From Bacteroidota bacterium (GTDB taxonomy: Bacteria; Bacteroidota; Bacteroidia; Chitinophagales; Chitinophagaceae), in contig VGGV01000005.1 in assembly GCA_016868455.1 (NCBI GenBank), forward strand, positions 1 to 64,000: DNA of 64,000 nt, in the 5' to 3' direction. Positions 1-64,000 of the stretch are shown here, in pieces. The notes below the pieces were generated by a model, which saw nothing but the letters and a program-made list of their open reading frames with translations, was not told where the DNA came from and made no database searches. The translations under genes were made by a program, and so were the position numbers. Numbering within the stretch: position 1 is the first letter of the stretch; each line of letters opens with the position of its first letter.

Positions 1-31
1 AAGGTCACCGGTTCGACTCCGGTAACCTCCA
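1..31 (+). tRNA. 3' end of a tRNA or tRNA-like segment, cut by the window edge
   Basis: The bases read as variable loop AGGTC, a 5-bp T stem (ACCGG/CCGGT) closing the 7-base loop TTCGACT, an acceptor 3' strand AACCTCC and discriminator A. The following CA could be the start of an encoded CCA but the third base is not A-terminated CCA in register. The 5' half lies outside the window, so I cannot say whether this belongs to an intact tRNA or to another truncated copy. The amino acid identity cannot be read. Confidence 0.5.
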
Positions 32-34
32 CAT

Positions 35-60
35 TAAGGTTTTTATTCAGGAACCTTTTT
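35..60 (+). terminator. Short hairpin with T run between tRNA tail and GIY-YIG gene
   Basis: AAGGTT and AACCTT form a 6-bp stem around a ten-base loop, followed directly by Ts and then the ATG at 62. The same hairpin recurs at 369-394. It could be the tRNA's own intrinsic terminator, in which case the GIY-YIG gene is normally insulated from tRNA transcription. Confidence 0.4.
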
Positions 61-61
61 T

Positions 62-313
62 ATGCCTTTTACTGTTTATATCATTTATTCAGCGTCTGCC
101 GACGAATACTATATCGGATATACGGAAAATCTTGAAGAAAGATTGTATCGCCATAATAATTCAGGCAGCAAGGCCACCAAAAAAGCGAATGACTGGCGGG
201 TAGTATATACAGAGACATTTGAATTAAAATCAGCAGTTGTAATAAGGGAGTATGAGATAAAGAAAAAGAAAAGCAGGAAATATATTGAATGGCTGATTCA
301 TGGAGCTGGTTAG
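62..313 (+). CDS. Small GIY-YIG family endonuclease, copy 1
   Basis: An 83-residue single-domain protein of the compact GIY-YIG/UvrC-N type that is common in Bacteroidota. VYIIYS near residue 5 stands for the GIY strand and YYIG near residue 17 for the YIG strand. Further family marks are the conserved Arg in LEERLYRHN, and the Glu-bearing helix IREYEIKKKKSR near the C terminus, which supplies the metal-binding Glu and the basic tail. The family cleaves DNA with one metal ion, but the cellular role of these small stand-alone members is not established. The stop codon TAG lies inside GGTTAGAGC, the D-arm consensus of the adjacent tRNA-like segment, so the gene and the tRNA piece overlap. The product is identical to that of copy 2. 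Confidence 0.85.
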   Translation: MPFTVYIIYSASADEYYIGYTENLEERLYRHNNSGSKATKKANDWRVVYTETFELKSAVVIREYEIKKKKSRKYIEWLIHGAG

Positions 314-365
314 AGCGTCCCGCAGGAGTGCGGGAAGGTCACCGGTTCGACTCCGGTAACCTCCA
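301..365 (+). other. tRNA-like 3' segment lacking the acceptor 5' strand and D-stem 5' half
   Basis: The segment begins within AGCTGGTTAGAGC (D-loop and D-stem 3' side), then has an arm TCCCGC/GCGGGA around AGGAGT, variable loop AGGTC, a canonical T arm and acceptor 3' strand AACCTCC with discriminator A. It is 65 bases long, about ten short of a tRNA. The arm at the anticodon position does not give a normal 5-bp stem with a 7-base loop: it reads as a 6-bp stem with 6-base loop, or a 5-bp stem with 8-base loop, and has no U at position 33. A working tRNA is therefore unlikely. The same segment recurs at 635-699. Confidence 0.6.
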
Positions 366-395
366 CATTAAGGTTTTTATTCAGGAACCTTTTTT

Positions 396-647
396 ATGCC
401 TTTTACTGTTTATATCATTTATTCAGCGTCTGCCGACGAATACTATATCGGATATACGGAAAATCTTGAAGAAAGATTGTATCGCCATAATAATTCAGGC
501 AGCAAGGCCACCAAAAAAGCGAATGACTGGCGGGTAGTATATACAGAGACATTTGAATTAAAATCAGCAGTTGTAATAAGGGAGTATGAGATAAAGAAAA
601 AGAAAAGCAGGAAATATATTGAATGGCTGATTCATGGAGCTGGTTAG
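396..647 (+). CDS. Small GIY-YIG family endonuclease, copy 2
   Basis: The second unit of the tandem repeat encodes the same 83 residues as the copy starting at 62, with the same upstream hairpin and the same stop codon supplied by the D-arm of the next tRNA-like segment. The complete identity of coding and non-coding parts says that the duplication is recent or kept uniform by recombination. No promoter of the TAnnTTTG type is visible between the hairpin and the ATG, so expression may rely on read-through from an upstream tRNA. Confidence 0.85.
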   Translation: MPFTVYIIYSASADEYYIGYTENLEERLYRHNNSGSKATKKANDWRVVYTETFELKSAVVIREYEIKKKKSRKYIEWLIHGAG

Positions 648-699
648 AGCGTCCCGCAGGAGTGCGGGAAGGTCACCGGTTCGACTCCGGTAACCTCCA
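635..699 (+). other. Second tRNA-like 3' segment
   Basis: This copy has the same 65 bases as the segment at 301-365. It forms the right boundary of the tandem array: after the acceptor end the sequence no longer follows the repeat and instead enters the MITE-like element at 705. Confidence 0.6.
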
Positions 700-704
700 C
701 AAGA

Positions 705-836
705 AGAGGCTGTCTCATAAGTCAATATTTCACGCAAAGACACTAAGCCGCAAAGAAAAATCAGAATGAAAATAAATCGTTGGGTCTTTGCGCCGTTGTG
801 AGAGAGATCTTTGACGGAACTTTTGAGACAGCCTCT
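705..836. mobile_element. MITE-like element with terminal inverted repeats
   Basis: The ends are AGAGGCTGTCTCA (705-717) and its complement TGAGACAGCCTCT (824-836), a 13-bp perfect inverted repeat. A second inverted pair lies inside: GCAAAGACACTAAGCCGCAAAG near 735-756 and CTTTGCGCCGTTGTGAG near 786-802. There is no transposase gene. GAGGCTGTCTCA ends are common at insertion sequences and their non-autonomous derivatives in Bacteroidota. No clear target duplication can be read. It starts only a few bases after the last tRNA acceptor end. Confidence 0.65.
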
Positions 837-878
837 ATAATTTCAACTTTCGGGATTTTAAGCTGTTTAACAAAGAAC

Positions 879-1040
879 ATGGGCATCTGGAACCAAATAG
901 CGGAATACCTTTACCTGAAGAAAAAAGACCCCAACCGACCCAAAAGCAAATGGATCGGTTATATGCATGGCATCAACCGCATCAGCCTGCTGATATTTAT
1001 CCTCTGCCTGATTATTCTGGCAATAAAGTTATTGTCGTAA
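879..1040 (+). CDS. Small DUF6728-type membrane-anchored protein
   Basis: A 53-residue protein with an N-terminal amphipathic and basic part (IAEYLYLKKKDPNRP), a conserved-looking block KWIGYMHGINRIS and one C-terminal membrane helix of about 18 residues. The combination resembles the Bacteroidota family DUF6728, whose function is unknown. I start it at ATG 879, because the longer in-frame reading from 780 runs back into the MITE-like element. The last bases overlap the 3' end of lpxB on the other strand, a convergent arrangement. Confidence 0.6.
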   Translation: MGIWNQIAEYLYLKKKDPNRPKSKWIGYMHGINRISLLIFILCLIILAIKLLS

Positions 1041-2138
1041 AAATTTTATGATGGATGAGGCGGCATTGGCGGAAGCATCGCCGCCCTGGCGAAGCAGTGT
1101 TTTGAGTGAAGCGTAATCTTTTTTGATTTCAGCAATCCGGTTTTCATCTGTAAGTAATTGTTGCAATTCTTTTTTCAGATTTTCCGCAGTCAGGTTGTTT
1201 TGTATCAGTTCTTTTACCACCGGCTTATCCATGATCAGGTTCACCAGTGAAATGTATTTGACTTTTACAAGTCTTTTGCCAATCTGGTAGGAAAGGAAGC
1301 CACCTTTGTAGCAAACCACTTCCGGTATACCAAATAAAGCCGTTTCCAGTGTAGCTGTACCCGAAGTGACCAATGCCGCCTTTGCCTGCAACAACAGATC
1401 GTATGTTTGGTTTTTTACTAAACTCACATTTGAATAAGGATCAGAGAAAGTTTTATAAAATGAATCATCCACCGAAGGAGCCTGTGCAATGATGAATTGA
1501 TGATCGGGAAAATTTTTACTTATTTCCAGCATCACCGGCAGTTTTTTCATTATCTCCTGTTTGCGGCTACCGGGCAAAAGAGCTACGATGGGTTTATTGC
1601 TGAACTTGTGCCTTGTACCTTGTTCCTTGTGCCGTTCAATTTCCTGTGCTAAAGGATGTCCCGCATACTCCACATCCCAGTTCCACTTTTTTTGATAGTA
1701 CTCTTTTTCGAAAGGTACTATCACAATCATTTTATCAATACACCCCTTCATCATCTTCACCCGGTTTTCTTTCCATGCCCATACCTGAGGCGAGATGTAA
1801 TAAATCACTTTTAAACCCTGTTGTTTGGCCCATTTGGCAATCCGGAGGTTGAAGCCGGGATAATCAATCAATATTAATGCATCCGGTTTGAATTGAAGAA
1901 TATCCTCTTTGCAAAATTTAAGATTGCTGAAAATAGTGCGGAGGTTCATCAGCACTTCGGTAAAACCCATAAAAGCAAGCTCACGGTAATGCTTTACCAG
2001 TTCGCCGCCGCCGGCCTGCATTTTATCACCTCCCCAGCAACGGATTGCAGCGGAAGTATCAAGTTTTTTTAATTCTTTGATGAGATTGCTGCCATGCAGG
2101 TCCCCGGATGCTTCGCCGGCAATGATATAATACTTCAT
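1029..2138 (-). CDS. lpxB: Lipid-A-disaccharide synthase
   Basis: The enzyme condenses UDP-2,3-diacylglucosamine with lipid X to make the lipid A disaccharide at the inner membrane. The 369-residue length is normal. Visible family marks are GEASGDLHGSNLI at the N terminus, ISPQVWAWKENR mid-protein, LLPGSRKQEI at the start of the second Rossmann domain, and SGTATLETAL near the UDP-binding site. The linker between the two domains contains HKEQGTRHK, encoded by four tandem heptamers (1605-1632), an apparent low-complexity insertion that keeps the frame. It lies 20 bp downstream of a small membrane protein gene and then surE, all on the minus strand, so these may be co-transcribed. Confidence 0.95.
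   Translation of the reverse strand: MKYYIIAGEASGDLHGSNLIKELKKLDTSAAIRCWGGDKMQAGGGELVKHYRELAFMGFTEVLMNLRTIFSNLKFCKEDILQFKPDALILIDYPGFNLRIAKWAKQQGLKVIYYISPQVWAWKENRVKMMKGCIDKMIVIVPFEKEYYQKKWNWDVEYAGHPLAQEIERHKEQGTRHKFSNKPIVALLPGSRKQEIMKKLPVMLEISKNFPDHQFIIAQAPSVDDSFYKTFSDPYSNVSLVKNQTYDLLLQAKAALVTSGTATLETALFGIPEVVCYKGGFLSYQIGKRLVKVKYISLVNLIMDKPVVKELIQNNLTAENLKKELQQLLTDENRIAEIKKDYASLKTLLRQGGDASANAASSIIKFLRQ
1605..1632. repeat. Four tandem CTTGTNC heptamers inside lpxB
   Basis: On the plus strand the units are CTTGTGC, CTTGTAC, CTTGTTC and CTTGTGC, exactly four times seven bases. They encode part of a hydrophilic linker in LpxB. Caring for frame, 28 bp plus flanking bases must have been accommodated without disrupting the downstream GSRKQE block. 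Confidence 0.8.
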
Positions 2139-2158
2139 ACGGGGATGTGCTTGAACGG

Positions 2159-2455
2159 TTAATTAAACAATTTTAATATCAGTATCCCGATACCATAAAA
2201 GAGGGTGATAATAAAGATTCCTTTAAAGGTTTGTGTTTTGTCAAAGTGAACATAGATGGCAAATAACACTGCGTTGGCCAGCAGCGATAAAGTGCCCACA
2301 TGGGTTATAACTTTGTTATCATGCATAAAATAATCCAGAAACTCTTTCAGGCTCAGGGAAGGGAAACTGATTTTATAGATTACCAGCAGCCCGATAAGGG
2401 GGCCGATAAGGCCCAGCGCAAGGCCAAGCCGGATATTATCTTTTGCAAGTATCAT
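2159..2455 (-). CDS. Small membrane protein of unknown function between surE and lpxB
   Basis: A 98-residue hydrophobic protein. I see three probable membrane segments: residues about 8-30, 55-70 and 78-96, with a short hydrophilic loop SLKEFLDYFMHDNKV between the first and second. No catalytic motif is recognised. Its place between surE and lpxB, 20 bp from the latter, suggests an envelope-related function, but this is context only. Confidence 0.75.
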   Translation of the reverse strand: MILAKDNIRLGLALGLIGPLIGLLVIYKISFPSLSLKEFLDYFMHDNKVITHVGTLSLLANAVLFAIYVHFDKTQTFKGIFIITLFYGIGILILKLFN

Positions 2456-2547
2456 TTAATGTGACAGTGTTATTTATAAGTTTGTCAAATTAGATTTCGC
2501 TGTAAAAAAATTACCCGTTTTATGAAACGCCTGCTTGTTTTAAAGTA

Positions 2548-3438
2548 TCATTTCCATCTTTTTTCAAGATCAGATTTTAAAACGTAATTAGTCAGGTCAA
2601 ATTGCACGGGCACCACACTTACATAGTTGTTGGCCAGCGCCCATACATCAGTGTCTTTTCCCTTGTCAAAATTCACAAACTCGCCGGTAAGCCAGTAGTA
2701 ATGCCTTCCATGCGGGTCATTTCGCTCAATAAAATCTTCTTCATATTTGGCATAGGCCTGCCGGCAAATCTTAAAACCCTTCAGCAGATCGGGGGCTACA
2801 GAAGGAATATTTACATTCAGCACGGTATGTTTCTCCAGCGGTGAGGCCAGCATTTTCTCAACAATAACACGAACGAATTTTTTGGCGCCGGTAAAATCGG
2901 CATCAATCCGGTAATCCAGTAATGAAAACCCTGCGGCAGGAATACTTTCAATGGCTGCTTCCAGGGCAGCTGACATGGTGCCCGAATAAATTACGTTAAT
3001 ACTGTGGTTGGCGCCGTGGTTAATACCACTCAGGCAAAGATCCGGTTTGCGGTGAAGCACTTTGTCCACCGCCAGTTTCACACAATCAACCGGTGTGCCG
3101 GTACAGCTCCAGGTTTCCACATTTTCCATGGGATGTATCTTATGCAGCCGCAAGGGCTGACCAATGGTAATGGCATGCCCCATGCCCGATTGGGGTTTGT
3201 CGGGTGCTACTACAACAATCTGGCCTAAATCTTTTACTGCTTCCACCAGGTTCATAATACCCGGGGCGGTTACCCCATCGTCGTTTGTAACCAGGATAAG
3301 CGGTTTTCTTTTTCTTCCATCTTTGTTTTGGCTGAGAATTGAAGAAGTTGATGCGGAAAGGCTTTTTTTAGCGGCGGAAGACCGGGTTTTTGCAGGGCGT
3401 GATTTTTTCTTAGGATTGGGTTTAGCTTTTTTTGCCAT
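2548..3438 (-). CDS. surE: 5'/3'-nucleotidase SurE with basic N-terminal extension
   Basis: SurE hydrolyses nucleoside monophosphates with a divalent metal. The core begins at LILVTNDDGVTAPGI, containing the metal-binding Asp pair, and continues with PDKPQSGMGHAIT, GTPVDCVKLA and SGINHGANHSINVIYSGTMSAA, all typical of the family. Ahead of the core lies an extension of about 45 residues rich in Lys, Ser, Ala and Pro (KPNPKKKSRPAK). The usual bacterial SurE of about 250 residues lacks this. I start at ATG 3438 (MAKKAK); an in-frame ATG at 3474 would add 12 residues and cannot be excluded. It is transcribed divergently from the XRE/S24 regulator gene. Confidence 0.92.
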   Translation of the reverse strand: MAKKAKPNPKKKSRPAKTRSSAAKKSLSASTSSILSQNKDGRKRKPLILVTNDDGVTAPGIMNLVEAVKDLGQIVVVAPDKPQSGMGHAITIGQPLRLHKIHPMENVETWSCTGTPVDCVKLAVDKVLHRKPDLCLSGINHGANHSINVIYSGTMSAALEAAIESIPAAGFSLLDYRIDADFTGAKKFVRVIVEKMLASPLEKHTVLNVNIPSVAPDLLKGFKICRQAYAKYEEDFIERNDPHGRHYYWLTGEFVNFDKGKDTDVWALANNYVSVVPVQFDLTNYVLKSDLEKRWK

Positions 3439-3542
3439 AGGGACAAAAATCTCTGTTTTTTCCGGCTTATCCAAAACCGTATCCGAAAAGATTTGGATAA
3501 TCTAATAAAATTAGTATTTTGCAGCTAAATAAATTAGGTAGT

Positions 3543-4292
3543 ATGGCTATTTCCAATCAAAACCTGAAATACCTGCGAAAACTCCGCGGATGGACGCAGG
3601 AAGAGTTTGCACAAAAACTCCGTATCAAACGATCCCTGCTTGGCGCATATGAAGAAGAAAGGGCAGAACCCAGGGTTGATGTGCTGGAAACAGTATGTGA
3701 TATTTTTAAACTGACTCTGGATGATATTCTGCGGAAAGACCTGAGCGATACAAAGAGCAATTATCTGGCAAAGCGCAGGGCAATGAAACTGGCTTCGGGA
3801 AGACCCGATATTCCTTTTGTACCGGTAAAAGCAGCAGCAGGTTATCTGGCGGGTTATGCTGCCCCTGAGTTCATTGATGAACTGAACACCTTTACCCTTC
3901 CCATGTTGTCCGGTGGAAACTACCGGGCTTTTGAGATCATTGGCGATTCGATGCTGCCCACTCCCAGCGGTTCGGTGATTGTCGGTGAAAAAGTAGAAAA
4001 CCCGGAAGATATAAAAAACAATATGCCCTGCATCGTTGTATCAAGAAACGAAGGAGTCGTGTATAAAAGAGTGCAGAAAAACGGCCGGCAAAAAAATAAA
4101 CTCACACTGGTAAGCGATAATCCGGCCTATCACCCCTACACCGTAAATGCAGATGAAGTATTGGAAATGTGGCAGGCACAAATAGTTATTTCAAAAGTGA
4201 GCAGCCAGCAGCGCTGGGATATGAACCAGTTGAGCAATATTGTTACCGACTTGCAGGAACAGGTAAGCTCTCTGAAAAAAAGAATGAATTAA
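3543..4292 (+). CDS. XRE-type helix-turn-helix regulator with S24 (LexA-like) peptidase domain
   Basis: Residues about 5-62 form an XRE helix-turn-helix (LRGWTQEEFAQKLRIKRS then LGAYEEERAEPRV). The C-terminal half is an S24 LexA/CI-like domain with the Ser in IGDSMLPTPSG and the Lys in GVVYKRVQ, the usual catalytic dyad. A short coiled tail (VTDLQEQVSSLKKRMN) follows. The architecture matches phage CI/HumR-type repressors that self-cleave under RecA, so a stress- or damage-response function is likely; there is no other phage gene next to it. I start at ATG 3543; a TTG at 3519 is in frame but adds nothing conserved. An imperfect TAnnTTTG-like box (TATTTTG, 3515-3521) lies directly upstream. 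Confidence 0.85.
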   Translation: MAISNQNLKYLRKLRGWTQEEFAQKLRIKRSLLGAYEEERAEPRVDVLETVCDIFKLTLDDILRKDLSDTKSNYLAKRRAMKLASGRPDIPFVPVKAAAGYLAGYAAPEFIDELNTFTLPMLSGGNYRAFEIIGDSMLPTPSGSVIVGEKVENPEDIKNNMPCIVVSRNEGVVYKRVQKNGRQKNKLTLVSDNPAYHPYTVNADEVLEMWQAQIVISKVSSQQRWDMNQLSNIVTDLQEQVSSLKKRMN

Positions 4293-4389
4293 TTCGTTTT
4301 CAACGGGTTGCCTTTTAATACGTTTTTCAGCGGCAGCCTTTCGGCCTTGGGTTTTGTCAGTTCTATTTGCACACTGCTAAAGCCAGGCA

Positions 4390-5222
4390 ATTACGCTGAG
4401 AAAAACGATCTGTTTACCCCTGTTACTGGTTTACTGTTCCATTTATTCGCAGGGAAAAACGTTACAGGCAATAAAAATCACACAGGTCCCCAGGATTGAC
4501 GGAGATCTTGGTGATATGGTCTGGAAAGATACCCCGGCAGCCTCCGGTTTTATTTAAAACTATCCCAACGCAGACCAGCCGGCCTCACAGCCTTCAACAA
4601 TCAAGATTGTTTATGATAATGCTGCAATTTTTATTGGAGCATATCTTTACGATGACCCTTCGTTAATACGCAAACAGCTTACGGCAAGAGATGAAGAAAT
4701 GCAAAAAGATGTAGATTATTTTTCTGTTTTTTTTGACACTTATAACGATAACCAGAATGGGTTCCAGTTTGTGGTCACCTCGGCTAATGTGCAGTCTGAT
4801 GCCAGGCTGAGCCCCAACCTGGGAAGCGGTGGGAACGGATTCGGGGAATTTGGTGATAAAACCTGGGATGCAGTTTGGGGAAGCAAAGTGCAGATACAAA
4901 AAGACGGGTGGACAGTAGCAATGAAAATACCTTATATCTCTTTGCGGTTTGCCAAAAAAGATTTGCAGGACTGGGGTGTCCAGTTTTTGCGGCTGATTCG
5001 CAGAACCAATGAAACCTGCTACTGGAACCCCGTTGATCCGCAGGTAAACGGTTTTGTAAACCAGTTTGGAATCTACACCGGGCTTCAAAATTTGCAGCCG
5101 CCCCTACGGCTTAGTTTTTCACCCTATATATCCACGGGTTACCGTCGTTCGCCTGCAGTTGGAACAGGCTTCACCAACACCTGGCTTGGCAGCGGGGGGC
5201 TTGATCTTAAATATGGCATCAA
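4390..5222 (+). pseudogene. DUF5916 protein, broken 5' fragment
   Basis: The frame begins with a signal-peptide-like stretch (LRKTICLPLLLVYCSIYSQG), then VPRIDGDLGDMVWKDT, the carbohydrate-binding-9-like start typical of DUF5916 outer-membrane proteins, and continues through DYFSVFFDTYNDNQNGFQF, WDAVWGSKV and WTVAMKIPYISLRF to GLDLKYGINE. Three defects are seen. No ATG exists after the in-frame stop at 4378 (candidate ACG at 4393). TAA at 4555-4557 sits where NYPN of the family should be preceded by a sense codon, CAA being one step away. The homology stops at about 5222, where a full protein of 700 or more residues should continue. It is a dead gene if the assembly is correct. Confidence 0.8.
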
Positions 5223-5863
5223 TGAAAGAAGGAGAGGATTACAACGGTCACGAATTTGAAATCGTAGCTAAGGATGAGGCAGATGCACAGAAGATCATGG
5301 AGGAGCTAAAGCAGGAGGGGCTAACAAAATTCTCTTATTATCCAGACAGTAAGTCTTTTGTAATATCTGCGACGGTAGACGATTTGGCTAATTACGAAAA
5401 AATTGCTAACTTTATAAACGAGAAAAACAAGACAAATGAAACCCACGAAAGGCGTATCAAAGGAGAGTCGATCCTATCTTCAGACTATGGACGAATTATT
5501 CAGGAAGCGAGGGACGCTGGACTTTTCAAAAGCGGGTCAGACGGTGATAAGCTCCTCACCCACGCAGAAACGAGACTCAGAAGATTAAGCGGAGACTACG
5601 CTGCATTATCTGAAGCAAAAAGGAAAGAGTTCTCCGAAAAGGTTAGAGAATACATAGCCAAGTTTAAAAAGAAATATGGGCTTTCCGATTATAAAGAAAC
5701 TCCAAAACCAAAGGTTGATTTAAAAGAAGCAAAACGCAGGGCGGCCCCGGCCTTATATGCAGTGGGTGTACCAAAGGAACCCCGATCTTCCTGCCGGAAC
5801 GAAAATTTACTCATGGGATTTGGGCTTTACAAAGTCAACCAAGACTACGGAAGCATCCAATAA
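5213..5863 (+). CDS. Unrecognised hydrophilic ORF in a foreign-looking segment
   Basis: From ATG 5213 or 5222 an open frame encodes about 200 residues, very rich in Lys and Glu, with two short alpha/beta blocks (HEFEIVAKDEADAQKIMEELK, SFVISATVDDLANYEKI) and then long helical stretches (KRKEFSEKVREYIAKFKKKYG). I do not recognise a family. Codon choice (CTA, AGG, GGG) reads unlike the neighbours. The reading becomes unconvincing after about 5750, where the +1 frame carries a better-looking C terminus. It begins at the exact point where DUF5916 homology is lost, so the start may simply be a junction artefact. Confidence 0.4.
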   Translation: MASMKEGEDYNGHEFEIVAKDEADAQKIMEELKQEGLTKFSYYPDSKSFVISATVDDLANYEKIANFINEKNKTNETHERRIKGESILSSDYGRIIQEARDAGLFKSGSDGDKLLTHAETRLRRLSGDYAALSEAKRKEFSEKVREYIAKFKKKYGLSDYKETPKPKVDLKEAKRRAAPALYAVGVPKEPRSSCRNENLLMGFGLYKVNQDYGSIQ

Positions 5864-5942
5864 GTATGAGCAAATTTGCTGGGTAGGCTCCAGAACAATA
5901 GCCGCCGAGCAGTTTTCAATCCTGAACGGGATTGCAAGCTAA
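5745..5942 (+). other. C-terminal protein fragment in a shifted frame
   Basis: The frame that ends at 5942 gives a plausible globular C terminus (LPAGTKIYSWDLGFTKS, KYEQICWVGSRTIAAEQF) with no start of its own other than ATG 5757. It may be the true end of the upstream ORF after a one-base shift near 5750, or a fragment of a different gene. Its last bases overlap the end of the helicase frame on the other strand. I do not recognise the family. Confidence 0.3.
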
Positions 5943-7430
5943 AAACCACTGGGGGCGGTCCGAAAAACGAGCTGCCTCCTTTTTTTTAATCATAAAATAT
6001 GTCTTATGACAGAGGTAGCCGAAAAAAAGCCGTTGAAAAAACTGACACCAATTTTGGATGCCAGTACAAAGTATGTTTATGTCCTTTGTGTGCCATTCAT
6101 CTTCCTTCAGGTGTGTATAACAAAACGTGGAAGTAATTTCTTTGAACATGTCATCCGGGTAAAAGCCTTCTGATATGGCAATGGTGTTCAGATATTGAAG
6201 CAATACGTCAAAGCAAAGCAGCATAGGAACCCTGCTTTCTATCACATTTTCCCAGATGGCCGATTTTAATGCGGCAGCTTCCATCAGTTCAAGCGAGTGA
6301 GTGGGAAGGAAATAGATTTTGCTTACCGCATCCGGACTGTGGCCGCTGCGCCCTGCCCGCTGTAAAAATCTCGCTACTCCTTTAGGTGAGCCAACCTGTA
6401 TAACTGTTTCCACCGGGCGGAAATCAACACCAAGGTCAAGGCTGGCAGTACAAACCACGGCCTTCAGATTACCTGTATGCAGGTTTTCTTCAATCCATGT
6501 CCGGAGTTCCCTGTCAATGGAACTGTGGTGCAAGGCAATGGAACCTGCCAGTTCAGGACATGTGTTCAGCAATGTTTGGTACCATATCTCACTCATACCT
6601 CTTGTATTGATAAAAATAAGTGTGGTCTTGCTTTGCTGAATAATGGGAATGATCTTAGAGGCCAGTTTGATACCAAGATGTCCGGCCCAGGGATATTTTT
6701 CTATTTCATCCGGGAAAATGGATTCAACTTCAATTTGTTTCGGGATATCTGCCTTTACAATAATACCAGTCAGTTTCAACGGAGCAAGTAGTACCTCTTT
6801 AGCCTCTTCAAGATTTCCGATAGTAGCCGATATGCCCCATACCATGAGATTGTTATTGCGAATTGACGATAGACAATTCACAATTCTCGAAACAGCCAGT
6901 TCCACCTGCACCCCTCTTTTACTACCCAGCAACTCATGCCATTCATCAACGGCAATAATTTTAAGAGTGCGAAAAAGTTCAGCATATCCTTTTTGTGCAA
7001 GTAACAGGTGTAGGCTCTCGGGGGTAATAATAAGCACTTCGGGCATTTGTTTTTTTTGTTTTGCCCTTTCAGCCGTGTCTGTATCGCCATTGCGGATGCC
7101 GATCTCCCATTGCATGCCCAGTTCAATTATCACTTCTTCCATTGCACGGCCAATGTCTTTTGCCAATGCCCGGAGCGGCGTTATCCATAGCAGCTGCAGC
7201 CCTGATTTTTTTTTGTTTTTGTAATTATCAGGATTTTCATTGATGAAATTGAGGAGTGCACCCAGAAACACCGAGAAAGTTTTACCGCAACCGGTAGGGG
7301 CCTTTACCAAACCGCTTTCACCATTGACAATATGCTGCCAGGTCTGCTCCTGAAACAAAAAAGGCTTAAAACCTTTTGCTTCAAGCCAATTGCTGATAAT
7401 GGTAAACCCTTTGGTATGTTGTACGTCCAC
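5916..7430 (-). CDS. Lhr-like (ligase-associated) DEXH helicase, 3'-truncated
   Basis: The first 450 residues are a clean superfamily 2 helicase: FLFQEQTW (Q-like motif), APTGCGKT (Walker A), ITPLRALAKD, TPESLHLLL, VDEWHEL (motif II), GISATIGN (motif III), FINTRG, and LQRAGRSGH (motif VI). The opening HTKGF..I..W matches ligase-associated DNA-damage-response helicases, normally above 800 residues. Homology ends near EDEWH (about 6090) and the final 50 residues are unrelated, so roughly 350 C-terminal residues, including the accessory and DUF4942-like domains, are missing. The usual partner ligase and exonuclease genes are not adjacent. It is probably non-functional or an artefact of a false join. 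Confidence 0.8.
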   Translation of the reverse strand: MDVQHTKGFTIISNWLEAKGFKPFLFQEQTWQHIVNGESGLVKAPTGCGKTFSVFLGALLNFINENPDNYKNKKKSGLQLLWITPLRALAKDIGRAMEEVIIELGMQWEIGIRNGDTDTAERAKQKKQMPEVLIITPESLHLLLAQKGYAELFRTLKIIAVDEWHELLGSKRGVQVELAVSRIVNCLSSIRNNNLMVWGISATIGNLEEAKEVLLAPLKLTGIIVKADIPKQIEVESIFPDEIEKYPWAGHLGIKLASKIIPIIQQSKTTLIFINTRGMSEIWYQTLLNTCPELAGSIALHHSSIDRELRTWIEENLHTGNLKAVVCTASLDLGVDFRPVETVIQVGSPKGVARFLQRAGRSGHSPDAVSKIYFLPTHSLELMEAAALKSAIWENVIESRVPMLLCFDVLLQYLNTIAISEGFYPDDMFKEITSTFCYTHLKEDEWHTKDINILCTGIQNWCQFFQRLFFGYLCHKTYFMIKKKEAARFSDRPQWFLACNPVQD

Positions 7431-7471
7431 AAGTCAGAATGAGAAATGAAGTTACAGGGGAAATAGAAAAC

Positions 7472-8653
7472 CTAATAAACAGCATTTAAAGCCCCGTCCT
7501 GCCATTTGAGGAAATAGAGTTTTTTGTTTTCAAAGTAATCCAGCGTCATGGTTTGCTTGTTCAAAACAGGCTGTATGTCATAGTCGGTAAACACCTTATG
7601 GAGTTTGCTTGTAATATTAGAGGTAAAATCAGTTTTATACTGCATCAGGAGTTTTACATATTTCCAGGTTACTTCATAACCGCGGAAAACCATATCGCTT
7701 GGCCTGGCAAACATCACTTCTTTGAAATAGGTGGCGATGCTCTGGCTTACTTTATCCATTTTGGCATTGTAAAAGGGGGTGCTGTAAATAATCTCAATGC
7801 CTTTGTACTCGGGTTTATTAAATTCTTTGATATTATCCCAGGTGGGCATTCCCATCACTACAGACTGGTAATTTTGTTTTTTGAGTATAGCCAGCTGCTG
7901 CACCAGTCTTCTGCCGAAGTTTTCATCCAGGCTGCCGGCAAGGCAAAGCGTCTGGTTCGTCGTATCAAGGTAAGGGTTCAGGTGTTCAACAGTGAAACTA
8001 TCGGATAGCTCAACGAATTTATATTTGAGCGGAATTGCCACAGTGGCTTTCCCGAAATCATCCAGGTACATTTTGATGCGGTCTTCCAGTTGTCCCTTTC
8101 TGCGGAAGATTATGATCGGATTAAGTGAATAAAACTTCTGCAGGTGACGGTAAATACCTTCACACTGGGTGCGCAGGGTGGGGTTGAGGATTACATAAAA
8201 GGGATTGCCGGTGATGCCGCCGTCATTAGGCATGTTTACATTAATGACGGGGATATTTCGCTTTAATCCCGCATCAGCAAAAAGTTTTACTTCCGATGAA
8301 ATGCAGTGGGCAATGATAAATGATACACTGTCCAGCTCAGGCCGGTTTAGTTGCTGAGGTAACGTTTCTTTGGCAGAACGGGAATCATACACAAAAACTT
8401 CCAGGGGGGCCTTTTCAATGTTTAATGAATCAAGTGCCAGTTGAACCCCTTCATACAGCTCAAGCCCCGGGTTGATGAATTTGGGGAATATGTTTTTAGC
8501 ATAGCGGTATTCATCGTTGGCATCAAAAGCAGAGTCAAGGTAAAGCGGGGCAAAAATGGCAATCTTGTATTTGGGAACATCGGTTTGCCCAATGGCGCTG
8601 GTCAAGCTGAAAAAAATAAAGCAGGTAAAACAAAGAAGAAAATTCTTTCTCAT
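7472..8653 (-). CDS. Secreted periplasmic-binding-protein-like receptor
   Basis: Residues 1-22 form a signal peptide (MRKNFLLCFTCFIFFS). The mature part reads as a type I periplasmic binding fold of the kind used by branched-chain amino-acid ABC systems: KIAIFAPLYLDSAF, LELYEGVQLALDSL, FIIAHCISSEVKLFAD, and MVFRGYEVTWKYVKLL near the C terminus. No transporter genes are adjacent, so it may act as a stand-alone sensor or scaffold; related Bacteroidota proteins are often found with peptidoglycan-binding LysM domains, which are absent here. I choose ATG 8653; an upstream in-frame ATG at 8689 would overlap guaA by 14 bp and places a charged stretch in front of the signal peptide. Confidence 0.7.
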   Translation of the reverse strand: MRKNFLLCFTCFIFFSLTSAIGQTDVPKYKIAIFAPLYLDSAFDANDEYRYAKNIFPKFINPGLELYEGVQLALDSLNIEKAPLEVFVYDSRSAKETLPQQLNRPELDSVSFIIAHCISSEVKLFADAGLKRNIPVINVNMPNDGGITGNPFYVILNPTLRTQCEGIYRHLQKFYSLNPIIIFRRKGQLEDRIKMYLDDFGKATVAIPLKYKFVELSDSFTVEHLNPYLDTTNQTLCLAGSLDENFGRRLVQQLAILKKQNYQSVVMGMPTWDNIKEFNKPEYKGIEIIYSTPFYNAKMDKVSQSIATYFKEVMFARPSDMVFRGYEVTWKYVKLLMQYKTDFTSNITSKLHKVFTDYDIQPVLNKQTMTLDYFENKKLYFLKWQDGALNAVY

Positions 8654-8675
8654 ATCTTTTCTTGAATCATGGTTC

Positions 8676-10262
8676 TTATTCCCATTCAATCGTAGCCGGG
8701 GGTTTACTGCTGATATCGTATACTACCCGGTTGATGCCCCGCACATTGTTGATGATCTCATTCGACACATTGGCGAGGAAATCATACGGCAAATGAGCCC
8801 AGTCTGCCGTCATGCCATCCACACTGGTTACCGCTCTCAATGCTACGGTGTATTCATACGTTCTTTCGTCGCCCATAACACCCACACTTTTTACAGGCAG
8901 TAAGATAGCGCCTGCCTGCCAAACCGTTGCATATAAATTGTTATCCTTAAGCGCCTGGATATAAATATGGTCTGCCTCTTGCAATAACTGTACCTTTTCT
9001 TCGGTTATTTCTCCCAGTATGCGGATGGCCAGTCCTGGTCCGGGGAAAGGATGGCGGTCAATCATTTCCGAAGGGATACCCAGTTCCCGGCCCACTTTTC
9101 TTACCTCATCTTTAAACAGGGAGCGAAGCGGCTCCACCAGTTCCAGGTGAAGATGATCAGGTAACCCCCCAACATTATGGTGCGACTTGATGGTAACGGA
9201 TGGACCATGAACGGAAACACTTTCTATTACATCAGGGTAGATGGTTCCCTGACCCAGCAATTCCACTCCTTCTGTTTTTTTTGATTCTTCCTGGAACACA
9301 TCAATGAACAGGCTGCCGATGATCTTTCTTTTTTCTTCAGGATCTGTTTTACCGGCGAGTTGGGTATAAAAATGTTCTTTGGCATCACTGCCTTTTACAT
9401 TTAAACCGAGTTTAGCATAGGTATCCAGCACATTTTGAAATTCATTTTTACGAAGCACACCGTTGTCAACGAAAATGCCGTAAAGGTTTTTGCCAATCGC
9501 TTTGTGAATTAATGTGGCAGCAACGGTGGAGTCAACACCACCGCTCAGTGCCATAATGACCTTTCTGTTTCCGATCTGTTTTTTGAGAGCTTCAACCGTA
9601 TCGGTGATGAAATGGGCCGGTGTCCAGTCCTGTGAGCAGCCGCAGATACTCACTAAAAAGTTATTCAGCACTTTCTTGCCTTCTTTGGAATGATAAACTT
9701 CCGGGTGAAACTGTACGCCATAAAGAGGGAAGCCGGAGGTCTGAAGTCTGATGTCAGAACCGTTCGGATTTTCTGACTTATGACCTCTGACTTCAGACTT
9801 CCTGAAGGCAGCTACGGGGATGCTTTCTGTAGTAGCTAATAATTCAAAACCTTCCGGCATTTGCAGTATGGTATCTGCATGGCTCATCCATACTTGTGAC
9901 TCCTGCGATACAGCACTGAATAATACATCTTCCTTTTTTCTTTGCAGAATAGCCCGGCCGTATTCCCTTTTATTGCTTTTGGCCACTACGCCGCCAAAAT
10001 GTTTGGCAGTGAGCTGAGCACCATAACAAATACCCAGTACCGGCACTTTTTTAATAAACTCCTCTACCGGCACATCCGGGGCGCCTTCTTCATTTACCGA
10101 ACAGGGTGAGCCTGAAAGAATAATGCCTTTCAGGCCAGGTTCAAACTCAAATTTTTTATGGTAAGGGATGATTTCGCAGTACACATGGGCTTCCCGTACG
10201 GCACGGGCAATCAGCTGGGTATATTGAGAACCAAAGTCAAGAATCAGGATTTTTTCTGTCAT
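8676..10262 (-). CDS. guaA: GMP synthase (glutamine-hydrolysing)
   Basis: GuaA converts XMP to GMP with ATP and glutamine. The N-terminal class I amidotransferase has Cys79 in LGICYGAQ and His186/Glu188 in GVQFHPEV. The ATP-pyrophosphatase domain has SGGVDS at about 240-245, and the dimerisation domain ends in PPATIEWE. The length of 528 exceeds the usual 510 or so because an extra stretch lies at about residues 155-178, between PVAAFR and [10 protein letters not shown], encoded by an imperfect palindrome. It is followed downstream (minus strand) by the periplasmic-binding-like gene. guaB lies at the right end of the window, so the two guanine nucleotide genes are not in one operon. Confidence 0.97.
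9735..9802. repeat. Imperfect palindrome inserted in frame in guaA
   Basis: Left arm 9735-9759 (GGAGGTCTGAAGTCTG...) and right arm 9771-9802 (...CTGACTTCAGACTTCC) are inverted copies with a few indels around an 11-base centre. GTCTGAAGTC-type palindromes are dispersed intergenic repeats in Chitinophagaceae and relatives. Here the element is translated as about 24 residues within the amidotransferase domain, just before the catalytic His. The reading frame of guaA remains open throughout. Confidence 0.8.
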
Positions 10263-10386
10263 CGTGCTGCGAAGGTAAAAAAAGCGGTTTAGTTTGTAAT
10301 AAGCAATCCGGAGAGGATAAAATATGACCTGGAGGTAACCTTACTTGCCTATCCTTCGTCCCAGCATTATTATCGGCTCTTTGGCC

Positions 10387-10394
10387 TAGTTTTG
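10387..10394 (+). promoter_or_regulatory. Bacteroidota-type -7 box TAnnTTTG
   Basis: TAGTTTTG matches the -7 consensus exactly, 18 bp before ATG 10413. The -33 region has only an imperfect TTCG. It would drive the truncated DUF2807 gene. Confidence 0.45.
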
Positions 10395-10412
10395 ACCTGT
10401 AAACGAAAAACA

Positions 10413-10631
10413 ATGAAGAACCTTTTTCTTTTTGCTGGTATTATTACAGCCGCCTTTGCCTCCTGCAATTTTGTTGGCGGGAAAAGGGTTCGGGGAAACG
10501 GGGATATTAAGAATGAAACGAGAAGCGAACATGGCTTTCAAACGATTGAAGTTAGAGGCGCTATAAATGTATTTGTAACTCAGGATTCTGCTTTTTCTGT
10601 AAAAGTTGAAGCTGATGCTGCAGGTAAATAA
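10413..10631 (+). pseudogene. DUF2807 (GIN-domain, head) lipoprotein, 5' fragment
   Basis: The 72 residues start with a lipoprotein signal (MKNLFLFAGII, then SCNF) and the first part of a DUF2807 auto-transporter-like beta-helix: GNGDIKNETR, FQTIEVRGAINVFVTQ and VKVEADA. Complete members have about 230-250 residues; here a stop follows AAGK, and the sequence beyond belongs to a terminator for the opposite gene. The fragment keeps a promoter-like box. I start at ATG 10413; an ATG-free upstream extension to 10392 uses a TTG. Confidence 0.75.
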
Positions 10632-10665
10632 AAAAAAGCCCGGCTCTTCCGAACCAGACTTTTAA
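10628..10665 (-). terminator. Intrinsic terminator of the RRM gene
   Basis: On the minus strand a 13-bp stem AAAAGTCTGGTTC/GAGCCGGGCTTTT with G-U pairs closes a GGAA loop and is followed by a run of Ts. It lies 20 bp after the RRM stop codon. Read on the plus strand the same bases give mismatches, so it works best for the RRM gene. Confidence 0.75.
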
Positions 10666-10686
10666 AGCGCTGTTTATTAATAAGAA

Positions 10687-11052
10687 TTAATAATCGCTGT
10701 TATACCCGCCGCTGCCGCCGCGGTCACGGTTAAAACCGCCGCCTCCTTTTTTGAAACCGCCGCCACCGCCAAAGCTTCTTTTCTTGAAGCCGCCGCCTCC
10801 GCCACCTTCCGGCTTCGGACGACTTTCGTTTACAACGATGTTTCGGCCGTCCACTTCGGAGCCGTTAAGGGCAGCAATGGCTGCCTGTGCAGCAGCATCG
10901 TCTGCCATTTCAACAAAACCAAAGCCCTTGCTGCGGTTTGTGAATTTGTCAGTAACGATTTTTGCTGAAGTTACTTCGCCATAAGAGGCGAAAAGGTTAG
11001 CAAGATCCTGATCTTTCAGGTTCCAGCTGATGTTTCCTACGTAAATGTTCAT
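10687..11052 (-). CDS. RRM-domain RNA-binding protein with Gly-rich tail
   Basis: A 121-residue protein with a single RNA recognition motif: RNP2 is IYVGNIS at residues 2-8 and RNP1 is KGFGFVEM near residue 40. The last 40 residues are Gly/Phe/Arg/Lys rich (GGGGGFKKRSF, GGFNRDRGG), like cold-inducible glycine-rich RNA-binding proteins. Bacteroidota use such proteins in RNA metabolism and in cold or stress adaptation; several paralogues per genome are usual. I start at ATG 11052, because the longer in-frame reading from 11103 adds a hydrophobic stretch foreign to the family. Confidence 0.9.
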   Translation of the reverse strand: MNIYVGNISWNLKDQDLANLFASYGEVTSAKIVTDKFTNRSKGFGFVEMADDAAAQAAIAALNGSEVDGRNIVVNESRPKPEGGGGGGFKKRSFGGGGGFKKGGGGFNRDRGGSGGYNSDY

Positions 11053-11301
11053 TTTTGAGAGATTATTAAAAAAATAAAAGTGCCAACAGTAAACAGTAAC
11101 CAATGAACATTCACAGGATTATATGAGAAACGTTCAGGACTTGAATCTGTAAAGAACACCAATAACGGAACAAAATAACGGATTTTTTCCGGACATTTTG
11201 TCAAATTATTCGGATTACTCCTAATAACCGGGAAAACCGTGTTATTTACAAGCAAATCAACACTTTAAAGGATTCGAATGAAAGAAGTCTGATACCCGGT
11301 G

Positions 11302-11889
11302 TCAGTGCAGTTTTACTTTAAATTTTCCGGAAGATATAAAAGTACCCCCTCCATTCTTATCTCTTACAATGCCATTAAAAGTACCAACAGCCATACGGGT
11401 CTGATGGTTATAGGAATCAATGATGAAATTAAAAGGGGAGTTGGCAATATTCATAAACAAAAAACTTTGTCCCGGATTATCGTAATAATAAAAAGATCCT
11501 CTCTCGGTTGCTACAGTAGTAAGATCATGGTCCAGTACAATGCCGTTACGGAAAATAACGGTATACACTGCTCCGGAATCAGTAGAACAAGCGGAGGGTC
11601 CGAAAAAAGTAAACCCTGTACGTTGTGGCATTACTATGGCAGTGTCAATTATTCCGCAATAAAAAAAATCGTTATTGTAAAAACTCCAGCGGTCTTCCAT
11701 AAACTGATCCTGGCCGGTGCAGGCAGCACACATTTTTGGCGGGGGAGGTGGGGGTGGCGGCGGAGGTATAAGTGTATCAATTCGGTCAGGCATACCTCCT
11801 TCAAAACTATATTCACGGGAACACCCCTGGCAAATAATCAAAATAATTACCGGTATCAGTAAAATAATATTAATCGTCTTTAGTATCAT
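11302..11889 (-). CDS. Lipoprotein with a poly-proline spacer, function unknown
   Basis: A 195-residue protein with a lipoprotein signal (hydrophobic segment, then QGCS at residue 23), the short motif REYSFEGG seen in Chitinophagaceae lipoproteins, then ten consecutive prolines (around 11735-11765) that separate the anchor from a small beta-rich domain ending in GTFISSGKFKVKL. The proline run is encoded by a simple repeat prone to slippage. No enzyme motif is seen. The C-terminal pattern (MAVGTFNGIVRDKNGGG..I..GKF) resembles small DUF6252-like beta-sandwich proteins, which is only a suggestion. Confidence 0.65.
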   Translation of the reverse strand: MILKTINIILLIPVIILIICQGCSREYSFEGGMPDRIDTLIPPPPPPPPPPKMCAACTGQDQFMEDRWSFYNNDFFYCGIIDTAIVMPQRTGFTFFGPSACSTDSGAVYTVIFRNGIVLDHDLTTVATERGSFYYYDNPGQSFLFMNIANSPFNFIIDSYNHQTRMAVGTFNGIVRDKNGGGTFISSGKFKVKLH

Positions 11890-11990
11890 TGATACAATCC
11901 GGACAATTATAAAACGGACTATAACCAGGACGGGTTGCTTTCACTAATATAAACCAATTCTGCTTAGTTGATTTTACAGTGTAAGCGCAA

Positions 11991-12018
11991 AAAAAACACT
12001 CCCCGCGGGAAGTGTTTT
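11991..12018 (-). terminator. Terminator of the rpsF-rpsR-rplI operon
   Basis: On the minus strand AACACTTCCC/GGGAGTGTT forms a strong stem with loop GCG, followed by eight Ts. It lies 27 bp beyond the rplI stop codon. Confidence 0.85.
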
Positions 12019-12044
12019 AAAATTAATTTGGTAAGCCAGGTTTT

Positions 12045-12491
12045 TTATTCTGCTACTACTTCAAATTCCACTTCAGTATTGTGTCCGTTGCCGAATTCAA
12101 TATTGGCTTTGTAGGAGCCAAGTTCTTTCACCTCATCCACGATATGGATTTTTTTACGGTCTATCTCATATCCTCTCTGTTCACGGATGGCACGGCTGAG
12201 TTGCAGGGGGGTTACACTTCCAAAGATTTTTCCGCTGGTTCCTGTTTTAGCATCGACCTTCAGCGGGGCTTCTTTCAGTTTTTCGATAACGCTGTTAATT
12301 TCTGCCAGCATTTTTTCTTCTCTTTTTCGTACCTGCTTCAGCCTTTCTTCCAGTTGCGCCCGGTTGCCTGGGTTATTCTCCACAGCCAGCTGGCGGGGAA
12401 ACAGGTAATTGCGGGCATAACCGTTTCTTACTTTCACCACCTCATTTTTGGCGCCGAGGTTATCTACGTCCTGGATCAAAATGATTTCCAT
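12045..12491 (-). CDS. rplI: Large ribosomal subunit protein bL9
   Basis: Residues 1-50 carry the L9 N-terminal domain (EIILIQDVDNLGAKNEVV, GYARNYLFP), which binds 23S rRNA at the L1 stalk base, followed by the long connecting helix (AQLEERLKQVRKREEK) and the C-terminal domain with KIFGSVT. The length of 148 is standard. It is the last gene of the rpsF-rpsR-rplI cluster; a 69-bp gap from rpsR holds a small palindrome (12533-12548). Confidence 0.97.
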   Translation of the reverse strand: MEIILIQDVDNLGAKNEVVKVRNGYARNYLFPRQLAVENNPGNRAQLEERLKQVRKREEKMLAEINSVIEKLKEAPLKVDAKTGTSGKIFGSVTPLQLSRAIREQRGYEIDRKKIHIVDEVKELGSYKANIEFGNGHNTEVEFEVVAE

Positions 12492-12532
12492 ATACTTTGT
12501 TTTATTCCCAATGAATTACAGGCTTCATTGTC

Positions 12533-12548
12533 TCCTCCAGCTGGCGGA
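12533..12548. repeat. TCCKCCAGCYGGCGGA palindrome between rpsR and rplI
   Basis: TCCTCCAGCTGGCGGA is palindromic with one mismatch. A near-identical palindrome, TCCGCCAGCCGGCGGA, lies upstream of rpsF at 13199-13214, so the same repeat family occurs twice in this operon. Confidence 0.6.
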
Positions 12549-12560
12549 TTAGGGATGTGC

Positions 12561-12824
12561 CTATTTCAATAAATCAGTTACATATGGCAGTAATGCCATC
12601 TGGCGGGCTTTTTTTACCGCATCAGAAACCTTACGCTGGTATTTCAGGCTGTTTCCGCTTAAACGCCGGGGTAATAATTTACCCTGCTCGTTCAGGAACT
12701 TTTTCAGAAACTCCACATCCTTATAATCAATGTAGCGGATGCCATACTTTTTAAAGCGGCAGAATTTTTTTACCCTTTTATCGCTCTTAATAGCGGTGAG
12801 GTATTTTATCTCGTTTTTTGCCAT
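12561..12824 (-). CDS. rpsR: Small ribosomal subunit protein bS18
   Basis: An 87-residue basic protein with the S18 signature ([23 protein letters not shown], then [25 protein letters not shown]). S18 binds 16S rRNA as a heterodimer with S6, whose gene ends 4 bp upstream. The N terminus is slightly longer than in enterobacteria, as usual in Bacteroidota. Confidence 0.97.
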
Positions 12825-12828
12825 GGTG

Positions 12829-13185
12829 TTAAGCCTCCACTGCTTTTTCGGTTCCTGTAGCTACACCACTTCTCTTTTTTGCGTTGTACTGGACGGCGTA
12901 TTTATCCAGCCTGGTGCACAGGTGACGGAGCACATTCTCATCACGCAGCATTTGAATTTTCAGTTTTTCGTTGAAATCAGAAGGAGCGGCATACTCCAGC
13001 ACCCAGTACAAGCCCGTTGTTTTTTTCTCGATGGGGTAGGCCAGTGATTTCAGACCCCAGGGGTTTTCAGCTACCACGGTTCCGCCGGCATCCATTACCA
13101 TTTTGGCATACTTTTTTTGCTCGGCTTTGAACTCATCGTCGCTAAGAACAGGGGTGAAGATCACCATCAGTTCATAGTTATTCAT
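12829..13185 (-). CDS. rpsF: Small ribosomal subunit protein bS6
   Basis: The 118 residues show the S6 ferredoxin-like fold pattern: [16 protein letters not shown] at the start, [23 protein letters not shown] in the middle, and [15 protein letters not shown]. It is the first gene of the operon. In this layout ssb, which often lies between rpsF and rpsR in Firmicutes, is absent, as usual for Bacteroidota. The 5' region contains hairpins (13199-13320), which could include the S6:S18 autoregulatory leader, but I cannot assign it. Confidence 0.97.
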
Positions 13186-13198
13186 TGCATTTTATTTA

Positions 13199-13320
13199 TC
13201 CGCCAGCCGGCGGAATGGTTAAAAAATCATCCCATTGGACAATCCCGGCGTAGCAGCCGGAAAAGAATCCCACGACCAGCAGGATTTGGGTTTACCCGCT
13301 AAAGCTTTAGCGAAAGCGGG
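13199..13320. repeat. Two palindromes and a hairpin upstream of rpsF
   Basis: TCCGCCAGCCGGCGGA (13199-13214) is palindromic around AGCC. CGCTAAAGCTTTAGCG (13297-13312) is a perfect 16-bp palindrome embedded in CCCGCTAA...AGCGGG. Between them the minus strand can form CCGGC/GCCGG around a short loop near 13245-13260. The outer two look like dispersed repeats; the middle hairpin could be a ribosomal-protein leader element. Confidence 0.55.
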
Positions 13321-13432
13321 GCGCAAAGATAGGGAGTTATACACGAAAAACAGAAGCGTCTGAGAAGTAATTTAGAAGGGTTATCGGTTGTGGTATTGAT
13401 TATCTAAGACGCTGATAATAAATATTCAAAAT

Positions 13433-14506
13433 TCAACCCCCCTTTTTACCGGGATCAATTTTTTTCAGCAATACCAAATAGGTTGGGAAATGGTCGCTGT
13501 AACCTCCCCGGTATCGGTTGCCATCCCAGGTACGCATCGGGTAGCCTTTGTACCTGCCAATATTTTCTACCATATATTCTTTATTGAATATATGTTTTTG
13601 GTAATAGAAAAACCCTTTTTGATTTGTGTTCAGCCAGGGATAAGATATCAGTATCTGATCGAACAAACCCCATGCATCCTGGTAAGCCAATGTGCCGATG
13701 CCTTTTTTGTAGCTCTCAGTCCATGGGTTATACATACCGCCAGGCTTTACATCCTTTTGCCTCGGCTTTGCATTGATGATGTTGGCCACACTGTTGTTGG
13801 TAGGGTCATCATTCAGGTCACCCATTACCACAAATTTAGCATCCGGTTCTTTTTGTAAAATGGAATCCATATGGTGGCGGCAAACCTGAGCAGCCGCATC
13901 CCTGGCCGGGGCGCTTCTTTCTTCGCCACCGCTTCGGCTGGGCCAGTGGTTCACATACACATGAATAGTTTCTCCGTCAAGCTTACCTCTTACCCACAAA
14001 ATATCCCTGGTGTAAAAGGCATCCTTGGAGCCGCCGGGCAACTGAACAAACAGATTATCGCTGGCTTCAACGGTAAAATATTTTGGATTGTATAACAGCC
14101 CTACATCTACCCCCCTTGCATCTTTTGAATCGTAGTGGACAATCTTATACTTTCTTTTTTCAATCAACTTATGGCTAACAAGATCTTTTAGCACGGTATC
14201 GTTTTCAATTTCAGCCACTCCCAGTAAAGCAGGCCCATCTGGGTTTTGATCGGCGCCCATCTGTGAAATAACGGTGGCCAGCTTGCCCACCTTGTCCCAG
14301 TAAATAGTTCCATTATAATTTTTCGGCCCGGCGGGAGTAAACTCTTCATCATTTACCATGGGGTTGTCCAGTGTATCATAAAAGTTTTCAAGGTTGTAAA
14401 AACCGATAATGGCAATTTTATACGGTTGCCTGGATTCCTGAGCTTTCAGGAAATAACCGGCGATAAAAAAGAGGAGGAGCCCCAAAAATCTTTTCATATA
14501 CATCAT
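13433..14506 (-). CDS. Secreted endonuclease/exonuclease/phosphatase (EEP) family protein
   Basis: A signal peptide (KRFLGLLLFFIAGYFLKAQ) leads a DNase I-like domain. IGFYNLENFYDT is the first metal motif, LLGVAEIENDTVL holds the catalytic Glu, VYVNHWPSRSGG the substrate-binding His, VVMGDLNDDPTNNS the Asp-x-Asn motif and YSDHFP the terminal Asp-His. All key residues are present, so it should be an active phosphodiesterase on nucleic acid or another phosphoester. A second member of the family is encoded at 19431-20645, on the far side of a TonB receptor and a DUF5689 lipoprotein. No T9SS sorting domain is seen at this C terminus. Confidence 0.88.
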   Translation of the reverse strand: MMYMKRFLGLLLFFIAGYFLKAQESRQPYKIAIIGFYNLENFYDTLDNPMVNDEEFTPAGPKNYNGTIYWDKVGKLATVISQMGADQNPDGPALLGVAEIENDTVLKDLVSHKLIEKRKYKIVHYDSKDARGVDVGLLYNPKYFTVEASDNLFVQLPGGSKDAFYTRDILWVRGKLDGETIHVYVNHWPSRSGGEERSAPARDAAAQVCRHHMDSILQKEPDAKFVVMGDLNDDPTNNSVANIINAKPRQKDVKPGGMYNPWTESYKKGIGTLAYQDAWGLFDQILISYPWLNTNQKGFFYYQKHIFNKEYMVENIGRYKGYPMRTWDGNRYRGGYSDHFPTYLVLLKKIDPGKKGG

Positions 14507-14613
14507 GTAATGTGCAAACTTAGCGAAACAATGACGTTAACCGCCCGCTGAAGGATGCCGGAAATTAAGTAAATATTATCCAGCTCTGTGCGGAACAGGT
14601 TGTGCCTATCTTT

Positions 14614-14646
14614 TTTACTGCGAAAAGTATAAAGGCCCTAAGTTTG
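14614..14646 (+). promoter_or_regulatory. Promoter of the TonB receptor gene
   Basis: TAAGTTTG (14639-14646) matches the -7 consensus TAnnTTTG, and TTTA (14614-14617) lies 21 bp upstream at the -33 position. ATG 14670 follows 24 bp downstream. Confidence 0.5.
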
Positions 14647-14669
14647 CCCCTTGTCAAAAACATATTTTC

Positions 14670-17243
14670 ATGCATAAAACCAAACTGCTGCTGTTGTTCC
14701 TGTTTGCCGGGATGGTGGCTGTGGCGCAGGTAAAGCCCCCTGTTGACACCCTTCCGGTAAGAGATACTTCTATTGAAGAGGTACAGGAAGCCGTACTGGA
14801 TAACATCCCCGTCGTTTCACTGGATGAGAACGACCTGAGTGATGGCAGCGCCCAGAATGTTTCTTCTGTATTGACTGCAGGCAGAGATCAGTTTTTTTCT
14901 GCCGCTTCATTTAACTGGAGCCCCCTCCGTTTCCGTATCAGGGGTTATGATGCCGATCTGTTCAGCACTTATATGAATGGCATCCCCATGGAAAATTTGG
15001 ATAACGGATTTACACCATTTGGCCTCTGGGGAGGTTTGAATGATGTACTGCGTAACAGGGACATTTCCATCGGCCTTCGCTATAATACATTTGCCTTTGG
15101 CGATATAGGAAGTAATACCAATATTGATTCAAGGGCAAGCAAGCAAAGAAAACAAACCAGCCTCAGCTATGCGTACTCCAACAGAAATTACAATCACCGC
15201 ATTATGCTTACCCATTCAACCGGGCTTAGTAAAAAAGGGTGGGCCATTACAGTAAGCGGCAGCCGCCGCTATGCCAACGAAGGGTATGTGCCGGGAACCT
15301 ATTATGACGGGTGGAGTTATTTTGCAGCCATTGATAAAAAAATTGGTGAGAAACATCTGATTTCACTGACAGGGTTTGGTGCACCCACCGAAAGCGGCCG
15401 CCAGGGGGCTGCCGTGATGGAAATGCAGGCACTGGCAGGTACACACTATTATAATCCTTTCTGGGGGTATCAGAATGGCAAAGTAAGAAATGCCAGTGTG
15501 GCAAGAACCCATCAGCCCTATGCTATTCTTACGCATGATTTTCGCATCAGCAATAAAACCAACCTTACTACCGCGGTCGGCTACTCGTTTGGAGACAGAA
15601 GCACCACAGCGCTTGACTGGTATAATTCAGCGGATCCCCGGCCGGATTATTACAGGTACCTGCCCAGCTATTATGTCACAACCGACCCCCTTCAGGCTTC
15701 CATGCTGCAGGAAGCGATGAGGAATGATATCAACCTTCGCCAGATCAACTGGCACAAACTCTACCTGGCCAACTTTGCCAGTAATGAAACCATCGTAAAT
15801 GTCAATGGCATAGCCGGCAATAATATAACAGGCCGCCGTTCCCATTATATTATTGAAGAAAGGGTGATTAATTCACAACGCATCAATGCCAATTCTGTTC
15901 TGAACACCCGGGCCGGGGATAATATTGACCTGACCTTTGGCGCCTCTTATCAGAAACAAAAGAATAACTATCACAAAAAAGTAGACGATTTACTGGGCGG
16001 TGAATTTTATGTTGATCTGAACCAGTTTGCTGAAAGGGATTTTCCGCTAAACCCCAATGCCAACCAAAATGACCTGAACCGTCCCAACCGCATCCTTTAT
16101 GAGGGCGATAGGTTTGGGTTTGACTATGACATGGACATTAATAAAATGGCGGCATGGGGTCAAGGGGTTTTCAAGTTCAGCAAAGTGGATTTCTACCTGG
16201 CAGGCGAGGTTTCCCGCACACAATTCTGGAGAACGGGGAATGTGAAAAACGGACTGTTCCCCGATAACTCGTTTGGGAAATCAACGGTTAACAGCTTTAC
16301 CAACTTTGCAGTAAAGGGCGGGGTAACTTATAAACTGGATGGCAGAAATTATTTTTATGCCAACGCCTCCTACCTCACTAAAGCCCCGTTTTTTGAAAAT
16401 GTATACATAGCTCCGAGAACAAGGGATTTTCAGCAGGAAAATCTGGTTAATACAACCCTCACTACTGCTGAAGGCGGTTATATTATGAATGGACCTAAAC
16501 TGAAGATCAGGCTGACCGGTTATTATACCACATTTGAAGATGATTATAATGTATTATCCTTCTATCATGATGATTTCCGCAACTTTGTTAACTATGCCCT
16601 GAGTAATATTGACCGGCTGCACTTTGGCGGAGAACTTGGGTTTGAAGCGAAAGTTGCACCAGGCTTATCCATTAACGGCGCCGCTGCTGCAGGACGTTAT
16701 TATTACAACAGTCGCCAGCAGGCCATCATTACATTAGACAACAGTGCAGCCAGCCTGGGCACCGAAAGCATTTTCAATATGAATTACAGGGTGCCTTCCA
16801 CCCCTCAGGAGGCATACAGCCTTGGATTTAATTACCGCTCACCCAAATTCTGGTATGTAAGCCTGACGGCTAATTCCTTTGATCAGATGTGGCTTGATTA
16901 CAATCCGATCCGCAGAACAACTGCAGCTGTTGACGGAATAGAGCCCCAGTCAGAATTATGGAATTCAATTCTTGCACAAACAAGATGGGAGCCGCAATAC
17001 ACACTGGATTTCTTCGGAGGTTATTCATGGAAACTGCCGAAAAGTATGGAGATTGCCGGGAAACCCACATTCCTTGTATTTAATCTTGGTGTGAATAATA
17101 TCCTTGACAATAAGGATATCATTACCGGTGGTTTTGAGCAACTGCGTTTTGACTTTGAGAACAGGAATATTAATAAGTTTCCGCCAAGGATGTATTACGG
17201 CTATGGCATCAACTTTTTTGCCAGTGCCACCCTCCGTTTTTAA
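14670..17243 (+). CDS. TonB-dependent outer-membrane receptor
   Basis: An 857-residue receptor with a signal peptide (LLLLFLFAGMVAVAQ), a plug domain (VVSLDENDLSDGSAQNVSSV, then FRIRGYDADLFSTYMNGIPM) and a 22-stranded-type barrel, ending in the aromatic strand GINFFASATLRF. There is no N-terminal carboxypeptidase-like domain, so it is not of the SusC type. The next gene, 33 bp downstream, encodes a DUF5689 lipoprotein that may act as its surface partner. With secreted EEP enzymes on either side, the substrate could be a nucleic acid breakdown product or phosphate compound; that is inferred from context. Confidence 0.92.
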   Translation: MHKTKLLLLFLFAGMVAVAQVKPPVDTLPVRDTSIEEVQEAVLDNIPVVSLDENDLSDGSAQNVSSVLTAGRDQFFSAASFNWSPLRFRIRGYDADLFSTYMNGIPMENLDNGFTPFGLWGGLNDVLRNRDISIGLRYNTFAFGDIGSNTNIDSRASKQRKQTSLSYAYSNRNYNHRIMLTHSTGLSKKGWAITVSGSRRYANEGYVPGTYYDGWSYFAAIDKKIGEKHLISLTGFGAPTESGRQGAAVMEMQALAGTHYYNPFWGYQNGKVRNASVARTHQPYAILTHDFRISNKTNLTTAVGYSFGDRSTTALDWYNSADPRPDYYRYLPSYYVTTDPLQASMLQEAMRNDINLRQINWHKLYLANFASNETIVNVNGIAGNNITGRRSHYIIEERVINSQRINANSVLNTRAGDNIDLTFGASYQKQKNNYHKKVDDLLGGEFYVDLNQFAERDFPLNPNANQNDLNRPNRILYEGDRFGFDYDMDINKMAAWGQGVFKFSKVDFYLAGEVSRTQFWRTGNVKNGLFPDNSFGKSTVNSFTNFAVKGGVTYKLDGRNYFYANASYLTKAPFFENVYIAPRTRDFQQENLVNTTLTTAEGGYIMNGPKLKIRLTGYYTTFEDDYNVLSFYHDDFRNFVNYALSNIDRLHFGGELGFEAKVAPGLSINGAAAAGRYYYNSRQQAIITLDNSAASLGTESIFNMNYRVPSTPQEAYSLGFNYRSPKFWYVSLTANSFDQMWLDYNPIRRTTAAVDGIEPQSELWNSILAQTRWEPQYTLDFFGGYSWKLPKSMEIAGKPTFLVFNLGVNNILDNKDIITGGFEQLRFDFENRNINKFPPRMYYGYGINFFASATLRF

Positions 17244-17276
17244 CTTTTTTAACTCATGACATTTAATAATAACTAT

Positions 17277-19361
17277 ATGCGTAAAGTACCTGTTTGGTTC
17301 GGCAGCCTCATCATCCTGATGACCTCCGTTTTTGTGCTGAACTCCTGTAAGAAAGCCTTTGATGAGCCGCCCGGGCCATCCGATCCGGGACTTACCCCCA
17401 CCCATACTATAAAACAATTACGGGCATTACACACGGTGTCCGGCGCTTTTGATGTGATTAACACCGATATTATAATATCCGGGGTGGTGGTTGCCAACGA
17501 TAAAAGCGGCAACCTGTATAAAGAAATTTATATCCAGGACGGAACGGCCGGTATCAACGTATTACTGGATGCAAACGGACTTTACAATTCTTTTCCGGTA
17601 GGAAGAAAAGTTTATATTAAATGTAACGGGCTGTGCCTTTCTGACTACAACCGGCTTCCCCAACTCGGGATTAAAGCTACTGTGGCAGGGTCCCCATCTA
17701 TTCAGGCTGTGGCAGCCAACCTGATTGACCAGTTTGTAATCGGGGGAACTTTGAACAACCCTGTCGTTCCAAAAATTGTTACGGTTGCGCAACTGACCAC
17801 CAATATGGGTGATGATAACCTGGGTACTCTTGTCCAGCTGAATAACTACGAGTTTATTGCCATTGATACCAGCAAAACATATGCAGATACTTCGGCCTAC
17901 AAAAATTCAGTAAACCTTACCGTAAGAGGCTGTGCTGCCAACTCCAGCATAATTATCCGCTCCAGCGGCTATGCCAATTTTGCCGGTATCAATGTACCCA
18001 ATGGCAACGGAACACTTACCGCAATTTATACCCTGTTTGGCTCCACAAAACAGCTTATCATCCGTGACACAACGGACGTTCGGTTCAGCAATTTCCGATG
18101 CGGGCAGGGGCCTACAACAGTTATGAATATTTCTGACCTGAGGGCAGTGTATACAGGTTCAGCAACCAATGCACCGGATGGTAGAAGGATTACGGGTGTG
18201 GTCATCAGCGACCGAACCACAAATAATGAGAACAATCAAAACCTTTATCTGCAGCAGGGTACCGGCCTGGCGGGTATTGTAGTACGATTTGATTCACCAC
18301 ATGCTTTCAACCTGGGAGATTCAATAGACGTAAACGTATCACAGCAGGAGCTTTCTGAATTTAATAACCTGCTGCAGGTAAATCAGGTTCCCATCAGCTA
18401 CGCCACCAGAATTTCAACAGGGAAAACCATCACACCAAGAAATGTGACATTATCACAGCTTACCGCCAACCAGGAAGCATGGGAGGCAACGCTGGTTAAA
18501 ACCGGCCCTGTTGCCTTAAGCGGTGGAACCGGCGGTACGTACAGCGGTAATGTCATCCTAAACGATGGCGCCACTTTTACGCTGAGAACTTCTTCCGCAG
18601 CTACATTTGCGGGTCAATCCTACCCGGCACTGGCTTCTTTGGTTACAGGATATGTTTCGCAGTTTGGATCATCCTATGAAGTGCATATGCGTAACCCGGG
18701 TGGCACGGTGAATGATGTGGTGGCTGCCGGTGCCGGCGGCGGAGGCATTGTACTCGGCACTTCGCCCTATACGCAAAACTTTGATAATATCGGCAGCGGA
18801 TTGCCCACCGGGTTTCTTGTAAAGACCGGGTCAACCAGTACATCACTTGGCACAGATGGTGTTTATTCCACTGCCCTGGCGCTCTGGAATGCCACAAGCG
18901 GCGGCTTTAAAAATTACGCCTCTGCAACGGGGCTTACCGCCACCAGTGATGCAACTGCGCAAAACGGATCAACCAACAGGGCGCTGGGTGTAAGACAGGT
19001 AACCGCCACTGATCAGGGGGTAGCTTTTGTGATGCAGATTGATAATACCATAGGCAAAACCAATTTTACCCTTTCTTTCAAACACCAGTCGCTTGATAAT
19101 ACCGTAGGAAGAACAACTACCTGGGTGGTTGATTATGGAATTGGAACAACACCTTCAAGTTTCACTACGGTGGCTACTGCGCCAACCCCGCTGACCGCCG
19201 GTCCGGTATTCACTAACACTACGGTAAATGTGAGTTTTGGTTCAGCATTAAACAATTCGGCACAGCCTGTATGGATAAGAGTAGTTGTGCTGACCCCCAC
19301 AACAGGAAGCGGAAACAGGCCTTCCAGCGCCATGGATGATGTGCAGCTGACCTGGAACTGA
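17277..19361 (+). CDS. DUF5689 surface lipoprotein
   Basis: The 694 residues begin with a lipoprotein signal ending in LNSCKKAF. Two OB-fold-like DUF5689 repeats follow: TIKQLRALHTVSG..IISGVVVAND at about 45-150, and MNISDLRAVYTG..ITGVVISDRT at about 290-390. A C-terminal jelly-roll domain (SPYTQNFDNIGSGLPTGF onward) resembles the choice-of-anchor domains of secreted Bacteroidota proteins. The OB-like repeats are related to those fused to bacterial extracellular nucleases, supporting a nucleic-acid connection. I use ATG 17277, because it places the hydrophobic core correctly; ATG 17256 is also in frame. A strong terminator follows. Confidence 0.85.
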   Translation: MRKVPVWFGSLIILMTSVFVLNSCKKAFDEPPGPSDPGLTPTHTIKQLRALHTVSGAFDVINTDIIISGVVVANDKSGNLYKEIYIQDGTAGINVLLDANGLYNSFPVGRKVYIKCNGLCLSDYNRLPQLGIKATVAGSPSIQAVAANLIDQFVIGGTLNNPVVPKIVTVAQLTTNMGDDNLGTLVQLNNYEFIAIDTSKTYADTSAYKNSVNLTVRGCAANSSIIIRSSGYANFAGINVPNGNGTLTAIYTLFGSTKQLIIRDTTDVRFSNFRCGQGPTTVMNISDLRAVYTGSATNAPDGRRITGVVISDRTTNNENNQNLYLQQGTGLAGIVVRFDSPHAFNLGDSIDVNVSQQELSEFNNLLQVNQVPISYATRISTGKTITPRNVTLSQLTANQEAWEATLVKTGPVALSGGTGGTYSGNVILNDGATFTLRTSSAATFAGQSYPALASLVTGYVSQFGSSYEVHMRNPGGTVNDVVAAGAGGGGIVLGTSPYTQNFDNIGSGLPTGFLVKTGSTSTSLGTDGVYSTALALWNATSGGFKNYASATGLTATSDATAQNGSTNRALGVRQVTATDQGVAFVMQIDNTIGKTNFTLSFKHQSLDNTVGRTTTWVVDYGIGTTPSSFTTVATAPTPLTAGPVFTNTTVNVSFGSALNNSAQPVWIRVVVLTPTTGSGNRPSSAMDDVQLTWN

Positions 19362-19383
19362 TAACACGGTTAATTCATTTTTT

Positions 19384-19413
19384 AAAGCCCCCGGATATTT
19401 ATGGGGGCTTTTA
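19384..19413. terminator. Bidirectional intrinsic terminator
   Basis: AAAGCCCCC/GGGGGCTTT forms a strong stem around GGATATTTAT, with Ts on the plus side and As (Ts on the minus strand) on the other. It separates the convergent DUF5689 and EEP genes. Confidence 0.85.
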
Positions 19414-19430
19414 TGTTTACTTGGTGTTAC

Positions 19431-20645
19431 TTACTGATGAATGAGCTTTACAACCGTTTTCACCTGCTTTGTCTGAAACTGCATAAAATAAATTCCCTTC
19501 GGAAGTCCGGACAGGTAAGGCTGAACAACAGCAGCCCGGTTAATAAATCCATACAACCGCTGATGCACCAGCTGTCCTTCTGCATTATATATCTGCAGGC
19601 TGACGTTTGCCAGGTTTTTCGTTGCCGTTATGAAAATGGATTCAGTAAAGGGGTTGGGCGAAACTTTAATGCCCAGTTCATCGGGGCTTACATTTTGAAT
19701 GCCTGTTACCACTCCTGAAAGGCTGTATCTGGAAAATACAGGATAGTGGTCAGAAGTATTATGCGCCGATACATAATCCGGCACCACAGATGTTACGTCT
19801 GTTTTTATTTGTGCAGAGCCCGGAATGTACAGTGGTGTTACTTCGTTGGAGATAACATGGTTGTCAATTACGTTTGGGAAATTGATCATACTGCTTTGCC
19901 CGGCTACCCCCAGTGGTAAGGTGATGGATTTATAATGATCAGCATCGGTACTGTCCGAAACAATGGCATGATAGGAACTCACACTGGCTCCCGGATAAAT
20001 ACTGATATGCAGCGCATCATTAAAGTCGCCGATAATGTAAGTATTGGCCGTGCTGAAAAAAGCATCCAGTGTGTCTTTAAGTTCAATACAGGCCCCCGCT
20101 CTTTTAAGGTAATCATCCTGTGTGCTGCCGGCCTTACCGTGCAGCAGAATGAAGTTTACATCCTTACTGGTGCCATTGATGGTAGCGGTGGCAGAAAACA
20201 AATAAGGAAACCTGCCGGAAGCCCAGTTGGTATAACCGTTGGGGCTGTTTCGCATAATACCCCGGGTACTGATATTGGAGAAAACAGATTTGCGGTAACT
20301 AAAGGCCTGTTTTTGTCCCGTGAGCCAGCCATTGCCGGTACCGGTGGTATTACCGCTGCAATAAGGGGCTATAAAAAAACCATACTCTGTATTTCCAAGT
20401 GAATCCACCAGCCTGCGAAAACGCATGGTATCCACAATCTCCACCATACCGTACAGGTCGGCATCCAGCCAGCGTAAAAGTCTTTTTGCGTTGGCTTCCT
20501 GCAAATCATCATCAGAAGGACCTGCGCCCGGCGCCCCAAAAAATTCCAGATTCCAGCCCACTACATCCAGTGTGGAAGTGCTGCCCTGGGCCATTGGTTT
20601 TAAGGCGGTACAGATCAGCAGTAATAATGGGATAATTCTTTTCAT
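19431..20645 (-). CDS. Secreted EEP-family phosphoesterase with T9SS type A sorting domain
   Basis: A signal peptide (IIPLLLLICTALKPMAQ) precedes a DNase I-like domain with VVGWNLEFFG, DLYGMVEIVDT, FILLHGKAG, YIIGDFNDAL and NTSDHYPVFS, covering the metal and catalytic motifs. The last 80 residues are a type A T9SS sorting domain (GIKVSPNPFTESIFIT, QIYNAEGQLV, LPKGIYFMQF, TVVKLIHQ), so the enzyme should be exported by T9SS and anchored on the cell surface or released. It faces the TonB receptor/DUF5689 pair across a shared terminator. SprA of the secretion system is encoded in the same window. Confidence 0.88.
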   Translation of the reverse strand: MKRIIPLLLLICTALKPMAQGSTSTLDVVGWNLEFFGAPGAGPSDDDLQEANAKRLLRWLDADLYGMVEIVDTMRFRRLVDSLGNTEYGFFIAPYCSGNTTGTGNGWLTGQKQAFSYRKSVFSNISTRGIMRNSPNGYTNWASGRFPYLFSATATINGTSKDVNFILLHGKAGSTQDDYLKRAGACIELKDTLDAFFSTANTYIIGDFNDALHISIYPGASVSSYHAIVSDSTDADHYKSITLPLGVAGQSSMINFPNVIDNHVISNEVTPLYIPGSAQIKTDVTSVVPDYVSAHNTSDHYPVFSRYSLSGVVTGIQNVSPDELGIKVSPNPFTESIFITATKNLANVSLQIYNAEGQLVHQRLYGFINRAAVVQPYLSGLPKGIYFMQFQTKQVKTVVKLIHQ

Positions 20646-20685
20646 TTCACTGTTAGAGCAACAAATGTAGCATAATGGCTGTTCT

Positions 20686-22383
20686 TTACTCCGAGGGTCT
20701 TAAATCAAGCACCCGGAGTTGCAGTGATGTATTGCCGTTCCACTCGTTTTCATCTATTTTAAAAACCACATCCACCGGTTTTTTTTGCTGCAACAGGGGA
20801 AATTTTTCTACCAATCCAAACCCAATGCCTGTAAGGGTTGCATAATCTTGGCGCAGCGAGAAACGGATATGCTGCTCTTTTACAATTTTTGACCAGCCGG
20901 TATCTGAAACCCTGCAGGCCATAAATACCGGCCGCAAGTTTTCCGGGCCAAACGGTTCCATCTGGCAAATAATATTGTAGAAAGAAGGATGGATATCTTT
21001 TAGCCGTATTTCTGCATCAATCCCCATTTCGGGTGTTAACAAAGAGGGTGGAATAGTGGATGAAACTACTTCTTCGAATTTTTCACGGAATGAATTGACC
21101 TGACTCAGTTCAAGTGTCATCCCTGCGGCTGCAAAATGTCCGCCGTAACCCAAAAGATGTTCACGGCAGGCATGTATGGCTTCATAAAGGTTAAAACCCG
21201 GTACGCTGCGGGCACTGCCGGCTGCATAATCGCCGGATTGGGTAAGCACAACGGTTGGGCGATGGTAATGTTCAATCAGCCGGGAGGCAACAATGCCCAC
21301 CACACCCTTGTGCCAGTGGGGCTGAAATACCACGGTTGATTTTCTTGTTTTCCACTCTCTGTTCTCATTAATCATTTCCAGCGCTTCGGTGGTGATGCTG
21401 CTGTCGGCTTCTTTACGGTCGGTATTATCGCTGTGCAGCATTTCAGCATAATGCATGGCTTCTTCCTCTGATCCGGCCACAAACATTCTGACAGCCTTTG
21501 TGGCATCATCCATCCGCCCGGCAGCATTTACCCTTGGGGCAATCATAAAAACCAGGTTGGTAATATGGAGTTCTTTTACCAATCCGCTGAGTTTGGTTAA
21601 CGCTCTGATGCCCGGGTTAGGATTTTTATTGGCTTTTACGAGACCATGAAAGGCAAGAATCCGGTTTTCGCCTGATACCGGAACGATATCAGCAGCTATA
21701 GCTGTGGCCACAAGGTCGAGATACTCAAAAGAAGTTTCCTCAGGTAACCCCCATTTTTCTGCAAGCGCTGTAATCAGTTTAAAGCCCACACCACATCCGC
21801 AAAGTTCTTTGTAGGGATAATTACAGTCTTCTTGTTTGGGGTTCAGAATCGCAACAGCCGGCGGAAGTACATGATCAGGCAAATGATGGTCGCATACAAT
21901 AAAATCAATGCCCAGTTCTTTTGCATATGCAATCAGGTCAGCGGACTTTATACCGCAATCAAGCGAAAGAATGAGTGTAAATCCGTTTTCTTTTGCAAAA
22001 TCAATACCGGCCCTGCTTACTCCGTAACCTTCCCGGTAGCGGTGTGGAATATAAAAATCAAGATTGGAGCATTTTTTTTTCAGGAACTGGTACATGCAGG
22101 CCACGGCCGTGGTACCGTCAACATCATAATCACCGAATACAAGGATTTTTTCATTGGCATTTATTCCCGAAATAATTCTTTCAACAGCTTTATCCATATC
22201 CTTCATCAGCCAGGGGCTGTGCAGATGTGACAGTTGCGGGCGGAAAAAATCCCTGGCCTGTTCGTATGTTTCAATTCCCCTTTGAACCAGTATTCTGCAC
22301 AGTACGGGATTTATCTTCAGCGCCTGTTGTAATGAAGCGATTTTATCCTGGCTGGTGTGCAGCAGATTCCATCTTTTGTCCAT
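20686..22383 (-). CDS. recJ: Single-stranded-DNA-specific exonuclease RecJ
   Basis: RecJ degrades ssDNA 5' to 3' in recombination and mismatch repair. The DHH motifs are clear: FGDYDVDGTTAVA (motif I) and VCDHHLPD (motif III), with SLDCGIKS between them. The DHHA1 domain holds GYGGHFAAAGMTL, and a C-terminal OB domain ends the 565-residue protein. The gene lies 12 bp downstream of the polyprenyl synthase gene on the same strand, so the two are probably co-transcribed. Confidence 0.96.
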   Translation of the reverse strand: MDKRWNLLHTSQDKIASLQQALKINPVLCRILVQRGIETYEQARDFFRPQLSHLHSPWLMKDMDKAVERIISGINANEKILVFGDYDVDGTTAVACMYQFLKKKCSNLDFYIPHRYREGYGVSRAGIDFAKENGFTLILSLDCGIKSADLIAYAKELGIDFIVCDHHLPDHVLPPAVAILNPKQEDCNYPYKELCGCGVGFKLITALAEKWGLPEETSFEYLDLVATAIAADIVPVSGENRILAFHGLVKANKNPNPGIRALTKLSGLVKELHITNLVFMIAPRVNAAGRMDDATKAVRMFVAGSEEEAMHYAEMLHSDNTDRKEADSSITTEALEMINENREWKTRKSTVVFQPHWHKGVVGIVASRLIEHYHRPTVVLTQSGDYAAGSARSVPGFNLYEAIHACREHLLGYGGHFAAAGMTLELSQVNSFREKFEEVVSSTIPPSLLTPEMGIDAEIRLKDIHPSFYNIICQMEPFGPENLRPVFMACRVSDTGWSKIVKEQHIRFSLRQDYATLTGIGFGLVEKFPLLQQKKPVDVVFKIDENEWNGNTSLQLRVLDLRPSE

Positions 22384-22395
22384 GGATCCGGGCTT

Positions 22396-23358
22396 TTAGT
22401 ATTTACGGTCGGTTACAAACGATACAAGATCTTCCAGTGCCTGCCTTTCAGGGCTTTCAGGAAACTGGTGAAGAATAGCAAGGGCTTCCTGTTTATAAGC
22501 GTTCATTTTCTCTCTGGCATAATGAATACCGCCTGTTTCTTCCACCTTACTGATCACCCAGTTTACCTTTTCTCTGTTACGGTTATTATTTTTTACAATG
22601 TAAATGATCTTTCGTCTTGTTTCCCTGTCAGTATTATTCAGTGTGTAAATCAGCGGAAGGGTGAGTTTTTTTTCCTTAATGTCATTCCCGGTCGGTTTCC
22701 CGATTTTTTCACTGGCATAATCAAACAGATCATCCTTTATCTGGAAAGCCATGCCTGTTTTTTCTCCGAATGATCTTACTTTTTCTGTAGTGGCCTCATC
22801 ACGGCTGGTGCTCCAGGCACCGGCGGCGCAGGCGGAAGCCAGCAGCGAAGCTGTTTTATTGCGGATGATTTCGTAATAAATTTCTTCCCTTATATTGAGA
22901 CTTCTTGCTTTTTGGATCTGCAGCAGTTCCCCTTCGCTCATTTTCCTCACGGCATCAGAAAGTATATGCAGAATACGATAATCATTATTTTCAAGCGATA
23001 CAAGCAGCCCTTTGGCCAGCAGGTAATCCCCGATCAGTACAGTGGCTTTGGCCTTCCAGAGGGCATAAACTGAAAAAAAGCCTCTTCTTTCCATGGAATC
23101 GTCCACCACATCATCATGTACCAGGGTGGCGGTATGCAGCAGCTCTACGAGTGAGGCAGCCCGATAGGAAGAATCATTGATGGGACCACACAGTTTGGCA
23201 GCAAGCAACACAAACATAGGCCTTAACTGCTTTCCTTTTCTTTTTACAACATAACGCATAATGCGTTCAAGCATAGGTGATTGACTGCTTACCGCCTTTT
23301 TGAAATGGGTTTCAAAAGAAGCCAGTTCGGTCCTGATCAGGTCTGTGGGTAATTGCAT
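22396..23358 (-). CDS. Polyprenyl diphosphate synthase
   Basis: A 320-residue trans-prenyltransferase that extends farnesyl or geranylgeranyl diphosphate with isopentenyl units, most likely for the menaquinone side chain. The first Asp-rich motif is VHDDVVDDS, after KGKQLRPMFVLLAAKL, and the second is IKDDLFDYASEKIGK with GNDIKEKKLTLPLIY. The residues around the first motif have no bulky group that would indicate a very short product, but chain length cannot be read reliably. The futalosine pathway genes at 36.1-37.6 kb fit with its role in menaquinone synthesis. Confidence 0.93.
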   Translation of the reverse strand: MQLPTDLIRTELASFETHFKKAVSSQSPMLERIMRYVVKRKGKQLRPMFVLLAAKLCGPINDSSYRAASLVELLHTATLVHDDVVDDSMERRGFFSVYALWKAKATVLIGDYLLAKGLLVSLENNDYRILHILSDAVRKMSEGELLQIQKARSLNIREEIYYEIIRNKTASLLASACAAGAWSTSRDEATTEKVRSFGEKTGMAFQIKDDLFDYASEKIGKPTGNDIKEKKLTLPLIYTLNNTDRETRRKIIYIVKNNNRNREKVNWVISKVEETGGIHYAREKMNAYKQEALAILHQFPESPERQALEDLVSFVTDRKY

Positions 23359-23480
23359 GGATAGAGGAGCAATTTACGGTCAAAAAAAATAATTACGGCG
23401 GGATGCAACAAAACGGCCTCAAAAATTGACTAAGTAATTGAAAAAGAAAGTGCCAAAGGGTAAAATAATTATGATAAAAA

Positions 23481-23511
23481 TTTGGTAATTAATACTCAAT
23501 TTTTATTTTTG
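23481..23511 (+). promoter_or_regulatory. Strong consensus promoter of the OmpA-family gene
   Basis: TTTG (23481-23484), a 19-bp spacer and TATTTTTG (23504-23511) match the primary sigma-factor consensus of Bacteroidota exactly. Transcription should start around 23517, leaving a leader of about 37 bases before ATG 23554. Confidence 0.85.
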
Positions 23512-23553
23512 CCTATTATTAGGACATTGTTTTTCAAATCTTAATCCTTAGTT

Positions 23554-25194
23554 ATGACAAGCAAAAAGTTATTATTCCTGACAGCCATGTTCTGTCTGTT
23601 AGCGTCTTATGGATTTTCACAGCGGGTGGGAGCCAGCTATGATGTTAAAGACTCATCCGTGGTTCCGAACAGAAGGATGCCGCAGCATACAGGGTTTTTA
23701 AATGGTACATACAACTTTCCCGCGAAGCCCCGCAATCAATGGGAGATAGGTGTAAAATTTGGAGTGCCAACCGTTAGCGGTGATGTATCTTCTGTTTGCC
23801 CAACTTTCGGTGGCGGCTTGCATGTTAGAAAAGCATTCGGATATGTATTTTCTATGCGGTTAGAATATATGATGGGTACTGCTAAAGGTTTGAACTGGAA
23901 ACGTTCTTCATATCTGCCTCCTGCAGGTGGTGGAAACCCCTGGGCAGTTGCAGGATATCATTCTGCTTTTTACAATAACCACAAAACTAAAATACAAGAC
24001 TTGTCATTGCAGGGAGTAGTTACTCTTCATAACATTCGTTTTCATAAATCCAAAACCGGAATTAACTTTTACGGCTTTGCCGGTATAGGCGGAACTGTTT
24101 ATGATACCAAGGTGAATGCCCGCGGTGGTAGCGGTACTTATGAAACAGCATTTTTATCTATAGCTGGTAATGTGTATAAAGATCGTAAGGATACAAAGAA
24201 GGCTTTAAAAGATCTTTTGGATAACTCATACGAATCTGATGCAGAGAACCACGGAGAAACTCGTCCAAAATTGTTTGGAGGAACTTTCAATCCTTCAGGT
24301 AGTGGTGGTTTAGGTGTTGCTCTTAAGTTAAGTAATAGAGTCAATCTTGCTCTTGAAGATCGTATTACTTTTATAAAAGACGATTTATTAGATGGCCAGC
24401 GTTGGGCTGAGCAAGGCGATCTTACCCGTGGGTTTGACGCATATAATTTTCTTTCAATTGGAGCTAATTTCAATCTTGGAGCTAAATCTGTTGAACCTCT
24501 TTGGTGGCTCAACCCGCTGGATTATGCTTACAGCGAAATCCGCAACCCCCGCCTGATGCGCCTGCCCAAACCTGTACTGCCTGACAGCGATGGCGACGGA
24601 GTTACCGACCAGTTTGACCGTGAACAAACACCCGCCGGTTGCCCTGTTGACTCTCACGGCGTAAGCCTTGATACTGACGGCGACGGTGTACCGGATTGTA
24701 AGGATAAAGAATTGATTACACCTACTTATTGCCAGCCGGTTGATGCTGATGGCGTTGGTAAGTGTCCTGTTCCTTGCCCGACATGCGAAAACTGCCCCGA
24801 TTTGTGCAACGGCGGTGTTGCCATGGGTTGTGCAGAAAAAATGGGCGCATTACCAAGTGTAAGCTTTGCCAAAAACTCCAACAGGCTCAGCGAGGATGCA
24901 AAAGATGTACTGGCAACAGTAGCTGCTAAAATGCGCAATAACCCTGACTGTAAAGTTGTGGTAATAGGATATTGTTCTTCTGACAAGAGAGAACAACAAC
25001 TGAGCTGGGACCACGTAAATGCAGTAATTAATTATATGGTTGACAAGGAAGGCATCAGCGCCCACCGCTTTATCTTCAACTACGGCCAGGAAGGCGGCGA
25101 CTGCAACACAGTTGACCTGCGTGCCGCTGCTGAAGGTGAAGAAGGCCCGAACATGGTTGAGCCTCCTCACCCCAACCTCAGAAAGAAAAACTAA
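23554..25194 (+). CDS. OmpA-family outer-membrane protein with calcium-binding linker
   Basis: The 546 residues comprise a signal peptide (LLFLTAMFCLLASYGFSQ), an N-terminal beta barrel of about 300 residues (WEIGVKFGVPTVSGDVS, GGLHVRKAFGYVFSMRLEY), thrombospondin type 3 repeats rich in Asp (DSDGDGVTDQFD, DTDGDGVPDCKD), a Cys-rich spacer (CPVPCPTCENCPDLC) and an OmpA domain (VSFAKNSNRLSEDAKDVL, VVVIGYCSSDKREQQLSWDHVNAV) that binds peptidoglycan. An exact-consensus promoter and a strong terminator flank it, as expected for an abundant single-gene structural protein. Confidence 0.93.
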   Translation: MTSKKLLFLTAMFCLLASYGFSQRVGASYDVKDSSVVPNRRMPQHTGFLNGTYNFPAKPRNQWEIGVKFGVPTVSGDVSSVCPTFGGGLHVRKAFGYVFSMRLEYMMGTAKGLNWKRSSYLPPAGGGNPWAVAGYHSAFYNNHKTKIQDLSLQGVVTLHNIRFHKSKTGINFYGFAGIGGTVYDTKVNARGGSGTYETAFLSIAGNVYKDRKDTKKALKDLLDNSYESDAENHGETRPKLFGGTFNPSGSGGLGVALKLSNRVNLALEDRITFIKDDLLDGQRWAEQGDLTRGFDAYNFLSIGANFNLGAKSVEPLWWLNPLDYAYSEIRNPRLMRLPKPVLPDSDGDGVTDQFDREQTPAGCPVDSHGVSLDTDGDGVPDCKDKELITPTYCQPVDADGVGKCPVPCPTCENCPDLCNGGVAMGCAEKMGALPSVSFAKNSNRLSEDAKDVLATVAAKMRNNPDCKVVVIGYCSSDKREQQLSWDHVNAVINYMVDKEGISAHRFIFNYGQEGGDCNTVDLRAAAEGEEGPNMVEPPHPNLRKKN

Positions 25195-25219
25195 TAATAA
25201 CTAAGGATTCTCTGATAGC

Positions 25220-25249
25220 AACCCTCCTGCTTCCGCAGGAGGGTTTTTT
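25220..25249 (+). terminator. Intrinsic terminator of the OmpA-family gene
   Basis: ACCCTCCTGC and GCAGGAGGGT form a perfect 10-bp stem with loop TTCC, followed by six Ts. Confidence 0.95.
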
Positions 25250-25388
25250 GTTTTCTAATGCCTTGATTTAATGCTTTATAATAACCTTAACGGGCAGGTT
25301 TTGGATGGCAGTATTTTTTATCCAAGTTTTGCCCGTATCTGTTAACTTTGCCGCCCGTTACTGATATTTAGTTCGGGCCCATACATTT

Positions 25389-26243
25389 ATGAAATACGGC
25401 TGGTTTATCATTTCGGTTATCTTTCTGGCTGGCTGTGGCGGCAGTAAATCAACTGTGCGTAAAAAAAAGCAGCCGGATAAAAGCATCAGTAAGATCCTGA
25501 AAAACCCGGATTATGCTTTTAAGCTGCGGATGGCTGAACAGTTTTTTGTGAAAAAGAAATACGCAAAAGCTCAGCTACTGTATGAAGATGTGATGCCTTT
25601 TTACAAAGTTGAAAAGGAGTTTGAGGATATTTACTACAAGTATGCATACTGCGCCTATTACCAGAAAGATTACCTGAACGCTGAAAATATCTTTAAAACC
25701 TTTCTTGAAATCTTTCCCAACAGCGCCAAAGCCGAGGAAGTGGATTATATGAGGGCTTATTGCTTTTACAGGCAGTCGCCCAAACCGGAGCTGGACCAAA
25801 CCAGCACCATTAAGACTATCGGGATGATGCAGACGTTTATCAATACGCATCCCGGTTCGGCAAAAAACAAAGAAGCATGGGAAATAATTGAGATCTGCCG
25901 GGCAAAACTGGAAACGAAAGATTATAGAGCTGCCCAATTGTATTATGACATGGGCCAGTACAGGGCAGCAGGTGTGGCTTTCAGCACCCTGCTGAACTCG
26001 TTCCCCGAATCGGCCCGTGCAGATGAATATAAACTGATGGTGATAAAATCTTATTACCGCTTTGCAGAAATGAGTATTGAGGACAAAAAAACTGAGCGGT
26101 TTGAACAGGTAATCAATGAATGCAACGAATTTACGGACCGTTTTCCTGACAGTAAACTGAAAAAGGAAGTGGACGAGTTCTATAACTTATCACAGAAAAA
26201 TTTAAAAAATACCAATTATGAGCAAGTTAAGACGTCAGCTTAG
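25389..26243 (+). CDS. bamD: Outer-membrane assembly lipoprotein BamD
   Basis: The lipobox is FLAGCGGS (residues 12-19). TPR-like repeats follow: YAFKLRMAEQFFVKKKYAKAQLLYEDVM, then NAENIFKTFLEIFPNSAKAEEVDYMRAYCFYRQ, and AAGVAFSTLLNSFPESARADEYKLMVIKSYY. These match BamD/YfiO, a component of the complex that folds beta-barrel proteins into the outer membrane. The length of 284 is typical. The 3' end overlaps the start of rpoZ by 26 bp, so translation of the two is probably coupled. Confidence 0.93.
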   Translation: MKYGWFIISVIFLAGCGGSKSTVRKKKQPDKSISKILKNPDYAFKLRMAEQFFVKKKYAKAQLLYEDVMPFYKVEKEFEDIYYKYAYCAYYQKDYLNAENIFKTFLEIFPNSAKAEEVDYMRAYCFYRQSPKPELDQTSTIKTIGMMQTFINTHPGSAKNKEAWEIIEICRAKLETKDYRAAQLYYDMGQYRAAGVAFSTLLNSFPESARADEYKLMVIKSYYRFAEMSIEDKKTERFEQVINECNEFTDRFPDSKLKKEVDEFYNLSQKNLKNTNYEQVKTSA

Positions 26244-26559
26244 TGCCGGAATCACGAATAATGTGGAAACCCGAAACCTTGATGACATCAAGGCTAAAAC
26301 AGGGAATGTATATGAGTCCATTGCCATCGTTGGCAAAAGGGCCAACCAGATTAATATTTCCCTGAAAGAGGAACTGCACAATAAGCTGGAGGAATTTGCC
26401 AGCCATACCGACAGCCTCGAGGAAATTCATGAGAACAAAGAACAAATTGAAATTTCCCGTGCTTATGAAAGGATGCCCAACCCGGCATTACTGGCCACAC
26501 AGGATTTTTTGGATGACAAAGTGTATTTCCGTAAAAGTGAAAATGACCTGTTCAGTTAA
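26218..26559 (+). CDS. rpoZ: RNA polymerase omega subunit (Rpb6-like)
   Basis: The 113 residues contain the omega/Rpb6 core NVYESIAIVGKRANQINISLKEELHNKLEEFA, in which the ARKRA-like motif binds the beta' tail. Bacteroidota omega is longer than that of E. coli and ends with an acidic part (PNPALLATQDFLDDKVYF). The gene overlaps bamD by 26 bp and is followed by a terminator before coaBC. It is a constituent of the transcription machinery, assisting RNA polymerase assembly. Confidence 0.9.
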   Translation: MSKLRRQLSAGITNNVETRNLDDIKAKTGNVYESIAIVGKRANQINISLKEELHNKLEEFASHTDSLEEIHENKEQIEISRAYERMPNPALLATQDFLDDKVYFRKSENDLFS

Positions 26560-26584
26560 GAACGGCATAAATAGAAAAAAATGG

Positions 26585-26609
26585 AGCGATGAGGGTCCTC
26601 GTCGCTTTT
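26585..26609 (+). terminator. Terminator of bamD-rpoZ
   Basis: AGCGATGAGG and CCTCGTCGCT pair (one T-G offset) around GT, followed by four Ts. It lies 25 bp after the rpoZ stop. Confidence 0.7.
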
Positions 26610-26633
26610 CTGTTTATAAGTATACATCACGGA

Positions 26634-26664
26634 TTTATGATTGGCAACTAAATGGTACTTTTGA
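26634..26664 (+). promoter_or_regulatory. Possible promoter of coaBC
   Basis: TACTTTTG (26657-26664) fits TAnnTTTG and TTTA (26634-26637) lies 19 bp upstream. ATG 26668 follows only four bases later, so transcription from here would give an almost leaderless mRNA. The match may be fortuitous. Confidence 0.35.
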
Positions 26665-26667
26665 AGT

Positions 26668-27867
26668 ATGCCGCTGAAGGGGAAAAAAATACTCCTGGGA
26701 ATTACGGGAAGCATTGCTGCTTATAAATCTGCCTTTCTGGTAAGGCAGCTGGTAAAGGCAGGCGCTGAAGTAAAAGTGATCATGACACCATCGGCGAAGG
26801 ATTTTGTAACACCGCTTACATTATCCACCCTCAGCAAAAACCCGGTACTTATTGATTTATTTGATGAGGAAAGCTGGGCCAATCATGTAATGCTGGGCCG
26901 CTGGGCTGATGTGATGCTGATTGCACCACTGAGTTGCAATACCCTGGCAAAAATGGCGCATGGTCATTGTGATAACCTGCTGCTGGCGGTATATTTTTCG
27001 GCAACCTGCCCGGTGGTGGTTGCACCTGCTATGGATGAAGACATGTGGCATCATCCCGCCACTCAAAACAATATTGCCAAACTGCAATCGTTCGGAAATA
27101 AAATCATACCGGCTGAGAAGGGAGAACTTGCCAGCGGTCTTTATGGAGAAGGAAGAATGGCAGAACCGGAAACAATCATTGATTTTATCCATACTCATTT
27201 TTTTTTGCCCCAGCCGTTAGTAGGTAAAAAAGCCCTTGTAACTGCCGGCCCTACATACGAAGCCATTGATCCGGTTCGTTTTATCGGCAATCATTCTTCA
27301 GGAAAAATGGGGATTGCCCTTGTAGCAGCGCTTCAGCAAAAAGGAGCTGATGTTACACTGGTGCTGGGTCCTTCCCGGGAATTTTATTCTTTTACCGGCA
27401 TTAATACAGTAAGGGTAACCAGCGCCGAAGAAATGTACCGGGCCTGCATGGAAGTTTTTGATAAGACTGACCTGGCTGTGATGACTGCTGCAGTGGCGGA
27501 TTACACACCTGTTGTAAAAGCAGGGGAGAAAATAAAAAAGAAAGATTCCACGCTGACCCTTGAACTGACCAAAACAAAAGATATTCTGAAGAGTCTTGGT
27601 GAAAAAAAAAGAAACGGCCAGGTGCTGGTGGGGTTTGCCCTGGAAACGAATAACGAGGAAGCCTATGCCCGTGAAAAACTCGCCCAAAAGAATGCTGATA
27701 TGATTGTATTAAATTCACTGAACGATGCAGGGGCAGGCTTCGGGCATGACACCAATAAGGTCACCATTTTCGAAAAAAAGGGTCAGAGGTTTGATTTTGA
27801 CATCAAATCAAAACAGGAAGTGGCAAATGATATTGTTGACACCATAATCCGTCTTTTTTATGCTTAG
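26668..27867 (+). CDS. coaBC: Phosphopantothenoylcysteine decarboxylase / phosphopantothenate-cysteine ligase
   Basis: A bifunctional coenzyme A biosynthesis enzyme. The N-terminal flavoprotein CoaC domain has ILLGITGSIAAYKSA, APLSCNTLAKMAHG and VVAPAMDEDMWHHPA. The C-terminal CoaB domain has LVTAGPTYEAIDPVRFIGNHSSGKMG, TAAVADYTPV and VGFALETN, with the KKD..TL.L..TKDIL block. The 399-residue length is typical. The stop codon overlaps the next start by 8 bp. Gene order with bamD-rpoZ upstream and DUF4835 downstream is conserved across Bacteroidota. Confidence 0.96.
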   Translation: MPLKGKKILLGITGSIAAYKSAFLVRQLVKAGAEVKVIMTPSAKDFVTPLTLSTLSKNPVLIDLFDEESWANHVMLGRWADVMLIAPLSCNTLAKMAHGHCDNLLLAVYFSATCPVVVAPAMDEDMWHHPATQNNIAKLQSFGNKIIPAEKGELASGLYGEGRMAEPETIIDFIHTHFFLPQPLVGKKALVTAGPTYEAIDPVRFIGNHSSGKMGIALVAALQQKGADVTLVLGPSREFYSFTGINTVRVTSAEEMYRACMEVFDKTDLAVMTAAVADYTPVVKAGEKIKKKDSTLTLELTKTKDILKSLGEKKRNGQVLVGFALETNNEEAYAREKLAQKNADMIVLNSLNDAGAGFGHDTNKVTIFEKKGQRFDFDIKSKQEVANDIVDTIIRLFYA

Positions 27868-28783
27868 AAAAAACCTGATTGTTTTTGCTGTTTGTTTACT
27901 GACGGTTCATAACCTGAAGGGGCAGGAACTGCAGGCAAGGGTTTCTATTATCGCCAGCAAGGTAAGCACCACGGTTGACAGAAAATTTTTCCAGACCCTT
28001 CAAACCGGGCTCAACAATTTTCTGAACAGCCGCAAGTGGACAAATGATATTTTTCAGCCCACAGAAAAAATTCAGTGCAGTTTTTTACTGACCATAGATG
28101 AAGCTTCCGGCAACAATACTTATAAAGCCAAACTCACCGTTCAGGCTGCCCGTCCCATTTATAATACCAACTACGATTCTCCCCTGCTGAATTTTATAGA
28201 TGATAATGTTACTTTCCGGTATGTGGAATTTCAGCCGATAGAGTTCAATGAGAACAGGGTGCAGGGAACCGATCCTTTTGTGGCGAATCTTACAGCGGTA
28301 CTGGCTTTTTATGCCAACATTATTATTGGCCTTGATTATGCTTCTTTCTCATTAAGGGCAGGCGACCCTTATTTTCAAAAAGCCTGGAACATCGTAAACA
28401 ATGCCCCGGAAAGCGGTAACCAGATTCCCGGGTGGAAATCATTTGAAAGCTTCCGTAACCGCTATTGGCTGGCAGAAAACCTGAACAACAGCCGTTTTGC
28501 CCTTGCCCATGATGCGTTATTTGCTTACTACAGGTCGGGCATGGATTTATTTTATGAAAATGAAGATGCGGGAAGAACAGGCATTCTCAACTGTCTTAAT
28601 TTTTTAAACAGCCTGAACCGGGATAACCCCAACTCCATGTTTGTGCAGGTATTTTTCCAGGGTAAAAGTCAGGAACTCGTAAAAGTATTCAGCAAAGCCA
28701 GCACTGATATAAAAGCAAGGGCCAGGGAAATACTGAGCAAACTGGACCTCACCAATGCTGCCGCATACAAGGAACTGAAATGA
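27860..28783 (+). CDS. DUF4835 family protein (PorD-like)
   Basis: A signal peptide (IVFAVCLLTVHNLKGQ) precedes 290 residues with the DUF4835 pattern: ELQARVSIIASKVSTTVDRKFFQTLQTGLNNFLNSRKW near the start, PIYNTNYDSPLLNFIDDNVTF in the middle, and NPNSMFVQVFFQGKSQELVKVFS towards the end. The family is often annotated as type IX secretion protein PorD because of its occurrence with T9SS genes; I know of no firm mechanism. It overlaps coaBC by 8 bp and the next gene by 4 bp, so the three form one transcription unit. Confidence 0.85.
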   Translation: MLRKNLIVFAVCLLTVHNLKGQELQARVSIIASKVSTTVDRKFFQTLQTGLNNFLNSRKWTNDIFQPTEKIQCSFLLTIDEASGNNTYKAKLTVQAARPIYNTNYDSPLLNFIDDNVTFRYVEFQPIEFNENRVQGTDPFVANLTAVLAFYANIIIGLDYASFSLRAGDPYFQKAWNIVNNAPESGNQIPGWKSFESFRNRYWLAENLNNSRFALAHDALFAYYRSGMDLFYENEDAGRTGILNCLNFLNSLNRDNPNSMFVQVFFQGKSQELVKVFSKASTDIKARAREILSKLDLTNAAAYKELK

Positions 28784-29208
28784 AAAACCTGATAGTGACA
28801 GGCGCTTTACTACTTTGGCTGGCAGCCTGCCAAAACAAAAAACAACTGCCGGAAGGCGTACTGCCTGAGGGCAAAATGAAAGCCCTGCTGTGGGATATGA
28901 TGCGGGCCGATCAGTTTCTGAACGATTTTGTTTTCAGCCGCGACACTTCACTTGATAAACAAAAAGAAAGCATCCGGCTTTACCGGCAGGTACTGGCATT
29001 ACATAAGGTTTCAAAAAAGGATTTGCAGCAGAGCATGAGCTATTATTTAGCCCACCAAGACAAGTTTAAGGCAATACTTGATTCGGTTGCTGTTCGGTCG
29101 CCTTCTCGGCCATCTTTGGTGCCGGATACAGCAATTACACCGGTTTCCCCCGGGAAAAAGGATACAGTTGCTATCAGGAGGATTCCCCAAAAACTTCAGG
29201 CACAATAA
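28780..29208 (+). CDS. DUF4296 lipoprotein
   Basis: A 142-residue lipoprotein with signal LLLWLAACQNKK (Cys17). The DUF4296 helix pair is present: LPEGKMKALLWDMMRADQFLNDFV and LYRQVLALHKVSKKDLQQSMSYYLAHQDKFKAILDSV. The C-terminal 45 residues are a low-complexity Pro/Ser/Lys tail. It starts inside the last codon of the DUF4835 gene (ATGA overlap). The function of the family is unknown. Confidence 0.85.
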   Translation: MKNLIVTGALLLWLAACQNKKQLPEGVLPEGKMKALLWDMMRADQFLNDFVFSRDTSLDKQKESIRLYRQVLALHKVSKKDLQQSMSYYLAHQDKFKAILDSVAVRSPSRPSLVPDTAITPVSPGKKDTVAIRRIPQKLQAQ

Positions 29209-29315
29209 AAACCGGAATGACAGCCACTTCAACTTCCTTAATTTTACCCGTGAATGATGGGCAACAATAAAACGCCGCTTTACTTGTCGGGAAAAATCAT
29301 TTCAAAAGAAATTAC

Positions 29316-30014
29316 ATGAATAAAGTAGTAGCCAATGCCGAAGAAGCCGTTAAGGATATAATGGACGGCGCTGTGCTGATGCTGGGCGGTTTCGGATTAT
29401 GTGGTATCCCGGAAAACAGTATAGCGGCGCTGGTACGGAAAGGCGTAAAAAACCTGACCTGTATTTCCAATAATGCCGGCGTTGATGATTTTGGCATCGG
29501 GCTGATGCTGAAACAAAAACAGGTAAAGAAGATGATTTCTTCTTATGTGGGTGAAAATGCAGAGTTTGAACGGCAATTGCTCAGCGGCGAACTGGAAGTG
29601 GAACTGATACCACAGGGCACTTTGGCTACCCGCTGTCTTGCAGCAGGCTACGGTATGCCGGCCGTATTTACCCCTGCCGGTGCAGGTACTGAAGTGGCCG
29701 CAGGAAAAGAAACAAGGAATTTTAATGGCAAAGATTACCTTCTTGAGTCTGCCTTTGAAGCTGACTTTGCGATTGTAAAGGCATGGAAAGGGGATACGCT
29801 TGGTAATCTTATCTACAGGGAAACAGCCAGGAACTTCAACCCGTTGATGGCGATGGCCGGAAAAACTACCATTGCTGAAGTGGAGAAATTGGTTGAACCC
29901 GGAGAGTTAGATCCTAACATCATTCATACCCCGGGCATTTATGTGCACCGGATTTTTGAGGGCATCAACTATGAAAAAAGAATTGAACAAAGAACAGTGA
30001 GAAAGTACAAATAA
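29316..30014 (+). CDS. scoA: Succinyl-CoA:3-ketoacid CoA transferase subunit A
   Basis: The alpha subunit of a heteromeric CoA transferase that moves CoA from succinyl-CoA to acetoacetate. The family signature near the start is [18 protein letters not shown], then [12 protein letters not shown], with [13 protein letters not shown] and the end [24 protein letters not shown]. The length of 232 is usual. The beta subunit gene begins 41 bp downstream. The pair would feed ketone bodies or butyrate-type acyl groups into acetyl-CoA metabolism. Confidence 0.94.
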
Positions 30015-30054
30015 ACCAAACAGGTCATATTAGTCATATAAGTCAGGAGGGAAC

Positions 30055-30711
30055 ATGGCATTATCGAAAGAACAAATAGCGCAGCGCATAGCAAAGGAAC
30101 TGCGGGACGGCTATTACGTCAACCTTGGAATTGGAATCCCCACCCTGGTAGCCAATTATATTCCCGAAGGCATAAATGTGGTGCTGCAAAGCGAGAACGG
30201 ATTGCTGGGTATGGGCCCTTTTCCCCCGGAGGGGGAAGAAGACCCTGACCTGATAAATGCGGGCAAGCAAACAATTACAACTGTACCCGGATCCGCTTTT
30301 TTTGATTCGGCCATGAGCTTTGGAATGATCAGGGCCGGCAAAGTGGACCTTACTGTTTTAGGCGCTATGGAGGTCAGTGAAAACGGCGATATCGCCAACT
30401 GGAAAATTCCCGGCAAAATGGTGAAGGGAATGGGGGGAGCGATGGACCTCGTGGCCAGTGCCAACAACATCATTGTGGCGATGATGCATACCAACCCAAA
30501 AGGTGAATCCAAACTGCTTCCGCAATGCAGTTTACCATTAACCGGGGTAAAATGCGTAAAGAAGATTGTAAGTGATCTGGCTGTATTGGATGTAACACCG
30601 CGGGGATTTAAACTGCTGGAGAGAGCGCCGGGAGTAAGTGTGGAGGAAATTAAAAATAAAACCCTGGGTAAGATGATTGTTGAAGGAGATGTTCCGGAGA
30701 TGGAAGTCTGA
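30055..30711 (+). CDS. scoB: Succinyl-CoA:3-ketoacid CoA transferase subunit B
   Basis: The beta subunit carries the catalytic Glu in LQSENGLLGMGPFP. Other family marks are YYVNLGIGIPTLVANYIP at the N terminus, PGSAFFDSAMSFGMIR, and GAMEVSENGDIANWKIPGKMVKGMGGAMDLV. The length of 218 is standard. It forms a two-gene unit with scoA. The end of the gene is followed by the remnant of an unrelated methyltransferase gene. Confidence 0.95.
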   Translation: MALSKEQIAQRIAKELRDGYYVNLGIGIPTLVANYIPEGINVVLQSENGLLGMGPFPPEGEEDPDLINAGKQTITTVPGSAFFDSAMSFGMIRAGKVDLTVLGAMEVSENGDIANWKIPGKMVKGMGGAMDLVASANNIIVAMMHTNPKGESKLLPQCSLPLTGVKCVKKIVSDLAVLDVTPRGFKLLERAPGVSVEEIKNKTLGKMIVEGDVPEMEV

Positions 30712-30754
30712 TCTCTGCGTACTGAGGCTTATTCAATTAAATTATTCTTCACAG

Positions 30755-30973
30755 CAAAAAACACCCACCCGGCTGGAAGTAACAAGTACATTCATAAAAC
30801 CAGGTGGTGAAGCAGAAATAAAAACAGGCATTGATTATATCTATTCATTAAATGAACTGGGGAATATGCTTCAGTCTGCGGGTTTAGGGCTGAAAAAAGT
30901 TTACAGTATCCCCGGCCGGAAAGAATTTACGCTGGGTGAGCCGAGGGCATACCTGGTGGCGCAAAAAGGATAA
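30755..30973 (+). pseudogene. SAM-dependent methyltransferase, 3' remnant
   Basis: About 70 residues (TPTRLEVTSTFIKPGGEAE, then YSLNELGNMLQSAGLGLKKVYS and LGEPRAYLVAQKG) read as the last strands and helix of a class I methyltransferase. The SAM-binding N-terminal two thirds are absent. The open frame reaches back to ATG 30677, but that part overlaps scoB in another frame and has no resemblance to the family. The 5' loss lies somewhere between 30711 and 30770. Confidence 0.6.
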
Positions 30974-31008
30974 GCCGTTTTTTGTAATTTGACTTAGCAT
31001 TATTCAGG

Positions 31009-32565
31009 ATGAAAAAGATTTTTTTCTTTCTTACGGGTTGCTGTTTGATGGCAGAAGCCCTTTGCCAAAACTGGGCGGATAATGTAGCGCCCATTCTTTA
31101 TTCAAAATGCGTATCCTGTCACCGGCCTGAAGGCATTGCACCTTTTTCATTGCTGACTTTCACGGATGCATATAATTACCGCAACTCCATTAGTAATGCC
31201 GTTTCTTCAAAGCAGATGCCTCCCTGGCCGCCGGATGACAACTATGTTCATTTTACAGGCGCCCGAACACTTACTGCAGCACAAATAAGCACTATAGTTA
31301 ACTGGGTGAATAACGGCGCTCCTTCGGGCAATCTTGCCAATGCGCCGCCACCGCCACCACCTGTAACCAATACGCTGGGCACACCGGATACAACATTAAG
31401 AATGCCTGACTATACCAGCACCGCTTCCACAAATGATATTTATCAGTGTTTCGTTTTACCGTTGCGCTTAAACACCGGTAAGTATGTTTCTGCAGTAGAA
31501 GTTGTTCCCGGCAATACAAATATTGTTCATCATGTGCTGGTGTACCAGGATACTACAGCCAATCATGCGGCACAGGCTCTGGATAATGCAAGCCCCGGCC
31601 CCGGATATACCAGCTTTGGAGGTATTGGGGTAAACAGCGCTGTATTACTGGATGCATGGGTGCCCGGCACTTCGGTAAAAAAACTGCCGGTGGTTTTCGG
31701 AAAAAGAATTTATCCTAATTCAGATATAGTAATCCAGGTACATTATCCTGCCGGAAGCGCCGGAAGACTTGACAGTACAAAGGTCAGGTTGTATTATAAC
31801 AATAATAGTTTGGCCAGAGATGTCAGAATAGAACCCATTCTTTATCATTTTGCACCTGTTCTGATAAATGGGCCACTTACTATTCCGGCCAATACTATAC
31901 GGACTTTTGAAGAGCGGTTTACCCTGCCGGTCTTATATCAGGCCACGGTGCTTACAGTGGCCCCGCATATGCACCTGATTGGCGAATCCATTAAAAGTTA
32001 TGCCAATAAACCCAATGGGGATACCATCCGTTTTATTGATATTCCGCATTGGGATTTTCACTGGCAGGGACAGTATTATTTTCAGAAGCCTGTTATAGTG
32101 GACGGCGGAAGTACTTTAAAGGCTGTTGCAACATATAATAATACCAGTTCAAATCCGCACAATCCCAATAACCCGCCTCAAGCGGTGTCGCTTGGCGAAT
32201 CCACCAGGGATGAAATGATGCTGGTATATTTTGCATTTACACAGTACCAGCCCGGCGATGAAAATATAATTATTGACAGCAGTTTGCTGATCACCCCGGT
32301 CTCAAACCCTCCGCCAATAATAAAGAAACTCAAAATTTTTCCCAATCCTGCCGATATGTACCTGCAGTTTCAAAACCCGGATCCGCACAAAAAGACAACT
32401 TTGGTTGTTTGGGATATGGCCGGTCATAAAATCTATGAAGAAGACCTCATACACCGAAGCTTCATCAGCCTTCCCACCCGCCGCTGGGCTGCCGGTATGT
32501 ACCGGGTGTACCTGCACACCAAAGAAGTAATTTATACCGGCGAGCTGATAATACAGCACAGGTAA
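31009..32565 (+). CDS. Secreted haem-c plus copper monooxygenase-like protein with T9SS sorting domain
   Basis: The 518 residues begin with a signal peptide (IFFFLTGCCLMAEALCQ). A cytochrome c-type haem site CVSCH lies at about residue 38, with Met ligand candidate KQMPPWPP. After a Pro-rich linker (APPPPPPV) come two domains like peptidylglycine monooxygenase/DBH: copper-site motifs NIVHHVLVYQD and VIQVHYPAG in the first part, and VAPHMHLIGESI in the second. The last 80 residues are a type A T9SS sorting domain (LKIFPNPADMYLQF, AAGMYRVYLHT). It is thus likely a surface redox enzyme hydroxylating an unknown substrate, with the fused haem as electron relay; both roles are inferred. Confidence 0.8.
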   Translation: MKKIFFFLTGCCLMAEALCQNWADNVAPILYSKCVSCHRPEGIAPFSLLTFTDAYNYRNSISNAVSSKQMPPWPPDDNYVHFTGARTLTAAQISTIVNWVNNGAPSGNLANAPPPPPPVTNTLGTPDTTLRMPDYTSTASTNDIYQCFVLPLRLNTGKYVSAVEVVPGNTNIVHHVLVYQDTTANHAAQALDNASPGPGYTSFGGIGVNSAVLLDAWVPGTSVKKLPVVFGKRIYPNSDIVIQVHYPAGSAGRLDSTKVRLYYNNNSLARDVRIEPILYHFAPVLINGPLTIPANTIRTFEERFTLPVLYQATVLTVAPHMHLIGESIKSYANKPNGDTIRFIDIPHWDFHWQGQYYFQKPVIVDGGSTLKAVATYNNTSSNPHNPNNPPQAVSLGESTRDEMMLVYFAFTQYQPGDENIIIDSSLLITPVSNPPPIIKKLKIFPNPADMYLQFQNPDPHKKTTLVVWDMAGHKIYEEDLIHRSFISLPTRRWAAGMYRVYLHTKEVIYTGELIIQHR

Positions 32566-32585
32566 CAGATGAATTACTTATTAAG

Positions 32586-32615
32586 AAACCCCGGCGTTAT
32601 GAGGACCGGGGCTTT
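32586..32615 (+). terminator. Probable terminator after the haem/copper protein gene
   Basis: AACCCCGG and CCGGGGCTT pair around an 11-base loop, followed by a short T stretch. The T run is weak (three). Confidence 0.6.
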
Positions 32616-33148
32616 ACGTTACTGTTATGAAAAGAAAAAGAGTTTAGCTGTTTTGTTTCATAAGGACAGGCTTAACGACTTCAGGTTTTGACGCCGGATA
32701 TGCCGGCATTTTTTCAACAGGTATTGGATAGTATAAAAACGGGGTTTTAAATAAAATGAAAGTTGACTGGCCGGTGTGAAGTGCCTCCCCTAAAAACAGG
32801 ACTGGTCTTTCAAAGGATCTGGAAAAAACTTTCTGGACGGTTATGGACATTGGATGAGAGGGTAAAGACAGATCATCCGTGTCAATCAACTTTCTGGTTC
32901 AAAAGTATATGCACACCCAAATGTTAACAAGAGCATAACTGCCCGTTTTGATTTATTCGGTTTTTACGGATGCATTCGTAAAATTGCTGCAACAGCTCTC
33001 GTATTGTTTCTACAAAAACGTATTTCTGCGGTAGTTTCCACAGGGTTGAAATCAAGTACTTTCCCTATGGTATATGTTGCAGGATTTTTTCAACTTGCAC
33101 TCAGGAACAAATACTGAATCCAATAATTATTTACTAATTAATTAATCC
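32616..33148. other. 533-bp intergenic region upstream of the response regulator
   Basis: I find no convincing gene. A minus-strand frame of 81 codons (32644-32889) lacks any recognisable pattern or upstream promoter box. The last 60 bp before ATG 33149 are AT rich and likely include the promoter of the response regulator, but no clean TTTG-N19-TAnnTTTG is visible. Confidence 0.4.
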
Positions 33149-33823
33149 ATGAAAAATCCCGAAACCAACTCCGTTATCAAGGTAGCCATTGCTGATGACC
33201 ATACCCTTTTCCGCACCGGCGTCAAAACCTCACTGCAGGCCCGTAAGGACATTCAAATGGTGGCGGAAGCAGAAAATGGTATGCGACTGCTGAACCTGTT
33301 GCGCCATATCCAGCCGGATGTGGTTTTGCTTGACATACAGATGCCTATTATGGATGGTCTTAACACACTGCCCGAGATCAAGAAACTTTACCCCAATGTA
33401 AAAGTAATCATGCTTTCCATGCATAACGATCACTCGGTTATTTCCAAAATGATGGAAATAGGGGCGAACTCTTATCTTACCAAAGAGGCGGGCTCAGAAA
33501 TGATTTATGAAGCCATCCGCGGCGTATATGAAAATGACTTCTATTTCAATGAGCTTACCAACAAAGCGCTGCTGAGCGGCCTGCGTACCAAGCGGAGCAA
33601 TGAATCATCCATGCCGCAGGATGTGCAACTGACCGAAAAGGAAATTACCATCCTGAAGCTGATGTGCGAAGAAAAAAGCACTAAAGAAATTGCGGATATT
33701 GTTGACCTGAGCCCCCGTACTGTAGAGGCTATCCGTGACAAACTGAAAACCAAAACCGGAACCAAATCAATGGCCGGCCTGGTAATGTATGCCGTAAAGG
33801 CAGGTATAGTGGAACATGCGTAA
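33149..33823 (+). CDS. NarL/FixJ-type response regulator
   Basis: A receiver domain occupies residues 10-130, with acidic pair Asp16-Asp17 (IADDHTL), phospho-acceptor Asp62 (VLLDIQMPIMDG) and Lys in YLTKEAG. The output domain is a LuxR-type helix-turn-helix (LTEKEITILKLMCEEKSTKEIADIVDLSPRTVEAIRDKL). No histidine kinase gene is adjacent, so it is an orphan in this window. A terminator follows, and the next gene is metabolic. Confidence 0.94.
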   Translation: MKNPETNSVIKVAIADDHTLFRTGVKTSLQARKDIQMVAEAENGMRLLNLLRHIQPDVVLLDIQMPIMDGLNTLPEIKKLYPNVKVIMLSMHNDHSVISKMMEIGANSYLTKEAGSEMIYEAIRGVYENDFYFNELTNKALLSGLRTKRSNESSMPQDVQLTEKEITILKLMCEEKSTKEIADIVDLSPRTVEAIRDKLKTKTGTKSMAGLVMYAVKAGIVEHA

Positions 33824-33844
33824 TATCTGAAGGCAAGCATATTT

Positions 33845-33873
33845 GATCCCAGCATCATCGCCGGGATTTTTTT
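33845..33873 (+). terminator. Terminator of the response regulator gene
   Basis: ATCCCAGC and GCCGGGAT pair with one mismatch around ATCATC, followed by seven Ts. Confidence 0.75.
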
Positions 33874-33889
33874 GTATTAACTTGTCCGC

Positions 33890-34711
33890 ATGAATTTTAT
33901 TTGTTTCAATGGTAAACTATTGCCCGGTCATGAACCAGTATTGCTGGCGGATAACAGAAGCTATCGCTATGGCGATGGCTTATTTGAAACAATGAAAGTG
34001 ATTCGGGGAAACATAATGCTGGAGTCATTTCATTTTGACAGGTTATTTACTGGTCTGTCTTTACTAAAGTTTGAAATAGAGGTATTATTCACTGCTCAAA
34101 AAATTTCAAGAGACATACTGGCGCTTTGTAAAAAAAACAACTGCTTTGGACGGGCCCGTATACGACTATCTGTTTTCCGAGGTGGTGGCGGATTGTACGA
34201 GTTGGCCAGCCAAATGCAGTACCTGGTGGAGTGCTGGGCGCTGGATGAGGCAGCAACATCTTTTAACGAAAATGGCCTTGTTATTGACATCTTTCCCCAT
34301 GCAAGAAAGAGTTGTGATAAATTCAGCAACCTGAAAACATCCAGTTTTCTGCCTTACAGTATGGCGGCCATCTATGCAAAAGATAACCGGCTAAATGACT
34401 GTGGGGTACTGAATACACATGACCGCATCGCAGATACGACTAACGCAAATGTTTTTATTGTAAAAGGAAACATGATCATAACACCGCCGCTGTCTGAAGG
34501 CTGTATTAGCGGGGTGATGCGGCGGCATATACTGACCACATTCCCGGCAAGTGGGATCAGCGTATATGAAAAGCCTCTGGAAATAAAAGATCTTGAGGGG
34601 GCCGATGAAGTTTTTCTTACTAATGCAGTAAAAGGGATAAAATGGGTGAAAGAATTCCGGAATAAATTTTACACTTGTAAAAGTGCATCCGAAATATTCA
34701 GGATGTTATGA
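33890..34711 (+). CDS. Class IV PLP-dependent aminotransferase or lyase
   Basis: The 273-residue protein has the class IV fold: FICFNGKLLPGHEPVL, then NRSYRYGDGLFETMKV, ARIRLSVFRGGG, the PLP lysine in SNLKTSSFLPYSMAA and the phosphate-binding run DTTNANVFIV. The Glu of the family signature (ETxxANxF) is Asp here. It may be an aminodeoxychorismate lyase (PabC) or a branched-chain-type aminotransferase; the sequence does not separate them. It lies 67 bp after the response regulator gene, beyond a terminator. Confidence 0.8.
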   Translation: MNFICFNGKLLPGHEPVLLADNRSYRYGDGLFETMKVIRGNIMLESFHFDRLFTGLSLLKFEIEVLFTAQKISRDILALCKKNNCFGRARIRLSVFRGGGGLYELASQMQYLVECWALDEAATSFNENGLVIDIFPHARKSCDKFSNLKTSSFLPYSMAAIYAKDNRLNDCGVLNTHDRIADTTNANVFIVKGNMIITPPLSEGCISGVMRRHILTTFPASGISVYEKPLEIKDLEGADEVFLTNAVKGIKWVKEFRNKFYTCKSASEIFRML

Positions 34712-34725
34712 CAGACTTTCGGGTT

Positions 34726-36015
34726 CTAAAAATTAAGCGAGAAGTTCATCCCCCTCATTGCTGGAAATACAGCATTATTGAAAATGGAACCAATGCGATA
34801 GCTGAAACCGACTCCAAAGAAATAATCATAACCGGATAATAATGCCCTTCGCCTGGTAAGCACATCGGTTGAAGATGCTTCACCTTTGCTGATATTAATC
34901 TGGTCTCTGACGATGGAATAATTTCCTCCTCCACCAACATTGAAACCCTTAAATATTCTCCAGCTAAAACTGCCGGTAAAGGAAATATTCTTTTTCTTAA
35001 AATCAGAAAGATAATTGGAGTAGAAAATCCCAAAGTTCACTGAGCCCCAGGACTTGGTGAGCGAGGTAATGAGGTTCAGAGATTGTTTTATTTGTGTTTC
35101 CTTCTTTTTGAAATAAATAGTGGGGTCATCATAATTATTGATTTCAGGCCCAAGCTGGTACTGAACAATAACCCCTTCACTGTTGAATTTACTGTAAGGG
35201 GTGAAACTGTACTCAAGCCGAGGCCTTATTGTCAGATTTAAATCCTAGTTTTCAAAAATGCTGCGTTGGTAATTCAGATTTCCGCCTATAGCCCAGTGTT
35301 CATTCAGCTTGATGGCATGGTTGGCGTTAAAGCTTGTTACTTTATTTTCAGCAACATCTTTTGTGCTGTCGTTAATGGAAAAAGTGGTTTTATTATTTTC
35401 AATACTGAAATTAATATTGCTTCTGCTTTTATTCGTTTCACGGCTTCCGCCAATTTCTCCTGGTAGCCGCCTGCTTTTATAATTCTGGTCGCCATTAAAA
35501 AAACCCGAACCTCCAAAACTTAATTGCCAGAAATTCCAGGGGTCCTTTTTCTGCTGGGTCTTTGTAGCATCGTTTTCAGTTTCTTTGGCGTTGTAAACAA
35601 TGCTGATATTATCCGCCACGGCAGTTTTGGTATAAAAGGGAAAAAGGCCGATTTCAAGGTATTTTACCAGTTGCTTTCTTTTCTCATCATCTGTCATGGT
35701 AGGATTATTGAAATAGGAGAGGGTATCGTTTCTTGAGGCAAATTTTTTCTGACCTATGAATATCACCTGGTTTTGTTCACCCCCGCCTGATACAAAATTA
35801 GTAACCACCTGAACATGCACATCAGCAAGAAAACGATCCCGTACCAAGTCCACCATTTTCATTTCCTGTTTTACATAATCAAAGTCGCATAGCCACTCAC
35901 GGGTGCAGTCAAGAAATACTTTTACTTTCTCTGCGGATGTTGGGTTGTTTTGCGTTTTGGCGGTGGTAACCGTAAAAAGTAAGATACAGAAGGATAAGGT
36001 GATATTTTTTCTCAT
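34726..36015 (-). pseudogene. Outer-membrane beta-barrel-like protein interrupted by one stop codon
   Basis: Reading from ATG 36015 gives a signal peptide (ITLSFCILLFTVTTAKTQ), a globular part (VFLDCTREWLCDFDYVKQEM, then VHVQVVTNFVSGGGEQNQVIFIG) and many alternating beta strands. TAG at 35245-35247 follows SIFEN, yet the same frame continues with LTIRPRLEYSFTPYSKF through a further 165 codons to GMNFSLNF and a natural stop. The barrel-like pattern runs across the stop, so a single substitution has split one gene of about 429 codons. Whether this is mutation, read-through or sequence error is open. Confidence 0.8.
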
Positions 36016-36147
36016 GATTGGGGTATTTGGTTTTCAATATTCAATCTTAACACCTGGCTTCACAAGTTCTGTAAGTTATTGTAATGGTAATACAAATTCT
36101 TCTGGTAATGAAGTAAACATATTTTATTGCCTCCTATAGTCGTAGAT

Positions 36148-36993
36148 TCACGAAAGGAAGAAATTACTTGATGAATGGCCGTTGATGTCTCCTTCCCGGA
36201 GGCTTGTAAATACCCGGAACAAAGACACTATGGCATCCTTCCCCCTTTTCCCGATATCTAAGGAGAAATCATTTACATAAAGATCAATATGCTGCCGCAT
36301 TACGTCTTCACTCATGGATTGAGAATGGTCTTTTACATAGTCAGCAATTTCAGGATAGCGGGCAAATGCAAATTCAAGACTTTGTTTTATAAGCTTTTCA
36401 ACTTTTAGGCTGACCAATCTGTCAATGTCACGCTTCACAGCAATTCCGCCCAGCGGAATGGGTACTTTCATTTTTTTCTCCCATATCTCGCCTAGATCAG
36501 CCAACTTTTCCAGCCCTTTTTGTTGATAGGTAAAACGGTTTTCATGAATAATAACTCCAAGGTCAGCCAACTTACTTATTACAAGGTCTTCAATTTCTGA
36601 AAACAACATGGGCCGTTTATTTACAGCCTCCGGATACGCAAAGCTCAATAGCAGGTTAGCGGTAGTGTTTATTCCCGGTATCAGAATACTGTGTTCTGAG
36701 ATATTGCCAATTTCAAAACCTTTATTTTTTACCAGCAATGGGCCGACCCCTTTTCCTAAAGCGCTGCCGCTGTTCAGCAGTATGTAGTTGTCCAGCGATT
36801 GAAAAAAAGCAGGGAAACTCAGCTTGGTAATATCCAGTCTGCCTTGCAGTGCCCACTGATTGAGTGTTTCCACATCTTCCAGCCAAACATCAAAGTCAAG
36901 ACCACCGGTATCAATTTTTTTATTGGCCAGTGCATCGAAGATGAAGGTGTCGTTGGGGCAGGGAGAAAAACCGAGGGTCAGTTTCAAGTTCAT
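36148..36993 (-). CDS. mqnD: 1,4-dihydroxy-6-naphthoate synthase (futalosine pathway)
   Basis: MqnD converts cyclic de-hypoxanthinyl futalosine to dihydroxynaphthoate in menaquinone synthesis. The periplasmic-binding-like fold shows GFSPCPNDTFIFDAL at the N terminus, WLEDVETLNQWALQGRLDITKLSF, and VGPLLV; the catalytic His region is INTTANLLLSF and VIIHENRFTYQQKGL. The length of 281 is normal. It lies 3 bp downstream of mqnB on the same strand, forming an operon. Confidence 0.93.
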   Translation of the reverse strand: MNLKLTLGFSPCPNDTFIFDALANKKIDTGGLDFDVWLEDVETLNQWALQGRLDITKLSFPAFFQSLDNYILLNSGSALGKGVGPLLVKNKGFEIGNISEHSILIPGINTTANLLLSFAYPEAVNKRPMLFSEIEDLVISKLADLGVIIHENRFTYQQKGLEKLADLGEIWEKKMKVPIPLGGIAVKRDIDRLVSLKVEKLIKQSLEFAFARYPEIADYVKDHSQSMSEDVMRQHIDLYVNDFSLDIGKRGKDAIVSLFRVFTSLREGDINGHSSSNFFLS

Positions 36994-36996
36994 TGG

Positions 36997-37647
36997 TTAA
37001 TGGGTTAATTGGGAAAGAAGTTTGATCAGCTCTGCATTCAGATTGAGGATGGATTCTTTCATATTCCAGTTTTTTTTATTTCTTTCAGCAATGTAATTGG
37101 AAACACTCCGGAGCTGAATAAACGGGATTTTTTCTTTAAGGCAAACATAATGCAGGGCAGCGCCTTCCATTGACTCAATGACCGGATTAAATTTTTTTCT
37201 GTAAAATTTTACTCTTTCAGCCGAAGTGGTAATCTCATTCACGGTAACGCCGGTTACTTTTCTCAATTTCATTTTTTTTAAAACACGGTTGTTGTTGACA
37301 AGCCAGCCCCTTTTGAAGGGGAAATTGTTCTGGGGCACCAGTTTCAAATCAAAAAGCGTTTTGAGTTTATTGAGCTCTACCACACTCTGGTCGGCAATGG
37401 CCTCTATTTTTATTGCCAGCACTTTACCAAGGGGTACGGTTTTGTCAAAGCATCCACCAACCCCGGCCTGTATAATGAGGTCGGGTCTTTTTATGCGTAA
37501 TTGTTCCATCAGCGAATAAGTGGTAGCCGTCAGCCCGATGCCAGTAATAAGAACATCAATGTCCGCATTGGTCAGTTTTTCGGCTTTTAATTCAGCCAGG
37601 AAGGGTGCAATTTCTATAGGTGTAGCCGCAATGACTAAACAGTTCAT
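36997..37647 (-). CDS. mqnB: Futalosine hydrolase
   Basis: MqnB removes hypoxanthine from futalosine. It is a nucleoside phosphorylase-fold protein with VIAATPIEIAPFL, DVLITGIGLTATTYSL, IQAGVGGCFD, and ESMEGAALHYVC with the nucleoside-binding Glu. At 216 residues it is of normal length. It is followed after 3 bp by mqnD. These two genes show that the organism makes menaquinone by the futalosine route and not by the classical MenFDHCEB route; the remaining genes lie elsewhere. Confidence 0.92.
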   Translation of the reverse strand: MNCLVIAATPIEIAPFLAELKAEKLTNADIDVLITGIGLTATTYSLMEQLRIKRPDLIIQAGVGGCFDKTVPLGKVLAIKIEAIADQSVVELNKLKTLFDLKLVPQNNFPFKRGWLVNNNRVLKKMKLRKVTGVTVNEITTSAERVKFYRKKFNPVIESMEGAALHYVCLKEKIPFIQLRSVSNYIAERNKKNWNMKESILNLNAELIKLLSQLTH

Positions 37648-37794
37648 TGTCCAAAGCAGGAATATATTCTGCTGAACTGCGAAACTATAAACTATAAACC
37701 ATAAACCAGCAACTTTTCAATTACCTTTGCGGACTGTCTTTTAAAACTCATTCCCTTCTGCCCAAACTGCTGTGAAGGGGCAAAAAAGTAAAGC

Positions 37795-38205
37795 ATGGTT
37801 TACTTAACAAGGTCTGAACACTTTAATGCGGCTCACAGACTTTTCAATCCCGGCTGGAGTTATGAAAAGAATGAAGAGGTGTTTGGCAAATGCGCCAACG
37901 AAAACTGGCATGGCCATAACTATGAACTGCTGGTAACGGTAAAAGGGAATCCTGACCCGGACACGGGTTTTTTGTTTGATGTGAAAAAACTCAGCCTTAT
38001 CATCCGGCAACACATTATTGAGAGAATGGATCACCATAACCTGAACCTGGATGTGGATTTTATGAAGGATAAAATGTGCAGTACGGAAAACCTGGCAATG
38101 GGCATATGGGAACAACTGGCGCCGCACCTGCCTGCAGGCGTTCAGCTACATTGTGTTAAACTCTATGAAACACCAAGAATATACGTGGAGTATTTTGGCA
38201 GGTAA
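37795..38205 (+). CDS. 6-pyruvoyl-tetrahydropterin synthase family protein, paralogue 1
   Basis: A 136-residue T-fold enzyme. Zinc ligands are His in FNAAHRLFNP and the pair in WHGHNYE, and the catalytic Cys is in FGKCANENWHGH. The CxxxxxHGH spacing matches the animal BH4-type PTPS, not the CxxxHGH of most QueD proteins. MDHHNLNLD and STENLAMGIW complete the active site, and YETPRIYVEYF the C terminus. A PTPS paralogue and folE follow in the same direction, so pterin synthesis from dihydroneopterin triphosphate is likely; a role in queuosine (QueD) cannot be excluded. Confidence 0.88.
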   Translation: MVYLTRSEHFNAAHRLFNPGWSYEKNEEVFGKCANENWHGHNYELLVTVKGNPDPDTGFLFDVKKLSLIIRQHIIERMDHHNLNLDVDFMKDKMCSTENLAMGIWEQLAPHLPAGVQLHCVKLYETPRIYVEYFGR

Positions 38206-38241
38206 ACAATTTTAGTATTTTGTTGTTATTGATTTGATTGT

Positions 38242-38658
38242 ATGGCTAAACAGGTTTCTGTATTCAGAAGGGAACATTTCAACGCAGCCCACCGGTTATT
38301 TAACCCGGAATGGGATGAAAGTACCAATGAGAAAGTGTTTGGCAAGTGTGCGCTGCCTAACTATCATGGACATAATTATGAACTGGAAGTAAAGGTAACC
38401 GGCAAGCCAGACAAGAAAACAGGTTATGTAATGGATCTGAAAGAGCTAAGTGATCTGATAAAGAGGGAAGTGCATACAAGGTTCGATCATAAAAACCTGA
38501 ATCTGGATACGGAAGAATTCAAAAACCTGAACCCTACAGCAGAAAATATTGCAATTGTGATTTATAAATTGCTACGGCCGCATATTGATAAAAAAATGGA
38601 CTTTCAGATCAGGTTGTTTGAAACGCCGAGGAATTTTGTAGAATACCCGGCCGGGTAA
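38242..38658 (+). CDS. 6-pyruvoyl-tetrahydropterin synthase family protein, paralogue 2
   Basis: The 138-residue protein has the same active-site layout as its neighbour: FNAAHRLFNP, FGKCALPNYHGHNYE, FDHKNLNLD, PTAENIAIVIY and FETPRNFVEYP. The two paralogues are clearly related but diverged, consistent with an old duplication and different substrates. It starts 36 bp after paralogue 1 and 19 bp before folE, suggesting one transcript. Both enzymes use the product of FolE. Confidence 0.88.
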   Translation: MAKQVSVFRREHFNAAHRLFNPEWDESTNEKVFGKCALPNYHGHNYELEVKVTGKPDKKTGYVMDLKELSDLIKREVHTRFDHKNLNLDTEEFKNLNPTAENIAIVIYKLLRPHIDKKMDFQIRLFETPRNFVEYPAG

Positions 38659-38677
38659 TTTTTATTAAACTGATAAT

Positions 38678-39274
38678 ATGAGATACCAGCGAAAAGAAGA
38701 ATACTGCGAAGAATCCCTCAACGGACTGATAAAAAGTTACAGGGATGTGTTAGGGAACCTGGGCGAAGACCCGGACCGGGAAGGCTTATTAAAAACTCCC
38801 GAACGGATGGCCAAGGCCATGCAGTTTCTTACCCAGGGATATTTTCAGGATGCAAAAGCTATTATCAATTCTGCAAAGTTTCATGAACCTGTCAGCGAAA
38901 TGATACTGGTAAAGGATATTGAGATATACAGCATGTGTGAACATCATATGCTGCCATTTATCGGCAAAGCCCATGTGGCTTACATCCCCAACGAGTGGAT
39001 AACGGGGTTAAGCAAAATTGCCAGGGTAGTGGATGTGTATGCCCGCCGGCTGCAGGTGCAGGAACGGCTAACCATCCAGATAAAAGAGGCCATCAAAGAA
39101 ACGCTAAATCCCATTGGCATTGCTGTGGTTATTGAAGCCAAACACCTCTGCATGATGATGCGGGGTGTGCAGAAGCAGAATTCCGTTACCACTACTTCCG
39201 CTTTCGACGGCGAGTTTATGAAAAACGCCACCCGGAGCGAATTTCTGAAACTAATCAGCGCTAAACTGGATTAA
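38678..39274 (+). CDS. folE: GTP cyclohydrolase I
   Basis: FolE converts GTP to 7,8-dihydroneopterin triphosphate, the precursor of folate, tetrahydrobiopterin and queuosine. Zinc ligands lie in [11 protein letters not shown] and in [14 protein letters not shown]; further family marks are [32 protein letters not shown] and RLQVQERLT. The length of 198 is normal. It is the third gene of a pterin cluster with two PTPS paralogues, followed by a terminator-like palindrome and fabD. Confidence 0.96.
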
Positions 39275-39322
39275 CTTATATTTGCCTTTACAAAAAAGTT
39301 TGGTTGGATTTTTTCAATCGAA

Positions 39323-39352
39323 CCTGTCTGCCGTCAGGCAGGCTTTTTTTTG
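39323..39352 (+). terminator. Terminator-like palindrome after folE
   Basis: CCTGTCTG and CAGGCAGG pair with one mismatch around CCGT, followed by eight Ts. A close copy of the stem lies at 56097-56118, so the element may be a dispersed repeat recruited as terminator. Confidence 0.65.
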
Positions 39353-39366
39353 GGGAGCCACCTTCT

Positions 39367-39384
39367 TCCCGAAAGCTTTCGGGA
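39367..39384. repeat. 18-bp perfect palindrome upstream of fabD
   Basis: TCCCGAAAGCTTTCGGGA is its own reverse complement. It lies 33 bp before the fabD ATG and resembles the AAAGCTTT-centred palindrome at 13297. Confidence 0.7.
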
Positions 39385-39416
39385 CCCTGGCGGCCAAGGG
39401 GGTAAAACAAGCAACC

Positions 39417-40307
39417 ATGAAGCATGCATTTATATTTCCGGGACAGGGCTCGCAGTTTCCGGGAATGGGAAAAGAGCATTATGAGAACAGCGCCTTTGCA
39501 AAGAAGCTGTTTGAACAGGCCAATCAGATACTGGGTTTCCGCATTTCGGATGTAATGTTCACCGAAAGTGAAGAAGACCTGAAACAAACCAATGTAACCC
39601 AGCCTGCCGTTTTTTTACATTCCCTCATTGCATACAAGAGCATTGAAGGCGCTTCTCCGGATATGGTTGCCGGACATTCGCTGGGCGAATTCACGGCGCT
39701 GGTGGCAAATGGCACACTGAGCTTTGAAAGCGCATTGCAACTGGTGGCTGTAAGGGCATGGGCCATGCAGAAAGCCTGTGAGCTGAACCCATCCACTATG
39801 GCTGCCGTATTAAACCTTTCGGATGAAAAAGTGGAAGCTATTTGTGCTGAAGTATGGAAAGAAACCGGCGAAGTGGTGGTGGCGGCTAATTACAATTGCC
39901 CCGGGCAAGTGGTGATAAGCGGAACAAAGAAAGGGATTGATATTGCCTGCGAAAGAATGAAGGCGGCTGGTGCTAAAAGAGCATTGGTGCTTCCCGTAGG
40001 CGGTGCTTTTCATTCTCCATTGATGGCACCCGCTAAAGAAAAATTACAAAAGACAATTGAAGAAACCAAGTTTCATACTCCTACCTGTGCCATTTACCAG
40101 AATGTAGCCGCAAAAGGTGTAATGGACAATGAAGAAATAAAGCAGAACCTGATTGACCAGCTTACCGGCGCCGTGCGATGGACCCAGAGTGTGCAGGCCA
40201 TGATTGCCGATGGCGCTTCCAAGTTTACCGAATGCGGACCGGGTAAAGTGCTGCAGGGGTTGGTGATGAAGATTGATAAGACAATGGAAGTGTCCGGGGT
40301 GAATTAA
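39417..40307 (+). CDS. fabD: Malonyl-CoA:ACP transacylase
   Basis: FabD loads malonyl groups on acyl carrier protein for fatty acid synthesis. The protein starts AFIFPGQGSQFPGMG, has the nucleophile Ser in MVAGHSLGEFTAL, the substrate-binding Arg in VAVRAWAMQ, the catalytic His in GGAFHSPLM, and ends with ECGPGKVLQGLVMKI. I use ATG 39417 (296 residues); the longer in-frame reading from 39282 would translate two palindromes and gives no homologous sequence. It converges with the GNAT gene, overlapping by 4 bp. Confidence 0.95.
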   Translation: MKHAFIFPGQGSQFPGMGKEHYENSAFAKKLFEQANQILGFRISDVMFTESEEDLKQTNVTQPAVFLHSLIAYKSIEGASPDMVAGHSLGEFTALVANGTLSFESALQLVAVRAWAMQKACELNPSTMAAVLNLSDEKVEAICAEVWKETGEVVVAANYNCPGQVVISGTKKGIDIACERMKAAGAKRALVLPVGGAFHSPLMAPAKEKLQKTIEETKFHTPTCAIYQNVAAKGVMDNEEIKQNLIDQLTGAVRWTQSVQAMIADGASKFTECGPGKVLQGLVMKIDKTMEVSGVN

Positions 40308-40801
40308 ACATAGATTGAACAATTTACCCACTCTGCATCAAAATCAGCATTGTATTTTTTGTAGAAGTTAATACCTGGTTCATTCCAGTTCAGCACCTGC
40401 CAGATGATGCGGTTGAATTTTTTTTCTTTCGCTTCTTCAATTAACTTGTCCATAAGTAATTTGCCAATCCCTTTTCCCCTTGCTGATTCAGTAACAATAA
40501 TATCTTCAAGGTACATTGCCTGTCCTTTCCAGGTGGAATAACGGATGTAGTAAAGTGCAAAACCTAAAATGATTTCACTGCTTTGAGGGCTTTGCTCCCC
40601 TTCTCCACTTGTGGAGAAGGGGTTGGGGGTTGAGGCTACAAATGCCCACCATACAGGATTTTTTCCGAAACCGCTTTCAGTGAAATGTTCCAATGTGACG
40701 GTAACATCATTCGGCGCTTTTTCATAAACGGCCAGTTCTTTAATTAGCTCCAATAATCTTGGACAATCTTCTTTTTTAGCCCTGCGGATGTTTACAGACA
40801 T
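40304..40801 (-). CDS. GNAT N-acetyltransferase carrying a palindrome-encoded insert
   Basis: The fold is GNAT: NIRRAKKEDCPRLLELIKELAVYE at the start, LGFALYYIRYSTWKG, the acetyl-CoA loop TESARGKGIGKLLMDKL and VLNWNEPGINFYKKY. It resembles the diamine/YhbS-like acetyltransferases of 155 or so residues. Between WWAFVA and LGFALYY lies an extra stretch (TPNPFSTSGEGEQSPQ) coded by a GC-rich palindrome, lengthening a turn. A start at 40807 is also possible. It overlaps fabD by 4 bp at the 3' end. Confidence 0.88.
   Translation of the reverse strand: MSVNIRRAKKEDCPRLLELIKELAVYEKAPNDVTVTLEHFTESGFGKNPVWWAFVASTPNPFSTSGEGEQSPQSSEIILGFALYYIRYSTWKGQAMYLEDIIVTESARGKGIGKLLMDKLIEEAKEKKFNRIIWQVLNWNEPGINFYKKYNADFDAEWVNCSIYV
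40597..40622. repeat. Perfect palindrome inside the GNAT gene
   Basis: CCCCTTCTCCAC and GTGGAGAAGGGG are perfect 12-bp inverted arms around TT. A run of TTGGGGGTTGAGG follows. The element is translated in frame within a surface turn of the acetyltransferase. GGAGAAGGGG-type palindromes are common dispersed repeats in Bacteroidota. Confidence 0.85.
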
Positions 40802-40878
40802 AAGCAATCAATGATTAATGATCAATTTATGTTTTTCTTTACGAAATTATTTTTTGATAAACTGTTACTGCCCGAACC

Positions 40879-42660
40879 TTACTTCTTTTTGGCTTTAAAT
40901 GTTCCGTTGGGCTGAATAAAATTTACAGCTGTGATCTCACCTTTTTCATTTGATTCAAACTGAACGCTGTACCCTTTCATTATTTTCAGATCAAATTTGT
41001 TTTTATCAACCGGCACCAGCTCGTATTCAGGCTGACCTTCTATGAAAGCATACAATATCTTTTCTCCCTTTATATAAAATTTTGCTCCCTGGCCAGGTGC
41101 AAATTCAAATTCACCAGTATATTTTTCAAGATCAGCCTTTGATACATCCATTTTTTTTGTTTCTTTTTCAAACTCAATATCCTTAACGCCTGCTTCAAAC
41201 GGAATTGTGAGTTTACTGATATTCCCTTTATCATCTGTATGAAAACTTACTCTGAATGCATCCGACTCATCAAATGCGGGATCCTGCGGATAAGCTTTGT
41301 ACTGATCGTAATGAAAATGTTCGAATCGGATATCAATGTTGTTGAATTTTGAAAAAAGTTTTCCATCTTTCAATGTTATTTCAATGTTGCCATAACCTTT
41401 GCTTGTGAATGTTCCGGTATAATCAGCCAGTTCATGTGATGGTTGGGTATTGAATTTTCTCCCCAGGCTGTCATTTTTTACAACAGCTTTTGCAGCATCT
41501 TTGGATTTATTGGCTGCATCAAGCAAATATTTATTCCAGTTACGGTAAGGAAGTTTCAGCATACGGTCAGCAATAAAATTTCTGATGCTGGATGAAACAC
41601 CTCCCTGGTTGGAAGAAACAAATATCCCGATGCTATCACTTGGAAAAAATCCGGTGGTGGTTATAAATCCATCAATACCTCCGCCATGCTCTACCCTGTA
41701 ATGGCCCCGATAACTTGACATGCCCCATCCCAAACCATAACCTGAGAAATGGACATCCGGATTTTCAGCTCCGGGTACACCGCCACCCATTACCATCTGC
41801 ACGGTCATGGCTTCATTTACATAAGAAGAAGGAATTATTTCTTTTCCATTATACTTTCCGCCATTGATCCATGTGATCAGCCATTTGGCCATATCCTTTG
41901 CACAACTGTTTATTGATCCAGCCGGCCCCATCGCATCAATATTTCTATACGGAATGGATTTGATGATTGAATCTTTTGTTGCATAAGCCAGCGAATGATC
42001 CGGAGAATTTTCCATGTCTTTGGTAGAAAGATTCGTGTTGTTCATACCCAGTGGGATAAATATTTTTTCTTTCATGCTTTCTTCCCAGCTTTTGCCGGTG
42101 AGTTTTTCAATCACCACGCCCTGCGCCAGGTACATAAAATTATTGTACTGCCATTTTTCTCTTAACTCTGCAGTAGGTTCAAAATATTGGATTCGTTCAA
42201 GGAATTCGCTGCGGGAAGCCCACGATGCATACCATGACAGATCATGTCTTGGTAAACCGGTGCGGTGGCACATCATGTCCCTCAAGGTTGCATGACTATT
42301 GGTGTATTCATTCTGAAATTTTAATTCAGGTAAATAATTACGTACAGGTTTATCCAGATCCACTTTTCCATCTTTTTGCAACATGCCGAGGATAGAGGAT
42401 GTAAACGCCTTCGTGCAGGAGCCGATGGCAAATTGGGTGTTTTCAGTAACGGGTAACTTTTTTTTAATGTTACGGTAACCAAAGCCGCCGGTATAAACTA
42501 CTTTCCCTTTTTCAACAACTGCAATGGTAACACCCGCTGCATTCCAATCTTTTAAAACTCTTGCGGCAAATGTATCAAGCCCCTTTAGCCTTGTATCTGC
42601 CGGGGGTTGTGCATTTAGTGCTGAAGAAGCGAAGAGGAATAAGAAAATCAATTTTTTCAT
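40879..42660 (-). CDS. Secreted class C beta-lactamase-like serine hydrolase
   Basis: A signal peptide (MKKLIFLFLFASSALNAQ) precedes a beta-lactamase/transpeptidase-like domain: Ser81-x-x-Lys84 in IGSCTKAFTSS, Tyr-Asn in WQYNNFMYLA and HGG in VEHGGGIDGF. Residues about 410-593 form a lipocalin-like DUF3471 domain (LADYTGTFTSKGYGNIEIT, LEKYTGEFEFAPGQG). Such proteins are usually peptidases or esterases for D-amino acid or ester substrates, and not true beta-lactamases. The 593-residue length is typical of this two-domain class. It lies between the GNAT gene and a PLP enzyme gene, both on the same strand, without tight spacing. Confidence 0.88.
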   Translation of the reverse strand: MKKLIFLFLFASSALNAQPPADTRLKGLDTFAARVLKDWNAAGVTIAVVEKGKVVYTGGFGYRNIKKKLPVTENTQFAIGSCTKAFTSSILGMLQKDGKVDLDKPVRNYLPELKFQNEYTNSHATLRDMMCHRTGLPRHDLSWYASWASRSEFLERIQYFEPTAELREKWQYNNFMYLAQGVVIEKLTGKSWEESMKEKIFIPLGMNNTNLSTKDMENSPDHSLAYATKDSIIKSIPYRNIDAMGPAGSINSCAKDMAKWLITWINGGKYNGKEIIPSSYVNEAMTVQMVMGGGVPGAENPDVHFSGYGLGWGMSSYRGHYRVEHGGGIDGFITTTGFFPSDSIGIFVSSNQGGVSSSIRNFIADRMLKLPYRNWNKYLLDAANKSKDAAKAVVKNDSLGRKFNTQPSHELADYTGTFTSKGYGNIEITLKDGKLFSKFNNIDIRFEHFHYDQYKAYPQDPAFDESDAFRVSFHTDDKGNISKLTIPFEAGVKDIEFEKETKKMDVSKADLEKYTGEFEFAPGQGAKFYIKGEKILYAFIEGQPEYELVPVDKNKFDLKIMKGYSVQFESNEKGEITAVNFIQPNGTFKAKKK

Positions 42661-42711
42661 ATTTGAAAATTTTATTGAAAATAATTGTGTTCTGGAGTTA
42701 TAAAATTTAGA

Positions 42712-43917
42712 TCAAGACAAAGACTGATCAAGATCTGCAATAATATCCTGTATGTTTTCAATACCCACATTCATCCGTATCAACCCGTCGGTAATGCCAT
42801 ATTTTTCTTTTTCTTCTTTTGGTATCCTGTAGTGCGTCATGGATGCAGGATGTGATAATAAGGTATCAACCGTGCCCAATGAAACGGTTCTCACACACAT
42901 TTTAAGCTTATTCATGAAATCAATACCTGCTTGAAGCCCCCCCTTCAGTTCAAAACTCAGCATGGCGCCCGGATACCGCATTTGTTTCATGGCTGTGTAG
43001 TGATCGGGATGACTTTCCAGTCCGGTGTAGTTTACTTTCGCCACGGCCGGATGACTTTCCAGGAAATGGGCAACTTCCATCGCATTATGGCAGTGTCTTT
43101 CCATGCGCAGTTCCAGTGTTTTCATTCCCTGAATCAGTAAAAATGCATCAAAGGGGTTGGAGTTGCCGCCCATCAGCCGGTGCACTTGAGTACAAGGGCC
43201 GTTCATAAATTCAATATCTCTTCCGAGTAAGATACCTCCGATGGCAGTGCCGTGCCCGTTTAAAAACTTAGTAGTGGAATGAGCCACAAAGTCCACATCA
43301 TAACGAAATGGCTGCTGCAGGTAAGGTGTGGCAAAAGTGTTATCGCAGGCTGTAATGCAGTTATGTCGTTTCGCCAGCTTTGATAGTTCTACTAAGTCCA
43401 CACATTGAATGGTAGGGTTGGCCGGCGTTTCCAGGTAAAGCATTTTAATAGCCGGGTCGGCTTTCAGGGCTTCTTCTGCTTTGCTCAGGTTTCTCAGGTC
43501 GCAGATAAGGGCTTCAATTTTTAGACCGGGTAAAATAATACTCACCAGTTCATTGGTGCCGCCGTACAAAGAATAATGAGTAAGTATTTTATCACCGGGT
43601 TTTAAGGTGGCCAGCATCAGCGTGGAGATGGCAGCCATTCCGGAAGCATGAAGAATACCTTTTACTTCCTTATTGATCCCGAAAGTTTCCAGGGCAGCAA
43701 TCTTTTCTTCGGCCTCTGTCATAGTGGGGTTTCCCCAGCGGCTGTAGATATACCCTTCTTCTTTTCCGCTAAAGCGGCGCATGCCCTGCTCCGCATCATC
43801 ATACACATACGTACTGCTGGCATAGATAGGCACCTGGTGGGCATACAGGGGTTCCTTCCTGTGTCCTGCATGTATTGCTGCCGAACCCCAACCTGTAAGT
43901 GGAAAACTTTTATCCAT
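42712..43917 (-). CDS. Cys/Met metabolism PLP enzyme (cystathionine gamma-synthase/lyase type)
   Basis: The 401 residues show the trans-sulfuration family: YIYSRWGNPTMTEAEEKIAALE, ASGMAAISTLMLA, HYSLYGGTNELVS, TACDNTFATPYLQQPF, and the PLP lysine in DFVAHSTTKFLNGHG. SLGTVDTLLSHPASMTH near the end is typical for cystathionine gamma-lyase or methionine gamma-lyase. I cannot separate synthase from lyase by sequence alone. No other methionine genes are adjacent. Confidence 0.9.
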   Translation of the reverse strand: MDKSFPLTGWGSAAIHAGHRKEPLYAHQVPIYASSTYVYDDAEQGMRRFSGKEEGYIYSRWGNPTMTEAEEKIAALETFGINKEVKGILHASGMAAISTLMLATLKPGDKILTHYSLYGGTNELVSIILPGLKIEALICDLRNLSKAEEALKADPAIKMLYLETPANPTIQCVDLVELSKLAKRHNCITACDNTFATPYLQQPFRYDVDFVAHSTTKFLNGHGTAIGGILLGRDIEFMNGPCTQVHRLMGGNSNPFDAFLLIQGMKTLELRMERHCHNAMEVAHFLESHPAVAKVNYTGLESHPDHYTAMKQMRYPGAMLSFELKGGLQAGIDFMNKLKMCVRTVSLGTVDTLLSHPASMTHYRIPKEEKEKYGITDGLIRMNVGIENIQDIIADLDQSLS

Positions 43918-43973
43918 AAAAAATCAATGTATGTGGGAAATTTGATTTACCGTTCTGCCACTGTCAAAGCTAA

Positions 43974-44474
43974 ATGAAAATGAAAGAACTGCTGAAACAG
44001 TATGCCACCTATAATATCTGGGCGAGCCAGAAAATTATGGAGGATATCCTTTCTTTACCTGAAGAAAAACAGATGGCCGAACTCCCAAGCAGTTTCAACA
44101 GCCTGCACAAAACCCTCCTGCATATATGGGATGCAGAAAGCATCTGGTGGCAGCGAATGAAGCTGCATGAGCGGATCATCCGGCCCAGTGAAAACTTTAA
44201 AGGAAGTATAAGGGATGTTGCAAACGGGCTAAACAGCCAGTCAAAACAATGGGAAGACTGGATTGCCGGCGCATCAGACCTTGCACTTGAGCATGTATTT
44301 GAGTATAAAACCTTTGATGGCACTGCTTACAAACAGCCTGTATGGCAGATGCTTCACCATGTTTTCAACCACGGCACTTACCACCGGGGCCAGCTTATCA
44401 ATATGCTGCGGCAGCTTGGGGTTGATAAACTTCCGGGTACCGATTTCATAATCTGGAGCCGGGGTAAAAAATAA
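43974..44474 (+). CDS. DinB-family protein
   Basis: A 166-residue four-helix bundle of the DinB/YfiT type. Metal-binding His residues lie in NSLHKTLLHIWDAESIWW and in MLHHVFNHGTYHRGQLINML, three in total as in the family. Members act as thiol-dependent transferases or hydrolases in some cases; many have no known function despite the DNA-damage name. It is transcribed divergently from the PLP enzyme gene, with a 56-bp gap. The upstream gap carries no exact promoter motif. Confidence 0.88.
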   Translation: MKMKELLKQYATYNIWASQKIMEDILSLPEEKQMAELPSSFNSLHKTLLHIWDAESIWWQRMKLHERIIRPSENFKGSIRDVANGLNSQSKQWEDWIAGASDLALEHVFEYKTFDGTAYKQPVWQMLHHVFNHGTYHRGQLINMLRQLGVDKLPGTDFIIWSRGKK

Positions 44475-44532
44475 TTGGCTTTTTGTTATGTAAAACTTTT
44501 TGTTCCTTCATCAGCAGGTAAAATGATTTGCT

Positions 44533-45877
44533 ATGAGGAGGCTGGTACCCCTTTTTACTGCTTTTTTATTTTGTTCCCCCGGCGTTTTTTCACAACTGCT
44601 CAATGGCCGGGTAATGACCGAAAGCGGGGATGATGCCGCCGGGGTTTCTGTCCGTTTTCATAACCGGGCCAATGCCATCACCACCAACAGGGACGGTACG
44701 TTTAAGATTATGGCCACCAAACTGCCGGACACCCTCATTTTTTCTGCTGCGGGATATGAATCTTACAAAGTTGTTATCACAGAAAAAAATATCAAAGACC
44801 CGCATTTTGAAGTGGTGCTGCTGAATAAAAGAAAGGCAATGGATGAGGTGGTAGTTACCGGATTAGGGTCAACAAGAAAAAAAGAAGTGGCTTACACAGC
44901 CACAACTTTCAGCGGGGAAGAACTGGCTGGCAGGGCTTCAGGCCTTGAAGTAACAGAATCGAAATCCGCACCGATAAGGATACGGGGCACTGCATCGGGC
45001 AAGGGTGGCATTAGACCACCCGCAGATAAAGACCTGGATGGTTATTTTGATGCTTACGATACAGATTTAGGCAGATTGAAATTCTTCTTCGCCGATACCA
45101 ACATTGCCCCCCGCACCGGCGCCGCGCCGCCAAATCAAGAATACTCACCGCAGGAGAGGTAAATGACTTCAACAAATGGAAAATGTGGGAGGAGTATACG
45201 GAGAATGAATTTAAGTCCATGGGCAATTTTTGGGGCATCATGCCTAATAAGCGTTATAGTGTGCAGTTGACTGATAAAAAATTCAATGCTATTATTAATG
45301 AACCTGTTTTCCTGGTGCACAAAGAAACCGGTGATACTGCATGGAGGGCCATAACAGATAATACAGGCGAAGCGGAGTTATGGGAGGGTTTCTTTAAAAA
45401 TAGCAAGGATGGCTCCGGATATTATATAGGCGACCGATATGGCAACAAAGTGCAACAACCTTCAGCCTTTGCCAATGGGGTTAACCTGCTAACGGCTGAC
45501 CGGACCTGCGGTGTAACCAACGAAGTGGATATTGCCTTTGTAGTAGATGCTACCGGCAGCATGGGTGATGAAATTGAATTCCTGAAACTGGAGCTGGAAG
45601 ATGTTATCCGTAATACCATGGAAAAACACAAATCGCTTTCATTAAGGGCCGGGTCAGTTTTTTACCGGGATAAAGGCGATCAGTACATAACCAAAAATGT
45701 GGCTTTTCATGATGATTTGCTAAAGACGCTGAACTTTATCAAACTGCAGAGTGCCGGGGGAGGGGGAGATACGCCGGAGGCGGTGGATGAAGCTTTAAGC
45801 ACTGCCCTCGACAGCCTTCAATGGAACCCCAATGCCCGCACCAGATTATTATTTCTTGTGCTGGATGCGCCGGGCAC
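44533..45877 (+). pseudogene. VWA-domain surface protein with CarboxypepD-like N terminus, frameshifted and 3'-truncated
   Basis: The protein starts with a signal peptide and a carboxypeptidase-regulatory-like domain (LLNGRVMTESGDDAAGVSV, DTLIFSAAGYESYKVV), then a TonB-box-like region (DEVVVTGLGSTRK). The frame ends in SPQER at 45160, but the +1 frame continues without a break: RILTAGEVNDFNKWKMW, then a VWA domain whose MIDAS motif is DIAFVVDATGSMGDE. A one-base indel in GC-rich 45110-45140 therefore splits the gene. Its 3' end is lost after FLVLDAPG, where the complement of the fabH 5' part begins. Confidence 0.8.
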
Positions 45878-46057
45878 TACCATATTGGAGGTGGCAAGTC
45901 CTTCTCCTTTTAAAATCCTTCTTTCCGAAACCCCGGTTCTTGTTCTTATCCATTCATCGTTGGTGTCCACCATTTTTTCCAGATCAAAATTGGTGAGTTT
46001 GTCTTCCGGAACATATCCGCCAACAGCGGTAATGGCGGCGGTGATCTTCTTATTCAT
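45878..46057 (-). pseudogene. fabH: 3-oxoacyl-ACP synthase III (FabH), 5' fragment
   Basis: The first 60 residues are an unmistakable FabH N terminus: [35 protein letters not shown] and [17 protein letters not shown] complete FabH has about 330 residues; the homology is cut after MVVP at about 45878 and the rest of the frame is antisense to the VWA gene. The catalytic Cys, His and Asn are therefore missing. FabH starts fatty acid synthesis and is normally needed, so another copy must exist or the junction is false. Confidence 0.8.
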
Positions 46058-46152
46058 GTAGTATTAAATGTATTTATAAGCCGCTAAAGGTAGAAAAAAT
46101 GCTTTAGAAGCCGGTATACTTCAGACGAGCGAAAAATTGTTTGCAATAAAAT

Positions 46153-46993
46153 TTACAAACCCTGTTTCTTTAGACTCTTTTTATATTCTTTAACCAGATT
46201 TTTCCTGCTGGAAGTAAGAATGTAATGGGCTGATATTCCAATTCCCGAAAGTCTTGAATGGTAGATTCCCGAGCTGGTTTGTTGTCCTTTAACATTGATT
46301 TCGTAATCTCCTCTTGCGAGATTAAATGAGGTGTAATTTGCCGGCAGGTTTATTTTCAGTAAATTATTATTACTAAGCTTCCATACATAGCCACCTGAGA
46401 AAAGGTAATTAAGCCAAGGTTTAAAATCACTGCTTACTAAGAGTTCTATTCGCAATACAGGAGGCTGACCAAGTGAATCGTATGATGACCATCCTTCATA
46501 AATCTCATCAGGGTAAAAACCGAGTGCAACACCGGCATTAATGTTCCAATAGCCGGTTTTTTTTGTCTGCCCATCTTTTTTCTATTACCATGGGCAAATA
46601 AAAATGCAGGTCAAATATCCTGGTTAATTTGTTGCCTGCTTCAAAATCAGCTTGTCGTACAGGTGTAAAATCTTCTTTTGGAATGAACAATTCATGATTT
46701 CTTGGTATTGCTCTGCCATGCAGCCCTGTAACAAATGAATAGGATTTGTCCCGAACATGAATATAGTAATTAAATCCGGCCTCCCAGCCCCTTATTGTTT
46801 TTGCGTTAAGTGTATAAGGCCCATCCCCATTTGTTGTTTTTGCTTTTTGTGTCCAGTTAGTGGCAAGAACGAAACTGATATGCTTGTGTCTGAATATCCT
46901 GTTTGACCGTTCTAATGGAACTGTTTTTTCTTCCTGACCCCAAGAATTTATTGTGGCGAGAGCCAGCGTTATTAAGGTGAAGCTTGTTCTCAT
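46153..46993 (-). pseudogene. Outer-membrane beta-barrel-like protein with a one-base frameshift in an A run
   Basis: From ATG 46993 a signal peptide (FTLITLALATINSWGQ) and beta-rich segment (HISFVLATNWTQKAK, YYIHVRDKSYSFVTGLHGR) lead to VIEKRWADKKNRLLEH and a stop at 46538. The stop is in the frame created by eight As (minus strand). With seven As the frame continues KTGYWNINAGVALGFYPDE and runs to ILTSSRKNLVKEYKKSL, ending at 46153. It may be slippage in a contingency tract, mutation or a homopolymer error. Family unknown. Confidence 0.75.
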
Positions 46994-47095
46994 ATCAGCA
47001 GAGAGCTAGTGCAGAACGAAAATTGCATTATTTATATTGCTTTCAATGTCAGGGACGTTATTGAAAATTGACCATTGCCTCCTAAATTGCAGCCT

Positions 47096-47677
47096 ATGAT
47101 TGCCTACCTGAAAGGTGAATTTGTGCATAAAAGTCCGGCGGTTGTTCATGTAGATGTGAACGGTGTGGGTTATGATGTACAGATAAGCCTGAATACGTAT
47201 GCCAAAATTCAGCATCTGCAAAACGGTATCCTGCAAACGGTGCTTTTAATACGGGAAGATGCACATATACTTTACGGATTTTTTGACCTGGCAGAAAAAG
47301 AAATGTTCCTTCATTTAATTTCCGTATCCGGTATTGGGGCATCTACAGCCAGGGTCATCTTGTCTTACATGAAGCCTGACGAACTGGCAAAAACAATCAT
47401 ACAATCTGATAGCCGGACGCTGGAAGGGATAAAAGGAATAGGTAAAAAAACCGCAGAAAGGATGGTACTGGAGTTAAAGGATAAACTGGTAAAATTCAGC
47501 CCGGAAACAAATAATTTGCCCATGAAAAACAATACTTTGCACCAAGATGCGTTAAATGCTTTGACCGCTCTCGGCATCAACCGGCAGGCTGCCGGACAGG
47601 CCATTGAAAAGGTTCTGGCGGTTAATTCCAATTTGCCTGTGGAAGAACTGGTTAAATTAGCACTTCGTACCCTCTAA
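47096..47677 (+). CDS. ruvA: Holliday junction branch migration protein RuvA
   Basis: RuvA binds Holliday junctions as a tetramer and loads the RuvB motor. Domain I is MIAYLKGEFVHKS to DAHILYGFFD; the two helix-hairpin-helix motifs are LISVSGIGASTARVIL and LEGIKGIGKKTAERMVLELKDKL; domain III is HQDALNALTALGINRQAAGQAI. The 193-residue length is normal. I use ATG 47096, since the in-frame upstream start adds an unrelated heptapeptide. sprA follows 37 bp downstream, a conserved Bacteroidota gene pair. Confidence 0.96.
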   Translation: MIAYLKGEFVHKSPAVVHVDVNGVGYDVQISLNTYAKIQHLQNGILQTVLLIREDAHILYGFFDLAEKEMFLHLISVSGIGASTARVILSYMKPDELAKTIIQSDSRTLEGIKGIGKKTAERMVLELKDKLVKFSPETNNLPMKNNTLHQDALNALTALGINRQAAGQAIEKVLAVNSNLPVEELVKLALRTL

Positions 47678-47714
47678 GTGACTATTTTGGAAACTAATTG
47701 ATGGAGAAAAAACC

Positions 47715-50700
47715 TTGAACCTTACAGCTGCCTATATCTTCCGCATTTTGGTATTTATAGCCATGATGCTTGCCTGTACTTTACAGGCATCTGCAGGGTT
47801 TTTCAATCCAGACCATCCACAGAAAAAAAAATCTGCAGTTGACACTTCCCGCTATCCTTTAACCGACCGCCGCGGCGACCCCTACACTTATCCAAACCGG
47901 AATGGTTTTGATTTCAGGGATACATCTTTTATCAAACGCACCATCGAGTATGACCCTAAAACAAAGCAGTATTATATTGTAGAAAAGATAGGCACCCGTT
48001 ACTACCGTACCCCGGTTTTTTTTTCTATGGAAGAATTTGTTCGGATGCAGGGAGAAAAGGATGAAAAGGATTATTTCAAAAAACGGTCGCAGCTGCTGGC
48101 CAATATGAACCGGAGGCTTTTCAAGCCCAAATTCAAGGTGTCGAATGACTGGTTTAACCGCATTATGGGTGTGGGCCCCGATGGTAAAGTAAAAATAGAT
48201 ATCCGGCCATCAGGATATGTGGAACTGCTGGCGGGATACCAGGGCCAGAACATCAAAAATCCTACCTTACCTGAAAGGGCCCGAAAACAGGGCGGCTTTG
48301 ATTTTAACATGAACTCGCAGTTGCAGGTGGATGCCAGTATTGGTGAAAAACTGAAATTACCCATCAACTATAACACCCTGGCCAATTTCAATTTTGAAAA
48401 TCAGCTGAAGCTTGACTTTAAAGGCAAGGATGATGATATCATCAAACAGTTTCAGGCCGGCAATACAAGCTTTGCCACCAAAGGAACACTGATACCCGGG
48501 GCACAATCATTGTTTGGTGTAAAAACACAGATGCAGTTTGGCAAGTTGTGGGTAACAACAGTACTGGCCAACCAGCAATCGCAAAGACAATCGCAAAACC
48601 TGCAGGGGGGTACTGCAGCGCAAGCCTTTAGCCTGAAGGCGGATGAGTACGATGAAAACCGGCATTACCTGCTGGCGCATTACTTCCGCAATAATTATAA
48701 TACAGCCATGCGGCAGTTGCCCATCGTTAATTCAAGGGTTCAGATTTTGCGTATGGAAGTATGGGTAACCAACCGTACCGGCGCCACTACTGAAACAAGA
48801 GATGTGGTCGGTTTTATGGATTTGGGTGAAAGAAATCCTTATCGTACACCCTTGCTGACCGGCGCAGGCGACAACCTGCCAAGAAATGATGCCAACAACC
48901 TTTACAGTGTTATTACAACCAATCCTGCTTACCGGAACTCATCCACTGTTCAAAACCAGTTAACCACTTTCGGACTTTTACCTGTTCAGGATTTTGAAAA
49001 AACATTTGCAAGAAAATTACTGCCGACAGATTTTTATTATAACCCGCAAATTGGTTTTCTTTCACTCAACCAGCCTCTTCAGCCCGATGAGGTGCTGGGT
49101 GTAGCTTACCAGTACACTTATAACGGCCGGGTGTACCAGGTGGGAGAATTTTCACAGGATGTCCCCCCGGATACAACAGGTAGTTCACAAAGGGTGTTGT
49201 TTTTAAAATTATTGAAAGCCACATCACAGCGTACCAATCTTCCCATATGGGACCTGATGATGAAAAACGTTTACTCTGTTGGCTATGGCCAGCTGGAGCG
49301 CCAGGATTTCCAGCTGAATATTACATATGAAGAACCCAGCCTTGGAGAAAAAAGATATTTACCGCCCAATGATGTTAGTGATCCTTACAAGGGCCAGCCA
49401 CTCATAGCTCTCACCAACCTGGACAGGCTGAACAATCAGAACGACCCGCAACCCGATGGTGTGTTTGATTTTGTAGAAGGCTTTACCATCATCTCATCAC
49501 AAAGCCGTATAGTTTTCCCGGTACTGGAACCCTTTGGGCATGACCTGGATTATGTATATGCTACCCAGGCATTGCGCAATCAATACCTCTATTATCCATT
49601 GTATGATACAATTAAAGCTATTGCACAAACCTTTGCCAACCTGAACCGGTTTAAGATAACCGGCAAATCAAAGTCATCAGGCAGCGCATTTGGCGGAAGC
49701 GGTTTTGGCGGCGGCGCACCGGGCGGGCTGGGGGCATTGCCGGGAACTGCTTCCGGCGAGTACCAGCTTGGTTTCAATATTCCCCGCGGCTCCGTTACAG
49801 TAACAGCCAATGGCCAGGTGTTGCAGGAAAATGTGGATTATGAAATTAATTATGACCTCGGTACATTGCGGGTAACCAACCAGGCGGTACTTAATTCGGG
49901 TATACCGGTAAATATCCAGTATGAAAACAACCAGGCTTTTGGTTTCCAGCAAAAGAATTTTATGGGCCTGCGGCTCGACTACATTGCAAACAAAAAACTC
50001 ACCCTGGGTGGCACAATTGTAAGATTGGGAGAAAGGCCCTTTTTTATCAAGCAACTTTACGGCGAAGACCCCATCCGCAATACCATGTATGGTTTTGATG
50101 TGGATTACCGTAATAACCTGCCGCGGCTTACCAAGTGGCTGGATAAACTGCCGGTTTACTCCACCCGTGCCATGTCATCTGTAACAGCAACTGCCGAAGC
50201 CGCCTTGCTCGATCCGGGCCATGCCACACAAATTAATGGGGTAAATATCGTTGATGGTAAGGAAAAAACGGAACGGGGAGGCCAGGTGTATATTGACGAT
50301 TTTGAAGGCACCCGTGCCAATATCGACCTTCGTTTCCCCATCATCAGCTGGCAGCTGGCTTCAATTCCGCAGGGCAATAACAATCTTACCGGTACGGCGC
50401 CGCTCTTTTCTGAGTCATCATTCTATAATGATCTGCGGAGCGGTTATAACAGGGGTAGAATTTCCTGGTACATGATTGAGCCAACATTGCAGGAAAAACG
50501 GAACAACAATAATCCGCTTCGCAATGATCTGGCAGAACTGTCAAAACCGGAAACAAGGCAAGTGCTGAGAAGGGAAATATTTCCAAAGCAGTTTACCCAG
50601 TTTGGTGAAGGCCTGCTCACCACTTTTGACGTTTCTTTCTATCCAAAAGACAAAGGTCCTTACAATTTTGAAAAATCAGCGGCCCGGGTTGATGCCAGCG

Positions 50701-53700
50701 GCAAACTCAGGTTTCCGCAACAGGCATGGGGTGGGCTGATGCGCAATATTGACCAGACAGATTTTGAAACCAGCAATATTGAGTTCATAGAATTCTGGCT
50801 GCAGGATCCGTTTATCTCTAACCGCTTTAATCCTTCAGGCGGCCAGCTTTATTTTAACCTTGGCAACCTGTCAGAAGATGTGCTGCGTGATGGTAAACGG
50901 CAATACGAAAACGGTTTGCCAACCACAGCCAATCCCGGCACACCGGTTGACAGTAATACAGTGTGGGGCAGGGTGCCTGCCAATCCGCTGCAGGTAACCA
51001 ACGCATTCAGTAATGATCCGGCCGACAGGCCATTGCAGGATGTGGGTCTTGACGGCCTTCAGGATACTGATGAACGCAGAAGATTTTCGGCCTACCTGGA
51101 TTCGCTGCGAACCAACTTCGGAACGGGTTCTGCAATTTATCAGCGGGCAATATCCGATCCTGCAGCTGATAATTTTAAAGCTTACCGTGATCCTTCCTTT
51201 GACCAGGGGTCACCGGCTGGCATTCTCCAGCGTTATAAAAATATCAATAACCCGCATGGTAATTCGCCGGTGGCGGAAAATAACACAGAGTTTTTCAATG
51301 CGTTCACCCAATATCCCGACCAGGAAGAGATGAACCGGGATAATACCATGAATGAGGTGGAAGAATATTTTCAGTATAAGGTGGATATCCGGCCCAACAT
51401 GCAGGTAGGCCAGAATTTCATTACAGATAAAAGAGTAGTGCAGGTGAACCTGGCTGATAATACCAGCCGTTCAGAAACCTGGTATCTCTTCCGCATCCCG
51501 GTTGACCAGTACCAGCTGAAAGTGGGTAATATTCCTGATTTTAAATCCATCCGCTTTATCCGCATGTTTGTTACCGGTTTCCAGGATTCTGTGGTCATGC
51601 GTTTTGGCAAACTGGAGCTCATTCGTAACCAGTGGAGGAAGTTCCGTTACCAGATTGATACCACCGGCATGTACACCAACCTGCCACAGCCGGACCCCAC
51701 CACCGTGAATACCCTTGCCGTTAATATTGAAGAAAATGATCAGCGCCAGCCCATACCTTACCGCATCCCGCCCGGCATTGAAAGACAGCAACAGCTCAGC
51801 AACAATAATGTGACCCTCTTTTTAAATGAACAGGCTATCAGTACGCAGGTTTGCGGGCTGCATATGAATGAAGGCCGCGGTGTATTCAAAACCATGAACC
51901 TCGATATGCGGCAATACCGGAGGCTGCAATTGTTTGTGCATGCTGAATCCGTGCAAAATTACCAGCCCATTGATTTTGGCCAGCTGAATGTTGTTATCCG
52001 TATCGGCAATGATTTTTCAGGCAACTACTATGAGATAAAATATCCGCTGCGCATTACCCAGTTTGGCGTTACTGACAGTGCATTGATCTGGCCTAAAGAA
52101 AATAATCTTGATTTTGACCTGGATGAACTGACAAGACTGAAGTCCAAACGAAACCGGCTGGGTATTTTACCATCCCGGTATTACAGGGAAACAACGGCCG
52201 ACGGAAGAACCTATGCTATCCTTGGCAACCCTAATCTTGGTGAGGTAAGAGGCATGCTGCTGGCAGTTGAAAACGTAGGCCAGGAATCTATGTATACCGA
52301 AGTGTGGTTTAATGAACTCCGTCTTTCGCAACTGGATGAAAAAGGCGGTTGGGCTGCCAATGCAAGGATTGACTTCCGGCTGGCCGACCTGGGTACACTT
52401 ACCATTGCCGGCACAGCCCGGACCCGTGGGTTCGGCACCCTGGAGCAAAGAGTGAATGAACGAAGCCGGGAAGATGTATACACACTGGATGCATCGGCGA
52501 CTATTGAAGCCGGAAAACTGCTGCCTAAAAAATTCGGGATGCAGATACCCGTATATGCAGGCATCAGTTACCGCAGCAGCACGCCGGAATATGATCCTTA
52601 CGACCTGGATATTAATCTGAGAGAAAAAATAAAAGATGCAGATGCCGGGAAAAAAGATTCTATCCGCAATGATGCGCTGGATGTAACCACCATCAAAACC
52701 GTTAACCTCACTAACGTACGCAAACTGAAAACCGATGGCAAAAGGCCAAAGATCTGGAGTGTTACCAATTTTGATTTTAATTACTCCTACATACAAACCC
52801 TCAGCCATAACCCGCTGATAGAAAAAGATGAGCTGCGCCGCACAAGGGGAGCCCTTGGTTACACCTATGCACCGCAGGCAAAACCGCTGGTGCCTTTCAA
52901 AAAACTCATCAAGTCAAAATCGCCCTGGCTGTCGCTCATAAAAGATTTCAATTTCAACTACACCCCTTCACAGATCGCTTTCCGCGCCGACCTGTTTCGG
53001 CAGTTTGGCGCCACCCGGCTGCGCAATGTGGGCGGCGGTCCTTATAAAATTCCTGAAACCTACAACAAGTATTTCACCTTCGACAGGTATTATATACTGC
53101 AGTGGCCCATCACACAGTCCATTAACATTGATTACAGCGCCACCAATTTTGCAAGGATAGATGAGCCATTCGGCCGTATTGATACAAAAGAAAATAAAGA
53201 CTCTGTAAGAAAAAATGTATTGAAAGGCGGCAGAAATACCAATTTCAGACAGGAAGTAACAATTACGTACAATGTGCCAACACAAAAAATCCCGTTCCTC
53301 AGCTGGACTTCCCTGCGGGCCAGCTACAATACCAGGTACAACTGGCTGGCTGCATCCCTGCAGGAACGGCCTCCTTATGTTGATATAGGTTTGGGAAATA
53401 TTTTATCCAATACGCAAACCCGTACGCTTAACGGTGAACTGAAATTTGAAGAGCTGTATAATAAATCCAGGTTTTTAAGGGCGGTTAATACCAATCTGCC
53501 TCCACCGCCTCCGGGTGCAAATAAAGACAGCAAAGATAAAAAAGCCGATAAGAATAAAAAAGATGATACTCAGCAGCAGGGAGTTCAGCAGGTGAGCCCG
53601 ATGCAGCAGGGCGGTATGGATGCCACAGCCAAACCCGATACTATCCGCAATAAAAAAGGGAAGATCATAAAGATTAAAAAACCGAAAAAGAAGAAAGAGA

Positions 53701-55184
53701 AAAAAGTAAAACAGAAGAAAGACCCCAACCAGCTTCCTGACGTGGGCAATGTAACCAAATTCTTTATGAGAATCCTCACCGGGGTAAAAAGGGTGGGCAT
53801 ACAGTATACAGAAGATTTCGGCACCACATTGCCGGGCTATATGGACAGCACCCGCATTTTGGGACAGAATGTTAAAAGCGGGCAACCCGGTTTCCGTTAC
53901 ATATTCGGCTACCAGCCGGACACCAGCTGGATTAACCGGTTTGCAGCAAAAGGACTGCTGTCAAGCGACACGCTGGTATCAAGAATGATACAGCAGCGCT
54001 ACAACCAGAGGCTGAACCTGACTGCGCAGGTCAGTCCCTTCCGTGATTTTAATATTGATATCAACCTGGATAAAACTTTCGACAAGCAGTATTCTGAATT
54101 ATACAAAGACACCAGCAAGGCTGATAACGTTGGCTTTACCCGCCTGAACCCCTATGCCATGGGAAGTTTCAGCATCAGCTATATTGCATTTAATACCCTC
54201 TTCACCAAATTTGATCCGAATGTTATTTCAGAGACCTTTAAAACCTTTGAAAATAACAGGGCTATCCTTTCCAAGAGACTGGCAGGACTGAATCTTTACC
54301 AGGGCGGAGTTGTTGATCCCAATGACCCGGCCTATTTTAAGGGTTATGGCCGGTATGCACAGGATGTGGTGATACCTGCATTTATTGCAGCCTATACCCA
54401 AAAGGATCCTACCAGTGTAAAGCTTGTCAAAAACAACAACCCGAACCTGAGAGCCAATCCATTTTCAGGGCTGATTCCCAAACCCAACTGGACAGTTACC
54501 TACACCGGACTTTCCAGATTACCGGGGCTGGATAAGATATTCACCAACTTCAGCATCCGTCACGGTTATCACAGTACTTTAAGCATGAACAGCTTTAACA
54601 CAGCCCTGCTGTTTACTGATCCGTTGCGCATAGGTTATCCTTTCTTCCGGGATACGCTTACCGGCAATTTCATTCCCTACTTCCTGGTGCCGAATATTAC
54701 CATCCAGGAAGCATTTGACCCGCTGATTGAAATAGATATAACATTCACCAACCAGCTGAGCACAAGGTTTGAATTCAGCAAGCGCCGGCAACTGAGCCTC
54801 AGCCTGATTGATTACCAACTGGCCGAAAACCGGTCAACCGAAGTAACTTTTGGACTTAACTGGCGGCAAAAAGGAATACCTATTATCAAAAACATCAAGT
54901 TCGGCAAAAAGGAAATGCAACTGGATAACGACGTTACCATCCGTTGCGACTTCAGCCTGCGGGATGATGCCACTTCCAACACCAAGCTGGACCAGCGGAC
55001 ATCCTTTGGCACAGCCGGGCAAAAAGTTATCCGCATTGCACCTTCCATTGACTATGTGCTGAACAACAGGGTAAGCATGAAACTGTACTTTGAACAGAAC
55101 CGCAACATACCCAAGATCAGCAATGCCTTCCCCATTACCAACACAAGGGGAGGGTTGCAGGTGAGGATATCGCTTACACAATAA
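47715..55184 (+). CDS. sprA: T9SS outer-membrane translocon SprA (Sov)
   Basis: SprA is the 36-stranded outer-membrane pore of the type IX secretion system. The protein has 2489 residues, the usual size. Early family marks are YPLTDRRGDPYTYPNRN, IDIRPSGYVELLAGYQGQNI, LPINYNTLANFNFENQLKLDFKG and YVELL; later LQPDEVLGVAYQYTYNG, VYIDDFEGTRANIDLR and RGMLLAVENVG. A very basic tract (KKKKEKKVKQKK) occurs around residue 1990. The start is a TTG (47715) giving a signal peptide LVFIAMMLACTLQASAG; an in-frame ATG at 47763 would cut it short. The exported T9SS substrates in the window (19431, 31009, 57093) would use it. Confidence 0.95.
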   Translation: MNLTAAYIFRILVFIAMMLACTLQASAGFFNPDHPQKKKSAVDTSRYPLTDRRGDPYTYPNRNGFDFRDTSFIKRTIEYDPKTKQYYIVEKIGTRYYRTPVFFSMEEFVRMQGEKDEKDYFKKRSQLLANMNRRLFKPKFKVSNDWFNRIMGVGPDGKVKIDIRPSGYVELLAGYQGQNIKNPTLPERARKQGGFDFNMNSQLQVDASIGEKLKLPINYNTLANFNFENQLKLDFKGKDDDIIKQFQAGNTSFATKGTLIPGAQSLFGVKTQMQFGKLWVTTVLANQQSQRQSQNLQGGTAAQAFSLKADEYDENRHYLLAHYFRNNYNTAMRQLPIVNSRVQILRMEVWVTNRTGATTETRDVVGFMDLGERNPYRTPLLTGAGDNLPRNDANNLYSVITTNPAYRNSSTVQNQLTTFGLLPVQDFEKTFARKLLPTDFYYNPQIGFLSLNQPLQPDEVLGVAYQYTYNGRVYQVGEFSQDVPPDTTGSSQRVLFLKLLKATSQRTNLPIWDLMMKNVYSVGYGQLERQDFQLNITYEEPSLGEKRYLPPNDVSDPYKGQPLIALTNLDRLNNQNDPQPDGVFDFVEGFTIISSQSRIVFPVLEPFGHDLDYVYATQALRNQYLYYPLYDTIKAIAQTFANLNRFKITGKSKSSGSAFGGSGFGGGAPGGLGALPGTASGEYQLGFNIPRGSVTVTANGQVLQENVDYEINYDLGTLRVTNQAVLNSGIPVNIQYENNQAFGFQQKNFMGLRLDYIANKKLTLGGTIVRLGERPFFIKQLYGEDPIRNTMYGFDVDYRNNLPRLTKWLDKLPVYSTRAMSSVTATAEAALLDPGHATQINGVNIVDGKEKTERGGQVYIDDFEGTRANIDLRFPIISWQLASIPQGNNNLTGTAPLFSESSFYNDLRSGYNRGRISWYMIEPTLQEKRNNNNPLRNDLAELSKPETRQVLRREIFPKQFTQFGEGLLTTFDVSFYPKDKGPYNFEKSAARVDASGKLRFPQQAWGGLMRNIDQTDFETSNIEFIEFWLQDPFISNRFNPSGGQLYFNLGNLSEDVLRDGKRQYENGLPTTANPGTPVDSNTVWGRVPANPLQVTNAFSNDPADRPLQDVGLDGLQDTDERRRFSAYLDSLRTNFGTGSAIYQRAISDPAADNFKAYRDPSFDQGSPAGILQRYKNINNPHGNSPVAENNTEFFNAFTQYPDQEEMNRDNTMNEVEEYFQYKVDIRPNMQVGQNFITDKRVVQVNLADNTSRSETWYLFRIPVDQYQLKVGNIPDFKSIRFIRMFVTGFQDSVVMRFGKLELIRNQWRKFRYQIDTTGMYTNLPQPDPTTVNTLAVNIEENDQRQPIPYRIPPGIERQQQLSNNNVTLFLNEQAISTQVCGLHMNEGRGVFKTMNLDMRQYRRLQLFVHAESVQNYQPIDFGQLNVVIRIGNDFSGNYYEIKYPLRITQFGVTDSALIWPKENNLDFDLDELTRLKSKRNRLGILPSRYYRETTADGRTYAILGNPNLGEVRGMLLAVENVGQESMYTEVWFNELRLSQLDEKGGWAANARIDFRLADLGTLTIAGTARTRGFGTLEQRVNERSREDVYTLDASATIEAGKLLPKKFGMQIPVYAGISYRSSTPEYDPYDLDINLREKIKDADAGKKDSIRNDALDVTTIKTVNLTNVRKLKTDGKRPKIWSVTNFDFNYSYIQTLSHNPLIEKDELRRTRGALGYTYAPQAKPLVPFKKLIKSKSPWLSLIKDFNFNYTPSQIAFRADLFRQFGATRLRNVGGGPYKIPETYNKYFTFDRYYILQWPITQSINIDYSATNFARIDEPFGRIDTKENKDSVRKNVLKGGRNTNFRQEVTITYNVPTQKIPFLSWTSLRASYNTRYNWLAASLQERPPYVDIGLGNILSNTQTRTLNGELKFEELYNKSRFLRAVNTNLPPPPPGANKDSKDKKADKNKKDDTQQQGVQQVSPMQQGGMDATAKPDTIRNKKGKIIKIKKPKKKKEKKVKQKKDPNQLPDVGNVTKFFMRILTGVKRVGIQYTEDFGTTLPGYMDSTRILGQNVKSGQPGFRYIFGYQPDTSWINRFAAKGLLSSDTLVSRMIQQRYNQRLNLTAQVSPFRDFNIDINLDKTFDKQYSELYKDTSKADNVGFTRLNPYAMGSFSISYIAFNTLFTKFDPNVISETFKTFENNRAILSKRLAGLNLYQGGVVDPNDPAYFKGYGRYAQDVVIPAFIAAYTQKDPTSVKLVKNNNPNLRANPFSGLIPKPNWTVTYTGLSRLPGLDKIFTNFSIRHGYHSTLSMNSFNTALLFTDPLRIGYPFFRDTLTGNFIPYFLVPNITIQEAFDPLIEIDITFTNQLSTRFEFSKRRQLSLSLIDYQLAENRSTEVTFGLNWRQKGIPIIKNIKFGKKEMQLDNDVTIRCDFSLRDDATSNTKLDQRTSFGTAGQKVIRIAPSIDYVLNNRVSMKLYFEQNRNIPKISNAFPITNTRGGLQVRISLTQ

Positions 55185-55207
55185 CGTCTGAAACCTGCAT
55201 AGGTAAA

Positions 55208-55400
55208 ATGGAAACCGGAAGGAATTTAGCGGCGCTGATCTTCTGCGGTTACCTGCTCCCGTTTCTTCATGCATGTTGTTTGGGCAATTATAAATGCATA
55301 GGCGATGAAAACGCCGCCGGTTTTCGGGTGCTTTCAGCAGGCGGAAATGATATGGTGTTTGGCCCCGGTGTGGTGTATAATATGGAAATAAATTCTCAGG
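55208..55400 (+). pseudogene. Small lipoprotein, 5' fragment
   Basis: The start (METGRNLAALIFCGYLLPF, then LHACCLGNYKC) is a lipoprotein signal, followed by GDENAAGFRVLSAGGNDMVFGPG, a pattern known from short Bacteroidota lipoproteins of about 150 residues. The family pattern is lost near VYNMEINSQGF, and the rest of the frame is antisense to the convergent gene ending at 55396. It is a likely 3' truncation at a junction. Confidence 0.5.
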
Positions 55401-55920
55401 GATTCCTGGCGCCGGCAGCCGGGCTCACAGCCCCGTTTTGCTGCGGGGCATCGCCGGTGCGTTTAAACATCATTACATACCCGCAGAGATTTTTCTTTTT
55501 CTGTTTGTTTACCTGCACCGGTTTTATCATGTGAAATTCGGAGAATTTCGGAATGTAGGTATAGCTGATCACATTACCGTCCACATCGCCCCATTTTTTC
55601 TGGCGGAAGATCACCATCCGCTCCTGCCAGTCGTACATCCGCACTTCATACAGGCAGGAGGTATAGTCGCCGATAAACACAAACTGGTACCAGCTGCCCT
55701 GGGTAAGCGGCACAATCACCGGCATCTCGTATTCGCTTTCCATGGTCATGGAAGCTTCCCTCACCAGCACATATCCGTCTTTTGAGTACAGTTCCCTCAG
55801 GCTGTCGGCCTGCCGGCTGATGGATTCATTGGCGCATGATTGCTGGCGGATCACCTCCTGCTAAAGAACGGGCAGGCTGAAGAAGAGCAGGGCTGTGAAC
55901 AGGATACGGGACTTTTTCAT
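55396..55920 (-). pseudogene. Secreted protein of unknown function, stop codon after the signal peptide
   Basis: From ATG 55920 the frame gives a signal peptide (MKKSRILFTALLFFSLPVL) and then TAG at 55861-55863. The same frame continues QEVIRQQSCANESISRQAD, LVREASMTMESEYEMPVIVPL and YQFVFIGDYTSCLYEVRMYDWQ to IKPVQVNKQKKK. The signal peptide cleavage site would fall exactly at the stop, which supports one gene broken by a single base. The C terminus past MMFKR looks unrelated and may be a junction with the lipoprotein fragment at 55208-55400. I do not recognise the family. Confidence 0.7.
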
Positions 55921-56096
55921 GAGTTCTTCTCTATGGTATTGGAGCGACGGCATAAATATAGAAACGGCTTTTCCCCGGGTTAAATTTTGAGCATTAAATA
56001 TTTATATCAGGGTACATTTTCGCAGGGGAAATACGGCATGTATCGGGCCACGAAGACGGACAAGGTGGTAATTGCCCGTAAGATAAAAGAAAAAAA

Positions 56097-56118
56097 CTGT
56101 CTGCCGTCAGGGGCAGGG
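56097..56118. repeat. Copy of the CTGTCTGCCGTCAG palindrome
   Basis: CTGTCTGCCGTCAGGGGCAGGG matches the stem at 39323-39342 over 14 bases plus most of the other arm. It lies just after the SDR gene (minus strand), where it could again end transcription. Confidence 0.55.
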
Positions 56119-56144
56119 TAATCCGTAGCTTTTTTTGAGCAGCA

Positions 56145-56933
56145 TCAACCGCTTTTGCGGTTAAAATAAATGGTGCTGGCCTGCTGCAGGCAGGTAATGG
56201 AAAGATCGTTGATGCACACATGGGCGGGCAGCGTGGTGCAATAAAACACTACTTCGGCCACATCTTCAGCAGTAAGCGGCTGCAGGCCCTCATAGATTTT
56301 TTTAGCGGTTTCTTCATCACCTTTAAAGCGTACCAGCGAAAACTCTGTTTCGGCTGCACCGGGGTTGATGGCTGTAACCTTAATGCCATGCCGCAGCAGG
56401 TCAATCCGCATGGACTGGCTGAGGGCATCCACGGCGAACTTGGTGGCGCAATACACATTGCCTTTTTCATACACTTCTTTTCCGGCGATGGAACCCATAT
56501 TGATGATATGGCCATGGCCCTGTTTTGCCATCAGCTCCGATACGGCTTTGGCCACATACAGAAAACCTTTCACATTAGTATCAATCATGATATTCCAGTC
56601 ATCCAGGCTGGCTTCCTCAAAATAATCCCGCCCGGCGGCAAGACCCGCATTGTTCACCAGCACATCCATCTTTTTCCATTCATCAGGCAAACCTTTAATG
56701 GAATCAGACACCGCTTTTTCATCCCTTACATCAAAGGGAAGCTGCAGTACAGCCACATTGTATTTTCCTTCAATCTCATCTGCCAGTTGCTGCAGGCGGT
56801 CTGATCTTCTGCCGTTGATGATGAGGTCGTAACCATGGGCGGCAAATTTGTCCGCACAGGCTTTGCCAAATCCTGCCGTAGCTCCGGTAATGAAGACAAT
56901 CCTGGTTGCCGGAGGTTCACTGTTTGAGTTCAT
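56145..56933 (-). CDS. SDR-family oxidoreductase (YdfG-like)
   Basis: A classical short-chain dehydrogenase of 262 residues. NADP-binding TGATAGFGKACAD lies at residues 15-27, NNAG at about 91, and the catalytic Ser-Tyr-Lys in MGSIAGKEVYEKGNVYCATK. AINPGAAETEFSLVRF is typical for the YdfG/serine-dehydrogenase group. The usual substrates are 3-hydroxy acids or serine. The start codon lies inside the left arm of a long inverted repeat, so the first residues (NSNSEPPA) are probably an extension. It has no close partner gene. Confidence 0.92.
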   Translation of the reverse strand: MNSNSEPPATRIVFITGATAGFGKACADKFAAHGYDLIINGRRSDRLQQLADEIEGKYNVAVLQLPFDVRDEKAVSDSIKGLPDEWKKMDVLVNNAGLAAGRDYFEEASLDDWNIMIDTNVKGFLYVAKAVSELMAKQGHGHIINMGSIAGKEVYEKGNVYCATKFAVDALSQSMRIDLLRHGIKVTAINPGAAETEFSLVRFKGDEETAKKIYEGLQPLTAEDVAEVVFYCTTLPAHVCINDLSITCLQQASTIYFNRKSG

Positions 56934-57086
56934 AGTTCATGGTTCATTGCAGCTTACTCGTTATTGCCTGAAACTGCAAAAGAGTAAAAAGCAGGCTGAT
57001 TGTTTTTAAATTACTATATGGGCAAACTTTTAATGTTTGCTCAAACTTAGGAAAAGGCAATGAACCATGAATTATAAACTATGAAC
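56928..57086. repeat. Inverted repeat pair flanking the SDR upstream region
   Basis: The left arm (56928-56949) begins GTTCATAGTTCATGGTTC, and the right arm (57058-57086) is its inverted copy with a seven-base insertion (TATAAT-like). The 108-bp interval between them has no gene and includes a second, short inverted pair GCAAACTTTTAATGTTTGC (57022-57040). The unit resembles a MITE. The left arm overlaps the SDR start codon. Confidence 0.65.
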
Positions 57087-57092
57087 TGGAAT

Positions 57093-59747
57093 TTACCTGA
57101 TCAACGTTACCGTTCCCTTCAGAAAAAGCGGACGACCCAGGTAATCTTCAGCGCTCAGCATCCACACATATACACCGCTGGCCTGCGGCTTTCCGTTATG
57201 AATGCCATCCCAGCCGTGCTTGTTGTGGGTGGTAATAAATACCCTTTCGCCCCACCGGTTGTACACGGAAAAATAAAGGATGCGGCGGATGCCGACGGCT
57301 ATCGGGCGGATCACATCATTCAGCCCGTCGTTATTGGGAGTAAAGGCCGTTGGAACGAAAACGTAAGGATTGGTTTTATAAACATACACAGTTACATATG
57401 CAGAATCGGAGCAACCCACCGAATCCCTGACAATCAGTTTGTACTCCACCGAATCAATATTGGGTCCATACACACCGATGGGATTATGTATGGTGGTACT
57501 GGTAAGCCCGGTGCCGGGGCTCCACAGGTAACTGACGCCGCCTGTGCCATTGAACAAAAGCGGCTGACCCACCACCACAGTAGTATCATTTCCGGCAAAG
57601 GCCCTGATCCTGGGCTGCACTATGACCACTACCGTATCACGGTCCGGTTTGGGGCAGCCCAGAGTGTCGTAAACAGAAAGGATATATTGCGTGGTACGGG
57701 GTGGGGTTACTATGGGGTTCAGAACATTCGGATTGTTCATATAACTGACGGGCGACCAGATAAAGGAACTGCCCGCAATGCCGGCATTTAGTTGCCCCGC
57801 CGTATTGTAGCAAAGTTGCTTATCGGGCCCGGCATCGGAGCCGGGGTAGGGGATGGCGGTTACATTTACAAAATCGGTGGCAGAGCAACTGCCGATTGTT
57901 GCCACAACCGTATAAGTGGTAAAAGGATTATTGCTGGTGGCAACCGGATTGATTATAGCGGGATTGCTGAAGGTAGCCGAAGGGCTGGCAGTCCAGTTAT
58001 AACTCACACCGTCTGACAAAGCATTCAGCTGAACAGGATCGCCGAGGCAGATAGTGGTATCGGGTCTTGCCTGCAGCGTAACAGTTGCCACCACCCTTAC
58101 CTGCAGTGAATCCCGGTTGATACATCCGGCATCATCGAGGTTTACAAAAAACCAGGTGTTCACGGTGGGTGATACCGTGGGGGTGGGGCTGGCGGGATTA
58201 CTGATGGGGCTCACCGGTGTGGATGTCCAGTTAAAAGTGCCGGTGCCGGTGGCATTCAGCTGCAGCGGGTCATTGCCGCATATCAATGTATCCCGGAAAG
58301 CAAGTGAAAGGGGCGGTTTCTCCAGCACATCAATGGTAACCAAAGCTGTATCTATACAGCCCTTGCTGTTGGTAACGATGAGCTGCACATCCTTTGACCC
58401 GGCAGATGGATAAGTGTATTGGGGGTTTCTGATGCGGGAGGTGTCTCCCAGTGTGGTAAGGTCTCCAAAATCCCAGCGCCAGCTGTCTACCACGCCGTAG
58501 CGGGTATTGGTGGTATCGGTAAACCGGAAGGGGTTTTGGTAACAGGCCCCGGAAAAAATAAAGCCGGGGAAGAAGCCGGGATAGATCCTGACAACAACAG
58601 TAGCCGAATCGGAGCAGGTCTGATTTTTATTGGTAATTAATTTTACTACATAGACACCTGTATCAGGATAGGTGAATGTCGGATTAGGAAGATTAGAAGT
58701 ATCATCTAATGCTGTAAGTACTCCAAAATCCCAGAAATAAGAATTAATAAGTGGGCTGGGGTTGGGGTCATCATTTTGAAAAGAAAGTGTAAAGTCATCA
58801 CAAGTAGTGGGCCTTGGATTAAGCAAAGGAGTTGCAAGTTGGCAATCCCCAACTTTTATTTGTAAATCTTTTCTCTGTGTCGCAATTACTATCCCATTTC
58901 TTGTTTCTGTAACACAAACCGTTACTACATAAATTCCTGATGCAGGAGCTATGCCTGATATTAAACCTGTTGTCGGATTAATCAAAACACCTGATCCAAG
59001 AGGAGCTGAAGCGCTGTATTGCGGAGTTGCATATGGAACTGAAATATAAGGTGGCGGAGCAGGAGGGAATGGAATCGGACTGTTTTGTGCGGGGGGTACG
59101 CCCGTTTGGCCGCCGCCTAAATAAGCTGTACAAAAAGAGTAGCTTAATTGATCGCCATCAGCATCAACAGCGGCAAAACTATATGTAAAAGGATTACCGG
59201 CACACACAATCACTGTATCTGAGCCGACAAACCTTGCACTATTATTTTGCGGAGCTGTTGCTAACAATGAAGTACCGGGTATTTCGACAGAATAAGTTGC
59301 TCCTACTCCACCTGAGCCTGTTAAGTTGCTTATTCCACTAATTCTGCAACAACGCTGAAATGAAACTATATAACCATTAACTGAAGCTGGCAGTGAAATG
59401 TCCACAACATAATACCCCACCTGATAACATACTACCGGGGGATTACTGATGCAAGGGTCAGGAGAATTTAGTGATAGTGTTACAATTTGAGCCAGGGCCA
59501 CTGATCCGTTACTCCACACCATTGTTCCAGTTGATTTATCAAACGCAGCCATTCCAATTTGTGCATCCAAATTGGCACAGTTTGTACAATTACAATCCTT
59601 AAAAAGTTTTACTGTAACCCTGTAATCATAATTTGCTCCAGTTTGCCCAAGATAGGTATAATACATTTCTCCGCCGGTAATATGCGCAGCCTCTGCAGTC
59701 CCTGACAGGATAAACAAAGCAAGTATGGCGGGTAAAAAACGTTTCAT
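57093..59747 (-). CDS. Large secreted PKD-domain protein with T9SS type B sorting domain
   Basis: The 884 residues start with a signal peptide (FLPAILALFILSGTAEAA), followed by HITGGEMYYTYLGQTGANYDYRVTVKLFKD, a beginning shared by gliding-motility-associated surface proteins. Two PKD domains are clear (SYFWDFGVLTALDDTS, DSWRWDFGDLTTLGDTS), then several Ig-like repeats with CLGDPVQLNA-type strands. The C-terminal 90 residues are a type B sorting domain: VFVPTAFTPNNDGLNDV, FSVYNRWGERVF, HGWDGIHNGKPQASGVYVW. It is likely an adhesin exported by T9SS and remains at the surface. The middle Ig repeats are nearly alike and could mediate contacts. Confidence 0.93.
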   Translation of the reverse strand: MKRFLPAILALFILSGTAEAAHITGGEMYYTYLGQTGANYDYRVTVKLFKDCNCTNCANLDAQIGMAAFDKSTGTMVWSNGSVALAQIVTLSLNSPDPCISNPPVVCYQVGYYVVDISLPASVNGYIVSFQRCCRISGISNLTGSGGVGATYSVEIPGTSLLATAPQNNSARFVGSDTVIVCAGNPFTYSFAAVDADGDQLSYSFCTAYLGGGQTGVPPAQNSPIPFPPAPPPYISVPYATPQYSASAPLGSGVLINPTTGLISGIAPASGIYVVTVCVTETRNGIVIATQRKDLQIKVGDCQLATPLLNPRPTTCDDFTLSFQNDDPNPSPLINSYFWDFGVLTALDDTSNLPNPTFTYPDTGVYVVKLITNKNQTCSDSATVVVRIYPGFFPGFIFSGACYQNPFRFTDTTNTRYGVVDSWRWDFGDLTTLGDTSRIRNPQYTYPSAGSKDVQLIVTNSKGCIDTALVTIDVLEKPPLSLAFRDTLICGNDPLQLNATGTGTFNWTSTPVSPISNPASPTPTVSPTVNTWFFVNLDDAGCINRDSLQVRVVATVTLQARPDTTICLGDPVQLNALSDGVSYNWTASPSATFSNPAIINPVATSNNPFTTYTVVATIGSCSATDFVNVTAIPYPGSDAGPDKQLCYNTAGQLNAGIAGSSFIWSPVSYMNNPNVLNPIVTPPRTTQYILSVYDTLGCPKPDRDTVVVIVQPRIRAFAGNDTTVVVGQPLLFNGTGGVSYLWSPGTGLTSTTIHNPIGVYGPNIDSVEYKLIVRDSVGCSDSAYVTVYVYKTNPYVFVPTAFTPNNDGLNDVIRPIAVGIRRILYFSVYNRWGERVFITTHNKHGWDGIHNGKPQASGVYVWMLSAEDYLGRPLFLKGTVTLIR

Positions 59748-59765
59748 TGATAGGATTATCAGCTA

Positions 59766-60617
59766 CTAAATCTCATTTTGCAGCAAAAACTCCTCCAAAA
59801 TCCGGTTGCTGCGTTCCGGTTCTTCCAGCATGCCCATGTGGCCGGAGTGTTGAAGGATGTGAATGTACGATTTTTCAGGCAGATGGCACTGTTTAAGCCC
59901 ATCGGCAAGGGGTACGGCGGCATCGTATTTTCCCATGATAAACAGTACAGGCACAGCGGCTTTTTGTAACTGTTCCGTCCTGTCCGGCCGCTGCATCATC
60001 GCTTCATAATAAGAAACGAGTGCCTCTTTGGAAAAATTGTGCTGTTGCCGGATGAATTCATGGATGGTACCGGGTATATCCTCTTTCGACCGGGGAGAGA
60101 AGAGGTTCGGGATAACGGTTTTCAGAAATTCAAAAGCACCGTGCTGCTGTATGAATTCAATGCCTTTTCTCCTGGTGGTTTTTTTTTCTTCGCTGTCGGC
60201 ATAAGCGGTAGAATGAAAAAGGCCAAAGGCAGACACATGATTCCAGTACTTCTCCACCAGGGCCAGCGTAATGTAGCCGCCCATGCTATGCCCTATAACC
60301 TGGCAGGCATCTATATTTTCTTCGTGTATGATGGTATGTATTACTTCCGCAAGTCCTTCCATACTCAGGTCATCAATTATTTCAGATTTGCCTGAGCCCG
60401 GCAGATCGGGAATGATGAATTTAAATCTGGTGATTAAAGAAGAATTTTGAAAAAGCGGGGGCTGTGCGTTGGCTAACCCTCCCCTTCCGGGGGAGCTTTG
60501 GAGGGGGCCCCACACTTCTCCATCTTCCCCAAAACCGTGGATGAGCATGACAGGCTTGCCGCTGCCGTAAGTGAGGTAGAATATCTTTTTGTTTTGGTAT
60601 AATAATTCTTTATACAT
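59766..60617 (-). CDS. Alpha/beta hydrolase carrying a palindrome-encoded insert
   Basis: An alpha/beta hydrolase with the oxyanion motif MLIHGFGEDGEVW, nucleophile Ser in VIGHSMGGY, acid Asp in FIMGKYDAAVP and His in HILQHSGHMGMLE. After GEVW, where members usually continue with 12 residues of helix, there are about 30 residues (GPLQSSPGRGGLANAQPPL) before FKFIIPDLPGSGKS. These are coded by a palindromic repeat, in frame. The reaction is unknown. It lies 64 bp downstream of lnt on the same strand. Confidence 0.9.
   Translation of the reverse strand: MYKELLYQNKKIFYLTYGSGKPVMLIHGFGEDGEVWGPLQSSPGRGGLANAQPPLFQNSSLITRFKFIIPDLPGSGKSEIIDDLSMEGLAEVIHTIIHEENIDACQVIGHSMGGYITLALVEKYWNHVSAFGLFHSTAYADSEEKKTTRRKGIEFIQQHGAFEFLKTVIPNLFSPRSKEDIPGTIHEFIRQQHNFSKEALVSYYEAMMQRPDRTEQLQKAAVPVLFIMGKYDAAVPLADGLKQCHLPEKSYIHILQHSGHMGMLEEPERSNRILEEFLLQNEI
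60477..60507. repeat. CCCTCC...GGAGGG palindrome inside the alpha/beta hydrolase gene
   Basis: CCCTCC (60477-60483) and GGAGGG (60500-60505) pair around an inner inverted pair CCCC/GGGG (60481-60493). It belongs to the same GC-rich type as the palindrome in the GNAT gene. The element stays in the reading frame. Confidence 0.7.
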
Positions 60618-60632
60618 TTTTTTTACCGCAGA

Positions 60633-60679
60633 GGCACTGAAACACAGAGTTGTTTTCAGTGTTTCTGCGTTTCAGTGGC
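60633..60679. repeat. Inverted repeat filling the lnt-hydrolase gap
   Basis: GGCACTGAAACACAGA (60633-60648) and TCTGCGTTTCAGTGGC (60664-60679) are 16-bp inverted arms with two mismatches. The element fills nearly all of the 64-bp gap. Confidence 0.7.
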
Positions 60680-60681
60680 AA

Positions 60682-62280
60682 TTATTTCTTCGGAGCAGAG
60701 AACTTTTTCTTAAACCATTGATCCATCACTTTCAAATAAATTACCCAAACCAGCAATAACCCACTGATGCCAAGCATCAGCTTTGAAATAATATCCCCAT
60801 ACTTAACAAAAAATGTTTTTTTGCTTTCTAGGGTAACTTTCATTTTAATGGCAGCCTGCGTATCGTATGGCTGCGGCTGGTGCACCCTGCCCTGCGGGTC
60901 TATAAAGCAACTGATACCGGTATTGGCGCTGCGGGTCACCCATGTTCTTGTTTCAATGGCCCTCAGCCTTGCATAGTTCATGTGCTGTTTATGGCCGGGT
61001 GTTTTCTTCCACCAGCCGTCATTGGTAACCACGCATATCAGGTTGGCACCGTTTTTTACATAGCGGCTCATGTACTCGCCGTAGATGCTTTCGTAACAAA
61101 TTGCCGGTGCGATGCGGTAGCCATGTTTTTCTTCCAGCACGGTTCTTTCGTTTTGTTTGGAGTAGCCGGCGGTGGTGCCACCGAATTTATCAAACCATTT
61201 GCTGAGAAACTTCAGAAACCAGGGCAGGGTTTCCACGCCCGGCACCAGCATGGACTTATGGTAGAATGACCGGGGCCCGCTGCTGTCGAGCAAAACCGAG
61301 CCGTTGTAGTACTCCACATGACAACCATTGAAATCCTGCGATGTTTTAGTGGACCTGTCAAACGCCCGGTAACTTTCAATGCCGGTAAAAAGGCTGATAT
61401 GCGGATGCCTTTGCAAAAAACTCCACAGCGGATTCAGAAAATCATTTTGTTTCATTTCTGTTTCCCTGATGCCATTTGCCATGTATAATGCTGTTTCAGG
61501 CCATACCACGAGGCCGGTATTATCATCCATGGTTTTTTCAGTTGTAACAATCAGCTTTTGCAGTTGCGCTTCAAAAGTTCCGGTGGATACTTTTTCATAG
61601 GGGTCAATATTGGGCTGCACCACCACAATATTGGTTGTTACAACAGGAGGGCTTTCTTTTTTTGCGGCAAGATTAATAACTACAGAAGGTATTACCAGCA
61701 GCAGCAGCCATGATGCCATCAGCACAAAATATTTTCTTGTCCTTCCGATTCTGTTGTATTCATTGATCCATGCAAAGATCAGGATGTTGCTCAGCAATAC
61801 CCACAAGGTGCCGCCGCTGGTTCCGGTATATTCATACCACTGTACCCATTCCGTATGAGTGGCAAATGCATTACCCAGTGTAAGCCAGGGCCAGCTAAGC
61901 CCCCAGTCACGCAGGTGAATATATTCAAAGCACATCCAGAAAGCGATGAGGGATACATAGCCCATCGTTTCGCCCAGCCATTTTTTGGCCGCTTTATACC
62001 CCAGCCAGGGAAGGCACATGATTAAGCTGTTGGCAAAAAAAGCTGCCAATGCCCCCGGTTCGGAGGCATTCCATATCCACCAGGTGGTGGATACATTCCA
62101 GATGAACATGGTGATATAAGTAAGACCGAAAAATTTTTTCCGGCTGGTCACCCTTGATTCAAGCCATAACAGCGGAACCCAGGCAACAAATATCAGCAAT
62201 GTAAGCGGCGAGACAGGCCATGCAGCCCAGAGCAAGAGTCCGCAACCGATGGCGATGAATAGATTGGTAAATTTTTTCAA
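60682..62280 (-). CDS. lnt: Apolipoprotein N-acyltransferase
   Basis: Lnt adds the third acyl chain to the N-terminal Cys of lipoproteins at the inner membrane. The N-terminal 200 residues hold about six membrane helices (FIAIGCGLLLWAAWPVSPL, SLIMCLPWLGYKAA). The nitrilase-fold domain holds Glu in LVVWPETALYMA, Lys in FYHKSMLVPGVETLPW and Cys in RIAPAICYESIYGEYMS, the catalytic triad. A final membrane helix ends the 532-residue protein. The many lipoprotein genes in the window would provide its substrates. Confidence 0.95.
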   Translation of the reverse strand: MKKFTNLFIAIGCGLLLWAAWPVSPLTLLIFVAWVPLLWLESRVTSRKKFFGLTYITMFIWNVSTTWWIWNASEPGALAAFFANSLIMCLPWLGYKAAKKWLGETMGYVSLIAFWMCFEYIHLRDWGLSWPWLTLGNAFATHTEWVQWYEYTGTSGGTLWVLLSNILIFAWINEYNRIGRTRKYFVLMASWLLLLVIPSVVINLAAKKESPPVVTTNIVVVQPNIDPYEKVSTGTFEAQLQKLIVTTEKTMDDNTGLVVWPETALYMANGIRETEMKQNDFLNPLWSFLQRHPHISLFTGIESYRAFDRSTKTSQDFNGCHVEYYNGSVLLDSSGPRSFYHKSMLVPGVETLPWFLKFLSKWFDKFGGTTAGYSKQNERTVLEEKHGYRIAPAICYESIYGEYMSRYVKNGANLICVVTNDGWWKKTPGHKQHMNYARLRAIETRTWVTRSANTGISCFIDPQGRVHQPQPYDTQAAIKMKVTLESKKTFFVKYGDIISKLMLGISGLLLVWVIYLKVMDQWFKKKFSAPKK

Positions 62281-62389
62281 GAAGATTTATTTAAAATAAA
62301 CGGCAGCGATTCCCGTTAGTGAAATTTCCATAAAAATAAAGTTTTGTGGAAAGATCAGCACGGTTAATCTGATAATAAAAGTATAAACC

Positions 62390-62877
62390 ATGCAAACCAA
62401 TCAAATTCTGTCAGCCCCGCTGATTGACATCATCTTTGATGGCCGCAATAAGGACTATGGCGCTTATGAGCTTCGCAAAGCGTATGAAAAGAGAATCCGA
62501 AAGGCGCTGCTTATAACCCTCCTGCTGGCAGTACTGGGTTTTGGCAGTGTAGTACTGGCAAACACCATGAAAATAATTACCGGATTACTAAGGACATTAT
62601 CCTGATAGATATAGAGAATAACAAGAAGCCCGACAAACTGCCGGAAGCTAAAAAGCCCAAACAAAAGGAACCGCAGGTGCAGACCGAACGCTTTAATATG
62701 CCCGAAGTAAAACCGGATGAGGAAGTGGATTCGCCGCCGCCTTCACAAACAGATTTGGAAGAAGCCATCCGTGTAATAAAAAAATCAAAAAAATGGGAGC
62801 CAGCTTTTTTAAATGGTTACCATATAAAGGCCTACAAAAAACAGGTGATTGTTTTCGATTTGCAGGGAGAGGAGTAG
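62390..62877 (+). pseudogene. tonB: Energy transducer TonB, frameshifted and internally deleted
   Basis: The N terminus is typical of Bacteroidota TonB (LIDIIFDGRNKDYGAYELRK, then LLITLLLAVLGFGSVVLA as membrane anchor). After MK at 62572 the frame stops at 62605, but one base over it continues NYRITKDIILIDIENNKKPD and the Pro/Lys periplasmic linker. Restoring one A to AAAA at 62570-62573 repairs it. The C-terminal domain keeps only the last part (EEAIRVIKKSKKWEPA, then HIKAYKKQVIVF); the 40 or so residues that form the first strands, with YPGG, are missing. Both lesions make it inactive. Confidence 0.8.
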
Positions 62878-62922
62878 GCAGGAGTGATTTTTTCGCTGTT
62901 TTAGTCGTCAGATCAGAATAAA

Positions 62923-62974
62923 TAGTCCGGAGTTACAGCAAGAACTTAAAAAACAAGTTGCTGAACCCGGACTA
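62923..62974. repeat. Long hairpin between tonB remnant and guaB
   Basis: TAGTCCGG...CCGGACTA pairs at the ends and GTTACAGCAAGAACTT pairs with CAAGTTGCTGAAC further in. It lacks a T run on either side and stands 19 bp beyond the guaB stop codon. It could be a transcript-end hairpin or another dispersed palindrome. Confidence 0.55.
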
Positions 62975-62992
62975 CCGGCTAATGACTTTTAA

Positions 62993-64000
62993 CTACATCC
63001 TGCTGTAATTCGGTGCCTCTTTCGTTATCTCAATATCATGGGCATGGCTTTCTTTCATGCCGGCATTGGTGATTTTTACAAATTTGGCTTTTTGCAATTC
63101 GTCAATTGATCCTGCACCGCAATATCCCATACCGGCCCGCAAGCCGCCGGTGAATTGGTAAACAATTTCTTTTACAAATCCTTTATAAGCCACCCGGCCT
63201 TCAATACCTTCCGGTACAAATTTCTTTACATCATCTTCCACATCCTGGAAATAACGGTCGCTGCTGCCGGTGGCCATAGCGCCTAAAGAACCCATACCAC
63301 GATACTCTTTGAACTTTCTTCCTTCATAGATAATCGTTTCACCGGGACTTTCTTCCGTTCCCGCAAAAATGCTGCCCATCATTACACAATTGGCACCTGC
63401 CGCCAATGCTTTTACCATATCGCCGGTGTAACGAATACCGCCATCTGCAATGAGCGGAATATTTCGTTGCTTTAAAACAGAGGTGGCTTCCATAATAGCA
63501 GTAAGCTGCGGCACACCTGCGCCGGCCACAATTCTTGTGGTGCATATAGATCCGGGGCCGATACCTACTTTTACTGCATCTGCCCCGGCATCTGCCAAAG
63601 CTTCGGCCCCCGCAGCCGTGCCCACGTTGCCCGCAATCACATGTATCCCTTTAAAATTCTTTTTTACTTTTTTCAGAGCCTCAATTACGCCTTTGCTATG
63701 TCCGTGTGCACTGTCCAGTGCAATTACATCAGCGCCTACATTTTGCAGTGCATCCACCCTTGCCAGCAAATCTCTGGTAATGCCCGCACCGGCGCCAACC
63801 AGTAACCTGCCGAATGCATCTTTTACGGCATTGGGATGGCTTTTCAGCTTCAGGATATCGCTGTAAGTAAACAAACCTTTCAATCTTCCCTGCTTATCAA
63901 CGATGGGTAATTTTTCAACCTTGGTTTTTTTGAAAAGTTCTTCTGCTTTTTTCAGATCGGTGCCTTCCGGGGCTACAAACAGATTTTCCTTCGTCATGGC
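62993..64000 (-). CDS. guaB: Inosine-5'-monophosphate dehydrogenase, C-terminal part (cut by window edge)
   Basis: GuaB oxidises IMP to XMP. Seen here are the last part of the CBS region ([34 protein letters not shown]) and the catalytic barrel: [53 protein letters not shown] with the active-site Cys, [14 protein letters not shown], and [10 protein letters not shown]. The gene continues beyond 64000; about 150 N-terminal residues lie outside. ATG 63997 is internal and not the start. GMP synthase, the next enzyme, is encoded at 8676-10262. Confidence 0.95.

Follow-up and report, generated by a model that had tools for sequence, protein, structure and literature searches.

Small GIY-YIG nuclease genes lodged in tRNA genes of Bacteroidota are probably isotype-specific homing-type selfish elements

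The window analysed here is a stretch of 64,000 nucleotides from a genome of the Chitinophagaceae (Bacteroidota), and its position 1 is the end of a contig (VGGV01000005.1, here C5) that lies inside a repeat. At this left edge two direct copies of a unit follow each other at a spacing of 334 bp and are 100% identical over a 300-nt reference, which bears out the mismatch-free tandem unit described in the initial annotation. The order within the unit is a tRNA-Ala 3' part, a hairpin with a T-run, an 83-aa GIY-YIG ORF and the next tRNA 3' part. The features are as follows.

1..32, plus strand: 3' part of tRNA-Ala(GGC), positions 44-75 of the intact tRNA, whose 5' part is on contig C21 (from the 127-bp overlap of C21 and window)
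36..61, plus strand: tRNA terminator hairpin with T-run, copy 1 (from the sequence; same junction on C21)
62..313, plus strand: 83-aa GIY-YIG nuclease ORF, copy 1, with its TAG in the D-arm (PF01541)
304..366, plus strand: tRNA-Ala remnant 1, D-loop to acceptor 3' end, anticodon arm replaced
318..335, no strand: palindrome TCCCG..CGGGA instead of the anticodon arm (four other Ala loci have theirs at this site too)
370..395, plus strand: terminator hairpin with T-run, copy 2
396..647, plus strand: 83-aa GIY-YIG nuclease ORF, copy 2, identical to copy 1
638..700, plus strand: tRNA-Ala remnant 2 (last unit), without the unit's terminator after it
652..669, no strand: palindrome TCCCG..CGGGA, copy 2

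The identical ORFs match the Pfam family GIY-YIG (PF01541) with an E value of 6.7e-16, and in an alignment of 13 sequences the residues Y6, Y17, G19, R27, H31, T39, E63 and K67 are invariant. With 83 aa, this is the longest ORF of the 334-bp unit and its sole convincing gene; an integrase is not among its ORFs. Upstream, the end of the T-run abuts the ATG of the ORF, and the junction is identical on C21. Downstream, both TAG stops (311-313 and 645-647) are inside the D-arm sequence GGTTAGAGC, as had been annotated initially, and in the Ala clade six of the seven unbroken ORFs end at the D-arm TAG, the seventh at a TAA in the same place. The nuclease ORF of one Ala carrier, G358, is broken by a stop.

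The remnant tRNA tails start in the D-loop, and their anticodon arm is swapped for an 18-nt palindrome, TCCCGCAGGAGTGCGGGA, which the initial annotation had missed. Because the palindrome replaces the anticodon arm, we infer that the remnants cannot be parts of a working tRNA. The tandem tRNA 3' parts reported before are therefore present, but they are not faithful copies. ARAGORN predicted zero tRNAs in the window, and Rfam gave no match at gathering scores within it. A third tRNA tail, at 669-706, has 95% identity over 38 nt. Directly after the last remnant, at 705-836, are two 18-nt inverted repeat arms that are 94% complementary and 96 nt apart; a mobile element at this place was rejected, since the structure occurs as a single copy in the genome.

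An intact tRNA left of position 1, the search for which had been proposed as a check, was indeed found. The end of contig C21 carries an intact tRNA-Ala(GGC) with the same 3' part, followed by the same terminator and by the first 22 codons of the ORF. The ends of C21 and C5 overlap by exactly 127 bp, which would be what the k-mer of an assembler leaves. This exact overlap makes it likely that the intact tRNA-Ala and its terminator are followed by a nuclease gene and a remnant and then by a second terminator, nuclease gene and remnant, which amounts to two units or more. Further upstream on C21 (G000:C21:36595-38160, locus L003) there is a decayed second tRNA-Ala with palindromes in the D-loop and at the anticodon arm.

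A search with the protein covered 58 genomes of the genus and the order, of which 36 had a match, at 97 places; 94 of these were taken as places in the census. The relatives are mostly 78-114 aa long. An intact tRNA predicted by ARAGORN lies within 400 bp of 63 of the 94 places, and the nearest one is on the same strand in all 63. It is upstream in 46 (within 60 bp in 41) and downstream in 17 (within 35 bp in 13). With about 45 tRNA genes in a genome of 3 Mb, proximity by chance would be expected at about 2%. A scan of named genomes with the Met clade, run as a prediction, gave 79 loci, five of them already in the census. In 54 of the 74 new loci the nearest tRNA within 400 bp has a CAT anticodon, always on the same strand; two loci are beside tRNA-Asn, one is beside a tRNA of undetermined type and 17 are without a tRNA. 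With 63 of 94 census places next to an intact tRNA and 54 of 74 new Met-scan loci next to one with a CAT anticodon, the preference of such GIY-YIG ORFs for tRNA genes, on which the initial annotation had wanted its model checked, is strong.

Apart from Bacteroidota, the record titles of the Met scan name Ignavibacteria, Balneolia, Cloacimonadota and Marinimicrobia; the locus from Marinimicrobia is without a tRNA, the two Asn-adjacent loci are from Cloacimonadota, and three loci are near-identical copies in one Niabella assembly. No plasmid match was found, one scan of viral sequences with the Met clade gave no relative, and the matches in phages, in 12 records, were weak, with identities of 32-41%. 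On these grounds phages and plasmids were rejected as vehicles of spread. Small GIY-YIG genes with 32-37% identity are present in a Rhizobium phage (MN988525.1:107593-107829) and its relatives, which are large phages.

The loci contain pieces of their own tRNA. They were counted at 141 loci with an intact tRNA after removal of duplicates (five loci are shared by census and Met scan); with duplicates kept, the picture is the same. In the commoner layout A (120 loci) the tRNA precedes the nuclease gene, and in layout B (21 loci), its mirror image, the nuclease gene precedes the tRNA. A 3' piece of the same tRNA is downstream in 80 of 115 loci of layout A and a 5' piece upstream in 21 of 114; for layout B the counts are 11 of 19 loci with a 5' piece upstream and 2 of 21 with a 3' piece downstream. 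The control with the tRNA ends of another isotype gave 0, 1/114, 0 and 0 for these four classes, and shuffled tRNAs gave 0 throughout.

Inspection of the palindromes in the remnants, for which 276 palindrome rows (terminators and ordinary tRNA arms included) were filtered by palindrome family and break points were counted from the first anticodon base, revealed that the break points are largely isotype-specific. Break points of -8/+10, with which the palindrome takes the place of the entire anticodon arm, are those of four Ala loci and of at least one locus each of Arg-TCT, Pro and Val. The Met break points are +3/+14: among 42 Met-scan loci, counted without duplicates, whose left flank was matched, the left one is at +3 in 39 and the right one at +14 in 38. 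Two Asp loci and one Gly locus have +15/+24, five Leu-CAA or -CAG loci -21/-20, and one Arg-TCT locus of layout B -13/-12. Exceptions are three Met loci of Ignavibacteria (-14/0), L041 (-22/-14), one Asp locus (+5/+17) and extra palindromes in the D and T regions. The joint of ORF and tRNA, originally placed at the D-loop, is correctly located to the D-arm region in the Ala clade, but the disrupted site marked by the palindrome is the anticodon arm there and other isotype-specific sites elsewhere.

The palindrome family tends to pair with the nuclease clade: TCCG-type palindromes are found with Met, CCTGCCT with Leu and with Arg of layout B, and TCCCG with Ala and Val. Arg-TCT loci show both pairings: L016, whose nuclease is Val-like, has TCCCG, and L047, whose nuclease is Leu-like, has CCTGCCT. 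Palindromes are also dispersed, in the window as TCCCGAAAGCTTTCGGGA at 39367-39384 and TCCGCCAGCCGGCGGA at 13199-13214. The genome has 96 TCCCG(4-14)CGGGA places versus 27 of a control pattern, and 28 of the CCTGCCT type versus 0. Three small genomes of the same genus (G007, G014, G024) have 48-57 TCCCG palindromes versus 7-9 of the control and neither a GIY-YIG nor a Y1 transposase match. The idea that the palindromes are products of Y1 transposases or of the nuclease alone was rejected, since TCCCG is abundant in these three genomes with neither.

When the isotype of the adjacent tRNA is mapped on a tree of 83 proteins, it switches 24 times, compared to a mean of 40.8 and a minimum of 34 in 500 shufflings (n = 55, 15 isotypes), whereas the host genome changes 42 times versus 43.1 in shufflings. 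After addition of 42 proteins from a sample of the phylum the isotype changes 33 times versus 62.6, with a minimum of 55 (n = 82). The nuclease phylogeny tracks tRNA isotype rather than host. The trees have few columns and many weak forks; they include neither proteins below 60 aa nor one large fused protein, and the two identical window copies are represented once. Asp, Phe, Leu, Arg and Pro are each found at more than one place on the tree. Isotype fidelity could partly reflect vertical inheritance together with the tRNA locus.

Alleles without the element are present in relatives. For carrier G225, the gene next to its tRNA-Met site could be located in 58 of 61 genomes of the genus, and the sequence was read at 30 loci. 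Apart from G225 itself, 28 of 29 have the same tRNA-Met and no nuclease in the stretch read (tblastn), and at one the contig ends before. For the tRNA-Ala locus of the same genus 18 loci were read and eight have a tRNA-Ala, three of them being carriers (G300, G358, G405) and five empty. The intact tRNA of the carrier is identical to that of the empty allele in G225 (its closest empty siblings), G300 (G401 and G078) and G405 (G277); the tRNA of G358 differs from the five empty alleles read. Insertion at the target locus together with empty alleles in relatives was found in this one genus, for two tRNA loci.

By eye, the terminator past the last remnant of G300 and of G358 looks like that of empty relatives (G277; G401, G391, G078), and the intact tRNA of the Ala carriers is followed by a different terminator that looks alike among the carriers. 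In G300, G358 and G405 the native promoter region is followed by a dead palindrome copy and then by the intact tRNA: alignment to the region before the tRNA of empty alleles gave scores of 29 to 45.5 for the first dead copy and 0 to 6 for the intact copy, with masked G356 and the second copy of G401 left out. The empty alleles and the native terminators past the last remnant in two of three carriers support the earlier proposal that the element inserts in a tRNA gene while a working tRNA is kept. In G401 an otherwise empty tRNA-Ala locus (L275) retains 17 nt of a tRNA after the native promoter, probably as the scar of a lost element.

Neighbouring nuclease copies at a spacing of 311-416 bp were found in several genomes of the phylum sample, including some listed as a single contig; the arrays in these are five copies at 315 bp with tRNA-Asp (G349), five copies at about 365 bp with tRNA-Met (G225) and pairs (G243). 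Five Met-clade pairs (7 sequences) gave dN/dS values of 0.08-0.19. The distance between the end of the terminator's T-run and the start of the ORF is at most 12 nt in 32 of 46 Met loci and, therefore, the nuclease is probably made mainly from read-through. Four nucleases of the Asn clade (L018, L023, L024, L054) have a C-terminal tail, LAQLVRVPHVRD or LAQLVRVPFERD, that is read from the tRNA-Asn remnant and the palindrome. In such clades the C terminus of the protein is encoded by tRNA debris that annotation would take for genuine protein and that would mislead it.

Altogether, these data make it probable, with good though not full confidence, that the unit is an isotype-specific GIY-YIG selfish element of the homing type that splits a tRNA gene and keeps one functional copy; its cutting activity is presumed. 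According to this model the 83-aa nuclease, which belongs to a clade tied to tRNA-Ala, would have entered a tRNA gene in such a way that a complete tRNA and the element's own terminator precede the nuclease gene. The displaced 3' part would be the dead remnant behind the nuclease gene, with the palindrome at an isotype-specific site. In DNA without the element, the nuclease is supposed to cut the intact tRNA gene at the position that the palindrome occupies in remnants, or close to it. Repair by recombination across the tRNA halves would then copy the element in, and the palindrome would shield the remnant against renewed cutting. Units may be added or removed when tRNA 3' parts recombine with each other, which would explain both the arrays and scars such as that in G401. 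The nuclease would be made weakly, by read-through of the tRNA terminator, and such weak expression may let the host tolerate an uncut site.

Some observations count against a homing-type element. No intact tRNA is nearby at 31 of the 94 census places, seven of which are at contig ends and 12 in one clade (this unlinked clade has 0/12 members with a tRNA association). Neither piece of the own tRNA is present in 29 of 109 loci of layout A with both flanks readable. G405 and G225 have more element-like sequence after the last remnant, with no native terminator recognised there. A recoded rescue tRNA was rejected for G225, G300 and G405, where the tRNA equals the empty allele. The genes that flank 40 Met loci fall into 16 clusters upstream and 26 downstream, but if loci are joined by either flank, nine clusters result, the largest with 31 of the 40; the context is diverse but partly shared.

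It is tempting to speculate that the homing-type element is at the same time a drive on essential tRNA genes that combines nuclease and rescue, in which a minimal isotype-specific GIY-YIG nuclease, a cognate palindrome at the cut site of dead copies and one working tRNA, carried or rebuilt, act together. This extension is possible, but we hold it only tentatively and would sooner bet against it. Its basis is the arrangement in G300, G358 and G405, in which the native promoter leads into a copy killed by the palindrome and the working tRNA of the locus is inside the element. If true, the element would invade an essential gene at little cost.

Other explanations have to be weighed. The dispersed palindromes could mean a REP-like system in which the palindrome is the mobile unit, the GIY-YIG protein the mobilising enzyme and the tRNA loci are landing sites, as RAYT transposases are thought to mobilise REPs. 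The pairing of palindrome family and nuclease clade fits this, and in genome-wide counts that ignore phylogeny and genome size genomes that have the Met clade are richer in TCCGCC (p = 6e-5) and those that have the Leu/Arg-B clade are richer in CCTGCCT (p = 1.5e-4), the crossed comparisons giving p = 0.10 and 0.07; the clade sets were assigned by us from the 83-protein tree. However, the association fades within the own genus (p = 0.05 and 0.08), the counts also rise with genome size and total GIY-YIG number, and TCCCG is abundant in the three genomes without a GIY-YIG match, so that we regard a REP-like system as unlikely. Quite improbable, in our judgement, is an anticodon nuclease or toxin that acts isotype-specifically on the tRNA itself, with the altered remnant as immune decoy or antitoxin RNA. 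The isotype-wise clades and the replacement of the whole anticodon arm in Ala, Val, Arg and Pro remnants would be expected from it, but elsewhere the palindromes are 15-24 nt past the anticodon (two Asp loci, one Gly locus) or 12-21 nt before it (Leu and layout-B Arg remnants). Moreover, the gene is within the tRNA locus itself and native-like terminators are displaced in two carriers; a toxin needs neither. GIY-YIG enzymes are known mainly as DNA nucleases, which also argues against an action on RNA.

That the two identical window units are an assembly artefact, as could be suspected from a window that starts at a contig end within a repeat and from contigs joined by a 127-bp overlap, is very unlikely: both units are internal to C5, the last is joined to a flank that is single-copy in the genome, and arrays of the same plan, with two to five units, occur in one-contig genomes. 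tRNA repeats recombine easily, and a housekeeping GIY-YIG gene might have been caught as a passive passenger between tRNA copies duplicated by recombination. The identity of the window units and the partly shared neighbours of the Met loci would agree with such a passenger, but fifteen isotypes with mostly isotype-wise clades, the many upstream and downstream gene clusters of the 40 Met loci, the empty alleles and the lack of association with tRNAs in the clade of 12 to which the best UPF0213 match belongs make it hardly credible.

The homing-type reading, which we prefer, suggests an undescribed family of selfish genes that live in essential genes in many Bacteroidota. If it is true, tRNA genes of 15 isotypes, in Bacteroidota and in some neighbouring phyla, have been invaded by elements of a few hundred bases that consist of one nuclease (about 80-110 aa) and a portion of a tRNA. 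Few selfish elements that code for a protein would probably be smaller. Such elements would give rise to duplicated tRNAs and to pseudo-tRNAs, and they would provide a collection of small nucleases for which isotype-specific sites are predicted. They would also be a bacterial case of a selfish gene that exploits an essential gene by keeping it whole.

Among the matches listed in a search of the open-licence literature we found no description of chromosomal tRNA-linked GIY-YIG genes in Bacteroidota, and the passages searched of PMC1564403 and PMC12306157 make no link of tRNA with chromosomal GIY-YIG genes. The best solved relatives of the window protein are 1zg2 (E 5.5e-6) and 1ywl (E 1.2e-4), and it is similar in size and domain to the small GIY-YIG proteins of the UPF0213 type. 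The closest UPF0213 match among those tried, L097 (1zg2, E 2.1e-15), belongs to the unlinked clade of 12 members, whereas the tRNA-linked proteins are in other clades than L097. The label UPF0213-like for this whole clade was withdrawn, since its member L095 matches 1zg2 at 4.7e-4 only (window protein 5.5e-6; the tree forks are weak).

REP elements, which go with RAYT transposases, are dispersed short palindromes. The present system shares with them the dispersed short palindromes and a possible pairing of palindrome family with protein clade, but the locus is without a Y1 transposase: PF01797 has no match on C5 or C21, and the five matches of the genome are on C10, C19 (two), C37 and C43. tRNA islands of tyrosine recombinases also insert in a tRNA gene and keep a working tRNA, as the elements described here do; however, the 334-bp unit is too small for an integrase and its remnant is broken by the palindrome. 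In contrast to cleave-and-rescue drives with their recoded rescue copy, the tRNA of G225, G300 and G405 is that of the empty allele. With free-standing GIY-YIG homing endonucleases the elements share the GIY-YIG domain with conserved motif residues, the position at the target locus, empty alleles in relatives and a phylogeny that follows the target over the host.

The closest known system is SegB of phages. According to PMC13096335, SegB of phages T4 and T6, a homing endonuclease of the free-standing GIY-YIG kind, has its cleavage sites in tRNA genes. A tRNA-bearing segment depends on it for tandem amplification, by recombination, and it is enriched near phage tRNAs with no isotype preference; how it avoids cutting itself is termed an open question there. 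Both systems have a stand-alone GIY-YIG gene that adjoins tRNA genes, with tandem amplification. Unlike SegB as portrayed there, the present elements are chromosomal, occur in Bacteroidota and some neighbouring phyla, code mostly for 78-114 aa, form clades that are mostly tied to one isotype and carry remnants of their own tRNA with a palindrome at a fixed site of the remnant.
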